64,000 nt of DNA from Paenibacillus borealis (GTDB lineage: Bacteria; Bacillota; Bacilli; Paenibacillales; Paenibacillaceae): NCBI RefSeq assembly GCF_000758665.1, contig NZ_CP009285.1, forward strand, positions 248,001 to 312,000, given 5' to 3'. Shown here in pieces: positions 1-64,000 of the stretch. The translations under genes and the position numbers were made by a program. The stretch's first letter is position 1. Each line of letters opens with the position of its first letter. Under the pieces are notes generated by a model, which saw only the letters and a list, made by a program, of their open reading frames with translations, was not told the origin of the DNA and searched no databases.

Positions 1-907
1 TGCGGATGAACGACACGTCCGATTCGGTCTCACGGATCTCAAACAGGGCTTCTAAGCCCTCCTTCTTCTCGATATGCCGGAGCATCATCAGCCCGAGATA
101 ATAAGGATTGATTCGTCCGGGAGAGGGCTGGATAACACCGGAGTTCATTGCAGAGAATTCGATGATCTCTGAATCGCTGAGCTCCAGCTCCCGCACCAGC
201 TTGAGATGCCAGTAGCTGGCCCAGCCCTCGTTCATGATCTTAGTCTCCATCTGCGGCCAGAAATACAGCATCTCGGCGCGGAGCATGTGCAGGATCTCCC
301 GCTGCCATTCCTCCAGATAACGGCTCTGCGCAGCGATATAACCGATTACATCCTTCACTTCCCCGTCCATCTCACGGAACCCCCCGGGTCGCCCGGAGCG
401 GGCGAAGAACGGATCGACATGCTCCTGGATGGCCATGCCGGCATCAAGGAACTTTTCCACCTCATCAATGCCGTACTCCTGGCCGAACCGGTCCATCCGG
501 TCGGCGAAGATGGCCATCCGGTCGACCATCTTACGGTCGGTTCCGGCGAACATCGCATTATTCTTGAAGAAATCACTATGTCCCAGCACATGAGCCACAA
601 TCAGCTTGTTCTGCAGGAGCGTATTGCTGTCCAGCAGGAAGGCGTAGCAGGGATCGGAGTTGATCACCAGCTCATAAATTTTGCTCAGGCCATGATCGTA
701 CTCGGATTTCATCCGGTGATAGGCTTTGCCGAAGCTCCAGTGCGAGAAGCGTGTAGGCATGCCGTAAGCGCCAATGGAGTACAGCACCTCCGGCGGGCAC
801 ATCTGGTAGCGCATGGGGAAGAAATCCAGCCCATGCTCCAGCGCCAGTCCGGTAAGGCGTTCCACGGATTGCTCCAGCTGTTCCGGCTCGCTAGGTGTCA
901 TCATCAT
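1..907 (-). CDS. spoVR: SpoVR family protein (3' part cut by window edge)
   Basis: About 302 N-terminal residues of SpoVR are visible; the C-terminus lies beyond base 1. SpoVR is a cytoplasmic protein needed for normal spore cortex formation. The family-typical stretch NEGWASYWH is near residue 225. Three ATG codons open the frame (907, 904, 901); 907 is chosen because AAAGGAGA lies five bases ahead of it. The frame reads through without a break. It is the last visible gene of the prkA-yhbH-spoVR order, a common arrangement in spore formers, and 127 bp separate it from yhbH. Identification is by recognised sequence and context. Confidence 0.93.
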
Positions 908-1034
908 GGTTTCTCCTTTCGCAAGAAATAGAATATACGGCCCGGCGGTCCCGTTATCGGCTTGTTATCACCTGTGAACGAGGTGCGACTGACCTCTCTG
1001 CGGGATTACGGGAATCAAGCGGACTCACCACCGC

Positions 1035-2276
1035 TCAACTGGCCAACTCCTCCCCGAAGAAAGCCTGCAGCGTCTTGAATACATCCTCCTTCTCCTTCAG
1101 GATGGAGCGGCTGAAGGCGGGGGAGGTCAAGCTGGACATGGCTTCCCACAGCTGTTTGCCGCCATACACATGCTGGCGGATTTCACCGTAGCCGAGCATG
1201 TTCACACGTTCCAGCAGCTCGTTTGCCAGACGGACGGTTACCGGATTATCGCTGTCCAGATTATCCCCGTCGGAGAAATGGAAGACATAAGCATTATGCT
1301 GGCCCGGCGGATAATCGGCCTCCAGGATACGCAGCGCCAGCTCGTAGACCGAGGAGCAGCGGGTGCCGCCGCTTTCGCCCTTGGTGAAGAAGGAGTCTTC
1401 ATCTACTTCCTTGGCTTCCGTGCTGTGCGAGAGGAAGCGGATCTGCACATTATCGTATTTGGTCCGCAGGAATCGGGTCATCCAGAAGAAGAAGCTGCGG
1501 GCCACATATTTCTCGAAAGCCCCCATTGAGCCGGAGGTATCCATCATTGCCAGTACGACAGCAGAAGACTGCGGCCGGCGGATATCCTCCCAGGTCTTAT
1601 AGCGCAGGTCGTCACCGGTAATCGTAACCGGCCCGGTCGCTGAACCAGCGGCACCAGTGGCGGGTTCCCCCGGGGACGCCCAATGGGACTGCGCAGCTGC
1701 GGCATGCGGCATTGCCGTTATGCCCCCGCCGAGCGATTGCCGCTTGATCGCCTCGAACAGTGTACGCCGCTTGTCCACGTTTGACATCATGCCCTGCCTG
1801 CGCACATCATCGAACCGGATATCGTCGATCATCATGTCCGGTGCGGCTTTGGGCTTCAGCCGGGGCAGCTGCAGATCCTCGAAGACCAGCTCCGCCAGCT
1901 CGTCGATGGTCAGCTCGGCCTCGTAATAATCCTCCCCGGGCTGATCTCCGGCCTCGTGTCCGCCCTTGCCGGGGCCTTCCGCATCACCCTGTCCGCTCTG
2001 GCCGATCACATCTCCGACCTGCGTGCCGCCTTTGCCTTGTCCAACCTGCGGTTCGTTCTGATAGTTGTAGCGGAATTTCGGTTCATCCAGACTGCGGATA
2101 GGCACCTTGATGACCTTATCCCCCTGAGGCATAATAATGGATTCTTCGCTGACCAGATCGGCGAGATTATGCCGGATGGCCTCTTTTACCTTGCGCTTAT
2201 GACGCTCCTGGTCAATCTCTCCCTTGCGGTGCAGTGACCAGTCGTCGCGCGCGATCATGAACATACGGTTGTCCAT
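1035..2276 (-). CDS. yhbH: YhbH/DUF444 sporulation protein with von Willebrand-like fold
   Basis: A 413-residue DUF444 protein. Residues 246-252 read DTSGSMG, a MIDAS metal-binding motif of von Willebrand A-like domains; the N-terminal half has a Gly/Gln-rich low-complexity stretch. A GTG at 2285 would extend it by three residues, but that codon overlaps the GGGAGG ribosome site (2285-2290); the ATG at 2276 sits eight bases after it and is preferred. It starts 30 bp after prkA ends, so the two are probably one transcript. The family is linked to sporulation and works with PrkA and SpoVR; its biochemical role is not settled. Confidence 0.93.
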   Translation of the reverse strand: MDNRMFMIARDDWSLHRKGEIDQERHKRKVKEAIRHNLADLVSEESIIMPQGDKVIKVPIRSLDEPKFRYNYQNEPQVGQGKGGTQVGDVIGQSGQGDAEGPGKGGHEAGDQPGEDYYEAELTIDELAELVFEDLQLPRLKPKAAPDMMIDDIRFDDVRRQGMMSNVDKRRTLFEAIKRQSLGGGITAMPHAAAAQSHWASPGEPATGAAGSATGPVTITGDDLRYKTWEDIRRPQSSAVVLAMMDTSGSMGAFEKYVARSFFFWMTRFLRTKYDNVQIRFLSHSTEAKEVDEDSFFTKGESGGTRCSSVYELALRILEADYPPGQHNAYVFHFSDGDNLDSDNPVTVRLANELLERVNMLGYGEIRQHVYGGKQLWEAMSSLTSPAFSRSILKEKEDVFKTLQAFFGEELAS

Positions 2277-2306
2277 GTCGTCCACCTCCCGCTTGAATTA
2301 GAAGCA

Positions 2307-4208
2307 TTACCGGTTTAGCAGACCTCCGACATATTTCATCAGTTCATTGGCGCAAGTGGCACAGTATCCGTTATGTTCAATCAGCCGCCGGGAGACCTCG
2401 TTCATGCGTTTAACCTGAGTCTCATCCGGATTAAGGGAGGAAGTGGTGATCTTGATAACATCCTTGAGGTCGGCGAACAGCTTCTTCTCGATAGCATCCT
2501 TCAGCGCCTCGTGGGAGGTATATTCAAACTGCCGTCCCCGGCGGGCGTAAGAAGAGATTTTGATCAGAATTTCCTCGCGGAAGGCCCGTTTCTGATTCTC
2601 AGTTATGCCAATCTGCTCCTCAATGGAGCGCATCAGCTTCTCGTCAGGGTCGCTCTCCTCGGAGGTGATGGGGTCCTTCATCCGGTAGCCGCTGCAGTAA
2701 GCCTCCACGTTATCGAGATAGTTGTTCAGAATGGTCCGTGCGGATTCCTCAAAAGAGTACACGAATGCCCGCTGCACCTCAGTCTTCGCCTTATGGTCGT
2801 ATTCCTTGCGGGCCAGCGTAATCAGGTTCATCAGCCGCTCGCGCTCCTCCTTGGAGATTGAGGCATGCTGGTCAAGCCCTTCCTTCAGCGAGCGGAGGAC
2901 ATCCAGCGCATTGATGCAGGTTTTGTTGCCTTTGATCAGCGCACTGGAGATACGGTTGATGACGTAGCGGGGATCGACGCCGGACATGCCTTCATCGGAA
3001 AACTCCCGGTAGAGCTCTTCCACATCGGCGCCTTTGACACCGTCCACTTCTACACCGTCGTAGAGATACATTTTTTTGAGCAGATCGATTCCGGGCTTCT
3101 TCGGTTCCTTCAGACGGGACAATACGGTAAATACAGAGGCGGTCCACAGGGCGTTCGGCGCAAGATGCACCTGATTATTCAGGCCCGAGGCATCCACGAG
3201 CTTGCGGTAGATCCGTTCTTCCTGGCCGGCTTTGAGGTTATAGGGAATGCGCATGACGATCATGCGGGAATGGAGGGCTTCGTTCTTCTTATTCGAGATA
3301 AAAGCGCGGTATTCGGTTTCGTTCGTATGGGCGATAATCAGCTCGTCGGCGGAGATCAGCGCGAAGCGTCCAGCTTTGAAATTACCTTCCTGGGTCAGCG
3401 AGAGCAGATTCCAGAGGAATTTCTCATCGCATTTGAGGATTTCCTGAAATTCCATCAGGCCGCGGTTGGCCTTATTCAGCTCGCCGTCGAACCGGTAGGC
3501 ACGCGGATCGGATTCGGAGCCGTACTGTGTGATTGTGGAGAAATCTATGCTGCCGGTAAGATCGGCGATATCCTGTGATTTGGGATCGGAGGGGGCGAAG
3601 GTGCCAATGCCTGTCCGGTCACTTTCCGAGAAAAGCACTCGCACCACCGGCATCTCTTCGATCCGGCCGTTATATTCGTGCTCCAGATTCATCCGGCAGA
3701 CCGGGCAGAGGTCGCCTTCGATATGGACGCCGTATTCCCGGCGGAATTCCTCGCGGAGCTCGCGGGGGATGAGGTGCAGCGGCTCCTCCTGCATCGGGCA
3801 CCCTTTGATTGCATACTGGGCGCCTTCGGGCGTGCGGGTGAAGGACTCCAGTCCGTGCTTCATCAGGGTGACAAGCGTGGACTTGCCGCCGCTGACCGGG
3901 CCCATGAGCAGAAGCAGGCGTTTGCGGACATCGAGGCGCTGGGCAGCCGGGCGGAAATATTCCTCCACGAGCAGCTGAATCGAATCTTCAAGCCCAAACA
4001 AGGTGCCGCTGAAAAATTTGTACTCCCGCCGTCCGTCCCCCAGCTCGTTGACGCCAGCTGATTCGATCATCCGGAACACCAGTTCATGGGCGGTTCCGGC
4101 GATATGCGGGTTCTCTCTGACAAGCGCTAAATAATCGAGAAAAGTCCCCTCCCAGAAGAGGTCGTTTTCTTTGTCCCGATAGGTAAGAAGTTTCTCCAGG
4201 AATGTCAT
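2307..4208 (-). CDS. prkA: PrkA serine protein kinase / AAA-type ATPase
   Basis: A 633-residue protein of normal PrkA length. An N-terminal AAA domain carries the Walker A motif GPVSGGKST around residues 100-112; the C-terminal part is the PrkA kinase-like domain. PrkA proteins act in the cytoplasm in sporulation and stationary-phase control. An upstream GTG-type start would add nine residues, but the ATG at 4208 has GGGAGG eight bases ahead. First gene of the prkA-yhbH-spoVR cluster. A sporulation (mother-cell sigma) promoter is expected upstream, but I could not pick out a convincing one. Confidence 0.95.
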   Translation of the reverse strand: MTFLEKLLTYRDKENDLFWEGTFLDYLALVRENPHIAGTAHELVFRMIESAGVNELGDGRREYKFFSGTLFGLEDSIQLLVEEYFRPAAQRLDVRKRLLLLMGPVSGGKSTLVTLMKHGLESFTRTPEGAQYAIKGCPMQEEPLHLIPRELREEFRREYGVHIEGDLCPVCRMNLEHEYNGRIEEMPVVRVLFSESDRTGIGTFAPSDPKSQDIADLTGSIDFSTITQYGSESDPRAYRFDGELNKANRGLMEFQEILKCDEKFLWNLLSLTQEGNFKAGRFALISADELIIAHTNETEYRAFISNKKNEALHSRMIVMRIPYNLKAGQEERIYRKLVDASGLNNQVHLAPNALWTASVFTVLSRLKEPKKPGIDLLKKMYLYDGVEVDGVKGADVEELYREFSDEGMSGVDPRYVINRISSALIKGNKTCINALDVLRSLKEGLDQHASISKEERERLMNLITLARKEYDHKAKTEVQRAFVYSFEESARTILNNYLDNVEAYCSGYRMKDPITSEESDPDEKLMRSIEEQIGITENQKRAFREEILIKISSYARRGRQFEYTSHEALKDAIEKKLFADLKDVIKITTSSLNPDETQVKRMNEVSRRLIEHNGYCATCANELMKYVGGLLNR

Positions 4209-4592
4209 GCTTACCGCCTCCCAATATAATGTCATACTCGTAAGTGACAGGTGACCGGTCCGGCAACATGCAATGCGGCAATACAGCTGAGCGTCCGACA
4301 GAGCAGCAGAGACATTCTATGAAGCTATGTGGTTGTCCCTTGATTTTAGCATATTATCTGTCATTCTTCGACAACAAAAATGTCATTGAATGATGGCGAT
4401 TACTAGATTTGGAACTAATTCGACAGAAAAATATAATTATCACCTCTATAACGTTAGGTAATATAACATATAACTGCTGCATTTCTGTATAATCTCTTCT
4501 TTGATTAGTTTGAGTGGTTATAAATGGCGGCAACCCGTCCGTATTATGCGGGAAATTAGATTACATTTTTTTCTATCCTTAGCATGCCTGTG

Positions 4593-4603
4593 TGCTATAT
4601 AAT
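4593..4603 (+). promoter_or_regulatory. Extended -10 promoter candidate for the lipoprotein gene
   Basis: TGCTATATAAT lies 35 bases before the ATG at 4638 and fits an extended -10 element; no good -35 is seen. It is the only clear signal in the 429 bp gap 4209-4637, which is AT-rich and also must hold the divergent prkA promoter. Confidence 0.4.
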
Positions 4604-4637
4604 ACTAGAGTTAAAAATACAAATATTGGGGTGTACT

Positions 4638-5360
4638 ATGAAGGTGAAAACAGGGGGTCTCTGGCTTGCTACTGCAATGCTGGCGGTATCCGTAGCCGGG
4701 TGTTCCTCGGGGAATTCAAGCTCCGCAGGAGAAAATACCGAGAAGCTGAAGACGGAGATCAGCAAGCTTCAGCAAGAGAACAAACAGCTGAAGGAAGAGA
4801 ATGACAAGCTGAAGGCAGATGCTTTAACAGTACCCGTAAATGCAGAAGAGGACAAGGGGGGAGTGGAGCTTATAGGTGAAGGGGCCGGCACTCCGGCAGC
4901 TGATTCCGGGAGCGGGCAGCCAGTCATCGTAAAAGGCACACCGCTGGTTATTGACGGAGTTGGCGAGTATACCATTACCAAGACCTCTTATGCCAAGAAG
5001 GTTATTCCATCCAAACCGGGATCATTCTACACGTATTATGAAGCTAAGGAGCCGGGTACAACCTATTTGGCAATCACATTAAAAGTGAAAAACCTGGCCG
5101 GAGAAGCCATGGATGCAGATGCTGTAGCGGATATGCAGATTAAATATGATAACAAATACGAATATAGCACCTTCTCCACCATGGAAGAAAACGGCGGAGA
5201 AGACTTCACCTATACCAGTATTTCCGAAATCGAACCGCTCAAGAATGGTACTCTGGTCTATCTGGCTGAAGTTCCTGACGAAGTAGAGTCGGGCGGCAAG
5301 CCGCTGTATGCGGATGTCAAAATTGAAGGCGAAACGTACCGCTATATCATCGTGAAATAA
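4638..5360 (+). CDS. Secreted lipoprotein with coiled coil and DUF4352-like domain
   Basis: A 240-residue lipoprotein. A lysine-led signal peptide ends in the lipobox VAGC (Cys near residue 20). A Ser/Asn-rich linker follows, then a short leucine-zipper-like coiled coil (KLKTEISKLQQENKQLKEE region, residues about 34-60), then a C-terminal beta-rich domain resembling DUF4352, an Ig-like fold found in extracellular lipoproteins. The start is the ATG at 4638 because the signal peptide begins there; upstream in-frame codons would put charged and polar residues before it. It stands alone between prkA and a convergent sugar operon, with a terminator after it. Function unknown. Confidence 0.8.
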   Translation: MKVKTGGLWLATAMLAVSVAGCSSGNSSSAGENTEKLKTEISKLQQENKQLKEENDKLKADALTVPVNAEEDKGGVELIGEGAGTPAADSGSGQPVIVKGTPLVIDGVGEYTITKTSYAKKVIPSKPGSFYTYYEAKEPGTTYLAITLKVKNLAGEAMDADAVADMQIKYDNKYEYSTFSTMEENGGEDFTYTSISEIEPLKNGTLVYLAEVPDEVESGGKPLYADVKIEGETYRYIIVK

Positions 5361-5364
5361 GGCA

Positions 5365-5412
5365 AAAGCCTGTGCCAGCCGCAATGGTTCATCTGCGGTC
5401 AGCACAGGCTTT
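5365..5412. terminator. Bidirectional intrinsic terminator
   Basis: An 11-bp perfect stem (AAAGCCTGTGC, 5365-5375, with 5402-5412) encloses a second small stem CCGCA/TGCGG. It lies between the convergent lipoprotein and GH4 genes and has A/T ends usable on both strands. Confidence 0.85.
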
Positions 5413-5429
5413 GTATATGAGCTGGTAAT

Positions 5430-6764
5430 TTATAAGACAGAAGCTGTATAGTTCTCTTGCCCGAAGAAGGCCGGCAGATACTCCTTATTCGCTTCCAGCA
5501 TCTCATCCAGCATAGCGATAGCTACTTCCACGGAAGGGACCAGCGGATGGTGTGCCAAGGCTTGAATAGCCAGGCTGCGGTCTCCGGTGACGGCGGCGTC
5601 GATGGCGAGCTGCTCGTAAGTCTTGACCGCATGAATCAATCCTTTCGCCATCGGCGGAATCTTGGTCAGCGGAAGGGGCAGAGGGCCGGTCTTGGTGACA
5701 ACGCAGTTGACCTCGATGCTGGCATCATCCGGCAGGAAGTCGAGGATGCCGCGGTTCGCTACGTTCAGGGTCTGAATGTCATTGGTGCCGTTATGCAGCG
5801 AGCGCATCAGATTGACTGCAGCCTCGGAATAGAAAGCTCCGCCGCGCTGCTCCAGCTGCTTCGGCTTCTCGTTAAGCTCCAAATTGCCGTAGATTTCAAA
5901 CAGCTCTTCCTCCACACGCTTGACGACTTCAGCGCGGTTCTCGCCTTTTGAGGCTGAGGCCTGCTGCTCTTCAAGCATCGCATCCGTCATGTAGAAATAT
6001 TTCAAATAATAGGATGGCAGGGCACGTAGTGATTGCAGGAACTCGGGATTCCATTCGCGCGCCGGAACATTCTTCGCGCTGTAGCTGGCGGTGTCATCCA
6101 GCATGTCATCCAGCTTGTCTTCACCCTCCACATCAATGCGGGTGATCCAGTGCAGATGGTTGAGGCCGACGAACTCGGCATAGATCCGGTCTGGGGCTGC
6201 ATTATATTTGGCGGATACCTGCTTAATCAGACCAATTGGAGCATTGCACAGGCCAATGCTCTTCACCTTGGAATATCTTAATACCGCTTCAGTCACCATG
6301 CCTGCCGGGTTGGTGAAGTTAAGCAGCCAGGCGTCCGGAGCCAGCTCCTCGATATCACGGCAGATGCCGAGGATGACGGGGATCGTGCGCAGCGCTTTCA
6401 GCATTCCGCCGGGGCCGGTCGTTTCCTGGCCGATCACCCCGTATTTCAGCGGAATCGACTCGTCGCGGGCGCGGGCATCCAGCATCCCGACGCGGATCTG
6501 GGTGCTAACGAAGTCTGCTCCGGCAATGGCCTCGCGGCGGTCGGTGGTGAGGTGGACCTCTATAGGAAGGCCGGATTTCTCGACCATCCGCTTGGCCAGA
6601 GCGCCTACGATGTTCAGTTTATGCAGTCCGGCTTCAATATCCACAAGCCATAGCTCCCGGACCGGAAGCTCCTTGTAATGCAGAATGAAGCCTTCTACCA
6701 GCTCCGGGGTATAGGAAGAACCTCCGCCGATTACGGCGATCTTAAGACCTTGGTTAGCTGCCAA
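5430..6764 (-). CDS. GH4 family glycosidase, probably 6-phospho-beta-glucosidase
   Basis: A 444-residue NAD- and metal-dependent GH4 enzyme. The N-terminus has the Rossmann motif IAVIGGGSSYTPE; residues LCNAPIGL supply the Asn/Cys metal-site motif, and the CN.P form is typical of the 6-phospho-beta-glucosidase (CelF/LicH/BglT) branch rather than the alpha-glucosidases, which usually have CDMP. It would cleave a phosphorylated disaccharide in the cytoplasm. The start is TTG at 6764, nine bases after AGGAG. It is the last gene of the sugar operon, six bases after the kinase gene. Because the locus has an ABC transporter and not a PTS, the source of the phosphorylated substrate is open; the BadF-type kinase could make it. 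Confidence 0.85.
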   Translation of the reverse strand: MAANQGLKIAVIGGGSSYTPELVEGFILHYKELPVRELWLVDIEAGLHKLNIVGALAKRMVEKSGLPIEVHLTTDRREAIAGADFVSTQIRVGMLDARARDESIPLKYGVIGQETTGPGGMLKALRTIPVILGICRDIEELAPDAWLLNFTNPAGMVTEAVLRYSKVKSIGLCNAPIGLIKQVSAKYNAAPDRIYAEFVGLNHLHWITRIDVEGEDKLDDMLDDTASYSAKNVPAREWNPEFLQSLRALPSYYLKYFYMTDAMLEEQQASASKGENRAEVVKRVEEELFEIYGNLELNEKPKQLEQRGGAFYSEAAVNLMRSLHNGTNDIQTLNVANRGILDFLPDDASIEVNCVVTKTGPLPLPLTKIPPMAKGLIHAVKTYEQLAIDAAVTGDRSLAIQALAHHPLVPSVEVAIAMLDEMLEANKEYLPAFFGQENYTASVL

Positions 6765-6770
6765 GATGAA

Positions 6771-7766
6771 TCACTCCTGTCTTGTTGTGATAGGGATATA
6801 TTCAAACTCTTCATAGGGACGCATTTGCTCATACATCTCATGGCTTATCGTGATGCCGTCACTCTCCAGCGCCGACCAGAGGGCGCCGACGACTGGCTCC
6901 GTAGACAAAGTAACTACAGCTGCGGCCGGTGCGGCTTCCCGCACAGCCCGTTCGATCGGGCCGCGGATCCAGCCGCGGTCGCCCCGGGTCAGCAGGCTTC
7001 CGGCCAGCACTACATCAAAACCATCGTTCTCCATGCCTAATCTATGGATAACGGCTGCGGCCGCTTTGCCCAGTTCCACGCCCTGACGGTGCAGGATGGC
7101 GAGCGCCGCAGCGTCACCTTCGGCCGCCGCCGGGAAGAGCAGGCGGGCGGCATCCAGCGGCACCTGCTTGCCGTGATCGAGGAAATCATTGTACATGTCA
7201 TCCACCCGTTCATAGCCGAGCAGCTTCAAGAGCGGCCCGGTCATGAGGGTGGCGGCCTCCCGGCCGTCCCAGGCGCGGATGACCGTGCGGAATACCTCGA
7301 TATTCAGGGCGCCGCCGCCGCCGAAATCGCCGTACATATAATCGAAGCCGCCGCACTGGAAGTGCCGGCCCTGCGGGTTGCGGCCGGCTGCGTTAGTGCC
7401 GGTGCCGCAGATCAGGGCTACCCCGTAGGGGCGGTCCGTCCCCGCCCGCAAGCCGATCATCGGATCGCCGCTGATCGTGTATGCTGTAAATCCGATGCCG
7501 CGGATTATCGGATGAAGGATATCATAATCGGTCTTGCGGTCGGCCCCGGCAAGGCCCAGGTACGTATGCCTGATATCCTCGAGCCGGAGTCCGGCTTCAG
7601 CCAGAGCGGCAAAGGCTGCTTCGCGGATACTTGCCGCAGCCGTCTGCGCTCCGGTCTGGTGATTGCCGTTGCCGCTCCTGCCTTTGCCGAGGATATGGCC
7701 ATGTTCATCGCCTAGCAGGGCATAGGTTTTGCTGCCTCCGCCATCGATCCCCAAGTAGTAAGCCAA
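6771..7766 (-). CDS. BadF/BadG-type ATPase, N-acetylglucosamine kinase-like
   Basis: A 331-residue member of the sugar kinase/HSP70/actin superfamily. The N-terminal phosphate-binding loop reads YLGIDGGGSKTYALL, a second GTGTNAAG loop is near residue 120, and GDFGGGGALNIEV near residue 147 matches GlcNAc kinase-like proteins. It would phosphorylate an amino sugar or related sugar taken up by the neighbouring ABC transporter, feeding the GH4 enzyme encoded six bases downstream. Substrate specificity cannot be read from the sequence. Confidence 0.82.
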   Translation of the reverse strand: MAYYLGIDGGGSKTYALLGDEHGHILGKGRSGNGNHQTGAQTAAASIREAAFAALAEAGLRLEDIRHTYLGLAGADRKTDYDILHPIIRGIGFTAYTISGDPMIGLRAGTDRPYGVALICGTGTNAAGRNPQGRHFQCGGFDYMYGDFGGGGALNIEVFRTVIRAWDGREAATLMTGPLLKLLGYERVDDMYNDFLDHGKQVPLDAARLLFPAAAEGDAAALAILHRQGVELGKAAAAVIHRLGMENDGFDVVLAGSLLTRGDRGWIRGPIERAVREAAPAAAVVTLSTEPVVGALWSALESDGITISHEMYEQMRPYEEFEYIPITTRQE

Positions 7767-7782
7767 TGGTCGTCACTCCTAA

Positions 7783-7920
7783 AGTTTTGATAGCCTAACC
7801 TTCTTCGGTGTTCACTTCGCAAAACTCGCTTCGGAAGCATATGCTTAGTTTTGATAGCCTAACCTTCTTCGGTGTCCACTTCGCAAAACTCGCTACGGAA
7901 GCTATGCTTAGTTTTGATAG
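7783..7920. repeat. Two tandem 63-64 bp repeats, also present at 16084-16160
   Basis: Two copies (from 7783 and 7847) plus the start of a third (7910) begin AGTTTTGATAG and contain CACTTCGCAAAACTCGCT followed by a GGAAGC stretch. The same core, with a 2-bp insertion, recurs near 16114. Non-coding, between the LacI and kinase genes. Confidence 0.85.
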
Positions 7921-7930
7921 CGATACATCA

Positions 7931-8920
7931 TCAGGATTTCAGCGTAGATTCCCGTACGATCAGCTCCGGGTCGATCCGGATGTTCGAGCCGCGCTTCATC
8001 TCGCCGCTCAGTCTGCGCAGCAGCATGTCAGCTGCCGCCACTCCGATCTTGTCCGCCGGCTGGCGCAGGGTGGTCAGATGCGGGCGGAGCTGGGAAGCGA
8101 TGTAGTGGTCATCGTAGCCGACCACTGCGACTTCCTCAGGCACCCGCACTCCCGCTTCCATCAGGGCGTTGATAACGCCAAGAGCGATGTTGTCATCCCC
8201 GGCGAACACGGCTGCCGGAAGTTTGCCCGCTTGCAGCCAGCGTTTCGCCGTGCTGTAGCCCATCTCGATCTCGAATTCGCCGGAGACGATTTCGAACGGG
8301 GTAATCCCCCGGTCCTGCAGTGCCTGCTGAAAGCCGGCGCGCCGTTCCCGCGTGCTGCGGAACATTTCCTGCCCGCAGATATGGGCGATGGAGGTATGCC
8401 CCAGCTCCAGCAGGTGGCTGGCCGCGGCATATCCGCCTTTGAAATTATCGATGGTAATCGAGTAGGTATCGTTCTCCGGCAGCTGATTGTCAATCAGCAC
8501 ATAGGGGATACCCCGCCGCTTCAGCTCCATAATATAATTGTCTTCTTTCATCGGCGAGAGCAGGATGAGTCCGTCTACGCGGTCTTCCTGAATCAGATAG
8601 TGGTTCTCGTCCGAGCCGATGCCCGTCGATATGGAGATCGCCAGGAAATAACCATGCAGGGCCAGCGTCTCATTCAGCTCTTTGACCACCGCATCGAAGA
8701 AGGAATCCTGGAGTGTCGTTACAATCAGGCCGATGATGCCGGTCTTGCCGCTGGCCAGACTGCGCGCAGCTGCATTAGGGCGGTAATCCAGCTCTTTGAT
8801 CGCATCGAGCACCTTCTGGCGGTTGTTCTCCCGCACAGACCCGGCGCCGTTCAATACCCGCGATACGGTGACCACGGACAGTCCTGATTTTTTGGCTACA
8901 TCAAAAATACTCACTTTCAT
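7931..8920 (-). CDS. LacI-family transcriptional regulator
   Basis: A 329-residue LacI/GalR regulator. The N-terminal helix-turn-helix reads IFDVAKKSGLSVVTVSRVLN and is followed by a hinge (YRPNAAARSLASG) and a periplasmic-binding-protein-like effector domain. It sits inside the sugar operon between the binding-protein and kinase genes, so it very probably controls it. The operon promoter at 12252-12280 carries two near-identical palindromes centred on GCGC or CCGC, the usual LacI-family operator form. Effector likely a sugar brought in by the local transporter. Confidence 0.92.
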   Translation of the reverse strand: MKVSIFDVAKKSGLSVVTVSRVLNGAGSVRENNRQKVLDAIKELDYRPNAAARSLASGKTGIIGLIVTTLQDSFFDAVVKELNETLALHGYFLAISISTGIGSDENHYLIQEDRVDGLILLSPMKEDNYIMELKRRGIPYVLIDNQLPENDTYSITIDNFKGGYAAASHLLELGHTSIAHICGQEMFRSTRERRAGFQQALQDRGITPFEIVSGEFEIEMGYSTAKRWLQAGKLPAAVFAGDDNIALGVINALMEAGVRVPEEVAVVGYDDHYIASQLRPHLTTLRQPADKIGVAAADMLLRRLSGEMKRGSNIRIDPELIVRESTLKS

Positions 8921-9028
8921 CTCAAACGCTCCTTGCGGCGGATTTTCCGGTGCTAGTATCTGTCTCCAGTATACAGGGAGCGCCGGAGTTCCGCTAAACG
9001 TATAATTGCCTATGCCGCCGCTGCCGCT

Positions 9029-10417
9029 TTATCTTTTGATAATCTCCGTTACTTTCTTCTGAATCACCGGCATAACCTCTTCCAGCGTCTTGTGTCCGGT
9101 CTCGACAGGCTGCAGCTCATTAATGAACATGTCGTTGATCTGCGAGTAGTTGGTGATCAGATGGTTGTAGGATTCATACCCGTATTTGACAGCACCCTCG
9201 TAGACCTTCTTCACATCCTGCGGGTCAATCCCGTCGAAATGCTTGTAATAGACTTCAGCGGCTTCAGTGTTGACCGGTGGATTGCCTCCGCTCAGCTCAA
9301 TGGACTTCTCCTGGACCTCGGTGGTCATCAGGTATTTGATCCATTCAAAAGCTTCCTTCGGATGCTTCGAATCCTTCAGAATCAGCAGCGGATCGACGAA
9401 CAGGGTGCTGCGCACCTGCTCATTTCCGCCCCATGGCACTGCGGCTACGCCGATTTTGAACGGGAAGTCGTTAGCCCCGGCGAGGTTCCAGGAGCCCCCG
9501 ATGGACATGCCGATCTTGCCCGCAACGAACGGGTCGCCGTTCTGTCCGGCTACGCTTTTGCTCCACTCGGAAGTTGGAGACACCTTATCCTTGAAGACAA
9601 GGTCGAACAGCTTCTGGTAAGCGGCAATGACCTCAGGGGAGTCGAAATGTGTCTCCGAAGGAACGCCGCCGTTGGTCCAGGTATCCTCGGAGTAAGGCTC
9701 TGCCCCGAAGTACAGCGGCCGCATATCCCGCTCCGCCCAGGTGAAGTCTACGCCGTATTGCGTTTTGGCGATATCGTCGGAGACGAGGGTCATCTTCTTG
9801 GCATCCTCCACCATCCGCTCAAACGTCCAGCTCTTATCTTCATAGTCACTTGGCGGATAGGAGACACCTGCCGCATCGAACATATCCTTGTTGTAGAGCA
9901 TCAGGGTGACATACATATTGACCGGTATGCCGTAGGTGCGGCCGTTCACCGTGTAAATCTTCATCAGATTCCCGGGGATGTTATAGTCCTCAGCCTTGAA
10001 GCCGTCTTCCTTAATGAGGTCAGTCAGATCAAGCAGCATGTCTTTGTTGTAATACTCGGCGAAACCGCCGTATCCGTAGTGGCTCGTAACATCCGGGGAA
10101 TTGCCACCGGCAATCAGCGTCTGCAGCTTGCTGTCGAACTGCTCATAGGGGGCTTTCTCTACCTTAACCTTGATATTCGGATGCTCTTTCTCGAACTCAG
10201 GAATCAGCTTCTCAATGAACGTGCGGTCTTCCGAGTCAATCGTATAATGGGATATCGTTACCTGTTCCCCGGAACCGCCGGAATTCCCGGCCCCGCTGTC
10301 CCCTGCTGCGACATTCCCTGCTGATTTGCCGCCTCCGCAGCCCGATATCGCTACCATTGCTGTCAGGGCTGTTGTAAGCAGGACGGCCGGCCTCTTGCTC
10401 TTCATGATCTTGTTCAT
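9029..10417 (-). CDS. ABC sugar-binding lipoprotein (family 1)
   Basis: A 462-residue extracellular solute-binding protein. The signal peptide ends in a lipobox (AISGC) and a Gly/Ser-rich linker; the rest is a typical family 1 binding fold with ANDFPFKIGVAAVPWGG and WIKYLMTTEVQ in the C-terminal half. The ATG at 10417 has GGAGGG eight bases upstream. It works with the two permeases encoded just upstream; an ATPase gene is absent from the locus, as is usual in this group where a shared MsmX-like ATPase serves many transporters. Confidence 0.92.
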   Translation of the reverse strand: MNKIMKSKRPAVLLTTALTAMVAISGCGGGKSAGNVAAGDSGAGNSGGSGEQVTISHYTIDSEDRTFIEKLIPEFEKEHPNIKVKVEKAPYEQFDSKLQTLIAGGNSPDVTSHYGYGGFAEYYNKDMLLDLTDLIKEDGFKAEDYNIPGNLMKIYTVNGRTYGIPVNMYVTLMLYNKDMFDAAGVSYPPSDYEDKSWTFERMVEDAKKMTLVSDDIAKTQYGVDFTWAERDMRPLYFGAEPYSEDTWTNGGVPSETHFDSPEVIAAYQKLFDLVFKDKVSPTSEWSKSVAGQNGDPFVAGKIGMSIGGSWNLAGANDFPFKIGVAAVPWGGNEQVRSTLFVDPLLILKDSKHPKEAFEWIKYLMTTEVQEKSIELSGGNPPVNTEAAEVYYKHFDGIDPQDVKKVYEGAVKYGYESYNHLITNYSQINDMFINELQPVETGHKTLEEVMPVIQKKVTEIIKR

Positions 10418-10457
10418 TGTTCATTCCCTCCATGATTTCAAGTATTGTGGACCCGGA

Positions 10458-11336
10458 TTACTTAATGCCTGTCAGCACAATGCCCTCCACAAACTGCTTC
10501 TGGGCGATAGCGAACAGAGTGACGATTGGAACCATAGCCAGGACAGAGGCGACCATCAGCAGATGCCACGGCGGAATGCGGAAACGTGATGAGGTGAGCG
10601 AGGCCATACCGACCGGAAGCGTGAATTTGTCCGACGAGCTTAAGTAGAGCACGGGGGTCAGCAGATCATTCCAGCTGTAGATAAAAGCAAAGATCGCCAC
10701 GGTCGCCAGCGCCGGTGCAGACAGCGGAAGTGCGATGGTCCGCCACATCCGCAGCTCACCGCAGCCGTCAATCCGTCCGGCGTCGAACAATTCCTCGGGC
10801 AGCGTAGAGAAGAACTGCCGCAGCAGGAAGATGTTATACGCCGAGCCGAAGAAGGCAGGCACGATCAGCGGCAAGAAGGTGTCGATCCACTGCATCTTGG
10901 AGAACAGCACGAACTGCGGAATCATAATCGCCGGATAAGGCAGCATCATCGTGCTCAATAGCAGGATGAACCAGAAGTTGTTGCCGCGCCCCCGGTATCT
11001 GGCGAACCCGTAAGCGACCAGCGCCGAAGAGAGCAGGGTGCCGAAGACGGAGAAGCCGGCGATAATCAGGCTGTTCTTGTAGAGCGTACCGAACTGGAGA
11101 GTCTCAAAAATATCGGTATAATTGCTCCAGGCCCAGCTCTCCGGCAGAAAGGTCGGCGGGAACTTCAGCATTTCCCGTTTCGACTTCAGCGAGGTAGAGA
11201 CCATGAAGAACAGCGGCAGCAGCATGAGGAATGTGGTGATTACCAGTGTGATGAAGCTGGCGATCTTAACGGGATCAACTCTCCGGCGCAGCCGGGAAGG
11301 CGGGCTAAGCGGGCTCGCGGCCTTAACGGTACTCAT
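10458..11336 (-). CDS. ABC sugar permease, MalG type
   Basis: A 292-residue membrane protein with about six transmembrane helices. The cytoplasmic EAA loop reads DAGRIDGCGELRMWRTIALP, the contact site for the ATPase. Its ATG overlaps the stop of the MalF-type gene by four bases (ATGA), indicating coupled translation. It forms the membrane pore with that partner. Confidence 0.93.
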   Translation of the reverse strand: MSTVKAASPLSPPSRLRRRVDPVKIASFITLVITTFLMLLPLFFMVSTSLKSKREMLKFPPTFLPESWAWSNYTDIFETLQFGTLYKNSLIIAGFSVFGTLLSSALVAYGFARYRGRGNNFWFILLLSTMMLPYPAIMIPQFVLFSKMQWIDTFLPLIVPAFFGSAYNIFLLRQFFSTLPEELFDAGRIDGCGELRMWRTIALPLSAPALATVAIFAFIYSWNDLLTPVLYLSSSDKFTLPVGMASLTSSRFRIPPWHLLMVASVLAMVPIVTLFAIAQKQFVEGIVLTGIK

Positions 11337-12232
11337 CGGCGGCTGCCTCCTTCATAGTGGACATAGCGATTAGACAGCTTCATAATGACGGCCGTGAACA
11401 GCATGACGACAATTAGCAGGATCCAGGCAAGGGCTGAAGAGTAGCCGGCCCGGTATTCCTTGAAGGCGCTGGTGTACAGATTGTAGACGTAGAACCAGGT
11501 GGAGTAGTTAGGTCCCCCTTGGGTCATGACGAAGGCCTGCGTGAACACCTGGAAGGAGTCGATCAGGCCCATAATCAGCTGGAACAGCAGCACAGGCGAG
11601 ATCATTGGCAGCGTGATGTTCAGGAAAATGCGGAAGCGTCCTGCCCCGTCCAGGTTAGCAGCTTCGATCAGGCTGGCCGGGACCCCCTGCAGACCGGCGA
11701 GGAAAAGAATCATGCCGGAGCCTGCTGTCCAGAAGGACATGATGATCAGGGCGTACAGCGCCGTATCGGGATTCATCAGCCAGGCCGGACCGTGGATGCC
11801 GAACCAGGAGAGCATATAGTTGAAGAGGCCGATCTGCGGGTTGAAGATCCAGTACCAGAGGAGCGACATCGCAACGCCGGAGACCATACTCGGGAAATAC
11901 ATCGCTGTCCGGAAGAAGCCGCGCCAGGGAATGGTCTGATGCAGCAGCAGGGCGAACCCGAGACCGAGCAGCAATTGCACCGGCACGCTGATGAAGGTAT
12001 ATCTTAGGGTGACTTTCACGGACCGCCAGAACAGCTCGTTATGGAACATCTCTGTGTAATTGGCGAGACCGATGAATTTGGGCGGATGAATAATGTCATA
12101 ATCGGTGAAGCTGTAGTACAGCGACGACAAGATGGGATACAGGGCGAAGATAAGGAAGCCAATCAGCCATGGGGAAATGAACAGATACATGTAGAACGTC
12201 TGCCGCCGGCTCTCACTCTTAATCACGAACAC
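11333..12232 (-). CDS. ABC sugar permease, MalF type
   Basis: A 299-residue membrane protein with about six transmembrane helices and the EAA loop EAANLDGAGRFRIFLNITLP. It is the first gene of the operon; GTG at 12232 is used, five bases after AAAGG, with a second in-frame GTG two codons later as an alternative. The 5' untranslated region predicted from the promoter is only about 13 nt. Confidence 0.92.
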   Translation of the reverse strand: MFVIKSESRRQTFYMYLFISPWLIGFLIFALYPILSSLYYSFTDYDIIHPPKFIGLANYTEMFHNELFWRSVKVTLRYTFISVPVQLLLGLGFALLLHQTIPWRGFFRTAMYFPSMVSGVAMSLLWYWIFNPQIGLFNYMLSWFGIHGPAWLMNPDTALYALIIMSFWTAGSGMILFLAGLQGVPASLIEAANLDGAGRFRIFLNITLPMISPVLLFQLIMGLIDSFQVFTQAFVMTQGGPNYSTWFYVYNLYTSAFKEYRAGYSSALAWILLIVVMLFTAVIMKLSNRYVHYEGGSRR

Positions 12233-12250
12233 ACCAGCCTTTCTTTCATA

Positions 12251-12270
12251 AAGTATAAGCGCTTTAACTT
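12251..12270. promoter_or_regulatory. LacI-type operator, promoter-proximal copy
   Basis: A 20-bp near-palindrome, AAGTATAAGCGCTTTAACTT. The right half is exact for the ideal palindrome built on GCTTTAACTT. It overlaps the -10 and spacer of the operon promoter, as expected for repression by the LacI protein encoded at 7931-8920. Confidence 0.65.
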
Positions 12271-12280
12271 TGAGGGTAAA
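12252..12280 (-). promoter_or_regulatory. Sigma-A-type promoter of the sugar operon
   Basis: On the minus strand TTTACC (12275-12280), a 17-bp spacer, and TATACT (12252-12257) form a good promoter for the operon starting at 12232. Its spacer and -10 are covered by the operator at 12251-12270. The gap 12233-12686 otherwise holds the second operator, an AT-rich stretch and the udk terminator. Confidence 0.65.
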
Positions 12281-12323
12281 TAAAAGTCGTTTAATGCTAT
12301 TTTAAATAGAATAAACGAATAAT

Positions 12324-12343
12324 AAGTTTAACCGCTTTAACTT
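12324..12343. promoter_or_regulatory. LacI-type operator, upstream copy
   Basis: AAGTTTAACCGCTTTAACTT matches the proximal operator at 18 of 20 positions and lies 73 bp (about seven helical turns) upstream, a spacing suited to looping by a tetramer or pair of dimers. Confidence 0.6.
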
Positions 12344-12621
12344 TATGATCATCCTGTTGCACTAATCATAGTGGATGAAACGGAAATAATCAACAGTTAT
12401 TTCTTCAATAAAGCGCTACCAGTCAATAAATATAACAAATGAGATGGAATTATTACTGAGAACAATGATAATTTCAATAATAATTCAGATCTCGCGTCAG
12501 GTAATATTACCTTAGTGGTGAATTGGTTGAGTTCTTCTGCATCCGTTAGCGCTGTTACTTATAAATCATGCGGGAGAATGTTATCTATTCTCCGTTTGTA
12601 CCCGGCCGCCACTCCACTGCA

Positions 12622-12652
12622 AAGAGCCGCCCGGCATGGCCGGGCAGCTCTT
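12622..12652 (-). terminator. Terminator hairpin after udk
   Basis: A long stem, AAGAGC plus GCCCGGC on one side and the matching arms on the other around the loop ATG, lies downstream of udk. The T-tract on the minus strand is short. Confidence 0.65.
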
Positions 12653-12686
12653 ATTCAACTAAGGTATGAGCAGGTGACTGCTCTGC

Positions 12687-13316
12687 TTAAGTCCACTGAT
12701 GATCGCCTGACAGATACTTCTCGGTCAATACGGACAGCAGCTGAATACCTACTTCATTCTGTCCGCCTTCCGGGATGATCAGGTCGGCATATTTCTTGGA
12801 TGGTTCGATAAAAGCTTCATGCATCGGCTTAACTGTGGTCAGGTATTGTGTGTGGATCGAACGGATCGTCCGGCCGCGTTCCTCGATATCCCGCAGCACC
12901 CGGCGGAGGATACGCACATCGGGGTCGGTATCCACGAATACCTTGATGTTAAGCTGCTCACGCAGCTTCTCGTCGGAGAGGACATGAAGCCCTTCAAGGA
13001 TGACGATATTGTTCGGAGCCAGCTCAACGGTCTTCTCGGTCGAACGGGCATGAACGGTGAAATCATACACTGGGGCGAATGCGGCTTGTCCGGCTTTCAG
13101 ACAATCTAAATGTTCAATCAGCAGTTCCGTATCAAAGGCCAGCGGGTGATCGTAATTGATCGCACCGCGTTCAGCCATGCTGAGGTAAGAATGGTCTTTA
13201 TAGTAGTTATCCTGAGATATGAACGTCACTTTGTCAGATCCAAGACGGTCAATAACGGAGCGCGCTACCGTCGTTTTGCCGGAACCGGTCCCGCCGGCGA
13301 TACCAATAATAAGCAT
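12687..13316 (-). CDS. udk: Uridine kinase
   Basis: A 209-residue uridine/cytidine kinase that phosphorylates the nucleosides with ATP or GTP in pyrimidine salvage. The P-loop GIAGGTGSGKTTVA is at residues 4-17, followed by FISQDNYYKD and INYDHPLAFD, both typical of Udk. The start is ATG at 13316, giving the usual N-terminus just before the P-loop; its GGGAGG site is 14 bases away, longer than ideal, but no better start exists. Monocistronic, with a hairpin terminator after it. Confidence 0.93.
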   Translation of the reverse strand: MLIIGIAGGTGSGKTTVARSVIDRLGSDKVTFISQDNYYKDHSYLSMAERGAINYDHPLAFDTELLIEHLDCLKAGQAAFAPVYDFTVHARSTEKTVELAPNNIVILEGLHVLSDEKLREQLNIKVFVDTDPDVRILRRVLRDIEERGRTIRSIHTQYLTTVKPMHEAFIEPSKKYADLIIPEGGQNEVGIQLLSVLTEKYLSGDHQWT

Positions 13317-13508
13317 GGTGTTTTTATAAACCTCCCTAAGCGATTGCCTTTGCAATTCCAATATTGTAGCACAGCGGTCAACTTATTTCACCTTGGATCA
13401 GAGGAATATCATGTGAACTTTCAAATAAATCGGGTATTTCAGCGAAAAATGATATAATTTCAAGTATTCGTACAGGTCGAGCATATTTAAAGGGAGCGGA
13501 TTAGCGGA

Positions 13509-14600
13509 ATGAATGAGCAGAATGCTTTACTGGAAGCTTTTAACGGGACAGAAGTGCAGCTGGCAGGTCATGGCAAAAGAGAGGTTGCCGTGCTGAAGGA
13601 AGCACTGGCCGGAGTGGAGGAGCAGCTAGCCGCCGACTTGTATGGGTCAGGCGCAGTAATAGAGGATTTCCAGACGGAGATGGCCGGGGTGCTCGGCAAA
13701 GAAAGCAGCGTGTTCTTCCCCAGCGGCACGATGGCCCAGCAGATTGCCCTGCGGATCTGGAGTGACCGCAAAGGCAGCAAAAGAGTGGCCTATCACCCGC
13801 TATGCCACCTGGAGATTCATGAGCAGGACGGGCTGAAGGAGCTGCATCATCTGGAGCCGCTGCTGCTGGCGGATAAAGACCGCCTGATCACACTGGATGA
13901 TGTGAAGAATATGGGGGCGGGTATTGCCTGTCTGCTGCTTGAGCTGCCCCAGCGGGAAATCGGCGGGCAGCTGCCGGAGTATGCCGAGCTGGAAGCAATT
14001 TCGGCCTACTGCCGGGAGCAGGGGATTATTCTTCATCTGGATGGAGCGCGGCTGTTCGAAGTGCTGCCTTACTACGGCAAGACAGCTGCCGAGGTCTGCG
14101 GGTTGTTCGACAGCGTATATATTTCCTTCTACAAAGGCATCGGCGGAATTGCCGGAGCGGTCCTGGCCGGAAGCCGGGAGTTCACGGAGGAATCGAAGAT
14201 CTGGAAACGGCGTCACGGCGGTGACCTGATCAGTCTATATCCGTATATTCTGACGGCCAAGTATTATTACGGGCAGCGGATCGGCCGGATGGCCGGTTAT
14301 TATGAGCAGGCCAAGGAGCTGGCTGCCTTATTCAACAGCTGCCATAAGGTGTCTACGCTGCCGGAGGTGCCGGTCTCAAATATGTTCCATGTACATTTCG
14401 CGTTATCCAGGGAGCAGCTTGCTCCGGTATTGATACAGGTGTACACAGAGACGGGAATCGGGCTGACCCCGCGCTTGAAAGAAACCGGGGAAGCTTCATG
14501 TGCTTATGAGCTGAACATCGGGGATCTTTACAGCGGAGTGTCCAAGCCTGCGCTGGAAGAAGCCTTCCGGCTGCTGGATAAGCTGCTGCAGGAAGGCTAA
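13509..14600 (+). CDS. Threonine aldolase-like PLP enzyme (beta-eliminating lyase family)
   Basis: A 363-residue fold-type I PLP enzyme. FFPSGTMAQQIALR, the cofactor phosphate site, is near residue 75; HLDGARLFE holds the PLP-binding Asp near residue 180; SFYKGIGGIAGAVLAG contains the Schiff-base Lys near residue 208. Low-specificity L-threonine aldolases split threonine into glycine and acetaldehyde. AAAGGGAG lies 12 bases before the ATG. Stand-alone, divergent from udk, with a terminator at 14614-14649. Confidence 0.88.
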   Translation: MNEQNALLEAFNGTEVQLAGHGKREVAVLKEALAGVEEQLAADLYGSGAVIEDFQTEMAGVLGKESSVFFPSGTMAQQIALRIWSDRKGSKRVAYHPLCHLEIHEQDGLKELHHLEPLLLADKDRLITLDDVKNMGAGIACLLLELPQREIGGQLPEYAELEAISAYCREQGIILHLDGARLFEVLPYYGKTAAEVCGLFDSVYISFYKGIGGIAGAVLAGSREFTEESKIWKRRHGGDLISLYPYILTAKYYYGQRIGRMAGYYEQAKELAALFNSCHKVSTLPEVPVSNMFHVHFALSREQLAPVLIQVYTETGIGLTPRLKETGEASCAYELNIGDLYSGVSKPALEEAFRLLDKLLQEG

Positions 14601-14613
14601 AGCGGGCAAGAAC

Positions 14614-14649
14614 AAAAAGCAGCTTCCTTATAAGGGGAAGCTGCTTTTT
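14614..14649. terminator. Bidirectional intrinsic terminator
   Basis: A 14-bp perfect stem, AAAAAGCAGCTTCC (14614-14627) with 14636-14649, with A and T tracts on both ends, between the convergent aldolase and glycosyltransferase genes. Confidence 0.92.
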
Positions 14650-14689
14650 GTGTGGAGAGTTACACCATCCATCTAGCCGGTCTGTCCCG

Positions 14690-16009
14690 TTAACGGTTCA
14701 TCAGCGCCCGCACGAAGGAAACGCGGAGCAGCTGTTTTTTCATCAGCTTGGTGCGGAACTGGCGCTTCAATTGATTGTAGGCCTGAGGAGAGTGGTTGCT
14801 CGCCCAGCTGTACATGAACTTGAAGTCGCTGTGGCTTTTGGCGGAGTTCATCAGGTAGTAAGAGATCGTATCATAGACGTTATGGTTGAACCACTCATTC
14901 ATTTCCGGCTTGCTGTAGCCGAAGCGCTCGATGGCCATGTTGCGGATGTTGCGCTTCTCCTCCAGATTCTCGATCAGGAACGACTGGCTGAGATTGAAGG
15001 TGATATTGTTGCCGTGAATCCGGTACACGCCCGCCAGCGTATCAATAAACCCGGCATCGCCGATCAGCAGCGCCCGCAGGTAAATGGAAGCATCGTTGAC
15101 CATGCTCATATTCAGGATATCCATGCTCAGCAGCGCCTCACGCTTGAAGATCGCGGTTAAAGTCGAGGCAGGCTTGGGATAGCCCTCCTGCTCAAAGTTC
15201 ATGAAATAGTCGTGTTTGTCCGTGACGGGACTCAGCCCCAGACTGGAGATGGTAAGCTTCTGCGACTGGGAATACTCCAGAAATACATTGGCGGCGACAA
15301 AAGACAGCTCCGGATGCAGCCGGTGAACATTCACGGCTTTGGTGAAATAGCTGCGGTCAATGAGATAGTCATCATCGTCCAGGAACAGGATGAATTCCCC
15401 GTCGCCATGGGCGGCCAGCGCTCTGCGGCGGTTGTTGCCGGGGCCGCTGTTGGTCTCATTCTGCATGAAGATGACGCGCGGCTCTGCTCCGAAGGTGGCG
15501 TTCATCATCTCCTGCGTACCGTCGCTGGAGCAATCGTCAATGACGATGATTTCGGTATGCGGATAATCCTGCCGCAGGATGCTGTTCACTGCCTGCTGCA
15601 GGAAATCTTTTCTATTATAAGTAGTGATAATTACGCTAACCTTCGGATGGCTTGCGGGATCGGTGCCAAGGTTGAGTGTAGACTTCTGCGTATCAGGCCT
15701 GCTGCTGCTGAGGGCGGCAAGCCCCTGCATGAACCCGATTATCTCATCGATCTGAATATTGAATTGAGTGCTGACATAATACTGGAGCGCGTCATCCGAA
15801 GCCCGGCCTGCCAGAAAGGCATCCAGGACACTGATGAGCGTCTCCAGATGTTCTTTGATTCCGGCATCACCCTCGCTGCTGCTGATATTCCTGCCCTGGC
15901 GGATCAGCTCTTCACGGGTCAGACCCCCGGCGGGCGGATGATGAATATCGTCACTCAGCTGATGCAGCAGATGCAGTCCTGCTTCATGTAAGTCCCCGCG
16001 GTGATCCAT
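14690..16009 (-). CDS. GT2 glycosyltransferase with N-terminal extension
   Basis: A 439-residue protein. The GT-A catalytic domain begins about residue 115 with VSVIITTYNRKDFLQQAV; LFLDDDDY is the metal-binding DxD region. The first 110 residues are a helical extension of unknown role. The ATG at 16009 has AGGAGG seven bases upstream; an earlier start would add 18 residues without a ribosome site. It lies downstream of the polysaccharide cluster, separated by a 316-bp gap rich in repeats, so it may be a separate transcript. Donor and acceptor unknown. Confidence 0.85.
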   Translation of the reverse strand: MDHRGDLHEAGLHLLHQLSDDIHHPPAGGLTREELIRQGRNISSSEGDAGIKEHLETLISVLDAFLAGRASDDALQYYVSTQFNIQIDEIIGFMQGLAALSSSRPDTQKSTLNLGTDPASHPKVSVIITTYNRKDFLQQAVNSILRQDYPHTEIIVIDDCSSDGTQEMMNATFGAEPRVIFMQNETNSGPGNNRRRALAAHGDGEFILFLDDDDYLIDRSYFTKAVNVHRLHPELSFVAANVFLEYSQSQKLTISSLGLSPVTDKHDYFMNFEQEGYPKPASTLTAIFKREALLSMDILNMSMVNDASIYLRALLIGDAGFIDTLAGVYRIHGNNITFNLSQSFLIENLEEKRNIRNMAIERFGYSKPEMNEWFNHNVYDTISYYLMNSAKSHSDFKFMYSWASNHSPQAYNQLKRQFRTKLMKKQLLRVSFVRALMNR

Positions 16010-16083
16010 AATCAGTCCTCCTAAATTTTGTGAGCTATACTCCATTGAATATCCTACGAACAAAATAGCACCGAAAGCAGAGA

Positions 16084-16160
16084 CTTAGTTTTATGGAGCA
16101 ATACTTCCAGGCTCACTTCGCAATAAAACTCGCTTCGGAAGCATGGGCTAAGTTTTGTGG
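16084..16160. repeat. Dispersed repeat related to 7783-7920
   Basis: Starts CTTAGTTTTATGG, contains CACTTCGCAATAAAACTCGC then TTCGGAAGCAT, and ends CTAAGTTTTGTGG. Core matches the 7783-7920 units apart from a 2-bp insertion. Lies in the gap 16010-16325, together with the repeat pair at 16180-16253 and a weak hairpin near 16293-16320 that could end the flippase transcript. Confidence 0.8.
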
Positions 16161-16179
16161 AAATCATCAGCTTAATTTA

Positions 16180-16253
16180 AATAGTTGGATTTTCTCCACT
16201 TATTATCCCAAATGTGAAGACCATTCTAAAATTAGTTGGAAAAACTCCACTTA
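16180..16253. repeat. Pair of short AGTTGGA...CTCCACTTA repeats
   Basis: Two copies (16180-16202 and 16229-16253) share AGTTGGA and CTCCACTTA around a variable four- or five-base centre that is T-rich in one and A-rich in the other. Each can form a small TGGA/TCCA hairpin. Confidence 0.6.
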
Positions 16254-16325
16254 AAAAACTGGGGGAGGTGCGCCGGCTGATTGTATGCGGCTGGAATGGG
16301 AATCTGTGCTACCCCATTTCCGGCA

Positions 16326-17864
16326 TTACAACGTCTGCCCCGCCGCAACCTTCCGCTTAAGCTTGAGTTTCGTTCTGAATTTCTTGGCATAGCTCCAGGT
16401 GTAGAGGAAGACCTCGCGTTCCATCAGAGAACCCACCAGGAAATAGATCGGTAGGATAATCACACCCAGCAGCGCGCCCCAGAGGATTACGCCGGTGTAG
16501 GAGGTAATGCTCAGATTCAGCTTGGTCGTAATGAACACGATTGCCGCGAAGACGGCGACGTTCGTAAGCCATCTGCGGAAGGTGATCCACGGGCTGCGCT
16601 CCAGCAGCACCCGGCTGGCGTAGACCACAATATCGATCGAACGGTAGAGCAGAGCAACAATAGTTCCCATCAGCACACCGTAGATTCCGAAGAAGATTAC
16701 GAACACAATCGAAGCTCCGAGGTTGATTGCCGACTCCAGAATCGAACGGAACTGCGTGTTGCGGAAGTGCCCGGCGATGGTAATCAGGTTGTTCGATGAC
16801 GTACGCGCATTGGTCAGCAGCTTAATCACCACGAACAGAATCGGCAGCCAGAAGTTAATGTAATTCACATCGTTGACCCCGGCGGTGTACAGCCGCATGA
16901 ACGGCAGAATCAGAATGTAGACCACCGTCAGGATCGAGAAGATCAGGCCCATGAAGTAGACCTCGTACGCATCATAGAATTTCACAAAAGCCTCTTTGCC
17001 CTCATGATAGCTCTGCCCCAGCGCCGATTTGACGCTGCCGTTGACAGTCTGGACGATGTTGTCGACGATGGTGAAGATCATGTTGTACATCACGTAGATA
17101 CTGACAATCTTCAGGTTGGTGAAAATGGTCAGGATCAGCACGTCCGTGTTACGGAAGACGAGATAGGAGATCTCATGCACCATGACGGAATTCTTTTGTC
17201 CGATTGCGGCGAAATCCGGCGTCAGGCTAAGGTCGATCCATTTATAATGCCGCTTCGCATAAATATAGAACGCGACAATCTGCAGCAGGGTCAGCACGAA
17301 GAACGAGGCCTGGACGGCGATGATGTTCACGCCCTGCAGCAGCAGGATGATCCGCACCACGTTGTTCAGAATGTTCGCTACCGTGACGATAGAGGTCTCA
17401 ATATAGCTTTTACCCTCAGCAATCAGAAGGACCCTGAATTTGCCCTGGAAGTAATAGTTGATGGCTCCGCCGAGGCCGGAGAACAGGATAATGGCTACGA
17501 TGCTGATACTGCTGATCTCTGAATGAATGACCAGCGGATAGATCACCGCCAGCAGCACGACCGAGATGAAATAGTAGATCCCGGTTTTTTTGTAGTAGCT
17601 GGAGGTGGCGGCCAGGATGGAGTTGATATGGCCCCGGTCGTTGCCGGCCACCGGTTTATAGAGTGCCTGCAGCGATGCCGCACCGACACCTGCCTCCAGC
17701 AGGGCGAAATAACTGATAATCTGCACAATCGAGGCAATCAGCCCGTTCGCTTCCGAGCCGTAGTTAACCATGATCAGGCGGGGGATGAAGAAACCGAGGA
17801 TAATGGTAATCACCTGGCTGGTAAGCCCGAAGCCCAGGTTCAGCATGCTCCGTTTAGCTTTCAT
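16326..17864 (-). CDS. Polysaccharide flippase (Wzx/MATE-like)
   Basis: A 512-residue integral membrane protein with about 12-14 predicted transmembrane helices, beginning SMLNLGFGLTSQVITIILGF. It resembles lipid-linked oligosaccharide flippases. The ATG at 17864 has GGGAG eight bases upstream and overlaps the end of the pyruvyltransferase gene by 11 bp, so the two are co-translated. Last gene of the four-gene polysaccharide operon. The translocated sugar is unknown. Confidence 0.85.
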   Translation of the reverse strand: MKAKRSMLNLGFGLTSQVITIILGFFIPRLIMVNYGSEANGLIASIVQIISYFALLEAGVGAASLQALYKPVAGNDRGHINSILAATSSYYKKTGIYYFISVVLLAVIYPLVIHSEISSISIVAIILFSGLGGAINYYFQGKFRVLLIAEGKSYIETSIVTVANILNNVVRIILLLQGVNIIAVQASFFVLTLLQIVAFYIYAKRHYKWIDLSLTPDFAAIGQKNSVMVHEISYLVFRNTDVLILTIFTNLKIVSIYVMYNMIFTIVDNIVQTVNGSVKSALGQSYHEGKEAFVKFYDAYEVYFMGLIFSILTVVYILILPFMRLYTAGVNDVNYINFWLPILFVVIKLLTNARTSSNNLITIAGHFRNTQFRSILESAINLGASIVFVIFFGIYGVLMGTIVALLYRSIDIVVYASRVLLERSPWITFRRWLTNVAVFAAIVFITTKLNLSITSYTGVILWGALLGVIILPIYFLVGSLMEREVFLYTWSYAKKFRTKLKLKRKVAAGQTL

Positions 17865-18987
17865 AGCTTCTTCTCCCTTCCAGCAGCGGTTCGGGTGCCA
17901 GATAAGCATCCAATTGCTCGAAATGCTTCTCCGCCTGGTTCGCCTGCAGCGTTATATCGAGCGTACCCGCAGCCATGCTCTCATAGACCTGCTCAGGTGT
18001 CAGCTCAGCCAAATGGGCGAAGTCCGTATACGCTCCCCCGAAATAAGCATCCTGCATGACGTTGATCATCTTGTTGCTGTAAGCCACGGGAAACACCGGT
18101 TTGCCGAATACCCAGCCGAGAATCATCGCATGGAATCTGGAGGCGACAATGCAGCTTGCACCGGAGAGCACCGCGAGGATCTCATCCATGTCTGTTTTGT
18201 AGAGATGGGCGTGGGTGTGGGCCTGAAGCTCCGCAGGAATCAGATTCAGGATCAGACTGATCGCTTCCTGGTCCCCTTCATGCTGGCAGAAGGACATGAA
18301 ATGCACATCATAACCCTGCTGTATGAAATAGATTGCAACATCTTTCATTTTTTCATAATAGAGGTTGTCAAAACCGTCTAAAGCCTTGGACGAGGGCTTG
18401 ATCACAGAAATGGCAAGGGTCTTACCCGCCACGGCCGGTGCTCTTCCGCCACTGTATTTCAGCTGAAAAATGATATCCGGCGCGAGCCGCACATTGTCCA
18501 GATCCTTGAACAGGTCGTAGGAATATTGCTCCCGGAAAGAGACATCGGCATAATTCTGGAAGATTTCTCTATATTGCTGGTAATAAGCCTCATCCTTGTA
18601 CGGGCCGAAGTTTGCGCCCATCAGGTAGTAAGGTTTGCTTTTATTGCGGAGGGCTTCAGCACCAGCCACATATTCTTCCCACTGTTCACCTTGCATAAAA
18701 ATAGACCCGCCGATATGCACGGTTCCGTCGCCCTGATCCGTCAGCAGCTTCTGCACGAAGTTCGGATGAAGCTTTAATTTGCGGAAAATATAGTTGATCC
18801 CCCGCAGCAGTACGGAGTCAGACGCATACACCCTGAGATTGCGGAGGTCTTTGAAGACGAGCTTATATTGCTGCGGGGCAATCAGCATAAACCGGGTATC
18901 CGGGTATCGCTCACATAACACTTTAATGAACAGATCATCGCCCAAATTGAACTCTGTATATGCATTGATCATCATCGTCTTCTTCAT
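17854..18987 (-). CDS. Polysaccharide pyruvyltransferase family protein
   Basis: A 377-residue protein of the CsaB/WcaK type. The N-terminus MINAYTEFNLGDDLFIK, the HIGGSIFMQG loop near residue 92 and SRFHAMILGWVFGKPV near residue 285 match the family, which uses phosphoenolpyruvate to add pyruvyl ketals to surface sugars. Its ATG overlaps the preceding glycosyltransferase stop by four bases. Pyruvylation can anchor S-layer-homology proteins in Gram-positive walls; whether this enzyme does so is not shown. Confidence 0.85.
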   Translation of the reverse strand: MKKTMMINAYTEFNLGDDLFIKVLCERYPDTRFMLIAPQQYKLVFKDLRNLRVYASDSVLLRGINYIFRKLKLHPNFVQKLLTDQGDGTVHIGGSIFMQGEQWEEYVAGAEALRNKSKPYYLMGANFGPYKDEAYYQQYREIFQNYADVSFREQYSYDLFKDLDNVRLAPDIIFQLKYSGGRAPAVAGKTLAISVIKPSSKALDGFDNLYYEKMKDVAIYFIQQGYDVHFMSFCQHEGDQEAISLILNLIPAELQAHTHAHLYKTDMDEILAVLSGASCIVASRFHAMILGWVFGKPVFPVAYSNKMINVMQDAYFGGAYTDFAHLAELTPEQVYESMAAGTLDITLQANQAEKHFEQLDAYLAPEPLLEGRRSYES

Positions 18988-20039
18988 ACTTTGATTTCCT
19001 TTCTGCCCATCACGGTTTTGAGCTTATGTTTGAATTGGACCCAGTTTCTGTCGATAACAATCAGTGCTCCGTACAAGGACGGGGAGATTAAGAAGGCTCT
19101 GATCTGCAACGCGAGCTGGCGGTCGTCCCCCCGGTATTCACGTATAATGGGCCTCATTTCCTGAGGGAGTCCGGGATAACGGGCATCAATATCCTGCAGC
19201 AGACGCCTGACATCCATTCCCGCAGTGCCGTTCAGACAGGTCTTCAGATTGTAAAAGTAATTCTCGGTCAGCTCCCGGTTCAGCAGCAATTCGGATATTT
19301 CAGATGTCCCTTCAAAGGGAAACGCCTTGAAATAATCAGCCACCCGCTTGAAGGCATCGACCATGTCGAATTTGTTCACGTTGTACGTATTGGAGATGGA
19401 GGATGTTCTCTGCAGATAGAAGGACAGCACATCCGGGATGGAAATCGCCCGCGAGGCCCGCGATAACGCTTTGTAGATGAATTCCTGATCTTCCCCGTTC
19501 ACGCAGCGCTCGGTGTAGCGGATGCCGTTCTCCAGCAGGAAGGTCCGTTTGAAGGCGATGCTGCCGGTCCAGATTCTGAGGCTTTTATGCACAAAAATAT
19601 TCTTCAGCGCTTCGCTCCCCGTAGTGTCGCTTGCCGCTGAAGTGAAGTTTACAATGGTGGACTTATCTTCGCGTACCAGGCTGTAACCCCAACAGAGAAT
19701 ATCCGGAGCTGCGCTCCAGGTGTTCGATTCAATGGCCTGCACCAATCCGCTGGCGATATAATCATCTCCATCCAGAAATAGCACATAATCCCCGCCGGCC
19801 GCGGCAAGCCCGGTGTTTCTGGCGGCGCTCACTCCGGCGTTGGCCGTGCGGATCAGCTTGGCTCTCAGGATGGGATGCCGTGCCAGAATGGCTTCGGCCA
19901 CTTCGTACGTACGGTCCGTAGAACCGTCATCGATTATAATCACTTCGAACCGCTTCTCGCTCTGGTCCAGGAGTGAATCCAGCAATGGAGCCACATAACG
20001 CTCTAGATTGTACATGGGAACTACAATGCTTACACTCAT
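18984..20039 (-). CDS. GT2 glycosyltransferase
   Basis: A 351-residue GT-A glycosyltransferase beginning MSVSIVVPMYNLERYVAPLL, with VIIDDGSTDRT and the LFLDGDDYIA metal-site region, and ERCVNGEDQEFIYKAL, the usual acidic catalytic area. The C-terminal 100 residues resemble those of EpsJ-like enzymes. Second gene of the polysaccharide operon. Sugar donor unknown. Confidence 0.87.
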   Translation of the reverse strand: MSVSIVVPMYNLERYVAPLLDSLLDQSEKRFEVIIIDDGSTDRTYEVAEAILARHPILRAKLIRTANAGVSAARNTGLAAAGGDYVLFLDGDDYIASGLVQAIESNTWSAAPDILCWGYSLVREDKSTIVNFTSAASDTTGSEALKNIFVHKSLRIWTGSIAFKRTFLLENGIRYTERCVNGEDQEFIYKALSRASRAISIPDVLSFYLQRTSSISNTYNVNKFDMVDAFKRVADYFKAFPFEGTSEISELLLNRELTENYFYNLKTCLNGTAGMDVRRLLQDIDARYPGLPQEMRPIIREYRGDDRQLALQIRAFLISPSLYGALIVIDRNWVQFKHKLKTVMGRKEIKV

Positions 20040-20069
20040 AACTCCACTCCCTTCCTGAGTTTGGACGGA

Positions 20070-20975
20070 TTACCCGGCGGTCGGGCTGTTAAAAATCTCC
20101 TTCAGCCCCTTCTTGTAGCCTTTGATAGCGGCGACATTCTTCTTGGGCTGCTCGCGGAGAATGAGGTAGAGCGTGGTCCACATCAAGGCGAGATAGCCGA
20201 TGGGACCCGAACGTTTATCTTTGAGCAGATGCACATGATTCAGTACCCGGGTATAGGCGACATCCTCGAGATTGTCTCTGGAGGCCGGAGATTCATGATG
20301 CAGCAGCTTGAGCTCGGGATTGATATACAGCGGGCCGGAGCTCCGGGCAATGCGGGACATAAGAATATCTTCGCCGACGCTATAGCTGGTTAGCCAAGGG
20401 ACGGGCTTCAGGTCCTGGATCGCCGCTTTTTTGAAGGACATATTGCAGCCGTGCTGGAATTCAGTCTTGAAGATCTTCCGGGCTTTATGCCAGTTGTACA
20501 TGGACCCGGCTTGACCGCTTAAGGAGAGCTTGCCGCTCGACAGGGATTGCTGGAAGGATAGCAGGCAGCGGATGGTTCCGAGGAAGCTGTTCCTCATCCC
20601 GATGGCGATACCGCCGACTCCTGCGCAGTTAGGGTAATCATCGTAGGTTTGAATCAAGGTAGACAGGTAGTGAGCGGGGATTTCGACGTCATCATCAAGG
20701 AAAAGGATCTTGTCCATGGTGGAGAGCTCCACTGCCTTGATCCGGGACAGCCATAATCCCCGGTCCGTCTTGCTGAAATAAGTCAAAGGATAACCGCATC
20801 CGGTAAGTAAAGCTTCAAATTCAGTAAGTACACGGGCTGGTATTTCGCCGTCATCTATAAGTATGACCTCAATGGGGTAAGTCCTGCCTATGTCTTGTTT
20901 AGTTATAGAATGAATGCACCGTGTCAGGTCCTGTACCCGGTTCCTCGTGCAGATAGCCACTGACAATCCTTGCAT
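20070..20975 (-). CDS. GT2 glycosyltransferase
   Basis: A 301-residue glycosyltransferase beginning MQGLSVAICTRNRVQDLTR, with VILIDDGEIPAR and LFLDDDVEI as the metal-binding site. The ATG at 20975 is chosen over two upstream codons because GGGAG lies eight bases ahead of it. First gene of the four-gene polysaccharide operon running to 16326; 30 bp separate it from the next gene. Confidence 0.86.
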   Translation of the reverse strand: MQGLSVAICTRNRVQDLTRCIHSITKQDIGRTYPIEVILIDDGEIPARVLTEFEALLTGCGYPLTYFSKTDRGLWLSRIKAVELSTMDKILFLDDDVEIPAHYLSTLIQTYDDYPNCAGVGGIAIGMRNSFLGTIRCLLSFQQSLSSGKLSLSGQAGSMYNWHKARKIFKTEFQHGCNMSFKKAAIQDLKPVPWLTSYSVGEDILMSRIARSSGPLYINPELKLLHHESPASRDNLEDVAYTRVLNHVHLLKDKRSGPIGYLALMWTTLYLILREQPKKNVAAIKGYKKGLKEIFNSPTAG

Positions 20976-21135
20976 ATACTCCACTCCCTTATCCATTTCT
21001 CCCATTCTATGTGTAGTGAATTAACTACCTTAAGCTTACTATTGGCAGTAAAAGGTTGTATATACTACTTTAGTTTACTTATTGGACGGCCTGCCGCCGT
21101 AGGCACAGGATATGGATTATAATTTGACACAAGTG

Positions 21136-21175
21136 GAAACGGCTTTGCCGTCCTTTTAAAGGACGGTACCGTTTC
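21136..21175. repeat. Non-coding nested hairpin, possible dispersed repeat
   Basis: GAAACGG/CCGTTTC encloses CCGTCCTTT/AAAGGACGG. It lies in the 325-bp gap 20976-21300 and is neither a normal terminator (no T-tract) nor obviously part of either flanking gene. Confidence 0.55.
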
Positions 21176-21228
21176 AGCGAGAAATAGAAGGATAATTTAT
21201 AGCGTGAAACATATAAATTCTTATATTT

Positions 21229-21263
21229 CAAAAAAGCCGCAGTCCCGTTAGGGCGGCTGCGGC
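21229..21263 (-). terminator. Intrinsic terminator of the mutarotase gene
   Basis: On the minus strand the stem GCCGCAG/CTGCGGC with an inner CCC/GGG is followed by a run of six T, directly downstream of the gene ending at 21301. Confidence 0.9.
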
Positions 21264-21300
21264 CTTCATGTTCTTCAAGAAACGGTGGAGCAACAATCTG

Positions 21301-22176
21301 TCAGTTGAACGTAATCGTAAGCGAGCTTGTGGACTGGCCGCCCGGCGGCAGGGAGATGACTCCCGCTTTATCCCGGATTTCTCCGGTGAAGTCTTCACTG
21401 TCTGCTACACCATGCCAAGGCTCGATGCACAGGAATGGTGCATTCTTCGGCTGCCAGATCCCGAGATCGGGGAAGTTGTGGTATGCTACGCTTACGCTTT
21501 TGGCAGACAGCTTGCTCTTCAGCGCTACAGACTGCGAGCTTACATTCTTGAAGACGAGTGCGTCATGTTCGAACATTTCATGGTTTAGAGGCAGGATGTT
21601 GCCGTCACCGGGCATGGGGTCGCTTTTACCGTTAATCAGCTGGCCCGTTTTGTTCAAGAACAAGCGTTCCAGGCGCTCCTGCTGTCCGAATTCAAGATAA
21701 TAATCCGCGAAGCTGCCCTCTCCATCAATCGGGCAATTAAATGCAGGGTGGGTGCCGAGCTGGAAGAAGATCTCCTGATCATCGGTATTCTCCACACGGT
21801 AGCTGATCTCAAGGGTGCTTCCGCTCAGGATATAGGTGAGGAACAGATTGAATTTGTACGGGTAGAGCGCCAACGTGCTCTCACTATGCGAGAGCCGGAA
21901 GACTGCCTGGGTATCGCTCGCCTCCTGCAGCGTGAATTCACTGCGTCTGGCGAAGCCGTGATTGGCAATTTTATAAGCCTGCCCGTCCGCTTTGATCTCG
22001 CCTTGGATGGCTGCGCCGATAATCGGGAACAGCACCGGTGAACGGCCTGTCCAATAGGCGGCATCCCCGCTCCACATATATTCAGTCTCTGTATCCGTTC
22101 TTTTGAAGCTGATTAGCTCGGCTCCGAGTGAACTGATCTCGGCTACTGCCAACCCGCTGCGTAAAATGGTATTCAT
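21301..22176 (-). CDS. Aldose 1-epimerase family protein (LacX/GalM-like)
   Basis: A 291-residue mutarotase-like protein. VLFPIIGA near residue 50, the active-site region THPAFNCPI near residue 145 and CIEPWHGVADS near residue 240 fit the aldose 1-epimerase family, which interconverts alpha and beta sugar anomers. The ATG at 22176 lies eight bases after GGGG; a GTG two codons earlier is the alternative. Monocistronic with its own terminator; the substrate is not predictable. Confidence 0.85.
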   Translation of the reverse strand: MNTILRSGLAVAEISSLGAELISFKRTDTETEYMWSGDAAYWTGRSPVLFPIIGAAIQGEIKADGQAYKIANHGFARRSEFTLQEASDTQAVFRLSHSESTLALYPYKFNLFLTYILSGSTLEISYRVENTDDQEIFFQLGTHPAFNCPIDGEGSFADYYLEFGQQERLERLFLNKTGQLINGKSDPMPGDGNILPLNHEMFEHDALVFKNVSSQSVALKSKLSAKSVSVAYHNFPDLGIWQPKNAPFLCIEPWHGVADSEDFTGEIRDKAGVISLPPGGQSTSSLTITFN

Positions 22177-22329
22177 GCTCACTGCCCCTCTCGCGATTGT
22201 AATTCTGTCTCATATTCTATCAGACTTCCCCAATCGCGTTATAACATAACGTGAACAAAACCAAAAAAAATTATTACAGTCTGTAAAATGAAAATAATAC
22301 GGAATGGTATAACATATATAGAAAGCAAT

Positions 22330-22505
22330 AATTCTATATAAAACGAACTAAGCTTGCGAATGGGTGAGAGTGACGGAGGGGAATTTTGAAACTGTAGGAG
22401 CGGTAGCGGCCGGAAGTCCAAATATTCACCGCAGTCGTGAACAACACCCGAACCGGAGGCGTTTTGTTCGTTTCATATAAATGAGCGTTCGAAACGGAGG
22501 AATAA
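22330..22505 (+). promoter_or_regulatory. Structured leader upstream of the M20 hydrolase
   Basis: The 333-bp gap 22177-22509 contains a run of stems on the plus strand: GCGGT (22400-22404) with ACCGC (22428-22432), GAACAA (22439-22444) with TTGTTC (22464-22469), and CGTTTC (22469-22474) with GAAACG (22491-22496). The last ends just before the ribosome site CGGAGG. An upstream GGAGGGG is followed by TTG AAA CTG TAG, a possible three-codon ORF. I do not recognise a known riboswitch. Confidence 0.45.
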
Positions 22506-22509
22506 GGCC

Positions 22510-23739
22510 ATGCAGCTGCAGCAGATATTCGTGAACGGTGAGAGATTGAAGAATACGATCGAGTCATTCGCCGATTTCGGGCGGACGGACAATAACGGGG
22601 TCACCCGGTTATCGCTGTCGGAGCAGGATGTGCAGGTGCGCGGCTATTTCACTTCCTGTGCAGAAGAGCTGGGAATGGCCGTGAAGGTCGATGATATGGG
22701 GAATATATATGCCACGCTTGCGGGAAGCGAAGAAGGTCCGCCTGTAGTGATCGGATCGCATCTGGATACCGTCAAGAAAGGCGGCAGATTCGATGGGGTG
22801 CTCGGGGTAATCGCCGGTCTGGAAGTGGTAAGAACCCTGGTCGATCACGGCATTAAGCCGCGTTTACCAATAACAGTGATGAACTTCACCAACGAGGAAG
22901 GAGCCCGCTTCGAGCCGTCGATGATGGCTTCAGGTGTCTTGGCCGGCAAGTTCGACAAGGCGGAGATGCTGAAGAAGAAGGACCCGGAGGGTACGACCTT
23001 CGGTGAAGCGCTGCAGGCCAGCGGCTATGCGGGCGATGCGGAGAACCGGATCAGGGAAGCAACGGCTTATCTGGAGCTGCATATCGAGCAGGGTCCTGTG
23101 CTGGAGAGAGAGAATCTCAAGATCGGCCTGGTCGACTGTGTTGTTGGAATGGCCTGTTATGAAATTGAAGTCACAGGCGAATCGGACCACGCCGGTACTA
23201 CGCCGATGGATATGCGGAGGGATGCGCTTTTTGCCGCTACAGATATTATTACGGAGCTGCGGCGGAAGCTGGCTGTACTGGACTCCGAGCTGGTCTATAC
23301 CATGGGGAGAATGAACGTGCTGCCTAATATTCATACCGTTATTCCGAACAAGGTGATCTTCACCGTGGAAGCCCGGCATAAGGACATGGATATTGTCCGT
23401 GAAGTAGAGGCAATTATTAATGGTCTGCCTGAGGAGCTGCTGGAGTGTAGTGTGTCGAAGACGAAGCTGTGGGGACGCGATACCGTATGGTTCGATCCGG
23501 GAGTCTGTGCCCTGGTGGAGCAAGCCACGCAGAAGCTGGGCTACAGCAGCAAGAAGATGGCCAGCGGAGCGGGGCATGATGCCCAGTTCGTGGCCGGATT
23601 CATGCCGTCGGCGATGATTTTTGTACCCAGTGTGAAAGGGAAAAGCCATTGCGAGGAAGAGCTCACTTCTTATGAAGAATGTGAGATGGGCGTGAATGTG
23701 GTGCTGGAAACGGTGCTGGCGGTGTTGGCCGGGTCCTGA
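22510..23739 (+). CDS. M20 amidohydrolase (N-carbamoyl-amino-acid hydrolase / allantoate hydrolase type)
   Basis: A 409-residue dinuclear-zinc amidohydrolase. GSHLDTVKKGGRFDGV near residue 80 and MNFTNEEGARFEPSM near residue 120 carry the metal ligands and catalytic Glu; LELHIEQGPVLE near residue 190 and SGAGHDAQF near residue 353 complete the site; ITGESDH-type dimerisation-domain residues are near 220. Such enzymes hydrolyse N-carbamoyl amino acids, ureidoglycine-like compounds or allantoate. CGGAGG precedes the ATG. Alone between two non-coding regions, so the substrate cannot be inferred from neighbours. Confidence 0.88.
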   Translation: MQLQQIFVNGERLKNTIESFADFGRTDNNGVTRLSLSEQDVQVRGYFTSCAEELGMAVKVDDMGNIYATLAGSEEGPPVVIGSHLDTVKKGGRFDGVLGVIAGLEVVRTLVDHGIKPRLPITVMNFTNEEGARFEPSMMASGVLAGKFDKAEMLKKKDPEGTTFGEALQASGYAGDAENRIREATAYLELHIEQGPVLERENLKIGLVDCVVGMACYEIEVTGESDHAGTTPMDMRRDALFAATDIITELRRKLAVLDSELVYTMGRMNVLPNIHTVIPNKVIFTVEARHKDMDIVREVEAIINGLPEELLECSVSKTKLWGRDTVWFDPGVCALVEQATQKLGYSSKKMASGAGHDAQFVAGFMPSAMIFVPSVKGKSHCEEELTSYEECEMGVNVVLETVLAVLAGS

Positions 23740-23794
23740 CGGATGGCTTGCACGCCGGGCAAAATTGCATAGGATCATTGGATATATAGATATC

Positions 23795-23829
23795 AAAGAC
23801 ACTAATACACTTAACCGGTGTCTTTTTCT
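23795..23829 (+). terminator. Intrinsic terminator of the M20 hydrolase gene
   Basis: AAAGACAC (23795-23802) pairs with GTGTCTTT (23818-23825), followed by more T. Confidence 0.8.
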
Positions 23830-23858
23830 TTATGCTGGAAATTATGATAATCGCCTGT

Positions 23859-23890
23859 TGTGGATAATATGTGCATAAAGCTGTGGATAA
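23859..23890. promoter_or_regulatory. Triplet of DnaA boxes (copy A)
   Basis: TGTGGATAA (23859-23867), TGTGCATAA (23870-23878) and TGTGGATAA (23882-23890) all fit the DnaA-box consensus TTATNCACA read on the minus strand, with starts 11 and 12 bp apart. The same triplet, spacing and orientation recurs at 55233-55264. Both lie just after a gene terminator and just before a repeat array. DnaA binding itself is inferred. Confidence 0.7.
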
Positions 23891-24011
23891 TTTCTTAGGA
23901 AATTGCAATTTGTAGCAGATCTTTGTGAAGGACTAATTTTTTTGTACCAGGAGTCCCCACTGAAACCCTCTGATCCTGCCAAGGGAGGGCTGAATGGGGA
24001 TGAGCCAATTG

Positions 24012-24270
24012 TATGCGAAAAACCGAATACAATGTGCCAACGGTAGGGTAAACGAGCCGAATGTATGCGAAAAACCGAGTACAATATGCCAACGATAGGG
24101 TAAACGAGCCGAATGTATGCGAAAAACCGAATACAATGTGCCAACGGTAGGGTAAACGAGCCAAATGTATGCGAAAAACCGAATACAATGTGCCAACGGT
24201 AGGTAAACGAGTTGAATGTATGCGAAAAACCAAGGGGATAAAACCCTGTGAGTCCGCCGGATGCCGGCCA
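24012..24270. repeat. Array A, first block: five 51-52 bp units
   Basis: Units begin TATGCGAAAAACC at 24012, 24064, 24116, 24168 and 24219 (periods 52, 52, 52, 51) and contain GAATACAATGTGCCAACGG then AAACGAG. The last passes into the second block. Part of the 962-bp gene-free stretch 23740-24701. Open frames over it on both strands are by-products of the period. Confidence 0.9.
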
Positions 24271-24470
24271 AAAGAGGAAATGAGGGGCAATAGTGCCCTT
24301 GATTCCGCCGGATGTTGGCTAAATGAGGAAATGAGGGGCAATCGTGCCCTTGATTCAGCCGGTTGCTGGTCAAATGAGCGAACGAAGGGCAATAGTGCCC
24401 TTGGTTTCGCCGGATGCCGGCCAAATGAGGAAACGAGGAGGATTAGTCCGCTAGGAGCAAGGCGAGTTCG
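24235..24470. repeat. Array A, second block: 51-bp units with two hairpins each
   Basis: Units such as GGGGCAATAGTGCCC followed by TTGATTCCGCCGGATG and GAGGAAATGA repeat with a 51-bp period. The first hairpin varies while keeping its pairing (GGGGCA/TGCCC, AGGGCA/TGCCCT, GGA/TCC), and the second is GCCGG/CCGGC or a weakened form. The array at 55336-55835 has the same period and layout. Confidence 0.85.
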
Positions 24471-24540
24471 CCTTAAAAGTAACATAAGCTCCAAAGCTCA
24501 AGCTTGATTCGCCCGCAATATAGATTGAACTTAACAATCT

Positions 24541-24690
24541 AACTCAGGTATTCCGGGATATTGGTATGAGCGACCCTGACAAATCCCAGCTATGTGGGAT
24601 GGCGATTCCGGGGTGCAGCCCTGATAATGAACCATATTCATTATTAGGGTTGACCGGCCAGTTCCGGTCATAGAGCCGATTACTACACCG
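24541..24690 (+). promoter_or_regulatory. Folded 5' leader of the methyltransferase gene
   Basis: Three consecutive stems: ATCCCA/TGGGAT (24583-24600), a 13-bp stem with one G-U pair (24619-24631 with 24637-24649, loop CCATA) and TGACCGG/CCGGTCA (24651-24670). They end about 30 bases before the start codon at 24702. No known riboswitch class was recognised; no T-tract follows, so translational control is likelier than termination. Confidence 0.55.
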
Positions 24691-24701
24691 GAGGGGATGT
24701 A

Positions 24702-25436
24702 ATGGAAGACAGCATAAGCAGTACAGGCAGCGCAGGCAGTCCTTGGGAGCAGGCGGACGCGGATCAATACGTTCAGAATATAAGCCGCAAAATCCCCGGT
24801 TACCAGCTGCAGTATGAGCTGATGGATACGCTGCTGACAGCGTTGTTAGCTCAGCAGACTCATCCTGGGCTGCTGATCGTCGGAGCAGGCGGAGGACAGG
24901 AAATCCTGAAGCTCGGCCGGGAGCATCCTGATTGGAATTTTAGCGGGCTGGATACATCACAGGGCATGCTTCTGGCTGCTGAACAGCGGCTAGAAGCAGC
25001 GGGTCTGATGGACAGAGTCCAGCTGCATCACAGGGAGATAAGTTCCTGGAACTCTAGCAGACAGTACGATGCTGCGACCTGCATGCTGATGCTGCATTTC
25101 GTGGAAGGGCGGGAGAACAAGCTGGCGCTGCTCCGTTCCATTGCCGGGCGGCTCAAGCCGGGCGCACCGCTGTGTCTTTCGGCAATCAACGGGGAGCCAG
25201 CCTCCCCCGCGTGGCGGATTCAGATGGCGGGCTGGAAGCTGCATATGCTGGGCAACGGCATTGAACTAGGCCAGTGGCAGATCTTCGAGCAATCGTTCGG
25301 CGAGACCTCTCACCCGCTTCCGGCCGAAGAGATGGATTGTCTGCTGGAGGAAGCCGGATTTACGGCAGTGTCCAGGTTCTTCGGCTCCTATCTGATTGAC
25401 GGCTGGGTAGCCGTGAAGGCACCATACAGTCCGTGA
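24702..25436 (+). CDS. Class I SAM-dependent methyltransferase
   Basis: A 244-residue protein with motif I LLIVGAGGGQEILKLG near residue 55, an acidic residue at the end of strand 2 (FSGLDTSQG) and MLMLHFVE as motif IV, typical of class I methyltransferases. The ATG at 24702 is preceded by GGAGGGG. Single gene with a highly folded leader; terminal residues give no hint of the substrate. A GC-rich imperfect hairpin without a T-tract (25471-25504) lies between it and the convergent ECF gene. Confidence 0.82.
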   Translation: MEDSISSTGSAGSPWEQADADQYVQNISRKIPGYQLQYELMDTLLTALLAQQTHPGLLIVGAGGGQEILKLGREHPDWNFSGLDTSQGMLLAAEQRLEAAGLMDRVQLHHREISSWNSSRQYDAATCMLMLHFVEGRENKLALLRSIAGRLKPGAPLCLSAINGEPASPAWRIQMAGWKLHMLGNGIELGQWQIFEQSFGETSHPLPAEEMDCLLEEAGFTAVSRFFGSYLIDGWVAVKAPYSP

Positions 25437-25503
25437 CATGAATGGGATGCATGACTAGTTGGAATCCACAGGGGGCGGGGCTTCCGGAAATCCCTTGCCC
25501 GCC

Positions 25504-26367
25504 CTAACTCCCCGCATACTGCAGCTTATCCGGGTTTCTTACAATATATAAATTCCGGATCAGATTGTCCCGGATATGAAGAAGTCCAATCGTATGAATA
25601 CCTTCATCCGAGCGGAGGATTAGGCCGGGCTGTCCGTTAATCCGGCCAATTTCAATAGTCACCTCACCGTTAATTGTAGCTGCCCCGCGGAAAGGTCCCA
25701 ACAGGAAGCGGGCGATAAGCTCGCGGGTGACTACCGGTTCGGCAGCAGCGCGTACTTTGCCCCCTCCGTCGGCGATCAGCTCGGCTGCAGGATCAAGCAT
25801 CGCCAGCAGCTGATTCAGGTTGCCCTGCTTCAGGGCGGCCAGGAACCCGTGCACCCATTCTTCTGTAGCCGCCTCCGGCTGGACAGGCTCCCCGGGGACG
25901 AGTCCCATCTTGGCGCTGGCCCGGCTGAAGAGCTTGCGGCAGTTCGGTTCGCTTTTGTCAACCAGTCCGGCAATCTCCTGATATTCAAAGCCCAGCGCTT
26001 CACGAAGTACAAACACGGCCCGCTCCGCAGGGGTCAGCCGCTCCTGCAGGACGAGCATGGCATAGGATAAGAGATCATCCTGAACTACGGAGTCCATGGA
26101 ATCCCCGTCTGTACCGGCAAGAGGCTCGGGCAGCCATTCGCCGAAATACTCCTCCCGCTGTCTGCGCGCAGATTTATGCAGATCCCGGCAGCGGTTCGTG
26201 ACCATTTTACACAGATAGGCTTTCGGTTCGGCCAGCCGCTCCGGCGGTACATCATACACCTTCAGGAACACATCCTGAACCGCATCCTCGGCATCGGCGG
26301 CTGATCCGGTTAACTGGTAGGCAAGTTTAAACAACAGGTTCTTATACTGGGCATACAGCTCCTGCAT
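25504..26367 (-). CDS. ECF41-type sigma factor (SigJ-like)
   Basis: A 287-residue extracytoplasmic-function sigma factor. Region 2 (QLTGSAADAEDAVQDVFLK) and region 4 (LGFEYQEIAGLVDKSEPNCRK) are followed by a SnoaL-like C-terminal domain. All three ECF41 signatures are present: WLPEPL in the linker, DGGGK, and NPDKL at the C-terminus. In this group the extension replaces a separate anti-sigma factor and tunes activity. The carboxymuconolactone decarboxylase gene next door, divergently transcribed, is the standard ECF41 partner and has a matching promoter at 26558-26584. Confidence 0.93.
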   Translation of the reverse strand: MQELYAQYKNLLFKLAYQLTGSAADAEDAVQDVFLKVYDVPPERLAEPKAYLCKMVTNRCRDLHKSARRQREEYFGEWLPEPLAGTDGDSMDSVVQDDLLSYAMLVLQERLTPAERAVFVLREALGFEYQEIAGLVDKSEPNCRKLFSRASAKMGLVPGEPVQPEAATEEWVHGFLAALKQGNLNQLLAMLDPAAELIADGGGKVRAAAEPVVTRELIARFLLGPFRGAATINGEVTIEIGRINGQPGLILRSDEGIHTIGLLHIRDNLIRNLYIVRNPDKLQYAGS

Positions 26368-26557
26368 AACGCCACTTCCAATCCTTATATATAGTCAATC
26401 TAACTCCGCTATGATGTAGACAAAATAAGGGGGAGAGCTGTGACAGGAGAGAGCGGCAATCCGCGCAGGCGGCCTATCATTCATAGGGGGAGTCCTGGAA
26501 CCGGGCTAGGTAAAAATGTTGGGTGAAAAGTTTCGAGTGAAAAATCTGCCGCTGCAT

Positions 26558-26584
26558 TGTCACAGAAAGAGTAGCTGTCTCGTT
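26558..26584 (+). promoter_or_regulatory. ECF41-dependent promoter
   Basis: TGTCACA (26558-26564), a 16-bp spacer, then CGTT (26581-26584). The known ECF41 signature is TGTCACA at -35 and CGTC at -10, so the -35 is exact and the -10 differs in one base. It is about 100 bp upstream of the decarboxylase-like gene, in the 315-bp gap 26368-26682. Confidence 0.78.
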
Positions 26585-26682
26585 ATATGTCCGAAGGGCG
26601 AAACAAGGCCGGAACAACCGGGAGGAAGACACGGTCTGGGCCGGACCTTCAACTACAACCAGCCCATAGGAGGAATAAAGTT

Positions 26683-27162
26683 ATGGCACAACGTGTGAAT
26701 TATATGCAGCAGTCCCCGGAGCTTTTTAAGAAATTTCTCGATTTCAGCATGGCCTTGAAGAACAGCTCTATTGAGGAAAAAATTGAAGATCTGGTATCCA
26801 TCCGGGCTTCCCAGATGAACGGCTGCGGCTTCTGTCTGGACATGCATGTGAAGCAGGCCAAGATTAACGGCGAGAGTGAACTGCGTCTCTATCACATCTC
26901 TATCTGGCGGGAATCAACACTGTTCTCTCCGCGTGAACGGGCAGCACTCGCCTGGACTGAGGTTCTGACCAGGCTGCCGGAGCACGGCGTGCCGGATGAG
27001 CTGTATAACCGTGTCCGTGAACATCTGTCCGAGCAGGAGATTTCCGATCTGTCCTTCTCCATCATGGCGATCAACGCCTGGAACCGGGTGAACGTGGGCT
27101 TTACCACCGTGCCGGGTTCATCTGATGCGGCCTATGGCTTGACCAAAGCCGGATTGTCGTAA
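26683..27162 (+). CDS. Carboxymuconolactone decarboxylase family protein (AhpD-like)
   Basis: A 159-residue protein with the redox motif CGFCLDMH (CxxCxxxH) near residue 46, as in AhpD-like alkylhydroperoxidases. It starts at ATG 26683, nine bases after AGGAGG; a longer frame upstream has no ribosome site. Its promoter fits the ECF41 sigma encoded by the divergent neighbour, so it is almost certainly that factor's target. The physiological substrate is unknown; a peroxide or thiol stress role is inferred. Confidence 0.92.
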   Translation: MAQRVNYMQQSPELFKKFLDFSMALKNSSIEEKIEDLVSIRASQMNGCGFCLDMHVKQAKINGESELRLYHISIWRESTLFSPRERAALAWTEVLTRLPEHGVPDELYNRVREHLSEQEISDLSFSIMAINAWNRVNVGFTTVPGSSDAAYGLTKAGLS

Positions 27163-27179
27163 CTAAAAAAACAACTTAA

Positions 27180-27219
27180 AAGGAGCTATGCCACCGTACA
27201 ATCTGTGGCATAGCTCCTT
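27180..27219. terminator. Bidirectional intrinsic terminator
   Basis: A 15-bp perfect stem, AAGGAGCTATGCCAC (27180-27194) with 27205-27219, between convergent genes, flanked by A-rich and T-rich ends. Confidence 0.9.
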
Positions 27220-27234
27220 CACTTTTAAGCGGGG

Positions 27235-28062
27235 TCAGCCCTTGACCGCTGAGCTTGCCACGCCTTCAATAATGTATTTCTGGCCGAGCAGGAAGACGAG
27301 GATCATGGGAATGATTCCGGCTGTTGCGGCGGCCATCATGCCGTTGTAATCCACATTGTTCTCCAGGATGAAATTCTGCAGCCCGAGCGGAACGGTGAAC
27401 AGGTCATGGTCAATCAGGAAGACGAGCGCATTCTCATAGTCATTCCAGTGCCAGGAGAAGTCAATGATGGCCAGGGTGGCCAGCGACGGCTTAGCCATTG
27501 GCAGGATAATCCGCGAGAAGATGCGGAAGTGGCCTGCGCCGTCGATGAAGGCGGCCTCTGAGATTTCATGAGGCACCGAGAGGAAGAACTGCCGCATCAT
27601 GAACACGCCGAAGATCGTGAACATTCCGGGCAGGATCAGCGCCCAGTGGGTGTTGTAGATGCCGGCCCAGTCGAACATGATGAATTTGGGCACGAACAGC
27701 ACCTGCGGGGGAACCATCATCATGGACAGATAGACCATGAACATGGTGTTCCGCCCTTTGAACTCAATTCTGGCAAAGCCGTAAGCGGCTAAGGCCGACA
27801 GGGAGACGGCACCTATAGTGCTCAGCACGGCAACCTTAAGGGAATTCAAATAGTAAGGCACGAAGCTGCCCTGACCGGTCCAGACCTTAACATGATGGCT
27901 CCAGTTGAAATGGCTGGGAATCCACTGGACCGGATATTGAAAGACCTCTGCCGGTGTCTTAAATGAAGTGCTGATCATCCAGATGAAGGGTACGATCATG
28001 ACGATGCTGAAGAACAGCATGATGAGTGTGGCAATGCTTTTGGTAACTACGGCTTTATTCAT
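27235..28062 (-). CDS. ABC sugar permease, MalG type
   Basis: A 275-residue membrane protein with about six transmembrane helices and the EAA loop EAAFIDGAGHFRIFSRIILP. It begins 12 bp after the MalF-type gene. It completes the transporter that uses the binding protein at 32042-33373; no ATPase gene is present. Confidence 0.92.
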   Translation of the reverse strand: MNKAVVTKSIATLIMLFFSIVMIVPFIWMISTSFKTPAEVFQYPVQWIPSHFNWSHHVKVWTGQGSFVPYYLNSLKVAVLSTIGAVSLSALAAYGFARIEFKGRNTMFMVYLSMMMVPPQVLFVPKFIMFDWAGIYNTHWALILPGMFTIFGVFMMRQFFLSVPHEISEAAFIDGAGHFRIFSRIILPMAKPSLATLAIIDFSWHWNDYENALVFLIDHDLFTVPLGLQNFILENNVDYNGMMAAATAGIIPMILVFLLGQKYIIEGVASSAVKG

Positions 28063-28074
28063 GTTCTCAGCTCC

Positions 28075-28956
28075 TTAGTAGTGAACCCAGCGTTTCTGGC
28101 CCAGCCATTGAATCACGGTGAAAATCAGAATGATCAGGAACAGGGCCCAGGAGACCGCTGAAGCATAGCCCATCTCGTAATAGCGGAAGGCGTTCTGATA
28201 GATGAACAAAGATAACACGGTGGTGCTGTTCCCCGGTCCGCCCTGCGTAATTGCCTGAATGATCCCGAACTGCTTGATCGACATAATCAGTCCGGTAATC
28301 AGCAGCAGGAACGTGGTCGGACTGACCAGCGGCCACAGGATACTGCGGACTGTCTGCCAGGTGCGGGCACCGTCGATTTTGGCGGCTTCCAGCAACTCGC
28401 CGGACACTTCCTGCAGGGCGGCGAGGTAGATGATCATGTTATAGCCGAGCATGAACCAGATCCAAATGATGTCGATCGCATACATGGACGTTTCCATCGT
28501 CGACAGCCAGCCTGGGGGGTTCGCAATACCGACCGACCGGAGGATACCGTTGATAGGACCGTTATTCGGGTGGAACAGCAGCATCCAGACAAAGGCTACA
28601 GCGACGCCGCTTGTAATATAGGGCATGAAGTACAAAGCGCGGAGCAGCTTTTTTAAATACACCGACCGGTTTAGCACAACGGCAACGATGAACGCCAGTC
28701 CAATCGATACCGGAACGGAGACCAGGAACAGCAGCGTGTTCTTGATTGCGATATAGAATACCTCATCCCCCAGCATCCGCTGAATATTATCCAGCCCGAT
28801 GAACTTGGTATGGGGACTCATAAACTTGTAGTCTGTAAACATGAGATAGAAAGAATAGACGGCAGGTATGATAAAAAATAGAATCACGCCAATCATATTT
28901 GGCCCGATAAACAGATAGCCCAGGTACTGCTGCCGCTTCATCCAGGATGCCTTCAC
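28075..28956 (-). CDS. ABC sugar permease, MalF type
   Basis: A 293-residue membrane protein with about six transmembrane helices and the EAA loop EAAKIDGARTWQTVRSILWP. It starts its own transcript: the upstream regulator operon ends at a terminator (29127-29157), and the 222-bp gap holds two motifs that also occur upstream of the histidine kinase gene. Confidence 0.92.
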   Translation of the reverse strand: MKASWMKRQQYLGYLFIGPNMIGVILFFIIPAVYSFYLMFTDYKFMSPHTKFIGLDNIQRMLGDEVFYIAIKNTLLFLVSVPVSIGLAFIVAVVLNRSVYLKKLLRALYFMPYITSGVAVAFVWMLLFHPNNGPINGILRSVGIANPPGWLSTMETSMYAIDIIWIWFMLGYNMIIYLAALQEVSGELLEAAKIDGARTWQTVRSILWPLVSPTTFLLLITGLIMSIKQFGIIQAITQGGPGNSTTVLSLFIYQNAFRYYEMGYASAVSWALFLIILIFTVIQWLGQKRWVHY

Positions 28957-29031
28957 ATAACCCCACTCCTTTAGGTCTTTTGATTACTTTGATCACACTA
29001 CAAGCATAACAAGCGGCCTAAGAGGGGTTAA

Positions 29032-29111
29032 GGAACAAAACCAACGACTTCATGCTACAGAAATATACATTTGCTGAGCGGCGGCGGGCGGCGCTATCTT
29101 AGTTTTGTTCT
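29032..29111. promoter_or_regulatory. Two inverted GAACAAAAC motifs upstream of the permeases
   Basis: GGAACAAAACCA (29032-29043, plus) and AGAACAAAACTA (29100-29111, minus) share the pattern RGAACAAAACYA. The same motif occurs twice upstream of the histidine kinase gene (31881-31934). Candidate binding sites for the local YesN-type regulator. Confidence 0.5.
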
Positions 29112-29126
29112 ATCCCGGTTCACAGC

Positions 29127-29157
29127 AAAAAGCGGCATTCCCTGAGGGAAGGCCGCT
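29127..29157 (-). terminator. Terminator of the kinase-regulator operon
   Basis: On the minus strand AGCGGC with an inner TTCCC/GGGAA stem and GCCGCT is followed by TTTTT. Confidence 0.87.
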
Positions 29158-29178
29158 ATACAGGATATTAGGTCCAAG

Positions 29179-29973
29179 CTACATGCTCACCGGTTCCGGC
29201 TTGCCCCTATGATTGTTCCGGTATTGGCTCGGCGTCTGCGTAGTCAGGCGTTTGAATATCTTGATGAAATAGTTATCGTTGACGAAGCCGACACGGTTGC
29301 CAATCTCGTATACCGGCAGATCGGAATGGATCAGGAGCCGGATAGCCTGGTCCACCCTTATCTGATGCAGATAATGGATTAGGGTCTGGCCGGTTTTCTT
29401 TTTGAACAGGGTACTGACATAATTCTCGGCCATCATGACATACTGGGACATCGACTTCACGGTAATATCCTCATCGTAGTGGGCGTGCAGATACTGGAGG
29501 ATCTTCTGGATCTCCGGGTGGCTGGTAAGCTCCTCATGAGGCAGCGGCGATGGCGGTGCGGCAGAATTCAGGACTTCGGAACTTGGCTGGCGGCTCTTCA
29601 CCAGCTCGTTATTGATCTTGCGAAGTGTATCGCGGAGTGAATTCACACTCATGGACAGCTTCAGGATATAGTTGGAGGCCCCATATTCCATCGCCTGCCG
29701 CACATTCTCGAAATCGCTCATGCAGGTAAGCATGACGAAGCGGGAATCATAGCCCTCTTCACGGGTTCTGCGCAGCAGCTCGACACCGTCCATCTCCGGC
29801 ATGACGATATCCGAAATTACCAGGTCAGGGGCGTTCTGCCGGATCATCTCCAGCGCTTCTGCACCATTACCCGCTTCTCCGCTGACGGTGAACCCGAGCT
29901 CTTCCCAGGCAATAATCTCGCGGACGCTCTCCCGTACAAAAACCTCATCCTCAACCAGCAGTACTTTCCACAT
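29179..29973 (-). CDS. YesN-type response regulator (receiver + AraC HTH)
   Basis: A 264-residue regulator. The receiver domain begins MWKVLLVEDEVFVRE and has the phosphorylation site in DLVISDIVMPEMDG near residue 54; the last 100 residues are an AraC-type double helix-turn-helix (MAENYVSTLFKKKTG, IGNRVGFVNDNYFIKIFK). GGGAGG lies nine bases before the ATG. It is encoded 27 bp after its histidine kinase and presumably switches on the flanking transport genes. Confidence 0.93.
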   Translation of the reverse strand: MWKVLLVEDEVFVRESVREIIAWEELGFTVSGEAGNGAEALEMIRQNAPDLVISDIVMPEMDGVELLRRTREEGYDSRFVMLTCMSDFENVRQAMEYGASNYILKLSMSVNSLRDTLRKINNELVKSRQPSSEVLNSAAPPSPLPHEELTSHPEIQKILQYLHAHYDEDITVKSMSQYVMMAENYVSTLFKKKTGQTLIHYLHQIRVDQAIRLLIHSDLPVYEIGNRVGFVNDNYFIKIFKRLTTQTPSQYRNNHRGKPEPVSM

Positions 29974-30000
29974 GTGTGATTCCCTCCCGTATAAATGCGC

Positions 30001-31773
30001 TTAAGCCGGATGTTCGTTGCCGTAAGGTGCAGACAATAGAAGCGGTATGGTGAAGCGGACGGTGACGCCTTCCCCGGTGGAGAGAACCTCCAGCGTCCCT
30101 TCTTCCCTGAACAGCAGCCGCAGCCGCTCCTGAATATTACTCAGCCCGATACCCGGACGCTTGCGCGGGACCTTGTTCAAACCTGCCTGCTCCATGCCTA
30201 CGCCGTTGTCCCTGATCTCTACAATCAGCCGGTTCTCTTCGCGGTGCACGATCAGCTCAATCAGGCCGTTGCCGGGCAATCTGCTGATCCCGTGAATAAT
30301 GGCGTTCTCGACCAGCGGCTGGAGGCTGAGCTTGGGAACCAGCGCATACAGAACATCCTCGTCGTAGCGGCAGGTTAATTCGAATTTGTGGGCGTAGCGG
30401 ACCTGCTGAATATGAACATAAGCCTCTACAAGCTCAATTTCATCCTTTAGATGGATTAGGTCCTTATCGGTATTGAGACTGGCCTCCAGCAGCTTGCCGA
30501 GCGACAGGGTCATGTTCGTAATATCCTCATTATGCTCACGGATGGCGATCCATTTAATCGTATTTAGCGTGTTCAGCAGGAAGTGTGGATTCGTCTGGGC
30601 CAGCAGCATCTGGAAATGGACAGCCTCTTTCTGGCGCTCCTCGGCCTTCAGCTTCTGGATCAGCAGGTGAGTATCGTCAAGCATAGTATTGAAGGTCCGG
30701 GTCAGATCCAGGATCTCCCCGCTGAATTTATGCTCCGGCAGGCGGATCTTGAGGCTCTTCTGCACGGCCGCCTTCATCTTGTTCTGCAAATGGGACAGGG
30801 GACGTGTGATGGTCGTGGCAATCACGAAGGTCATCATCAGGAAGATACTCGTCAGGACAAAGAACGTAATAAAGTACTGCTGCTTCAGCCCTTCGATCTC
30901 CACGAACAGCACAGACAGCGGAATCCGGTTGACGATATACCAGTCCAGTGATTCGACATAAATGTAATTAATCAGCGAATTCGAATCCTTGTCGATAAAA
31001 TACTGCTGTCCGGGCTGCCCGGCGAACCCTGCCTTAACCTTCTCCGATAATTGACTGCCCGGAACGGACTGGGAGATATCTTCTCCCGAGCGGGTGATCA
31101 GGAAATACTGCTGCTCCAGATCCGACTGCTTATGAATAGAGCGCAGCCAGTACGTATAATCGATGCTGATCCGGGCCATTCCATAGGGCTTGTTCCGGGT
31201 ATCCTCCAGATAAGCGTATAAGGATAGAAGATAGGCACTGGTGGAGACATCGCGCAGCACGTAGTTGTTGTCATTGGGCACCCAGTGATAAGAGCTGGTA
31301 TTCATCTGGCCCCGGTCGAACCCGGGATTAGCCTTTAGTTCTGAATAAACTAGAGAATCCTTAGGAGGATAAGAGGTGTATGCGCTTTCAGTTAAGTCCA
31401 GAATCATGAAGTACACTGATGGGTTGTACAGGAAGAAGCTGTTGTTCAGGTTCTTGAAAATATTCTCCATCATCCGTTTATTCTCCAGCTCACTGCGCTG
31501 TTCAGGATGGAGCAGCACAGACTTGACGGTATCATCCTGCTGCAGGAACAGCAGTGTCTTGAAGGCAATGCTGATCTGATCCTCCAGTGTGCGGTACATT
31601 TGCTCCAGCTGGTAGTGGCTTTGCTGGCTGATTTTCTTCTGGACCAGCGTCTCGATGCGCTGATAGTTATACAGATTCAGTGCGCCGAAGGGCAGCAGGA
31701 TCAGACATACAAAGGCTGTGAACAACCGGTACTTCAATTTCTGGGGAATCAGAATACGCAATAACTTTGACAC
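30001..31773 (-). CDS. YesM-type sensor histidine kinase
   Basis: A 590-residue membrane kinase. A first transmembrane helix (residues about 17-37), an extracellular sensor of about 250 residues, a second helix near residue 300, a HAMP domain, then the His_kinase domain with QTNPHFLLNTLNTIKW (phospho-acceptor His) and the ATPase motifs PLVENAIIHG and RDNGVGM. The start is GTG at 31773, nine bases after GGAGG. It pairs with the regulator at 29179-29973. The signal is probably a sugar bound by or related to the neighbouring binding protein. Confidence 0.93.
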   Translation of the reverse strand: MSKLLRILIPQKLKYRLFTAFVCLILLPFGALNLYNYQRIETLVQKKISQQSHYQLEQMYRTLEDQISIAFKTLLFLQQDDTVKSVLLHPEQRSELENKRMMENIFKNLNNSFFLYNPSVYFMILDLTESAYTSYPPKDSLVYSELKANPGFDRGQMNTSSYHWVPNDNNYVLRDVSTSAYLLSLYAYLEDTRNKPYGMARISIDYTYWLRSIHKQSDLEQQYFLITRSGEDISQSVPGSQLSEKVKAGFAGQPGQQYFIDKDSNSLINYIYVESLDWYIVNRIPLSVLFVEIEGLKQQYFITFFVLTSIFLMMTFVIATTITRPLSHLQNKMKAAVQKSLKIRLPEHKFSGEILDLTRTFNTMLDDTHLLIQKLKAEERQKEAVHFQMLLAQTNPHFLLNTLNTIKWIAIREHNEDITNMTLSLGKLLEASLNTDKDLIHLKDEIELVEAYVHIQQVRYAHKFELTCRYDEDVLYALVPKLSLQPLVENAIIHGISRLPGNGLIELIVHREENRLIVEIRDNGVGMEQAGLNKVPRKRPGIGLSNIQERLRLLFREEGTLEVLSTGEGVTVRFTIPLLLSAPYGNEHPA

Positions 31774-31880
31774 AGCGAAGCACCTCCAAGCACGACTGCA
31801 CCTGCCCGTGTTCCGGGAGGGGTGATATGGCTAAATTATAGCACAATGAAAAAGCCGCATAGCCGATATCTTAAATTGCA

Positions 31881-31934
31881 TGGTTTTGTTCCAGCGGGCG
31901 CTGGTTGAAGGCTGCAAATGCGTAGTTTTGTTCT
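31881..31934. promoter_or_regulatory. Two direct GAACAAAAC motifs upstream of the kinase gene
   Basis: On the minus strand GGAACAAAACCA (31881-31892) and AGAACAAAACTA (31923-31934) occur 42 bp (four helical turns) apart in the promoter region of the kinase gene, matching the motifs at 29032-29111. Confidence 0.5.
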
Positions 31935-31952
31935 ATTGCGGGTGCTTGACAA

Positions 31953-31991
31953 AGGAAAGGGAGGTGCCATTGTTTCTATGGCCATCCTCCC
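31953..31991 (-). terminator. Terminator of the binding-protein gene
   Basis: GGGAGG plus GCCAT on one arm (31959-31970) pairs with ATGGC plus CCTCCC (31978-31991); the minus strand continues with CTTTCCTTTG. Separates the binding-protein gene from the kinase gene. Confidence 0.8.
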
Positions 31992-32041
31992 TGGTTAAAC
32001 ATGTGCTTTCTCAATTTTAACTTCTATTTCTGTCTCTACTT

Positions 32042-33373
32042 CTACTTGTTCTGTTTCAGATACTCGTTATGTCTGGTTACCATGGCCTGCACAGTCTGAT
32101 CCAGCGACTGTGAGTCGAGGAAGTATTTCTCGTATTCCTGTGAGCGCAGATCCATAACCTCCTGAGGCAGGCTGCGTACATAGGTCGGCGTCTGGTTGTC
32201 GAACATGACGTACATCAGGGAATCCAGATCGTAGGAATCGCTTTTATCGCCGATGAGACTTTTCACCGCATCATCCTGATTGGCATCCTTGGAGGCCGGC
32301 AATCTTCCGCCTGCTGCCATCGGCGACATGCCGCCATCGGAATACCATTTCAGGAATTCCCAGGCTGCTTCCTGCTTCTTGGACTTGGCATTAATGGAGA
32401 TATAATCGCCTAATCCCCCGCGGGACACATAATCATCCGCAGCTTCGGCAAGCCGGGGTACCGGCGCGAAGGCGATGGTGAAATCACGCGGGAAATCCGT
32501 GAAGTTATTCGAGCTGCGCAGCAGCCACGCCCCGATATTGAGCATCGGCACCTCTCCACTGAGGAAGACCTGCTCGACCGGCATTTTGGACGTCAGTTGC
32601 TCGCCGAGCGGCGGTGTAGTCTTATCATCCTTCATCATCCCGTTCAGGGTCTCCAGCCATTGTCTGACGAGCGGATGATCCAGATTGGAGGTGCCGTCGG
32701 CCTTCGTATAGCCTTCCTGAGATAATACGGAGTCAATCGGGTCCACGAACGGCTCCATATTTTGAATGAATCCATACTGGTCGCCGGTCTTCAGCTTCTT
32801 CGCATATTCACGCAGTTCATTCCAGGTCCATTCCTTCGGAACCGGCAGATTCGCCGCGTCAAGAGCCTCTTTGTTTAGAGCGATGAAGAACGGGCTTTTG
32901 GTAGTGGGAACTCCGTAATACTTGCCGTCAATCTTCCAGCTCTCGGCGTCAATGCCCATTTTCTCGTCAATGTTGTAATCGGTAAAGGTACTTAGATCCA
33001 GCGCCAGACCCGATTCTACCCGTTTGGAGGCATGGGAGATCGTGTAATTCACGAATAAATCTACATCCTGCCCGGTGATCATGGCCGTATCCAGCTTGAG
33101 GTTCCCGTCGTCGTCATTAACGAAGCGTACATATTCCACCTGAACATCGGGGTGATCCTTATTCCAGCTGTCAATGACCTCCTGCGGTCCGGATTCCGGC
33201 GGAACACCGCCCCACATTTTGAGCGTTACCGGGCTTGCTGCCTGTGGCCCATTGCCTTTGGCAGGGCTTTCATTATTGGCTGCAGATGAATTGCTGCTGT
33301 TACCGCAGCCTGTAGCCAGGCCCATTATAAGAACGAGTGAAGTAATTCCGGCGATCCAGCGTGTCTTTTTCAA
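32042..33373 (-). CDS. ABC sugar-binding lipoprotein (family 1)
   Basis: A 443-residue binding protein. The signal peptide MKKTRWIAGITSLVLIMG ends in the lipobox ATGC, followed by a Ser/Asn-rich linker and a family 1 fold (VTLKMWGGVPPESGP, ALNKEALDAANLPVP). The start is TTG at 33373, nine bases after GGGAGG; the longer frame would put polar residues before the signal peptide. It serves the permeases at 27235-28956, from which it is separated by the two-component genes. Confidence 0.9.
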   Translation of the reverse strand: MKKTRWIAGITSLVLIMGLATGCGNSSNSSAANNESPAKGNGPQAASPVTLKMWGGVPPESGPQEVIDSWNKDHPDVQVEYVRFVNDDDGNLKLDTAMITGQDVDLFVNYTISHASKRVESGLALDLSTFTDYNIDEKMGIDAESWKIDGKYYGVPTTKSPFFIALNKEALDAANLPVPKEWTWNELREYAKKLKTGDQYGFIQNMEPFVDPIDSVLSQEGYTKADGTSNLDHPLVRQWLETLNGMMKDDKTTPPLGEQLTSKMPVEQVFLSGEVPMLNIGAWLLRSSNNFTDFPRDFTIAFAPVPRLAEAADDYVSRGGLGDYISINAKSKKQEAAWEFLKWYSDGGMSPMAAGGRLPASKDANQDDAVKSLIGDKSDSYDLDSLMYVMFDNQTPTYVRSLPQEVMDLRSQEYEKYFLDSQSLDQTVQAMVTRHNEYLKQNK

Positions 33374-33545
33374 AAGCGACAACCTCCCTGTATAAACTGT
33401 ATAGGCTTGCAAATCAAGAATAGCAGATCGTGAAAAACGCCAGAAGTAACAAAAAACCTGAGAATATGGAACATAACTTTACATTTCGCCTCCCGGATTC
33501 TTCTCTTCTGCAAGGAAACGTTCTATTCCAGGGGTATAACTTCCC

Positions 33546-33563
33546 ATTGTGTAAAAACACAAT
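33546..33563. promoter_or_regulatory. Perfect inverted repeat upstream of ald
   Basis: ATTGTGTAAAAACACAAT, two 7-bp arms around AAAA, lies 100 bp before the ald start. A candidate site for the AdeR-like activator encoded after ald. It is in the 290-bp gap with an AT-rich promoter region. Confidence 0.4.
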
Positions 33564-33663
33564 CATGGCAGATAATGTTTTTCTTTTTACCCAAAATACC
33601 GCAGGAAATCGTATGTTATGATTCTTTACATAAGAGATCCATATAAGACGGGAGCGAATAATA

Positions 33664-34797
33664 ATGATTATTGGTGTACCTAAAGAAATCAAAAATAATG
33701 AAAACCGCGTAGCGATTACCCCTGCTGGAGTTGTGAGTCTGGTAGCCGATGGACATAAAGTACTGGTTGAAGCCGGTGCCGGTGTAGGCAGCGGATTCCT
33801 GAATGAAGAATATGCTGCAGCCGGAGCAGAACTGATTGCAGAAGCCGCTGCTGTCTGGGCTGCCGCTGAAATGGTTATGAAGGTTAAAGAGCCGCTCGAA
33901 AGCGAGTATGGCTACTTCCGTCCGGGTCTCATTCTCTTCACTTACCTGCACCTTGCTCCAGAGCCTGCCCTTGCAGCTGCCCTGAAAGACAAAGGCGTAT
34001 TCGCAATCGGCTATGAAACCGTTGTTGATGGACGTACACTGCCGCTGCTCACACCGATGAGCGAAGTAGCCGGACGTATGTCCGTGCAGCTCGGCGCACA
34101 GTTCCTGCAGAAGAATTACGGCGGACAAGGCATTCTGCTCTCCGGTGTTCCCGGCGTAAGCCGCGGCAAGGTTAGCATTATCGGCGGCGGTGTGGTAGGT
34201 ACTAATGCAGCTAAGATGGCGATCGGCCTTGGCGCAGAAGTTACGATTGTCGACCTGAGCGCGGACAGACTGCGCCAGCTGGATGATATCTTCGGTTCAC
34301 AGATCAGCACCCTGATCTCTAATCCATATAACATTGCCAAAGCCGTAGCTGAAGCAGACCTGCTGGTAGGCGCAGTGCTGATCCCGGGGGCTAAAGCTCC
34401 TAAGCTGGTTACTGAAGAAATGGTCAAAGCGATGAAGCCTGGCTCCGTCATTGTAGACGTGGCTATTGACCAGGGCGGTATCGTAGAAACGATTGACCGT
34501 GTAACCACACACGATAATCCAGTATTCGAGAAACACGGCGTTCTGCACTACTCGGTAGCGAATATGCCGGGTGCTGTGGCCAAAACCTCGACCATTGCTT
34601 TAACCAACGTTACGGTTCCATATGCACTGCAAATTGCAAATAAAGGCGTGTTCCAGGCGATCGAAGACAATGCCGGATTGAAGAGCGGCGTCAACGTAGC
34701 TAACGGAAAAATCACCTGCCAGGCCGTGGCAGAAGCTCTTGGGGAAGAGTACTTCACGGTAGAAAAAGCAGTAGAGCAAGAGTTCACTCTGATCTAG
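33664..34797 (+). CDS. ald: Alanine dehydrogenase
   Basis: A 377-residue enzyme that interconverts L-alanine and pyruvate plus ammonium with NAD. The N-terminus [32 protein letters not shown] (substrate Lys), the NAD loop [20 protein letters not shown] and DVAIDQGG are all characteristic. GGGAG lies nine bases before the ATG. Alanine dehydrogenase supports growth on alanine and sporulation in bacilli. It is followed by a terminator and a PucR-type regulator like AdeR, the known activator of ald in Bacillus subtilis. Confidence 0.97.
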
Positions 34798-34847
34798 CAT
34801 ATAGAGCTTACAGACTTACACAAGAGTAGAGGGTACCTACTTACAGT

Positions 34848-34878
34848 CCGGCGAGTTGATCGCCGGGCTATTTTTTTA
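34848..34878 (+). terminator. Intrinsic terminator of ald
   Basis: CCGGCGA/TCGCCGG stem with a five-base loop (34848-34866), then a run of T. Confidence 0.92.
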
Positions 34879-35010
34879 TAGGGATTATCGCAACACATGT
34901 CAGGTTTCCTCCGCATTTCTTGGATATTCCTATAGGCAACTGCCAAGCGGTGTAATATAATGTAATCACTTAGTTAAGCTTCTGCTATTCTTCAGGTTGA
35001 GGTGGGCACA

Positions 35011-36279
35011 TTGACAGAATCAGAGCCAACATTTGATCGTTTTTTTGACAGCATGGAATCCCTGGCGGATACCATCAGTGAATCGCTTCAGTCGCAGGTG
35101 ACGATTGAGGACAGCAACCATCATGTGATCGGCTACAGCTCCCATCAGTTTGAGAGCGATCCGGCGCGTATCTCAACGATTATCGGCAAGAAAGTTCCCA
35201 ATACCGTTATTATAGGGCTCCGCAAAAAGGGGGTCATGCACGATCTGGAGAATACCAGCCATCCCATCCGCATTCCCGCAGTTATGGAGGTGGGCCTCGG
35301 CCCCCGCTTGGCCATGTGCATCAAACACCAGCAGGAAATTCTCGGCTACATCTGGGTAGTGGACCGGGGAAATCTTGCCGAGGGGCATGCGGAGCGTATA
35401 GTTGAGAAGGCTGCCGGGATCGCCGGGCGGTATCTGCTGAAGCAGCGGGGATGGAAGACGAAGCAGGAGAAGACATTCGAGGATTTCTTCTGGAAGCTCT
35501 TGACCTCGCACTATGAGAGTGAGCCGCGCATCCGCCAGGAAGCGGAAGCCGGATCGATTCTGCTGCCGGAGAGTTATTATATCGGGGTGCTGGAGAGCGA
35601 CAAGCCGGTGGATGAGCATTTCCTGCAGAATTTCCGGCGGATTATGGATGCCTATGCCGGACAGCGGCTGCTGTTCCAGACTGCCGAGCAGAACCGGCTG
35701 ATTATTCTGTTCTCGTTTGTGTTTCCGGTGGAAGGGACGGAGCTGCTGTCCTCGTTCGTACAGAAGCTGATCCGGGATATGGGTACAAGCGAAGGCTGCA
35801 GGCTTACAGCCGGCTGCAGTCCGGGCTACCGCGAATACACTTCTGCGGCGGCGGCTTACCGCGAAGCGCTGCAGATTCTGGAAATCAAGAAGCTGCTGCC
35901 TTATCACGCCCGTGAGCTGCTGCTCTATGAAGAGATTGGCTTCTGGGCCTACCTTCCGGCCATTCTGGAGCAGAAGCGCAGCCGGACACGGCGCAGCGCT
36001 CTGCTCTACCCGCTTAAGGAGCATGACCGCGAGCATAAGAGCGATTTCCTCAAGACTATCGCCGTCTACCTTACAATGAACGGGAATCTGAAGGAATCGG
36101 CTGCTTTTCTGCATATCCATACCAACACGTTAATGTACCGGCTGAACCGGATCGCCGAGATTACAGGCAGGAGCCTGAAGGAAACGGATTACCGCACCTC
36201 CATGTATCTCGATATACTGACCGAGGAGACTGCGCAGGTAAATGGCTGGTTTCAGGAGCCGCCCCGGTTCAGGGAGTAG
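35011..36279 (+). CDS. adeR: PucR/CdaR-family regulator, AdeR-like
   Basis: A 422-residue regulator with a sensory N-terminal domain, a GGDEF-like central domain and a C-terminal PucR helix-turn-helix (NGNLKESAAFLHIHTNTLMYRLNRI region). The start is TTG at 35011, eight bases after GAGG; a GTG at 35002 lies inside that ribosome site. Its place directly after ald matches AdeR, the alanine-responsive activator of ald in Bacillus subtilis; the name rests on that context and family, not on an alignment. Confidence 0.8.
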   Translation: MTESEPTFDRFFDSMESLADTISESLQSQVTIEDSNHHVIGYSSHQFESDPARISTIIGKKVPNTVIIGLRKKGVMHDLENTSHPIRIPAVMEVGLGPRLAMCIKHQQEILGYIWVVDRGNLAEGHAERIVEKAAGIAGRYLLKQRGWKTKQEKTFEDFFWKLLTSHYESEPRIRQEAEAGSILLPESYYIGVLESDKPVDEHFLQNFRRIMDAYAGQRLLFQTAEQNRLIILFSFVFPVEGTELLSSFVQKLIRDMGTSEGCRLTAGCSPGYREYTSAAAAYREALQILEIKKLLPYHARELLLYEEIGFWAYLPAILEQKRSRTRRSALLYPLKEHDREHKSDFLKTIAVYLTMNGNLKESAAFLHIHTNTLMYRLNRIAEITGRSLKETDYRTSMYLDILTEETAQVNGWFQEPPRFRE

Positions 36280-36496
36280 TCTCTTCATCTGCAGATACAA
36301 ATTCAAGAAATCCGGCGATGATTTCTGAGGCTGCCTCTTCATCCGGTAAACGGGCATGCCGGCTCAACCTCTGTATATCTGGTTTAAATAGTTCAAGGAG
36401 CTGCAGCATCGCTGCGGCTTCTTTGTTTTTGGCTGCCTGGATCAGTCGAGTAATTTCGTTGTCTGAGATAGTTGGCTCAAGATCTTCTTTTTCCAT
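36269..36496 (-). CDS. Small sigma-region-2-like protein (RsoA-like)
   Basis: A 75-residue, mostly helical protein. LIQAAKNKEAAAMLQLLELF followed by KPDIQRLSR and DEEAASEIIAGFLEFV resembles the truncated sigma region 2 (HTH_16) of RsoA, the co-sigma that pairs with SigO in Bacillus subtilis. It overlaps the upstream region-4-like gene by 55 bp, in the same order as sigO-rsoA, so the two may form a split sigma factor. Its 3' end overlaps the convergent adeR gene by 11 bp. The ribosome site is weak, which fits translational coupling. Confidence 0.5.
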   Translation of the reverse strand: MEKEDLEPTISDNEITRLIQAAKNKEAAAMLQLLELFKPDIQRLSRHARLPDEEAASEIIAGFLEFVSADEETTP

Positions 36497-36786
36497 TTGC
36501 TCACCGCCTGTTGGCTCATATTTAATTGCTTGGCGACCTCCGCTTCGCTGTATCCTTCCAGATAGATTTTATATAAGATGGATTTTTCAAAAGCAGGCAG
36601 GCCTTCCGTGATCTGCTCAATCATTATTTTGTTCTCGGAAGCCTGTGTGAAGTTGGTTCCTGCCTGTATATTGTCCAAAAGCGGACATTCCACCCGGTTA
36701 ATCTTTCTGGCCCGGTACTGTACTCTCCATCCTATCCGGCAGATTTCATTCTTGTAACGTTCATAGACTGTTTGTGCTCTATCCAA
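36442..36786 (-). CDS. Sigma-region-4-like HTH protein (SigO-like)
   Basis: A 114-residue protein. The C-terminal part, AFEKSILYKIYLEGYSEAEV then AKQLNMSQQAVSKWKKKIL, is a sigma region 4 helix-turn-helix; the N-terminal part is basic (RYKNEICRIGWRVQYRARKI). The start is TTG at 36786 with GGGGGA six bases before; a longer frame starting at 36873 lacks a ribosome site. Together with the overlapping 75-residue protein it looks like a two-subunit sigma factor of the SigO-RsoA kind; a phage-type late regulator is an alternative. Confidence 0.55.
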   Translation of the reverse strand: MDRAQTVYERYKNEICRIGWRVQYRARKINRVECPLLDNIQAGTNFTQASENKIMIEQITEGLPAFEKSILYKIYLEGYSEAEVAKQLNMSQQAVSKWKKKILSQLSQTTKLLD

Positions 36787-36862
36787 AGCGGATTCCCCCT
36801 TTTCTGGAAATAGAAATAATAATATATATATATAAGCAGAGATGGTAGTTTGTTGTACTAAT

Positions 36863-36884
36863 AATAGGAACATGTGTTCCTATT
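36863..36884. promoter_or_regulatory. LexA-box-like perfect palindrome
   Basis: AATAGGAACA-TG-TGTTCCTATT is a perfect 22-bp palindrome. Its centre GAACATGTGTTC contains GAAC-N4-GTTC, the core of the Gram-positive LexA (DinR) box, although the outer C and G of the consensus are swapped. It lies about 80 bp upstream of the SigO-like start, ahead of an AT-rich TATATA run. It is in the 304-bp gap 36787-37090. Confidence 0.55.
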
Positions 36885-36996
36885 TATTGTAGCATATTCT
36901 AATAGATGGATGCCAGCAATGGGGAATTTAAACTTTTTTTAATTTCAGGTTGTATTTTAGCTGCCTAAATTACCTTATAAGTGAAGGCATCAACAA

Positions 36997-37040
36997 AGAA
37001 AAACGAAATGGATTTGGGAAGAGATCCCTTTCGTTTTTCT
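36997..37040 (+). terminator. Hairpin, possible attenuator before the DUF4127 gene
   Basis: AGAAAAACGAAA (36997-37008) pairs perfectly with 37029-37040, with an inner GGAT/ATCC. The 3' arm is T-rich. No plus-strand gene ends just upstream, so it sits in the leader of the gene at 37091. Confidence 0.5.
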
Positions 37041-37090
37041 CTTCCCCTTCTGTCCGGGCCTATCTGCTGACCAGAGGGAGCTTGAAACAA

Positions 37091-38794
37091 ATGAAGAATG
37101 TGCTATACGTACCATTGGATGATAGACCGGTTAATCTGGATGATGTTATTGCTCAAGGGAAATCGGCAGGAATTCATGTAATCACCCCGCATGTAACCGA
37201 TCTTAGAAACCGTCTGGATTCGCATAAGACGTCATCGGGGACAACATTGCTAACCACCTCTTCACCGTCCTATGGGGACACCGCCAAGATCCGGCAGTTT
37301 ATTCTTCATCATGCAGCGTCTGCAGACGGCTTTATAATCTCCACAGATATGCTCGCCTACGGGGGCCTGATCGGAAGCCGCCGCCTCCGGGCAGACGCAG
37401 GGGGAGCTTATCCGGACTATGATCCTGTTATCACGAGCCTGCTGGACGTGATCCGTTTAGTGAAGCAATCTTATCCGGACAAGCCGGTGTATGTGCTGGA
37501 TACGATTATGAGGCTGGCTACAACGTCTTTTGCAGAAGGTCTGGACTTGGCAGCCTATACAGAATCACGCAATTTCATGCTTCAGCCACGAAGAAGCTTT
37601 ACGCAGTTTGCCGATATTCTCAGCGGGTATAACCTGTCTCCAGCCGGTTCCTATGGCAGCACGGCCACTTTCAATAAAGAACAGTATTACAATACGAGAC
37701 AGCATAAGTTCAAAACGAACCATTACATTCTGGAGAAGCTGGCGCAGGAGGGATACATTGATTTTCTCGCGGTAGGTGTGGATGATGCCAATACTCAAGG
37801 GGTGCAGATTAACGAGATTCGCTTTGTAGAAGAGTGTATTAATGGCTGGCTTGGCGGTATAAATGGGCAAAATCCGGAGCGTGCAATCATTCTGCCGGAT
37901 GCAGACGGACTGGGGCAGGCGTTATTGGCGCGGATGGCGAATCAGCTCTATCGTAACGGGGCAAAGACAGGTTATGCCGTTCAATACTTCGGGCCCCATG
38001 GCTCTACCATTACGAGTCCGTATGAATATATGGATGTGCATCAGAATATTCAGCGTCATGTGGATATTGTTGGTGCAGAGTCTGCGAGCGGTTCACCTGC
38101 CTTGGAGATTATCGCGGTTACCGCTGGGGATCAGACGCCGGCTGCGGTTGACCGCCTTGCAGCTAACCACGCCAATGGTGTTCTGTCTGTCGTGATTGAT
38201 TTTGTCGGCAACGGTGCAGCGGATGCAGCTGTAACTGAAGGCCTGCTGGGCAGCCGGTATACCGGAAGTATATTAGGATACAGCGGCTGGAATACGCCGG
38301 GTAACAAAATCGGGATTGCGCTGGGCATGGGCCAGGCCCGGTATGCATTGTTGGTTACGGAGACAGATGCGGCGGCGCTCAGCTCTGCTGTCCATGCTCA
38401 CGGATCGCTTTTGTTCAAACGCTTCTTGAAAGATTACTATTACAAAAGGTTAGCTATTGGTGAAATCCGGGAATATTCAAGAGCCCATTCTTTATATGAG
38501 AATGTTGCTGCGATTGCAGACCAGAACATGCTTTTGTTTAATAGTCCCGAAGATTACTCTCACTTACAAGCCCTGCTGAGAGAGCGGATGCAGACACATA
38601 CAGCCACCCTTGCCGGGGCAAATGCATTCCTTACCGGGAGTCCTGACCCAGCTTGTAGTATCCGCCGGATTAACGGAGCTGCCTGGTCATTCTCGGAATA
38701 TGCCGGTGCATCACTTCATTACAACAATCCCGGTTATATTTGGGGCCGAGCTTTTGAAATTACTTTGAATCCTAACGTAACCTTTTTGTGCTGA
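37091..38794 (+). CDS. DUF4127 family protein
   Basis: A 567-residue protein beginning MKNVLYVPLDDRPVNLDDV, the hallmark of DUF4127. No signal peptide or transmembrane helix is obvious, so it is probably cytoplasmic. Conserved-looking stretches include ISTDMLAYGGLIGSR and SGWNTPGNKIGIAL. The ATG at 37091 is ten bases after GAGGGAG; a longer frame upstream crosses the hairpin at 36997-37040. The family has no established function. Confidence 0.82.
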   Translation: MKNVLYVPLDDRPVNLDDVIAQGKSAGIHVITPHVTDLRNRLDSHKTSSGTTLLTTSSPSYGDTAKIRQFILHHAASADGFIISTDMLAYGGLIGSRRLRADAGGAYPDYDPVITSLLDVIRLVKQSYPDKPVYVLDTIMRLATTSFAEGLDLAAYTESRNFMLQPRRSFTQFADILSGYNLSPAGSYGSTATFNKEQYYNTRQHKFKTNHYILEKLAQEGYIDFLAVGVDDANTQGVQINEIRFVEECINGWLGGINGQNPERAIILPDADGLGQALLARMANQLYRNGAKTGYAVQYFGPHGSTITSPYEYMDVHQNIQRHVDIVGAESASGSPALEIIAVTAGDQTPAAVDRLAANHANGVLSVVIDFVGNGAADAAVTEGLLGSRYTGSILGYSGWNTPGNKIGIALGMGQARYALLVTETDAAALSSAVHAHGSLLFKRFLKDYYYKRLAIGEIREYSRAHSLYENVAAIADQNMLLFNSPEDYSHLQALLRERMQTHTATLAGANAFLTGSPDPACSIRRINGAAWSFSEYAGASLHYNNPGYIWGRAFEITLNPNVTFLC

Positions 38795-38878
38795 GCGCAA
38801 ACTCCCACGCACCAATACGCGGCCCGACACGTACAATAACCTATATTTCATGACAAGAAGATGAAAGGGGGAAGCAGA

Positions 38879-39604
38879 ATGGGGTATGGATACACGGCTC
38901 CTGGGGATCCGGCATTCGAGAATAAAATGCGGGGGGAGATTATCGCGGCAGCCAGATCGATGAATGCCGGCGGGACCGATTTCTCGACGTTCAAGAACTC
39001 CCGCTGCAATCCAAGATATTGGAACCGTACGGCGGGTGGAGGTTTTGAATTAAGGGCAGGGGTCAGCCCTTCGGCAGCGATCAATGATATTTTTGTGAAT
39101 GGGCAGCTGTATGCCTTCGAATGTGCAATGGCGATGGTAATGATTCTATATAGAGCGACCATCAGTATGATCGGGGAGAGTGCCTTCGACCGCTATTTCA
39201 CCGATCTGTACCTGTGGGACTGGAACTATGACAGCAATCTGAAGATGATCACCACCTTCAATCGGGCGGAATTACAGCCGGGGGATGTAGTCTATTTCAA
39301 GAATCCCGATCATGATCCGGATAAGCCGGAATGGCAGGGGGAGAACGCGATTATGCTGTCGAACGACAGCTTCTACGGGCACGGGCTGGGCATTAAGAGC
39401 GCATCCGAGATGATCACTTCACTCAACAGGGAAAGAGTACCGGGCAGCCGGACTTCGGCATACCTGGCGGATGAGGGACTTCACCCGGACTTTGCCTATA
39501 TAGCTACATTAACAACACGTTCCGGCCTGCCGCTATCCGGTAAACGTGGAGCCAGCACGGCCATCTACTCCAGAATAGGCGTCAAATCCTATATCATCAG
39601 ATAG
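38879..39604 (+). CDS. tgl: Spore-coat protein-glutamine gamma-glutamyltransferase
   Basis: A 241-residue transglutaminase that cross-links spore-coat proteins between Gln and Lys side chains. GQLYAFECAMAMV holds the catalytic Cys near residue 82, GENAIMLSND the Glu near residue 155 and GHGLGI the His near residue 166, in the order of Bacillus subtilis Tgl. The N-terminal region before MRGEIIAAARSMNAGG is about 40 residues shorter than in that protein, as far as I recall its sequence. The ATG at 38879 has GGGGG seven bases upstream; a start six codons earlier lacks a ribosome site. Confidence 0.87.
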   Translation: MGYGYTAPGDPAFENKMRGEIIAAARSMNAGGTDFSTFKNSRCNPRYWNRTAGGGFELRAGVSPSAAINDIFVNGQLYAFECAMAMVMILYRATISMIGESAFDRYFTDLYLWDWNYDSNLKMITTFNRAELQPGDVVYFKNPDHDPDKPEWQGENAIMLSNDSFYGHGLGIKSASEMITSLNRERVPGSRTSAYLADEGLHPDFAYIATLTTRSGLPLSGKRGASTAIYSRIGVKSYIIR

Positions 39605-39613
39605 GGCCCGGCG

Positions 39614-41233
39614 TCACTGATTTTTTTCAGAGCGGTATTTAAGCGGGTGCAGGCCGACTGTTTTTTTGAAAACTGTACTGAAGTAATGGGGATTCTCATA
39701 GCCCACAAGTTCAGAAATCTCCATTACTTTCAGATCCGTGCCGAGCAGCAGCTCTTTCGCTTTGCCCATACGGATCCGGGTGAGATAGTCAGTAATCGTC
39801 TCACCGGTCTCCTTCTTGAAGATCAGGCTGATATAGTTAGGCGTGAGGAATACCTCCTCGGCAATTCTGGAAATGGAGAGCTCAGAGGCATAGCCTTCCT
39901 GGATAATGGAACAGATCTTGCTGATCATCCGGCTGTTCTTGGAGGTGTTCTTGCCTGCTACATACGCACTTAAGTCTTGAAAAAGTGACAGCATATATGC
40001 CTTCAGACCGGTAATATTCTTCTGAAGATACAGCTTATCCATGATTGTAATCCGGTCACTGAGCACCTGCCGGGTATCCTCGTCAATCTCATACAGAGCC
40101 CTGGCGGAGGTGAAAATCATCTCGGCACAGATACTCTGCACATACTCAATCTGCAGCTTGGGTCCGGCCAGTCTGGTGAACAGCTGCTCCATCAGCTCCA
40201 TGACGGTGCCTGTATGCCCTGCTTTCAGTTCATTCATGAGCCGGGCCTGGAATTTATAGAAGAAAGTACTCTCCAGTGTCTCTGTTTCCGGCTGGATATC
40301 CTTGATGTAGAGGACAGCGCCGTGCCCGGTATAGAATTTGTACACCAGCGCGGCCAGCGCATCTTTGTACGAGTCTTCCAACTGGCTGGCCAGAGGACAA
40401 GCCCTCCCAATGCCGACCGAGGCTTCCAGCCGCAGATACTTGCGGATATTGCTGATGATCTGCCCGCATACTTCGGAGATGGAAGAGGGCGAGGGATCGT
40501 CTGCCGGGCAGACAAGCATAATGAACTCGTTCTCACTCGCGACGAAGCTGATGGAACACGGGTGGCTGGCCAGGCACTCATTGATAATATTTTGAATGGA
40601 GAAATAGAGCAGCTGCTTGTATTCCTCCGAGAATTTATCCACTGCATTCTGGTATTCATCCAGCTGCAGTACACAGGCTGTCAAAGCGGTCTCCCGCTTG
40701 AAGGGAAGGGCGAAATAATTTATTTTCTGCCAAATTTCATCTTCATTCCGGTATAGGCCGGCAATCAGATTCTGCAGGAATTTGTCACGGATCAGCGGCA
40801 TGCTGTCATGCAGCTGCTTCCTCAGCTGCTCCACATCCATCTGATGCTCACGTTCCCCTTTAAGCTTAGCGACAACCTGACGGAAGACCTCCCGGACCTC
40901 GGGCAATTTCACCGGCTTCAGGATATATCCCTCTGCACTCACCTTCAGCGCGTCCCGGGCATAGGAGAAATCCTGGGCGCCGCTGATAATAATGATTTTG
41001 GTAGGACTGCCTGCTTCCCGCAGCTTCTCCGCCACCTGCAGACCGCCCATCAGCGGCATCATAATATCGGTGAACAGAATATCCGGCGCAAGCTTCAGGC
41101 ATAATTCATACGCCTCCAGACCGTCAGATGCCTCCCCTATAATCTCAATTCCGAATTCTTCCTGCCACTTGAATACATGGATCAGGCTGCTGCGGATAAA
41201 CGGCTCATCATCCGCTACGATCATCGTCAACAT
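39614..41233 (-). CDS. YesN-type response regulator (receiver + AraC HTH), long form
   Basis: A 539-residue regulator. The receiver has IVADDEPFIRSSL and the phosphorylation site in DILFTDIMMPLMGG near residue 55; about 280 residues of linker follow; the C-terminal AraC domain includes ISRIAEEVFLTPNYISLIFK and YENPHYFSTVFKK. The ATG at 41233 is six bases after GAGGTGA. It overlaps the kinase gene by 26 bp. It probably controls the polysaccharide locus or the divergent binding-protein gene. Confidence 0.92.
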   Translation of the reverse strand: MLTMIVADDEPFIRSSLIHVFKWQEEFGIEIIGEASDGLEAYELCLKLAPDILFTDIMMPLMGGLQVAEKLREAGSPTKIIIISGAQDFSYARDALKVSAEGYILKPVKLPEVREVFRQVVAKLKGEREHQMDVEQLRKQLHDSMPLIRDKFLQNLIAGLYRNEDEIWQKINYFALPFKRETALTACVLQLDEYQNAVDKFSEEYKQLLYFSIQNIINECLASHPCSISFVASENEFIMLVCPADDPSPSSISEVCGQIISNIRKYLRLEASVGIGRACPLASQLEDSYKDALAALVYKFYTGHGAVLYIKDIQPETETLESTFFYKFQARLMNELKAGHTGTVMELMEQLFTRLAGPKLQIEYVQSICAEMIFTSARALYEIDEDTRQVLSDRITIMDKLYLQKNITGLKAYMLSLFQDLSAYVAGKNTSKNSRMISKICSIIQEGYASELSISRIAEEVFLTPNYISLIFKKETGETITDYLTRIRMGKAKELLLGTDLKVMEISELVGYENPHYFSTVFKKTVGLHPLKYRSEKNQ

Positions 41234-43064
41234 CTTCACTCACCTCATCCCATGTAGTCACCACCGGAAACCGGATCACCGCAAGCAGGCCGCAGCCATC
41301 CTCGGTATTAGCGTAATAGCGGATTCCGTAAGACGCTCCAAAAAACTGCTGAATTCTCATATGCACATTACGGATGCCATAGGACTGGTTGCCCGGCTGC
41401 GGATTGGCCAGAAGCAGATTCAGCCGCTCCGGGTCTGCCCCTACGCCGTCGTCAAACACCGAAACGCTGAGGATGCCTTGTGAAGTCTCGACCCTGATAC
41501 GGATTCTGCCTTGACCCCGGCGCTGCTGAATGCCATGAATCAGGGCATTCTCGACCAGCGGCTGCAGGCTGAGCTTGACCACCAGGCATTCCTCCAGCAG
41601 CTTGGGGTCCGTCTCCTCCAGTTCATATTCCAGCCGATCCTGGAAGCGGAACTGCTGAATCTCCAGATAGCTCTCCACCTGCCGCAGCTCATCGCGGAGC
41701 GGGATAATATTCCGTCCTTTGCTCAGGCTGTACCTGAAGAAATCAGAGAGTGAAGTGACCATATTGCTGATCTCGGGAATATCGTGATTGATGGCAATCC
41801 AGTTGATTGAATCCAGGGTGTTGTAGAGAAAATGCGGGTTGATCTGGGCCTGCAGTGTCTGGAGCTCGGCTTCTTTCTTGCGCAGCTCGGTCACATAGAG
41901 CTTATCGATCAGCGCCTTGATCTGCTGCAGCAGCTTGTTATAGCGGTTGAATAAGTAGGCGAATTCATCCTTGCGCCTGTAGCGGATGGTAATGTTGAAA
42001 TTTCCGCTTTCGGCATGCGACATCGACTGGATGAACTTGCGGATCGGCGCTGAGATATTCTCTGACAGCAGCAGGGCCATCATGAGCGAGACCAGCATAC
42101 AGATGCCGATGACGATATACATCACCCGGCGGAAGGCGGCCAATTCTCCGTTAAGCTCGCGGACAGGCGAGAATGAGAGAATGGTCCAGCCGGTGTTGTC
42201 TATGGTCCGGTAGGAGACAAGCATATTCTCGCCGCCGATCATCTGGTGAAAAGAATGCAGACCCGCTGAATCGGCAGCAGGAGCGTTCATCTTGCTGTAG
42301 TACTCCTGTGTGTTGATATTCTGCCCGATCAATCCCGGTTCCGGACTGATGGCGATCGTGCCGGTTCCATCTGCGATATAGACCTTGCTGCCGGGTGTAG
42401 GCTTGTAATGCTCCAGCAGCGTGCTGAATTCCGCAACCGGAATATCTATGGTCAGCAGCCCGACAAAGGGCAGCTGCGCATGCCGGATACCGAACAGGCG
42501 CCTCGCGAATTTGAGGGTGTATCTGGAGTCGAGCGAGCTGAGTCCGACTACAGTGAAATCGGATTTGGCCGGAATACCGAGATACCAGGGCTTCAGGGAA
42601 ATGAGATCGATATTGAAAACACGTCTGGAGAAATTGTACTGGGTATATTCCGGCCGGTTCAGCATATAGAGCATAGGTACAAAGCTGCTTCCCGATGTTC
42701 CGTTCGCGGGGAAATTCTCGAGAATCTTGTCGAGGGCGGCCAGTTCATTGATGATTCCGGTGCTGTCCGTAGGCCGGTTAGAGGAGATGAGGTCAGCGAA
42801 TTCCGAATTAAGGTATAGCGCAATCATGGAGTTATTGGCGGCCTCGAACCGCTGCGCCAGATTATCCTGGACAAGATTGAAGTTATTCTCAATGGATGTA
42901 TTGACATTGCGGGTGATGATATCGGCCGATTTGTTGTACACCGTCACCGATATAATGGTTGTCGGAAGCAGGACGAGGAACAGGAAATAGAGAATCAGCC
43001 GGCTGCGGATGCTGAAATTATACAAGAAGAGGGTGCGCGACAATGTATCAAACAGCTTCCTCAT
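41208..43064 (-). CDS. YesM-type sensor histidine kinase
   Basis: A 618-residue kinase with a transmembrane helix near residues 19-39, an extracellular Cache-like sensor of about 260 residues, a second helix near 305, HAMP, and the kinase domain (QAQINPHFLYNTLDSINW with the phospho-His, PLVENALIHG, FDDGVGAD). The ATG at 43064 has GGGGAGG six bases upstream; an earlier frame would add 38 residues without a ribosome site. It is divergent from a binding-protein gene at 43194, which could be its sugar-sensing partner. Confidence 0.92.
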   Translation of the reverse strand: MRKLFDTLSRTLFLYNFSIRSRLILYFLFLVLLPTTIISVTVYNKSADIITRNVNTSIENNFNLVQDNLAQRFEAANNSMIALYLNSEFADLISSNRPTDSTGIINELAALDKILENFPANGTSGSSFVPMLYMLNRPEYTQYNFSRRVFNIDLISLKPWYLGIPAKSDFTVVGLSSLDSRYTLKFARRLFGIRHAQLPFVGLLTIDIPVAEFSTLLEHYKPTPGSKVYIADGTGTIAISPEPGLIGQNINTQEYYSKMNAPAADSAGLHSFHQMIGGENMLVSYRTIDNTGWTILSFSPVRELNGELAAFRRVMYIVIGICMLVSLMMALLLSENISAPIRKFIQSMSHAESGNFNITIRYRRKDEFAYLFNRYNKLLQQIKALIDKLYVTELRKKEAELQTLQAQINPHFLYNTLDSINWIAINHDIPEISNMVTSLSDFFRYSLSKGRNIIPLRDELRQVESYLEIQQFRFQDRLEYELEETDPKLLEECLVVKLSLQPLVENALIHGIQQRRGQGRIRIRVETSQGILSVSVFDDGVGADPERLNLLLANPQPGNQSYGIRNVHMRIQQFFGASYGIRYYANTEDGCGLLAVIRFPVVTTWDEVSEDVDDDRSG

Positions 43065-43193
43065 TCGAGCCCTCCCCAGGCATCCCGATATTTGCGGCTT
43101 GCCATTTATCGGGTATTGTTGGAAAATACCAATCAATAGCTGGTATACATTGTAAAACGCAATAAGTCTTGATGTCAACGCAGGAGGTGCAAG

Positions 43194-44666
43194 ATGAAAC
43201 GATTCCTGTTCTATATCCTTGCCTTACTATTATGCGGGGCTGCAGCTTATGCTATTGCTTATGACCGTCCGCTGCTGGTGGACTTCAGTTCGAGTCCTAC
43301 GGAGGTGCCGGTGCCCCCCACCCGGGTAAAGATCGCCCTGTATGACTGGACAGAGAACCTGGAAGTGAAGAATGCTATCAGCCAATACAACAAAACGAAT
43401 CCCGATCATATTGAGATTACCGTCATGGATATTGCTGCGGATGTCTATGAGGACACTTTAAATATGCTGATGACCTCGGGACAGGGTCCGGATGTGTTCA
43501 GTGTCGACAATGCCTGGCTGGCCACCTATGTGAACAAGGGGTATTTGGCTAATCTGTCTGATGAGCTGAACACTGCTGATCTAAGCAGATTCCCGGAATG
43601 GGCCAGGAACTATGCACACAGTTCATTGTTCAGAGGGGGGATATACTTCATGCCCTCCAGTATTGATACCGTGCGTCTCCTCTACAACAAGCAGCTGTTC
43701 CGCGATGCCGGACTTGACCCGGAGCGCCCGCCGCTTACCTTCGGAGCGGTGAAAGAGGCTGCCGCCCGGATCAGCCAGGCAGGAGAGGGCGTGAATAAAT
43801 ACGGCTTCGCGCTTCCTGCCGGAGACAGCCAGGATAGCCTGCAGACCGGTCTTGAAATCTCCAATACCTCCAGCGGTTACTATCTCTATAATTACCAGAC
43901 CGGGCGTTATGAGTTGAGTGTATACAGATTCTGGCTGCAAATGGTGCTGGACATGAAGCGTGAGGGGAGTCTGTATCCGGGTGAGGGACTGCTTAAGCGT
44001 GACAGTGCCCTGCGGCAGTTCGCGGACGGCAATATCGGGATGATGTACGCCACCAGCAAAGATTATGTAAAGCTGCAGGAATATATGCCGAAGGATGATT
44101 GGGGAGTTACAATGCCTCCCGTGGCGGATTCCTCCAAGCGGGGCGGCGGAGCACTCATGATGATTCCGCACTCTCCGCTGGTAGTAAATAGCTCGGCTCC
44201 AAGCCGGGAGGCGGCGGTTAAAGTATGGAAATTCCTGCAGTCGAAGGATTTCTTGACCATTCTGTTCCAGCAGGCGCTGGCCCTGCCGGTGGTGGACGGT
44301 ATTCTCGAAGTTCCGGGGCTCGCACCAGGGCTGGGACATTTCAAGGAGTTTTATCCGACTGCAGCTGAGTCCATTTATCCGCTCTCCCCGCAGATTATGG
44401 ATCAATATGATCCGAGCACGGTATCCATGGAACCGCGTGACTCCGGGGACCGTCCGAGGATGCAGCTGTATCTGCAGATTCTCTCGGGAGAGAGGCCGCT
44501 TGACGAGGGGCTGCGCAGCGAAACGGAGCGGCTGAATCAGATGCTCGACATTGCGGATACGGGGTACTCTTTTCAGCGCGAGGAGTATATCTATCCTGAC
44601 TTTGATCCGCATAATCCCCTAAAGGCAGAGAGCCTGGAGAGCCAGCTGAGTAAGGGACAGGAATAG
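43194..44666 (+). CDS. Extracellular solute-binding protein, permease-less
   Basis: A 490-residue family 1 binding protein. The N-terminal hydrophobic segment MKRFLFYILALLLCGAAAYA is a signal peptide or membrane anchor; its Cys is preceded by Leu, so it is not a canonical lipobox. The mature part (SVDNAWLATYVNKGYLANLS, MMIPHSPLVVN) is a sugar-binding fold. No permease or ATPase gene adjoins it. It is divergent, 129 bp from a YesM kinase, so it probably presents a ligand to that kinase instead of a transporter. A terminator follows. Confidence 0.85.
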   Translation: MKRFLFYILALLLCGAAAYAIAYDRPLLVDFSSSPTEVPVPPTRVKIALYDWTENLEVKNAISQYNKTNPDHIEITVMDIAADVYEDTLNMLMTSGQGPDVFSVDNAWLATYVNKGYLANLSDELNTADLSRFPEWARNYAHSSLFRGGIYFMPSSIDTVRLLYNKQLFRDAGLDPERPPLTFGAVKEAAARISQAGEGVNKYGFALPAGDSQDSLQTGLEISNTSSGYYLYNYQTGRYELSVYRFWLQMVLDMKREGSLYPGEGLLKRDSALRQFADGNIGMMYATSKDYVKLQEYMPKDDWGVTMPPVADSSKRGGGALMMIPHSPLVVNSSAPSREAAVKVWKFLQSKDFLTILFQQALALPVVDGILEVPGLAPGLGHFKEFYPTAAESIYPLSPQIMDQYDPSTVSMEPRDSGDRPRMQLYLQILSGERPLDEGLRSETERLNQMLDIADTGYSFQREEYIYPDFDPHNPLKAESLESQLSKGQE

Positions 44667-44683
44667 AATAGCCAGTTTGAATC

Positions 44684-44728
44684 AGGGACTTATCCGGGCC
44701 GTAGCGGCTTCGGGGAAGTCCCTTTTTG
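44684..44728 (+). terminator. Intrinsic terminator
   Basis: AGGGACTT (44684-44691) pairs with AAGTCCCT (44716-44723), followed by TTTTTG. Confidence 0.88.
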
Positions 44729-44815
44729 TTTGCTCTTTCATTTGTGCTGGATGTGTGCCGAATTGGAGCGCTAATGTCCACACCGTAGGAGGATCGCCGG
44801 AATAATACTATATAA

Positions 44816-47746
<2,931 letters not shown>

Positions 47747-47789
47747 TACAATGAATCCGTACGAAATTACAGGTATCCTCTAAAATACC

Positions 47790-47828
47790 AAAGGGCGCGC
47801 CACAGTATTATTGTGGAGCGCCCTTTTT
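47790..47828 (+). terminator. Intrinsic terminator of the collagen-like gene
   Basis: AAAGGGCGC (47790-47798) pairs with GCGCCCTTT (47818-47826) around CCACA/TGTGG, with a T-run after it. Confidence 0.92.
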
Positions 47829-47971
47829 GGTATGACTACAAATCCACAATCCTAAACTCCGTAGGATTTTGAACTTTTATTATAGATGGCCTTATTTAGC
47901 ATCAGCCGTTCTCCGGCTACACTTAAGTCATGGAAGAGAGAGACTGCTGAAGGAATCAGGAGGCGGAAGGA

Positions 47972-48958
47972 ATGATTACTCAAGAGAAGAGAAGCGCAGC
48001 CGGAGCAAGCAGCAGCTTGCCTGTGCGCAGGAGTACGAAGAGAGGGTCCATGCTAAAGCATCTGCTGAAGCACAAAGTTCTGCTGCTGATGCTGCTGCCG
48101 GGCGTGCTTTTTTTGCTGGTCAATAATTATCTGCCGATGTTCGGGATCATTATTGCCTTTAAGAATATTAACTATGTGGACGGGATTCTCGGCAGTCCGT
48201 GGGTGGGGCTGGATAACTTCAAATTTCTGTTCGCAACCTCAGATGCCTGGATCATTACCCGTAATACGGTGCTCTACAACTTCGTGTTTATTATTCTCAA
48301 CCTGGTGATTGCCGTATCGATCGCGATTGCCCTGAATGAGCTGAAGAATAAGCTGGCCGCCAAGTTTTATCAGAGCATCATGTTCTTCCCGTACTTCTTG
48401 TCGATGGTTGTGGTGAGCTATCTGGTGTTCGCTTTTCTGAATGTTGAATACGGTTTCATCAATAAAGGGATCTTCGCCTTGTTCGGGCTGGATGAGCTGA
48501 ACTGGTATTCCGAGCCGAAATATTGGCCGTTCATTCTGCCGCTGATCAACCTCTGGAAAGGGGTGGGCTATGGCTGTGTCATCTATCTGGCGGCCATCAT
48601 CGGCATTGACAATGAGTATTATGAAGCAGCCCTGATCGACGGTGCCAGCAAGTGGAAGCAGATCCTGCATATCACGATTCCGCTGATCCGTCCGGTCATT
48701 ATCATCACAACGATTCTGGCCATCGGCGGCATCTTCCGCTCCGACTTCGGTCTGTTCTACCAGACTACGCTGAATTCCGGAGCACTGTACCCGACGACAC
48801 TGGTCATCGACACATATGTCTACAACGCGCTGATCAATATGGGTAACCTGGGCATGTCCGCAGCAGCCGGATTGTATCAGTCGGTGGTCGGCTTCTTCCT
48901 GGTCCTCGGCTCGAACTGGATTGTGCGCAAGGTCGACAAAGACCAGGCGGTATTCTAA
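47972..48958 (+). CDS. Lpl-type ABC permease (LplB-like)
   Basis: A 328-residue membrane protein with about six transmembrane helices. It has a basic cytoplasmic N-terminus (SLPVRRSTKRGSMLKHLLKH) and the EAA loop EAALIDGASKWKQILHITIP, as in LplB/YtcP-group permeases for complex oligosaccharides. AGGAGG lies eight bases before the ATG. First gene of the polysaccharide-utilisation locus; 16 bp separate it from the partner permease. Confidence 0.92.
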   Translation: MITQEKRSAAGASSSLPVRRSTKRGSMLKHLLKHKVLLLMLLPGVLFLLVNNYLPMFGIIIAFKNINYVDGILGSPWVGLDNFKFLFATSDAWIITRNTVLYNFVFIILNLVIAVSIAIALNELKNKLAAKFYQSIMFFPYFLSMVVVSYLVFAFLNVEYGFINKGIFALFGLDELNWYSEPKYWPFILPLINLWKGVGYGCVIYLAAIIGIDNEYYEAALIDGASKWKQILHITIPLIRPVIIITTILAIGGIFRSDFGLFYQTTLNSGALYPTTLVIDTYVYNALINMGNLGMSAAAGLYQSVVGFFLVLGSNWIVRKVDKDQAVF

Positions 48959-48974
48959 AAAGGAGTGGAAATCC

Positions 48975-49868
48975 GTGGCTAATAACGAAATATCCAAATT
49001 CACCAACATCATTCTCCATGTTATTTTTATCATCCTGTCCATTACCTGCCTGCTGCCGATTGTACTCGTCTTCATGATTTCCATTACCGATTATGATTAC
49101 ATCGTGCTGAACGGATATCAATTTATCCCGGAGAAGCTCAGCCTGGAAGCCTATGCGTATATCTTCAAGGATTACAGCGTGGTATTAAAAGCGTACGGCG
49201 TGTCCTTCTTCGTCACCATCACCGGAACGCTGGTCAGTGTATTTATCTCTTCGCTGTATGCGTATCCGATTTCACGGACCGATTTCAGATACCGGGGATT
49301 CTTCGCCTTCCTGATCTTCTTCACCATGCTGTTCGGCGGCGGACTGGTGCCCTGGTATATGGTCTATACGCAAGTGCTTGATCTCAAGAACTCCATCTGG
49401 GCACTCATCGTGCCGATGCTGCTGTCGCCGTTCAATGTGCTGATCATGAAAACTTATTTCCAGATGAGTGTACCGCCTGCGCTGATCGAAGCCTCCACAA
49501 TCGACGGGGCCGGAGAGCTGCGGACGTTCTTCCAGATTGTTTTCCCGCTGTCCCTGCCGGTGTTCGCCACGATTGGGCTGTTCAATACGCTGCATTACTG
49601 GAATGACTGGTTCAACAGCATGATCTTCATCACCGATACAGACCTCTATTCCCTGCAGTACCTGATGTACAAAATGATCTCCCAGGCGGATTACCTGAGC
49701 CGCAACGGGGCACTCATTCAGGGCTCGGCCACCGAGCTGGCCAAATTGCCGGGGGAAACGATCCGCATGGCGATGGCGCTGATTGGCATTGGACCGATCG
49801 TGCTCGCCTATCCGTTCTTCCAGCGGTATTTCATCAAAGGCTTGACGCTTGGCTCGATTAAAGGCTAA
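48975..49868 (+). CDS. Lpl-type ABC permease (LplC/YtcP-like)
   Basis: A 297-residue membrane protein with about six transmembrane helices and the EAA loop EASTIDGAGELRTFFQIVFP. The start is GTG at 48975, nine bases after AGGAG; a longer frame would overlap the preceding gene. Partner of the LplB-like permease. No ATPase gene is nearby. Confidence 0.92.
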   Translation: MANNEISKFTNIILHVIFIILSITCLLPIVLVFMISITDYDYIVLNGYQFIPEKLSLEAYAYIFKDYSVVLKAYGVSFFVTITGTLVSVFISSLYAYPISRTDFRYRGFFAFLIFFTMLFGGGLVPWYMVYTQVLDLKNSIWALIVPMLLSPFNVLIMKTYFQMSVPPALIEASTIDGAGELRTFFQIVFPLSLPVFATIGLFNTLHYWNDWFNSMIFITDTDLYSLQYLMYKMISQADYLSRNGALIQGSATELAKLPGETIRMAMALIGIGPIVLAYPFFQRYFIKGLTLGSIKG

Positions 49869-49922
49869 CCTCGGAATCAACCGATTAGCATATATTGTTC
49901 AATCAAGGGGAGGAAACAAAGT

Positions 49923-51476
49923 ATGGCAGGTAAAAAAGTCACGGGTCTACTGCTGTCGCTTGTACTTATGGTTGGGTTTACCCTAGCCGGCTGCTCCGGG
50001 AATAACAACAATACCGCTGCTCCTACGGAGAAGGCAGGGGAGAGCACCACGGCTCCGGCAGCCACTAAGGAAGCTACTGCAACTGAGGCGGCCGGGACAG
50101 AAGCGCCGGATGCGCTGGAACCGGTTGAGCTGTCGCTGTATCTGCCCGGCGGGCCGGATAAGGATGTGGCTTCTGTAGAGCAGGAGATCAATGCGTATCT
50201 GAAGGATAAAATAAATGCCACGATCAAGATCAACCAGCTGAGCTGGGATAAACCGGCCGATAAGGTCAACCTGATGATTCAGTCCGGCGAAGTGTTCGAT
50301 ATGGTCTACACCTGGAACTTCATGACCAATGCCGCGAAGGGTGCGTATCTGCCGCTGGAAGAGCTGATCGAAACCTATGCCAAGGAAACGAAGGCACAGA
50401 TCAATCCTGCTTACCTGCAGGCGGCTACTGTAAACGGACATTTGTATGCGATTCCAACAGAGAAAGAGCTGGGCCAGTCCGTCGGATTTGCTTTTGACAA
50501 AGCGATTGTCGATAAATACGGCTTCGATGTGAACAGCATCAAGAAGCTGGAGGATATTGAACCGATGCTGAAGACGATTAAGGAGAAAGAACCAACTCTC
50601 TCCCCGCTGTTCATGAACCATACCGACAGTCTGAACTGGTTCACCGCATATCCGGAAAGTGAAGACCTCGACGGCAGCAATGAAATCCCGACGCTGCTCG
50701 ATTACAAAACGATGAAGGTATTCAATGAATACGATACTCCGGAAATTGTGGAACGGCTGAAGCTGATCCGCAGCTGGTATGAAGCGGGCTATATTAACAA
50801 GAACGGTGCCACAGACAAGACCGAGCTGAAGGATGCGGTCAAAAGCGGCAAGGCCTGGTTCGTCTACGGCAATATGAATCCGACCTCCACTAATGACTGG
50901 ACCCGGCTCGCCGAGAAGCCGATGATCATCAAGACGCTGCTGCCGGTTGGGGTCAGCACCAAGAGTCTGCAGGGCTCCATGCTCGCCATCTCCAGAACCT
51001 CCAAAAACCCTGAACGGGCCATGATGTTCATGAATCTGATCCATACCGATCCGGTGCTCTATAACCTGCTGACCTTCGGAATTGAGGGCAAGCATTACAA
51101 GAAGCTGGAGAACAACACGGTGGAGTTTATTCCGGACAGCGGCTACAACTCCGTATCTTCCTGGATGATCGGGAACGTACTGCTGAACTACCTGAACAAG
51201 GACGAAGATCCGAACCGCGTACAGCTGTACACCGACTGGAACAAGAACTCTGCCGTTTCCCCGGTCATCGGTTTTGTCTTCGATTCGACCAAGGTGCAGT
51301 CGCAGATCGGCGCACTGATTAATATTACGAAGCAATATAAGAACACCCTCTACTCCGGGGAAAAGGACCCTGAACCGGTCCTGAAGGAAATGAACAGCAA
51401 GCTGAAGGCCGCAGGCCTGGATGCTGTAATTACTGAAATTCAAACGCAACTGGATGCTTTTCTGGCCGCCAAATAA
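49923..51476 (+). CDS. Lpl-type sugar-binding lipoprotein (LipO-like, DUF3502)
   Basis: A 517-residue lipoprotein. The signal peptide ends in the lipobox TLAGC, followed by a Thr/Ala-rich linker. The fold (WDKPADKVNLMIQSGEVFDM) and the C-terminal DUF3502-type region match LipO-group binding proteins, which take up oligosaccharides from plant or bacterial polysaccharides. GGGGAGG precedes the ATG. Third gene of the locus. Confidence 0.9.
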   Translation: MAGKKVTGLLLSLVLMVGFTLAGCSGNNNNTAAPTEKAGESTTAPAATKEATATEAAGTEAPDALEPVELSLYLPGGPDKDVASVEQEINAYLKDKINATIKINQLSWDKPADKVNLMIQSGEVFDMVYTWNFMTNAAKGAYLPLEELIETYAKETKAQINPAYLQAATVNGHLYAIPTEKELGQSVGFAFDKAIVDKYGFDVNSIKKLEDIEPMLKTIKEKEPTLSPLFMNHTDSLNWFTAYPESEDLDGSNEIPTLLDYKTMKVFNEYDTPEIVERLKLIRSWYEAGYINKNGATDKTELKDAVKSGKAWFVYGNMNPTSTNDWTRLAEKPMIIKTLLPVGVSTKSLQGSMLAISRTSKNPERAMMFMNLIHTDPVLYNLLTFGIEGKHYKKLENNTVEFIPDSGYNSVSSWMIGNVLLNYLNKDEDPNRVQLYTDWNKNSAVSPVIGFVFDSTKVQSQIGALINITKQYKNTLYSGEKDPEPVLKEMNSKLKAAGLDAVITEIQTQLDAFLAAK

Positions 51477-51610
51477 GCAGCTGAGGCCATAGCACGCCCG
51501 GTATTCATAGCAAGCAGTCCCAGCGGCCGCTTGCCGGATACCGGGTATTCTCATTCGCTGAACCAGCATTTGGGGAGCCCTTATCTTATTCTCAAGAAGA
51601 GGGTGTTAAT

Positions 51611-54600
51611 GTGCGAAATCAGAAGATTACAGGCAAGTTGCTCATTACTGTTCTGGTGCTGATGTCCGTTCTGGCGCCTGGCGGGCGAATTCTGTCCGCC
51701 GGACCGCCAGCGGCACTGACTGCTGTGCAAGAAATGAAGTCACCTGCAGTGCCACCGCCACCTGTGGCTGAATCTTCCTTGGGCAGGACAGTCACAGAAG
51801 ATACTTATCAGCCGCCCACGCTGCTCTGGCAGGTAGGAGAGCAGGATAACAGCTCCGCAGAATTTACGGTATTTCAGGATGTGTACAGTGAGAATATTAC
51901 CCTCCCCGCAAATCCCATGAACTGGAATACCCTCTCCAAGGGCATGAAGGCAGACCACAACGGTACCATGAATCTCACCTTTGACTTAGACGAAGTCCCT
52001 CTCTACGGCGTGGAGTACAGCTTCAAAGTTATAGATGCAAGTACTGCCATACCACAGCTGGCCGTATTCGCAAACGGCAGCTTCAGCGGGCTTATTCAGA
52101 TAACCGGCTTGAATGATGGAGAAACCCCGCTTGCGCGCACATGGAAACAAACCTATAAGCTCTACATTCCCAAAGAACAACTGAAGACCGGTGAGAATAA
52201 AATTAAGCTGACTCTGGACCGGGGGTTGTATGCAGATCCGCTATCTCCAGGCTATGACGGGGATCAGTATCTGTGGTTCGAGTGGGATTATTTCAGGCTG
52301 GATGCGCTGGAGGAGCCGGCCACAGAGCCCATACACGGACGGTATGTCCATCTGGGAAGCGCGATTGCCGCGTCCACCTTCAGATACGACGAGAATGCGA
52401 TCCGCCATCTGGCACCGATGGCCAAATGGCTGGGCATTGCCTACAGCGGCAACTGGATGCGCACCTCCTTCTGGTCCGATACCAGCGCAGGCTGGGACCC
52501 GCTGGGGCGGACTTATCTGGAGACGCTGCGCGACCTTAATCTGGAGCCGATGGTGAATATTATCGGAGGGAACTGGAAGGGCAACACTGAGCTGGCCGCC
52601 GGATCCATCCCTGCGGCACTGCGGAGCTATTATGCCGGGTTCGTCAGCAAATTCGGCGACCTGTACCAATATGCAGAAACAGGCAATGAGCCGGGATTAT
52701 TCGGCTGGGCACAGAAGGCGGTGCTGGCCGTTCATGAGCTGATGGATGAGGAAAGGCAGACCAACAGCCAGCCGTACCTGAAGATTGTTGCCCCCGGCTG
52801 GGCGTACTGGCCGTATAACGGAACACCTGACGGCTGGGAGCGGGATGCCGGCCAGCGGGCACCGATTGAAGCGCAGTCGGATGTGACCAACGGCCACAGC
52901 TACGGCGGCACCGGGGTTCAGCCTTTGCCGGGCGGAAGCCTGTATGAGAATCTGCGCGTGTACAGCGAAGCGGATGAAGGCTTCGGCAAAGAAATGGCGA
53001 TGAGTGAGACCGGCAGCAACGACAATCATTCCGACAATACGAAATATGGCACGTATGCGTACAGGTTCGCCTCTGCTTTTGACCGGGAGCTGCGGGGGGA
53101 TATCGGTTATGTGGATCATATTATGCAGCATGCCGCCTTCTTCAATGACGGGACGGAGTTTGGGCTGTTTGATTCCGCGATCAACTGGAATACGCACCGC
53201 TACGAAGATACAGCAGCGGTGCCGGCCAATATCAACGAATCCGGGGAGACCCGGCTGAAGACGTTCCGCAGACTGGCCGCCGCTTATGCGACCCATGGAA
53301 GTCCGCTCAGCTACGAAGTTCTCAATGCATCTGCATTAACCGGGCTCAAGGCTTATTTCCGCGCGGTCGATACCTCGGCGCTGGGCGCCACAGCCATAGG
53401 TGCTTCGTCCGACAAAATTCTGCTGAACTTCGTCAACTTTGAGAAGTCGCCGGTGACGATGCAGGTGAAGGTTGCGATGCCTTCCAGCGGAATCTATACC
53501 GGGGAACGCTTCGGTGCAGGAGATACCTATGCAGCAGCTTACTCCCGGGTTCAGCTGACAGCAACACCGTATATTACCCTTACGGTTTCGCTGGGTGCCG
53601 GGGAGACCGTGCAGTATATTCTGGATGAGCAGGAGAGCACTGTGCCATCCGCTCCGGCCAGCCCGGCAGCACTGGCAGTGAGCCATGAGCAGATCAGGCT
53701 GACTTGGAATGCCTCAACGGACAATGACGCGGTCGTCAGCTACAACGTGTACCGTGACGGCGGGACGGTTCCCGTAATCAATGTTCCTGGACGGCTTACC
53801 TTCTGGAGTGACTATACCGTAGCGCCCCAGACCACTTATAGCTACACCGTTCAGGCTGTTGACGATTCCGGCAATCTATCGCCGCCCAGCGCGGCTGTAT
53901 CTGCAACCACACCGGTAATGCCGGTTACGCCGCATGTCACGGGAGATCCGGCCAAATTCGAGGCGGAGGCCACCTCGTTTGCCCTGCCGCTGAAGATCAG
54001 CAATAACAGCAGCGCCTCGGGAGGGAAGGTAGTCGAGCAGACGCATGGCGGGGGGCTGGCCATTCAAGGCTTCTACTCCACAAGCGGCGGCAGCTACACC
54101 TTAACTATTGCATACGCTTCCAACCAGGAGTCGAAAAAAAATATCCTCGTTAACGGCGTGAAGCAGTCCACGGTTACGCTGCCCTCTACGGGAAGCTGGA
54201 CTGCCAATATAACTGCACGGCAGTATGGGATTACACTCCAGCCGGGCTATAACACGATTAGCTTCACCTCGGCGGGCAACGGGGCGAATATCGATTATTT
54301 CAGGCTGGAAGAGGGGCTGTATGTTCCGGTCTCCGCGTGGTACCCGGTTGCGCATAATCATGCTTACATCGACTATACCGGGTTCGAGACCGCGCCGAAT
54401 GGAGTCTCCCATGTGACCTATGGACCGGATGCGTCGGCAGGGTTTAGCTTTAACGGCACCGGCGTCCGCTGGAGATCGGATATCAAAAGCGATATGGGCA
54501 GTGCTGACGTCTATATCGACGGCGAATATATGGAGACGATAGTGATTCCGCAGGCCGGACTTGAGGGGGATCATAAAATCGTCTACGAGCTGACGGGTCT

Positions 54601-55117
54601 GGATTACGGACTGCACCGGATTGAAATTACAGGCACTGAGGGGAAAATCATGGTCAGCGGCCTGGAATTTGAGAGCTATGAAGCTGTACTGCCGGCTCCG
54701 GGGCCGGATCTGACAGTGACGGATATCGGCTGGAATATCGTGAACAGCGATGGCAGCCCTTCGGCGCATACCACTCCGCAGCTGGGGGATTCGCTGATTT
54801 TCTGGGCCAAAGTGAAGAACATCGGCGTCCGCCCTACACCGCTGAACACTTCAACCGGATTCGGACAGATCACCGGCGGCGCCTTCTCGGTAAATGGCGG
54901 AGTCGTCTCCTGGTCTGATACCCATAATAGCGTAATCCAGCCTGGTGAAGAGCTCACATTAACGGCCAACAGCAGCGCTCAAGGAACACCCCGCTGGACA
55001 GTGCCAACGATTGGCAGCTTCACCATCAGCTTCTTTGTGAATGATATCTGGCGTTATGAAGAGATGAACAAGGAGAATAACAAATTAAGTGAGACCCTGT
55101 TCATCAGTCTGCCCTGA
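51611..55117 (+). CDS. Large secreted multidomain glycoside-hydrolase-like protein
   Basis: A 1168-residue secreted protein. A signal peptide (residues 1-30) is followed by a beta-rich region (about 60-235), a TIM-barrel-like domain (about 245-640) with candidate catalytic Glu360 in TGNEPG and Glu466 in AMSETGS, a fibronectin III domain (about 679-770), a CBM6/35-like domain (782-902), a second beta domain (905-1025) and a C-terminal CARDB-like domain. The Asn-Glu-Pro and later Glu pattern is that of clan A hydrolases, but I cannot assign a family. GTG start with GAGGG ahead. No SLH or sortase motif. It would act outside the cell on the polysaccharide imported by the upstream transporter. Confidence 0.75.
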   Translation: MRNQKITGKLLITVLVLMSVLAPGGRILSAGPPAALTAVQEMKSPAVPPPPVAESSLGRTVTEDTYQPPTLLWQVGEQDNSSAEFTVFQDVYSENITLPANPMNWNTLSKGMKADHNGTMNLTFDLDEVPLYGVEYSFKVIDASTAIPQLAVFANGSFSGLIQITGLNDGETPLARTWKQTYKLYIPKEQLKTGENKIKLTLDRGLYADPLSPGYDGDQYLWFEWDYFRLDALEEPATEPIHGRYVHLGSAIAASTFRYDENAIRHLAPMAKWLGIAYSGNWMRTSFWSDTSAGWDPLGRTYLETLRDLNLEPMVNIIGGNWKGNTELAAGSIPAALRSYYAGFVSKFGDLYQYAETGNEPGLFGWAQKAVLAVHELMDEERQTNSQPYLKIVAPGWAYWPYNGTPDGWERDAGQRAPIEAQSDVTNGHSYGGTGVQPLPGGSLYENLRVYSEADEGFGKEMAMSETGSNDNHSDNTKYGTYAYRFASAFDRELRGDIGYVDHIMQHAAFFNDGTEFGLFDSAINWNTHRYEDTAAVPANINESGETRLKTFRRLAAAYATHGSPLSYEVLNASALTGLKAYFRAVDTSALGATAIGASSDKILLNFVNFEKSPVTMQVKVAMPSSGIYTGERFGAGDTYAAAYSRVQLTATPYITLTVSLGAGETVQYILDEQESTVPSAPASPAALAVSHEQIRLTWNASTDNDAVVSYNVYRDGGTVPVINVPGRLTFWSDYTVAPQTTYSYTVQAVDDSGNLSPPSAAVSATTPVMPVTPHVTGDPAKFEAEATSFALPLKISNNSSASGGKVVEQTHGGGLAIQGFYSTSGGSYTLTIAYASNQESKKNILVNGVKQSTVTLPSTGSWTANITARQYGITLQPGYNTISFTSAGNGANIDYFRLEEGLYVPVSAWYPVAHNHAYIDYTGFETAPNGVSHVTYGPDASAGFSFNGTGVRWRSDIKSDMGSADVYIDGEYMETIVIPQAGLEGDHKIVYELTGLDYGLHRIEITGTEGKIMVSGLEFESYEAVLPAPGPDLTVTDIGWNIVNSDGSPSAHTTPQLGDSLIFWAKVKNIGVRPTPLNTSTGFGQITGGAFSVNGGVVSWSDTHNSVIQPGEELTLTANSSAQGTPRWTVPTIGSFTISFFVNDIWRYEEMNKENNKLSETLFISLP

Positions 55118-55161
55118 CGGGGGGATTACCACAGGCTCGGGCTCGCGAATAAAGACTTATG

Positions 55162-55205
55162 CTCCCCGCGTGCTTTGAAGTGTGAAGCGGCGGGGAGTTT
55201 TTATT
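55162..55205 (+). terminator. Intrinsic terminator of the secreted hydrolase gene
   Basis: CTCCCCGC (55162-55169) pairs with GCGGGGAG (55190-55197), then TTTTTATT. Confidence 0.9.
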
Positions 55206-55232
55206 GTACAGGAAATCAGGGTAGTCGCCAAC

Positions 55233-55264
55233 TGTGGGTAATATGTGCATAAATTTGTGGATAA
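55233..55264. promoter_or_regulatory. Triplet of DnaA boxes (copy B)
   Basis: TGTGGGTAA (55233-55241), TGTGCATAA (55244-55252) and TGTGGATAA (55256-55264) have the same 11 and 12 bp spacing as 23859-23890 and differ from it at only three of 32 positions. Boxes 2 and 3 match TTATNCACA exactly on the minus strand; box 1 has one mismatch. Confidence 0.7.
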
Positions 55265-55335
55265 GTTAATTTGAAGTATGGCATTTGAAATTTTAAATGT
55301 TGAGCAGATTCGTCTGATGGACGAATTTATCCTTG

Positions 55336-55835
55336 TTTCCGGAATGCCTCTGAATCCGCCGAAAGCGTGCGGTATGGGGAAAACAAAGGGAAAAATCCCT
55401 CTGATGCAGCCGGAAGTGGGCGGTACGAGGAAAACAAAGGGATAAATCCCTCTGATGCCGCCGAAAGTGGGCAGTATGGGGAAAATAAAGGGATAAATCC
55501 CTCTGATGCCGCCGAAAGTGGGCAGTATGGGGAAAACAAATGGAAAAGTCCCTCTGATGCCGCCGAAAGTGGGCCGCAGGCGTGAATGAGGAGCAGAAGT
55601 GCCCCTGAATACGCCGAAAACGGGCGTCAGGGGTGAAAGAGGGGCAAAAGTGCCCCTGAATCCGCCGAAAGTGGGCGTCAGGCGTGAATGAGGAGCAGAA
55701 GTGCCCCTGAATCCGCCGAAAGTGGGCGTCAGGCGTGAATCAGGAGCATTAGTGCACTTGATTTCACTAGATGCGGGTCAAAGGAAGAAATGAAGAGCAT
55801 TAGTGTGCTTGCTTACAACGGAGGCTGCTTCGGAA
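55336..55835. repeat. Array B: 51-bp units with two hairpins each
   Basis: About nine or ten units with a 51-bp period in the 1041-bp gap 55118-56158. Examples of hairpin 1 are AGGGATAAATCCCT and GGGGCAAAAGTGCCCC; hairpin 2 is CGCC-GAAAGT-GGGCG or a close form. Units drift along the array, but pairing is largely kept. Both strands stay open because 51 is divisible by three. Confidence 0.88.
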
Positions 55836-55902
55836 TTAGTGTGAGTGGAGAATTGTGAGGTGGCCCTTATATCTACATTAGCTGTACAGGTCACATACCC
55901 TC

Positions 55903-55938
55903 AACCCCCGCAACCCCGCAACCCCGCAACCCCCCCAT
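55903..55938. repeat. C-rich microsatellite, CCCCGCAA units
   Basis: Three to four tandem copies of CCCCGCAA end in a run of C. The tract is flanked by two copies of CACATACCCTC (55892-55902 and about 55943). Followed by an AT-rich stretch to the GH3 gene with no other feature seen. Confidence 0.8.
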
Positions 55939-56158
55939 ACTCCACATACCCTCCAGCTTGATTCACCTTTAGGGTGATTTTGTTGACCGGTAAGAATATA
56001 TTTACGAGGCCCGGCAAAAAAACTAAGTAATCAAAGAAGTTAAGACCTGCTTTGTGGGGGATTATAGAATTTTAAACTTAAAATTATAGCTGGCTTTATT
56101 TAGAGCGGCCCTGCTTTTCGGTACACTTGGAATAGAAATGACCAGGAGGAATCGGACC

Positions 56159-57880
56159 ATGCAGAGGCCGTTAAGCAAGGAAGAGCAGGAGTGGGTGGAG
56201 CGCACGCTGGAAGCTATGAGCTTGCGGGAGCTCATCGGGCAGACCATGCAGGATCATGCAGGCAGACTGCCGTTCAAGGGGGATGATGAGGCCGCTCTTC
56301 GCGGGTATCTGGCACAATATCCGGTGGGGAGCTTCTTTATTGGCGGAGAGGTCATTCAGAAGGCTGCGGGTAAAGCGGAGGATTACCGGGACTGGACCGT
56401 GATGCTGCAGAGAATCAGCAAGGTCCCCCTGCTGTTCTCCGGTGATCTGGAATTCGGGGCCGGCTCTGCAGTCAAAAGCCTCACAGCCTTCCCGCCCCTT
56501 CTTGCCCTTGCTGCAGCCGATGATGAAGCGCTGGCATATGAATACGGTAAATATACAGCGATGGAAGGCCGGGCAGCCGGATTCACCTGGGCGCTGGCAC
56601 CGGGGACGGATCTTCTGCTGAACTGGATGAATCCCGTCATTACTACCCGCTGTCTCGGGGATGATGCCGGGCGGGCGGCACGCCTGTCTGCGGCCGTCAT
56701 GCGCGGGATGCAGGATTATGGTATTGCGGCTTGCGCCAAGCATTTCCCTGGGGACGGGGTAGATTACAGGGATCAGCATATCATCACTACGATTAATAGC
56801 TTGTCTGAAGAGGAATGGTTCTCCACTTACGGACATGTGGCTCAGACAATCATCGATCAGGGTGTGATGTCCTATATGACCGGACATATCGCCCTTCCCT
56901 GGATCGATGGCGGAGATGCTGCCGCGAAGCCGGTACCTGCGACCGTATCGGAGCGCATCACTACGGAGCTGCTGCGGGAGCGAATGGGCTTCGATGGGGT
57001 GGTGCTGTCGGATGCACTGGATATGGGCGGTTTTCTGGCCTGGGGAGATTATGAGAAGCGCATTATCGATTGCTTCAATTGCGGCACGGATGTGCTGCTC
57101 TGGCCGGGCGTGAGGTATTTCGCGGTGATGGAGCAGGCGGTAGCGGACGGGCGGGTAAGCCGGGAACGGCTGACAGCCAGCGTCCGGCGGATTCTGGAGA
57201 TGAAGGCCCGGCTTGGAGTGCAGTTCACCAGCACTGCGGGAGAAGACGGGATGGCGTTGCCGCTGCTGGATGACAAGCTGCCGCCGAAGCTGGACCGGCA
57301 GGTTAGACAATTAAGCCGGGAGCTTGCCGGGCGCTGCATTACGGTGGTCCGCAACCGGACCGGCCAGCTGCCCCTGAATCCGCAGACAGTGCGCCGGGTG
57401 CTGGTGATCATGCTGAACAAGGTGACGGAAGGACGCAAATACGAGCGGATGAATCTCTTCGTTGAGCAGCTTAAGGCAAGAGGGCTGCAGGTCGATATCC
57501 TGGATGAATTCGAACCGCTGACTACACTACGGCAATGGGAGCAGTCGGGGATATCTTGGGATGCTGCTTTTGCACCGTATTTCCTGCCGCTGCACGGGAT
57601 GATGAATACGGCCCGTCCGGTGGGCGAAGCGGCTAAGGCCATCTGGGCTATGCAGCATGCGGAGACGATTAAGCCGATCGGCATTTCTTTTGCATCGCCG
57701 TATTTGCTTCAGGATATTCCTTTCCTGGATACGCTGGTGAACGCTTATTCACTGCATGAGGATACGGTAGAGCTAACGGTCAAAGCGCTGTTCGGAGAAA
57801 TTCCGTTTCAGGGAAACTCTCCGGTCCATGCGGATTCTCAGGATGATTATCACGGTTCAAGGGGGCTTCAGAAGACTTGA
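56159..57880 (+). CDS. GH3 family glycosidase, beta-N-acetylhexosaminidase-like
   Basis: A 573-residue GH3 enzyme. CAKHFPGDGVDYRDQHI near residue 195 has the His-containing loop of NagZ-type N-acetylhexosaminidases (acid/base dyad), and VVLSDALDMGGF near residue 283 carries the Asp nucleophile. No signal peptide, so it acts inside the cell on imported oligosaccharides. The ATG at 56159 is nine bases after AGGAGG. First of three tightly coupled enzyme genes (GH3, GH105, lyase-like). Confidence 0.86.
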   Translation: MQRPLSKEEQEWVERTLEAMSLRELIGQTMQDHAGRLPFKGDDEAALRGYLAQYPVGSFFIGGEVIQKAAGKAEDYRDWTVMLQRISKVPLLFSGDLEFGAGSAVKSLTAFPPLLALAAADDEALAYEYGKYTAMEGRAAGFTWALAPGTDLLLNWMNPVITTRCLGDDAGRAARLSAAVMRGMQDYGIAACAKHFPGDGVDYRDQHIITTINSLSEEEWFSTYGHVAQTIIDQGVMSYMTGHIALPWIDGGDAAAKPVPATVSERITTELLRERMGFDGVVLSDALDMGGFLAWGDYEKRIIDCFNCGTDVLLWPGVRYFAVMEQAVADGRVSRERLTASVRRILEMKARLGVQFTSTAGEDGMALPLLDDKLPPKLDRQVRQLSRELAGRCITVVRNRTGQLPLNPQTVRRVLVIMLNKVTEGRKYERMNLFVEQLKARGLQVDILDEFEPLTTLRQWEQSGISWDAAFAPYFLPLHGMMNTARPVGEAAKAIWAMQHAETIKPIGISFASPYLLQDIPFLDTLVNAYSLHEDTVELTVKALFGEIPFQGNSPVHADSQDDYHGSRGLQKT

Positions 57881-58971
57881 GTACGAAGCGGGAGTTACAA
57901 GAGAAGCTGAATCTTATATTCGAATACATGAGATCTCCCCGGCATGAGGGCAATTGGGGAATGGATATCCATCACTGGGACTGGGTGCCCGGCGTCGGTG
58001 TAATCTCATTAATGGAATATGGAACGGCCACCGGTGCAGATAAGGTAATTGATTATCTGCTGTTCTGGGTGAACCAGAATAAGCGTAAGGCAGAGGGGGT
58101 CCAGGTCATTAACGCTCTGGCTCCATATGCCCTGTTTCCTGAGCTGTACCGGCTGACCGGGGACACCTGGTTTCTGGGCAAAGCTCAGGAAATTGCCGGA
58201 TGGATGCTGGAGACTGCGCCGCGGACCCGGGAAGGAGCGCTGGAGCATACCGTGACCGAGGCTGTAGACTTCCCGGAACAGGTGTGGGCGGACACGGTGT
58301 ACATGGCCGTGCTGTTCCTGGCAAGGCTTGCCGGGCTGACCGGCGACCGCGGGCTTGCTGAAGCTGCCCTGCAGCAGACCCTGCTGCATCTGCGCCTGCT
58401 GCAGGACCCGGCGACGGGGCTGCTGTTCCACGGCTGGAACTGCCGGGACGGCAGCCATATGTCGGCAGCCCGCTGGGCCCGGGCCAACGCTTGGGTTGCG
58501 CTGGCCGTTCCCGGGATTGTGGCAGAGACCGGGCGCGTAGTTGCCGTCCCGGAAGAGCTCTGCAGCCGCTACCGCACGCTCGCTTCCGCATTGCAGCGGG
58601 TTCAGGGAGCAAGCGGGTTGTGGCATACGGTGCTCGACCGGCCGGATTATTATGAGGAAACATCGGCCAGCGCCGGGATTGCCTGCGGCTTCCTCAAGGC
58701 GGTGAAGGGCGGACTGCTGGATGACTCTTTTCTGGAGAGTGCCGGAAAGGCCCTTGAGGGAATCCTTCCGCTCATCACTGGAGACGGTGAGGTGCAAGGG
58801 GTGTCGGGAGGCACTCCGGTCATGCCTTCAATCGAAGCATATAACGCAATTGAACGATATCCGGCATTGTATGGACAGGGGCTGGTGATGCAGCTGCTGA
58901 CAGAGGCGCTGACCCTGCAGCGCCCGCTGCAGAAGGCTCGGCAGAACCCTGAAAGAAAGGCAGGAAGATGA
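57877..58971 (+). CDS. GH105/GH88-type unsaturated uronyl hydrolase
   Basis: A 364-residue (alpha/alpha)6-barrel enzyme like YteR. NWGMDIHHWDWVPGVG near residue 27, EQVWADTVYMAVLF near residue 130 with the catalytic Asp, and WARANAWVAL near residue 200 are typical. Such enzymes remove the unsaturated uronic acid left by polysaccharide lyases. The start is TTG at 57877 overlapping the GH3 stop. Cytoplasmic; implies the imported sugar comes from lyase cleavage. Confidence 0.87.
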   Translation: MSTKRELQEKLNLIFEYMRSPRHEGNWGMDIHHWDWVPGVGVISLMEYGTATGADKVIDYLLFWVNQNKRKAEGVQVINALAPYALFPELYRLTGDTWFLGKAQEIAGWMLETAPRTREGALEHTVTEAVDFPEQVWADTVYMAVLFLARLAGLTGDRGLAEAALQQTLLHLRLLQDPATGLLFHGWNCRDGSHMSAARWARANAWVALAVPGIVAETGRVVAVPEELCSRYRTLASALQRVQGASGLWHTVLDRPDYYEETSASAGIACGFLKAVKGGLLDDSFLESAGKALEGILPLITGDGEVQGVSGGTPVMPSIEAYNAIERYPALYGQGLVMQLLTEALTLQRPLQKARQNPERKAGR

Positions 58972-60698
58972 CTGTGAAGGAAACCGCAGAGCCTGTGAAT
59001 AGAGAGATTAACCAGCTGCAGCTGCTGATTCAAAAAATGGCCGGACTGGAGTCCCGTTATGATCCGGGCATCAGCATGCTGCGTTCACCATTTAGCAGCC
59101 CGGGCTATCATACGACCCTGAAGCAGGCGGAGTTCGTGCATTCCACGAGAGATTCGCTCTCTTATGCACTCGGGCTGCTCGACACGGGGCTGGCCCGTTA
59201 TGAACAGCGGGCATTCGATATCATCCGGCAGGTGATCTCCCTGCAGGATACCGACCGGAGCCATGACACCTTCGGGATCTGGTCCTGGTTCTATGAGGAG
59301 CCGCTGCAGCAGATGGCGCCTCCGGACTGGAACTGGGCCGATTTCTGCGGCAGCCGGCTGGTTCAGGCGATCGCACGCCATGGTCACCGCTTCCCGGACG
59401 GCCTGCGGGAAGCGATGATCCATTCCATTGATTATGCCTGCGAGGCGATTATCAAGCGCAATGTCGGTCCGGATTATACGAATATTGCGATTATCGGAGC
59501 TTTTGTCACGAGAATTGCCGGGGAGCAGTTGGGGCGTGAGGATTATGCGGTGTACGGTCTGGAGCGGCTAAGGAAGCTGCATGCCCATACCATGAAGCAC
59601 GGGGCTTTTCAGGAATACAACAGTCCGGTCTACACCTACATTGCCATTCTGGAGCTGTCGAAGCTTCAGGCCGAAACCACGGACAGCGTGGTCAAAGAAC
59701 TGACCGGAGAACTGCTTGATCTGACCTGGAAGACGGTCGCCGGTTATTATCACCCTGCCACGGCTCAGTGGTCGGGGCCGCATTCCCGTTGTTACGGGTC
59801 GCTGCTGAATGATCAGAGTAAGGCTTTTCTGCAATTGGCGACAGGAGGAGCGGTGAGGTTCTTCCCCTGGGAGGAGCTGCCTTACGAGGAAGAATGGTAT
59901 AAGAGCGGCATTCACTGTCCGCCTGCTTATCTGGAAGGGTTCACGGTTCCGGAAAAGAAGGAAATAAGACAGCTCCTGCAAGGGGACGGGCAGGACGGCA
60001 GCGGCAAATGGGCGGTCACCTATCTGACTCCAGCAGTTAGTATCGGTTCCTTCACACATAGTGATCTGTGGAACCAAAGACGGCCGCTGCTGATCTATGC
60101 AGACAATCATGGCCAGCCGGCCTATATCCGGCTCCGCTGCCTGCATGACGGCTATGACTATTGCTCCGCACGCTTCAAATCGCTGCAGGAAGCAGGGCAT
60201 TTGCTGTTCGGTGTAGATTTCATTACGGACGGCGGCGATACTCATCCGAATCTCGACCGGACCGGCGGCATCATTGAGGCCGCAGATCTGCGGCTGCGGC
60301 TGGAGGTTGGCGGCTGCCTGAATGGAATCACCGCCGGGCCTACAGACGAAGGGGCGAGCATCGTCGTTGGAGGAACTGAGTTTATCTTGACGACCTGGTT
60401 TGCGGCATTCAGCGGACATGGGGGTGCGGTGCGCAGCTGGGCTTGGGAAATTGATAGGGCAGAAGACATTATAAATATCGATATGATTCTCTATACGGGT
60501 CCGCGCAAAAGCATTGATTTCACCTCTTTACAGCAGGCAGCGCTGGTATTCTCACTGGAGGTACAGCCGGAGGAGGAAGAGGGAGTTCATGCTGAACCGG
60601 TTCTGGAGATGACGGATGACGGCGGGCTGCGGGTGAACGGCAGCGGCGGAAGGGACGGAGAGTTCCTGCTTCATTTGCGTCCCGGCACGGCAGAATAA
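58968..60698 (+). CDS. Heparinase/alginate-lyase-like protein of unknown specificity
   Basis: A 576-residue protein with a helical N-terminal part suggestive of an (alpha/alpha)6 toroid (residues about 40-330; GAFQEYNSPVYTYIAILEL, SRCYGSLLND) and a C-terminal beta-rich part, the layout of heparinase-like lyases. No signal peptide. ATGA overlap with the GH105 gene. I do not recognise a specific family; the lyase-like call rests on fold impression and context with the uronyl hydrolase. Confidence 0.6.
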   Translation: MTVKETAEPVNREINQLQLLIQKMAGLESRYDPGISMLRSPFSSPGYHTTLKQAEFVHSTRDSLSYALGLLDTGLARYEQRAFDIIRQVISLQDTDRSHDTFGIWSWFYEEPLQQMAPPDWNWADFCGSRLVQAIARHGHRFPDGLREAMIHSIDYACEAIIKRNVGPDYTNIAIIGAFVTRIAGEQLGREDYAVYGLERLRKLHAHTMKHGAFQEYNSPVYTYIAILELSKLQAETTDSVVKELTGELLDLTWKTVAGYYHPATAQWSGPHSRCYGSLLNDQSKAFLQLATGGAVRFFPWEELPYEEEWYKSGIHCPPAYLEGFTVPEKKEIRQLLQGDGQDGSGKWAVTYLTPAVSIGSFTHSDLWNQRRPLLIYADNHGQPAYIRLRCLHDGYDYCSARFKSLQEAGHLLFGVDFITDGGDTHPNLDRTGGIIEAADLRLRLEVGGCLNGITAGPTDEGASIVVGGTEFILTTWFAAFSGHGGAVRSWAWEIDRAEDIINIDMILYTGPRKSIDFTSLQQAALVFSLEVQPEEEEGVHAEPVLEMTDDGGLRVNGSGGRDGEFLLHLRPGTAE

Positions 60699-60779
60699 GG
60701 CGGACCGATCCGCTGCCCCGGTTCTTTACGAGGTTTACTGCTGGAGGCATTCGCTGCTTCCGGTGCTTCCATATACAAC

Positions 60780-60823
60780 AACAGGAGCAGGTCCCGGTAA
60801 GAGTACCGGGGCCTGCTCCTGTT
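60780..60823. terminator. Bidirectional intrinsic terminator
   Basis: Very long hairpin: AACAGGAGCAGG plus CCCGGTA on one arm and the matching arm to 60823, loop AGAG, between the convergent lyase-like and hflX genes. Confidence 0.9.
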
Positions 60824-60837
60824 ACATAAAGAAGATT

Positions 60838-62115
60838 CTACTGCGTGAGCTCTACGAAATCTCCCCGGAACCGCTCATAATCGGCGGCCCGGCACTCCAG
60901 CTTAAGGCGTGTGCCCTGCTCTTCGTAGCTGACAGACTGCACATCGGCATGCTCATTGAAGTAAGAGACGATGCTGCCCCGGTCGAATGGGACCAGAATC
61001 TCACACTGAATATAGTCGGTAAAGACCCGGCTGCGGATCAGTTCGGTAAGCTCGGTAATTCCGCGGTTCTTCAGCGCAGAGAGCGTTACTGAATTCTCCT
61101 GGACCTGCGGATAAGGCTGATCCGTCAGATCGGCTTTGTTGTAGGCATACAGGGTGGGAATTCCGTCAGCACCCAGCGCCTTCAGGGTCTCATCCGTTAC
61201 AGCCATATGCTGCTCATGCTGCGGATCGGAAATATCAACCACATGGATCAGCAGATCCGCTTCCGTGACCTCTTCCAGCGTCGAGCGGAACGCCTTGACC
61301 AGATGATGGGGCAGCTGGCTGACGAAACCGACGGTATCCGTTAGCAGGAAGGTTTTGTGATCGGGCAGCTCGATGCTGCGCACCGATGTCTCAAGAGTGG
61401 CGAACAGCATATCCTTGGCAAAAACACCCTTGCCCGAGCCGGGATGATAGGTTTCCACCAGTGTATTCATTAAGCTGGACTTGCCGGTATTGGTGTAGCC
61501 CACGAGACAAACGACAGGCACCTCATTCTTATGGCGCTGCTTACGCTGAATCTGGCGTCTCGAGACCTGTGCCTGCAGCTCCAGTTGCAGCACCGAGATG
61601 CGCTCCTCGATTCTTCTGCGGTCCAGCTCCAGCTTCGTCTCCCCGGCACCCCTGTTCTTCAGGCCGGTTCCGCCTCCGCCGCCTTGTCTGCCCAGCGATT
61701 CGCGCAAGCCCGTCAGGCGGGGAAGCATGTACTGCAGCTGCGCTACTTCCACCTGGAGCTGGGCTTCCTTAGTCTTGGCCCGCTGCGCGAAGATGTTCAG
61801 GATCAGAATCGTCCGGTCAATGACCTGACGGTCAAGCGTGGATTCCAAGTTGCGGATCTGGGATGGCGACAGCTCGTCATTGAAAATAACGATGGGCGCT
61901 TCATGCTGCTCCATCAGCAGAGCCAGCTCCTGGATTTTGCCGGTTCCGATGTAATGCGAGGGATTCACCCGGCTGGACTTCTGGCTGAGCTCAGCCACCA
62001 CCTCAATATCGCAGGCAGCTGCCAGATTGCGCAGCTCCTCCATGGCATAATCGAAGTTATTGTCATTCTGCAGCTGTACACCCACGATGACTGCTTTTTG
62101 TTGTAAGGATTCCAT
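60838..62115 (-). CDS. hflX: HflX ribosome-associated GTPase
   Basis: A 425-residue GTPase. The N-terminal HflX domain includes ELSPSQIRNLESTLDRQVID; the G domain begins with VCLVGYTNTGKSSLMN (P-loop) and contains TDTVGFVSQLPHHLVKAF and YNKADL. HflX splits stalled ribosomes and rescues translation under heat or antibiotic stress. The ATG at 62115 lies 11 bases after GGAGG; a start six codons earlier overlaps that site. A terminator sits 35 bases upstream, at the end of a roughly 470-nt leader with its own small ORF, implying attenuation control. Confidence 0.93.
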   Translation of the reverse strand: MESLQQKAVIVGVQLQNDNNFDYAMEELRNLAAACDIEVVAELSQKSSRVNPSHYIGTGKIQELALLMEQHEAPIVIFNDELSPSQIRNLESTLDRQVIDRTILILNIFAQRAKTKEAQLQVEVAQLQYMLPRLTGLRESLGRQGGGGGTGLKNRGAGETKLELDRRRIEERISVLQLELQAQVSRRQIQRKQRHKNEVPVVCLVGYTNTGKSSLMNTLVETYHPGSGKGVFAKDMLFATLETSVRSIELPDHKTFLLTDTVGFVSQLPHHLVKAFRSTLEEVTEADLLIHVVDISDPQHEQHMAVTDETLKALGADGIPTLYAYNKADLTDQPYPQVQENSVTLSALKNRGITELTELIRSRVFTDYIQCEILVPFDRGSIVSYFNEHADVQSVSYEEQGTRLKLECRAADYERFRGDFVELTQ

Positions 62116-62149
62116 ATATTGTTCAACCTCCATTGTTAAATTTGGGCAC

Positions 62150-62178
62150 AAAAAAGCACAGGCAGTCTGCCTGTGCTT
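62150..62178 (-). terminator. Leader terminator just before hflX
   Basis: On the minus strand AAGCACAGGC, loop AGACT, GCCTGTGCTT, then TTTTTT. It ends 35 bases before the hflX start, so it must be passed for hflX to be made. Its 5' arm GCACAGGCAG can pair instead with CTGCCTTGTGC early in the leader (62523-62533), with one bulged base. Confidence 0.85.
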
Positions 62179-62557
62179 AAGGGATTATGAGGAACAACAG
62201 AATAGGGTCCTGTAGAAACGTTACACCTGTAACGGCTCTGCAGCTATGGCACTCCCATAGATAATATGAAGCAAAGAACCGGCAGCAGATAGGGCGGAAT
62301 AGTGCTCTATTCCAGCCATGCCGGGCTGCGGATCCTATATTCTCTATGGGGATGCAATTCCTAAAGGCATACGCGGCCGGGCGGAGCAACCTCGGTTCTC
62401 CGTTCGATCTAAGAAACGTTACCTTCCCTTACAAGGATGGCAAAAGCCGTTTCTACTTATCCCGCGTATAGTTCAAGCTATGGGCTGCCTCTAAAAATGG
62501 ATAGACCTATCCTGAGTCCTCTGCACAAGGCAGAGCTTTCGCGCTATGAAGCTGTAA

Positions 62558-62596
62558 TTAGCCGCGTAAGTTACGAATCCGGATATAATCTATCAC
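62558..62596 (-). CDS. Short upstream ORF in the hflX leader (12 residues)
   Basis: GTG start at 62596, stop TAA at 62560-62558, encoding MIDYIRIRNLRG. The ribosome site GGAGGG (62603-62608) is six bases before the start, an ideal spacing, and 14 bases after the predicted transcript start. Position and size are those of a leader peptide whose translation controls a downstream terminator. Expression is inferred. Confidence 0.6.
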   Translation of the reverse strand: MIDYIRIRNLRG

Positions 62597-62628
62597 ACTG
62601 AGCCCTCCGTTCTAAAAAAGTTAAGTTG

Positions 62629-62657
62629 ATTTTAGCACAGCGGGTATGAAATGGCAA
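62629..62657 (-). promoter_or_regulatory. Sigma-A promoter of the hflX leader
   Basis: On the minus strand TTGCCA (62652-62657), a 17-bp spacer and TAAAAT (62629-62634). Predicted transcript start near 62622. Confidence 0.72.
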
Positions 62658-62779
62658 CTGCGCCCAGTTACGGAAGCACCTGATGGCTGTGGAATGCCCC
62701 CCGCTGTCAATAAACCAGAAACTTCTAATCTGCTCGGCATATGATATATGAAATAGCTTTAATAGGAGGGTGATCAGCT

Positions 62780-63574
62780 GTGCCCGTATTGACAACCAAC
62801 ATGTTAACAAAGAACCCTACCTTGGGAGCAGGGCCTATCAGTCAAGCTGTCGTAAAGGTAGTGAACAATGGAACCTCCAGAGGAGTGGTCTACTTAACCG
62901 GGCTTAATAACGATGTAAGTCCGGCGACTCTGTTCGCCCAGGAACTGTTTGAGTTGAATTACAGGGAAGTCGTAACCAAAACCTATAATGTTACACAGAA
63001 TTTTTTTCAATTCAATGTAGTGTACTCCCAGGAGCAGGTCCGTGTACGGGTGTTCCTGATTGACAGCAGCGGGGTCTGGATTCCCGTTCCGATGCAGCCG
63101 ATTGCTGTAAGCCGGATCACTTCGGAATTCCGTGACAATATAGCTGTTACTGATAGCGATTTCGCAGCCATCAGCTTCCGGAGAAGCCCCACGGTGACTA
63201 TTCCCGAAGCGGTGACTGCCGAGATCAAAGCGGATGGACTGGGAATTCTGGCCTCCACTCCCATCCGCTATAAAGTGATCGCCGGCGGAAGCGTCAACGG
63301 AGCCTTTGTGAACTATCCTACGCCGACTACAGCTATTCCCATCACTGAAACTGCGCTGCAAGTGAACTATACATGTACAGCAGTCACTGGCGGAAGGGTC
63401 ATCACTCAAGGAATCGGCTCCGGCATAGCCGGTGCGTACCAGAATGTTGCCGTGAATCTGGTGAATCAGCAGCTGCTCTACGACATGCAGCAGGAGCCCA
63501 TTACGCTGGTGGTAAGTTCCCTCGCGGGAGAGGACAATCTGGCTGCTACTTTTAGAATGTCGGAGCAGTGGTAA
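62780..63574 (+). CDS. Beta-rich surface/spore-like protein, shares a domain with the collagen-like protein
   Basis: A 264-residue protein with no signal peptide or transmembrane helix. The first 110 residues (AVVKVVNNGTSRGVVYLTGL, then EVVTKTYNVTQNFFQFNVVY) resemble the N-terminal domain of the collagen-like protein at 44909 in motif order: a VxVxNxGTS-type opening strand, an E..TxTYxx turn and a final F.V.L strand. The rest is also beta-rich. The start is GTG at 62780 with AGGAGGG nine bases ahead. A role in the spore or cell surface is inferred from that similarity only. Confidence 0.65.
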   Translation: MPVLTTNMLTKNPTLGAGPISQAVVKVVNNGTSRGVVYLTGLNNDVSPATLFAQELFELNYREVVTKTYNVTQNFFQFNVVYSQEQVRVRVFLIDSSGVWIPVPMQPIAVSRITSEFRDNIAVTDSDFAAISFRRSPTVTIPEAVTAEIKADGLGILASTPIRYKVIAGGSVNGAFVNYPTPTTAIPITETALQVNYTCTAVTGGRVITQGIGSGIAGAYQNVAVNLVNQQLLYDMQQEPITLVVSSLAGEDNLAATFRMSEQW

Positions 63575-63580
63575 AATCCG

Positions 63581-64000
63581 TTACCCCACCCATTCCCTCC
63601 GCAGTGTGAACAAATCCTTCAGCGCGTCCGTAGACAGCTCGGTGATCCAGCCTTCGGAGCCGGAGATTACATCATCGCTGAGCTGCTGCTTGCTCTCCAG
63701 CATCTCGTCAATCTTCTCCTCCAGCGTGCCGAGTGAGATGAACTTATGCACCTGTACGTCCCGGGTCTGGCCCATGCGGTAGGCGCGGTCGGTAGCCTGG
63801 TTCTCCACCGCCGGATTCCACCAGCGGTCGAAGTGGAATACATGATTGGCGGCGGTCAGATTGAGGCCGACACCGCCCGCTTTGAGCGAGAGGATAAATA
63901 CATTCGGCTGATCGGAAGGCTGGTACCCGGCGGCAGATGCGGCTTCGCCCGCAGGCAGCGCGGGAGCCTGGAACCGCTCAATCATGCGGTCGCGGGTGCT
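63581..64000 (-). CDS. SNF2-family helicase, C-terminal end (cut by window edge)
   Basis: The last 139 residues of a SNF2/RapA-type ATPase. [40 protein letters not shown] and [11 protein letters not shown] are helicase motifs V and VI with the arginine finger; the frame remains open to base 64000. These proteins remodel protein-DNA or polymerase complexes using ATP. It converges on the gene at 62780 with only a few bases between them. Confidence 0.95.

What the first reader, a model, noticed from the sequence alone, without database searches (positions are those of the whole stretch)
62116..62657. Long attenuator-like leader with a 12-codon ORF upstream of hflX
Seen in the sequence: a TTGCCA-17-TAAAAT promoter, GGAGGG six bases before a GTG ORF (MIDYIRIRNLRG), roughly ten stems, and a terminator with TTTTTT 35 bases before hflX. 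The terminator's 5' arm GCACAGGCAG can pair with CTGCCTTGTGC at 62523-62533, just after the ORF, so two exclusive folds are possible. Known: HflX rescues stalled ribosomes, and antibiotic-responsive hflX homologues in other Firmicutes are controlled by attenuation. Inference: slowed ribosomes on the short ORF switch folding and let transcription into hflX. The length (about 470 nt) is far beyond a simple attenuator and may hide a further RNA function.
Basis: partly seen in the sequence, partly recalled or inferred. Interest (0 to 1): 0.88.

Follow-up and report, generated by a model that had tools for sequence, protein, structure and literature searches.

The report
Macrolide-sensing RNA switch before hflX
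The long leader in front of this Paenibacillus ribosome-rescue gene looks like an RNA switch that lets the gene be read when an antibiotic of the macrolide kind stalls a ribosome on a 12-codon decoy, and closely related switches sit in front of many other macrolide-resistance genes in Bacilli.

Summary
The ORF, MIDYIRIRNLRG, has Arg-X-Arg at codons 6-8, the macrolide arrest motif; (Arg/Lys)-X-Arg is present in 77 of 79 hflX leaders with an ORF. The ORF RNA pairs with the antiterminator strand, which can instead pair, across about 300 nt, with a strand beside the terminator and with the terminator's 5' arm. A ribosome stalled at Arg-X-Arg would free it. This is the hflXr/ermK kind of attenuator, shown by experiment elsewhere; uORFC-6-1 is a published Bacillales relative. 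The middle stretch is variable and holds a dispersed repeat; no hidden function is supported. New here: a covariance model made from hflX leaders alone also matches before erm, mph, msr, rlmA-like, macrolide-esterase and SDR genes; a wider model matches in 36 of 118 genera sampled in the class and adds mef- and lmrB-like genes. Sensor ORFs differ by gene: most esterase leaders have three-codon MLN/MAN ORFs, SDR leaders mostly MID(S/Y/F)SR. The SDR is a candidate unknown macrolide-resistance enzyme. Everything is computed; no induction was tested.

The parts
62629..62657 (-). sigma-A type promoter TTGCCA-17-TAAAAT with TG before the -10
   Evidence: consensus scan; similar arrangement seen by eye in close relatives
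62603..62608 (-). Shine-Dalgarno site GGAGGG of the uORF; GGGCU 62605-62601 is the 5' arm of helix P0
   Evidence: sequence; P0 changes in step in the 38 aligned cores: GGGUUAC:GUAACCC, GGGUUGC:GCAACCC, here GGGCU:AGCCC
62558..62596 (-). 12-codon uORF GTG..TAA, MIDYIRIRNLRG, Arg-Ile-Arg at codons 6-8
   Evidence: among 20 distinct relatives picked by peptide pattern (so Arg is given) codon 8 is AGA 10, CGT 7, CGC 2, CGG 1
62581..62592 (-). anti-antiterminator 5' strand = uORF codons 2-6
   Evidence: RNAalifold helix with 62512-62502, 98.7% of cells paired; ORF:antiterminator duplex matched vs permuted 0 of 2000
62541..62565 (-). helix P1, uORF 3' end with the sequence after its stop (62565-62559 with 62546-62541)
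   Evidence: 96.5% of cells paired, no double changes
62519..62535 (-). hairpin P2 CUCUGC:GCAGAG, competes with the antiterminator pairing
   Evidence: 100% of cells paired, C-G to U-A double change in 5 of 38 at one pair
62506..62533 (-). antiterminator 5' strand: CUGCCUUGUGC (62533-62523) + GAGGACUCAGGAUAGG (62521-62506)
62482..62486 (-). 3' arm of P0, AGCCC
62413..62458 (-). dispersed repeat inside the variable spacer; not part of the switch
   Evidence: 12 matches in the own genome, this one included, many in other genomes
62189..62206 (-). antiterminator 3' strand CCUAUUCUG..UCCUC
   Evidence: pairs with 62521-62506; compensated forms in relatives
62150..62178 (-). intrinsic terminator; 5' arm GCACAGGCAG 62176-62167 also pairs with 62533-62523
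60838..62115 (-). hflX, HflXr-type ribosome-splitting GTPase, 425 aa
   Evidence: TIGR03156 442 bits; best solved relative 8a57_D 468 bits against 245 for 5ady_6; that 8a57 is Listeria HflXr and 5ady the E. coli protein is recalled

Best explanation
A macrolide-responsive transcription attenuator controls an HflXr-type gene. Without drug, ribosomes pass quickly through the uORF; its RNA re-pairs with the antiterminator strand (with P0 closing over the uORF's own ribosome site and P1, P2 folding inside), the terminator forms and hflX is off. When a drug in the ribosome tunnel stalls the ribosome at Arg6-X7-Arg8, the ribosome covers uORF codons 2-6 and the 5' side of P1. The antiterminator strand is then free to pair, over about 300 nt, with the strand before the terminator and with the terminator's own 5' arm, so RNA polymerase reads on into hflX and HflX splits stalled ribosomes. 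Supported by comparison: the ORF, the motif, the pairings. Inferred: arrest, drug class, direction of the switch, gene output. The long spacer may serve as a delay that lets a ribosome reach the motif before the terminator is made (inference).
For: (Arg/Lys)-X-Arg in 77 of 79 hflX uORFs, first basic residue at codon 6 in 36 and codon 5 in 22; ErmDL stalls at Arg6-Leu7-Arg8 (passages of PMC8298421). Antiterminator duplex: matched partners -47.4 kcal/mol against -41.4 (sd 0.59) permuted, 0 of 2000, n = 75 of 79. ORF:antiterminator duplex -23.4 against -20.3 (sd 0.36) permuted, 0 of 2000, n = 79. Core: 97.5% of pair cells formed; 22 double-change cells against 7.3 in shuffles, 0 of 500. Modelled stalled ribosome raises pairing of the terminator 5' arm with the antiterminator from 0.43 to 0.74 on average: up in 38, down in 1, within 0.05 in 29 of 68; a control footprint in the spacer gives 0.35, up in 6. 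A model built on hflX leaders alone matches upstream of erm, mph, msr, esterase, SDR and rlmA-like genes. The same kind of switch was shown by experiment for Listeria hflXr (passages of PMC6310831).
Against: In the window itself the equilibrium model favours the antiterminator equally (0.97) with and without the stalled ribosome, so default-off would rest on folding order, not shown. Within the 38 close relatives the ORF:antiterminator helix and P1 have no double changes, and neither 'pairs with a change on both sides' (3 against 1.9, 118 of 500) nor 'further pair types' (18 against 17.1, 141 of 500) beats shuffles. Lineage specificity is uneven: Rossellomorea-type uORFs pair with their own strand no better than with that of another lineage (-17.5 against -17.6), and the GRTRL group pairs better with another group's partner than with its own (-41.8 against -38.1). 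Two hflX uORFs lack the motif (L057, L078; both still counted), and two of 81 upstream regions have no uORF (L089, L095).
Confidence: 0.85

Rival explanations
1. Same attenuator, but the natural inducer is another tunnel or PTC drug (a lincosamide, for example) rather than a macrolide.
For: Listeria hflXr transcript is induced more by lincomycin than by erythromycin (PMC6310831); an LmrB-like lincomycin-efflux relative carries the RNA.
Against: Most assigned genes under the family are of macrolide-resistance kinds (mph, macrolide esterase, msr, erm) and the motif is the +X+ arrest motif.
Confidence: 0.1
2. Amino-acid attenuator: scarcity of charged arginine tRNA on a uORF with three Arg codons turns on hflX.
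For: Three Arg codons in 12.
Against: Lys replaces the first Arg in 13 of 77 leaders with the motif; 25 of 26 esterase leaders have no Arg in the called uORF; none of the genes that could be assigned is one of arginine metabolism (16 of 140 loci were left unassigned by those calls).
Confidence: 0.02
3. Long structured RNA with its own function (riboswitch, ncRNA), as the reader suspected from the length.
For: 477 nt, strong fold.
Against: No Rfam match at gathering for the window or at E 5 for 61900-62800; the middle varies from about 185 to 524 nt between uORF stop and terminator arm and is interrupted by a dispersed repeat here.
Confidence: 0.02
4. Arg-X-Arg is conserved only because those codons pair with the antiterminator; the peptide is irrelevant.
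For: The motif codons lie in or beside the duplex.
Against: Across the 77 leaders with the motif the first basic codon is CGG, AGA, CGA, AAA or CGT and the second CGT, AGA, CGC, CGA or CGG. These leaders were picked by peptide, so this shows base freedom, not Arg conservation, which rests on 77 of 79.
Confidence: 0.03

Closest known systems
rli80 leader of Listeria monocytogenes hflXr (lmo0762)
   Same: HflXr-type gene; short uORF (14 codons there) with an Arg-X-Arg motif; terminator, antiterminator and an anti-antiterminator region that overlaps the uORF; ribosome-dependent (PMC6310831, passages).
   Different: Sequence not compared here; the window version has a GTG start, Arg-Ile-Arg, an SD-closing helix P0 and a long variable spacer.
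uORFC-6-1 motif (RNA Biol 2021)
   Same: Mostly Bacillales, primarily upstream of hflX, conserved Arg-Leu-Arg uORF, attenuation proposed (PMC8632094, passages).
   Different: 51 unique members reported, structure said to lie entirely downstream of the start codon; here P0 uses the SD upstream of it. Its consensus figure is not held. The passages I saw name no target other than hflX.
ErmDL / ermK leader of Bacillus licheniformis
   Same: MTHSMRLR.. uORF, arrest at Arg6-Leu7-Arg8 (PMC8298421, passages); very similar peptides (MTHSIRLRFPTLNR, MTHSMKLRFPTLNQ) occur in this RNA family. ermK is under transcriptional attenuation (title of Kwak 1991, seen only in a reference list).
   Different: Controls a methyltransferase; that leader's sequence was not compared here.
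tlrB (yxjB) leader of Bacillus subtilis
   Same: MIIQFIRYR uORF, RYR arrest, transcription plus translation attenuation (PMC6851288, passages).
   Different: NusG-dependent pausing is required; tylosin but not erythromycin; arrest at the C terminus of the peptide.

Membership tests
hflXr ribosome-dependent transcription attenuator (rli80 kind) | downstream gene is the HflXr paralogue, not canonical HflX | tested here: met
   window HflX 468 bits to 8a57 against 245 to 5ady; the second copy L002 is 287 against 304. That 8a57 is Listeria HflXr and 5ady E. coli HflX is recalled; two papers that could confirm the first are not held.
hflXr ribosome-dependent transcription attenuator (rli80 kind) | short uORF with Arg-X-Arg | tested here: met
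hflXr ribosome-dependent transcription attenuator (rli80 kind) | exclusive terminator / antiterminator, anti-antiterminator in the uORF | tested here: met
   by comparative pairing only; the equilibrium model does not switch for the window itself
hflXr ribosome-dependent transcription attenuator (rli80 kind) | induction by drug, lost when ribosomes are drug-insensitive or the uORF start is mutated | not testable with these tools
   needs an experiment
uORFC-6-1 | upstream of hflX in Bacillales with Arg-Leu-Arg uORF | tested here: inconclusive
   hflX met; here Arg-Ile-Arg, Leu in other members
uORFC-6-1 | structure entirely downstream of the uORF start codon | tested here: not met
   P0 pairs the SD with AGCCC 62486-62482, 94.3% of cells over its helix; so not filed as a member, though it works like one
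uORFC-6-1 | fit to the published consensus | not testable with these tools
   figure not held; no Rfam family matched
ErmDL/ermK leader | Arg-X-Arg at codons 6-8 of the uORF | tested here: met
ErmDL/ermK leader | homologous leader RNA | not tested
   B. licheniformis leader not fetched by name; family members with similar peptides precede erm-like genes

The most novel reading that the evidence does not exclude
One RNA family is the shared drug sensor of much of the macrolide-lincosamide resistome of Bacilli: the same attenuator core is placed before hflXr, erm, mph, msr, mef-like, lmrB-like, rlmA/tlrB-like, macrolide-esterase and SDR genes, with the uORF exchanged to suit the drug. Arg-X-Arg uORFs serve broad genes; three-codon MLN/MAN uORFs would sense 16-membered macrolides that block the first peptide bonds, for the esterases that destroy them; the SDR (PRK08263-like) is an undescribed macrolide-modifying enzyme found through its leader.
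Probability: 0.55. Interest if true: 0.85.

Novelty: new variant of a known kind. Interest (0 to 1): 0.7.

Why it matters
The window's own leader adds one more case to a known control mechanism. What it leads to is larger: a single RNA model marks probably drug-inducible macrolide-resistance genes across Bacilli, links gene families so far studied one by one, suggests that uORF length and motif set the drug spectrum, and points to an enzyme family with no macrolide role known to me. It gives a cheap way to search soil bacteria for unknown resistance genes by their leader rather than their protein.

Tried and rejected
Rfam: no match for the window at gathering, for 61900-62800 at E 5, or at gathering for ten loci with non-hflX leaders (one of them, L228, also holds an hflX leader). 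A hidden function in the long middle: rejected, see text. A mid-leader hairpin (GAGGGAGGGC..GCCCTC-T5) was picked as the hflX terminator by the script for some loci of one lineage; a CACAGG- or ACCACAGG-type one lies downstream in the sequences I read; noted, not analysed. One stop-to-terminator distance of 99 (L064) is a wrong anchor. NCBIfam, Pfam and PADLOC on the divergent gene 62780-63574: nothing. Papers: ten searches. None of the listings showed me a paper that puts one leader RNA before these gene families. 'macrolide phosphotransferase' + 'leader peptide' + 'attenuation' gave three papers, not read. 'short-chain dehydrogenase' + 'macrolide resistance' + 'tylosin' gave none. The Gram-positive esterase paper PMC12704417 has 0 hits for 'leader peptide' and 'attenuat'. 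Most subscription papers are not held, so priority is not proven.

Full report
What is there. hflX lies at 62115-60838 on the minus strand (TIGR03156, 442 bits, cutoff 216.75). Its leader has a promoter at 62657-62629, GGAGGG six bases before a GTG ORF at 62596-62558 that reads MIDYIRIRNLRG, and a terminator at 62178-62154 with a T-run ending 34 nt before the hflX ATG. The leader folds better than all of 100 shuffles (z -4.61); the 135-nt core alone is only modestly better (z -1.81, 7 of 200 shuffles as good). As mere consensus hits the promoter and terminator are not beyond chance.

Conservation. 62 of 100 same-genus genomes (own included) have a DNA match to the leader, in the best ones over the first ~160-190 and the last ~90-180 bases; several of the 62 match only through the dispersed repeat described below. 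I read the upstream regions of 80 named hflX loci and the window. An SD-preceded short ORF is found in 79 of 81 (L089 and L095 lack one; L052 counts only with an ATC start). In 45 of the 79 it was the only candidate; in 34 there were several, and the one with Arg-X-Arg was preferred, so the count is not wholly blind. 77 of 79 carry (Arg/Lys)-X-(Arg/Lys); L057 (RVW) and L078 (frame broken) do not. The first basic residue is at codon 6 in 36 and codon 5 in 22. Across the 77 the first basic codon is CGG 24, AGA 22, CGA 16, AAA 13, CGT 2 and the second CGT 38, AGA 15, CGC 14, CGA 9, CGG 1; in 20 distinct 12-codon versions picked by peptide pattern, third positions vary in 8 of 11 codons against 2 of 11 for second positions. 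Bases vary while the amino acids stay; the picking by peptide helps that figure.

Structure. On 38 cores (alignment A1; the window, 37 relatives; L038 and L060 were left out by hand and identical rows dropped) RNAalifold gives P0, a uORF:downstream helix, P2 and two pairs of P1. With P1 extended, 97.5% of 1100 cells pair; 22 double-change cells against 7.3 in shuffles (0 of 500), covariation score 0.127 against 0.101 (0 of 500), and sliding the partners drops pairing to 28-44%; but the number of pairs with double changes (3 against 1.9, 118 of 500) and of further pair types (141 of 500) is not unusual, and helices AAT and P1 have no double changes. P0 joins the uORF's SD to a strand about 120 nt downstream and changes in step (GGGUUAC:GUAACCC, GGGUUGC:GCAACCC, window GGGCU:AGCCC).

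The switch. The strand from P2 to the end of GAGGACUCAGGAUAGG can pair with CCUAUUCUG..UCCUC just before the terminator and, in register, with the terminator's 5' arm. In other lineages the sequence differs but complementarity stays (GCGAACGG:CCGUUCGC, GUAAAUGG:CCAUUUAC, and by eye GAGGU:ACCUC, GAGAA:UUCUC). RNAduplex energies for matched partners average -47.4 against -41.4 (sd 0.59) for permuted partners, 0 of 2000, n = 75 (four of 79 dropped for lack of an anchor). The uORF RNA pairs with the same strand: -23.4 against -20.3 (sd 0.36) permuted and -15.7 for shuffled uORFs, 0 of 2000, n = 79. Permutation ignores relatedness, and the specificity is uneven: the GRTRL group's strand pairs better with another group's partner (-41.8) than with its own (-38.1), and Rossellomorea-type uORFs do no better with their own strand (-17.5) than with another group's (-17.6). 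On the whole the uORF is the likely anti-antiterminator. A model with a ribosome over the motif raises pairing of the terminator arm with the antiterminator from 0.43 to 0.74 on average (38 up, 1 down, 29 within 0.05, of 68; 11 of 79 dropped for no motif, no anchor or a uORF beyond 560 nt; control footprint 0.35, 6 up). The window does not switch in this equilibrium model (0.97 both ways), a result against a purely thermodynamic reading; folding order during transcription would have to keep it off.

Length. The stretch between uORF stop and terminator arm has a median of 292 nt (n = 74), from about 185 (L037, worked out) to 524, with one mis-anchored value of 99. Its sequence is poorly conserved between close relatives, and in this genome it holds a dispersed repeat at 62458-62413 with 12 matches genome-wide, itself included. 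I find no sign of a second RNA function. A role as a time delay is inference.

Which HflX. The genome has two copies, 41% identical. The window copy is closest to 8a57_D (468 bits; 5ady 245); the other copy, L002, is slightly closer to 8vkw and 5ady (307 and 304) than to 8a57 (287). That these are the Listeria HflXr, mycobacterial and E. coli proteins is recalled. Model R2 finds one site in the whole genome at E 5, the hflX leader of the window.

The wider family. Model R1, built from the 38 hflX cores only, matched 274 of 394 family genomes, own included, at E 1e-4, and 15 of 19 genera. 38 genomes with several matches were searched again (91 matches, summed from the table); I looked at the gene downstream of 66 of these cores in 58 fetched loci: Erm 24 cores (19 genes, five of them with two cores in tandem), HflX 16, Mph 10, macrolide esterase 7, SDR 4, Msr 2, RlmA-like 1, condensation-like 1, MFS 1. 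Names were checked on representatives: Erm (NF000499, four proteins), Msr (NF000168, two), macrolide esterase (NF052610, one) and SDR PRK08263 (one) above curated cutoffs; Mph below the family-exception cutoffs; RlmA-like by Pfam PF21302 above its cutoff. Model R2 was built from 104 R1 matches in 97 sources, so it is no longer independent of the non-hflX sites. It matched 264 of 392 order genomes, 31 of 49 genera and 85 of 299 class genomes, 36 of 118 genera, own genome and family included. Of 113 matches in 53 genomes with several matches (summed) I fetched 80, mostly the lower-scoring: Mph 19, esterase 19, HflX 10, Erm 7, RlmA-like 7, Msr 7, SDR 2, MFS 1, unassigned 8, one of which is Mef-like (L308). 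Of 75 matches outside the order (summed) I examined 60: Mph 15, Erm 15, HflX 7, Msr 5, esterase 5, SDR 3, RlmA-like 2, unassigned 8; of these eight, two are Mef-like and one LmrB-like by NCBIfam, below the exception cutoffs, four more look alike by eye, one is a fragment. Among 76 other loci, mostly the best match of a genome, 73 were assigned: HflX 65, Erm 6, Mph 2. Genomes were chosen for having more than one match, so class proportions are biased. Classes were assigned by blastp or tblastn to my own references at E 1e-10 or 1e-8; some Mph and Erm assignments are at 37-50% identity.

Same switch in those leaders. In 50 non-hflX leaders with a usable anchor (of 62 assigned to non-hflX classes) the antiterminator duplex is -39.0 matched against -30.3 permuted (sd 0.75, 0 of 2000), also within Mph and within esterases (0 of 1000 each), weaker within Msr (27 of 1000) and Erm (18 of 1000). 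A CACAG- or ACAGG-type terminator arm was found in 16 of 19 Mph, 16 of 19 esterase, 6 of 7 Msr and 2 of 2 SDR leaders but only 1 of 7 Erm and 1 of 7 RlmA-like ones, which have other arms.

Sensor differs by gene. uORFs called by SD spacing only, 130 cores: +X+ in HflX 10 of 10, Msr 9 of 9, RlmA-like 7 of 8, Erm 24 of 31, Mph 23 of 29, unassigned 4 of 8, condensation-like 1 of 1, MFS 0 of 2; esterase 0 of 26 (MLN 12, MAN 6, MLIFFPVSL 5, three others), SDR 0 of 6 (MIDSSR 5, MIDYSR 1). A few calls of one to three codons elsewhere may be errors of the caller. Outside the order the five esterase uORFs are MAN or MANQ and the three SDR ones lack +X+ (MIDFSR, MIDSSR, MLVIFRALNS). Gram-positive macrolide esterases were reported to raise resistance to 16-membered but not 14- or 15-membered macrolides (PMC12704417, passages). 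That very short uORFs sense those drugs is a hypothesis.

Known and new. The mechanism is known: Listeria hflXr (PMC6310831), ErmDL and ermK (PMC8298421 and its reference list), tlrB (PMC6851288), and uORFC-6-1 for Bacillales hflX (PMC8632094); I saw passages of these, not whole texts. Against uORFC-6-1 one stated feature is not met (structure wholly downstream of the start codon), so I do not file it there, while it works like it. The sharing of one core by many resistance-gene families, the sensor swap and the SDR are not in the passages or listings I saw.

Noticed in passing
L172, L174, L177, L178: Two cores in tandem about 350-420 nt apart before erm-like genes: the first is followed by a CACAGG terminator, after the second I saw none by eye and it ends near the erm ribosome site, as if a transcription and a translation attenuator were placed in series.
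   Followed up: partly
L196, L198, L203, L214, L290, L292, L373, L380, L391: SDR oxidoreductase (PRK08263-like in the two checked, L203 and L391) under the leader in several bacterial families; no macrolide role known to me.
   Followed up: partly
MacEst loci, for example L275, L280, L304, L310: Three-codon uORFs (MLN or MAN then stop) with the same core and, by eye, a re-matched anti-antiterminator after the stop.
   Followed up: partly
window 62413-62458: Dispersed ~45-nt repeat, 12 matches in the genome and many in relatives; REP- or MITE-like.
   Followed up: partly
L256, L259, L271, L274, L281, L287, L309: Leader matches with no gene of the reference classes within 1 kb; orphan leaders or unknown target genes.
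   Followed up: no
L227, L228, L229: hflX with its leader is followed about 1.7-1.9 kb on by a second leader with an erm-like gene.
   Followed up: no
L067, L068, L071, L073, L080: Extra terminator-like hairpin (GAGGGAGG..CCCTC then T) in the middle of the hflX leader of one lineage.
   Followed up: no
L070 and L072: Paenibacillus radicibacter carries two hflX genes about 14 kb apart, each with the leader.
   Followed up: no
window 62780-63574 (+): Divergent 264-aa ORF without Pfam, NCBIfam or PADLOC match.
   Followed up: partly
L002:1474-2763 (-): Second hflX copy of the same genome, beside an AAA-ATPase-like and a PLP-enzyme-like ORF (names by eye); no leader match there.
   Followed up: partly
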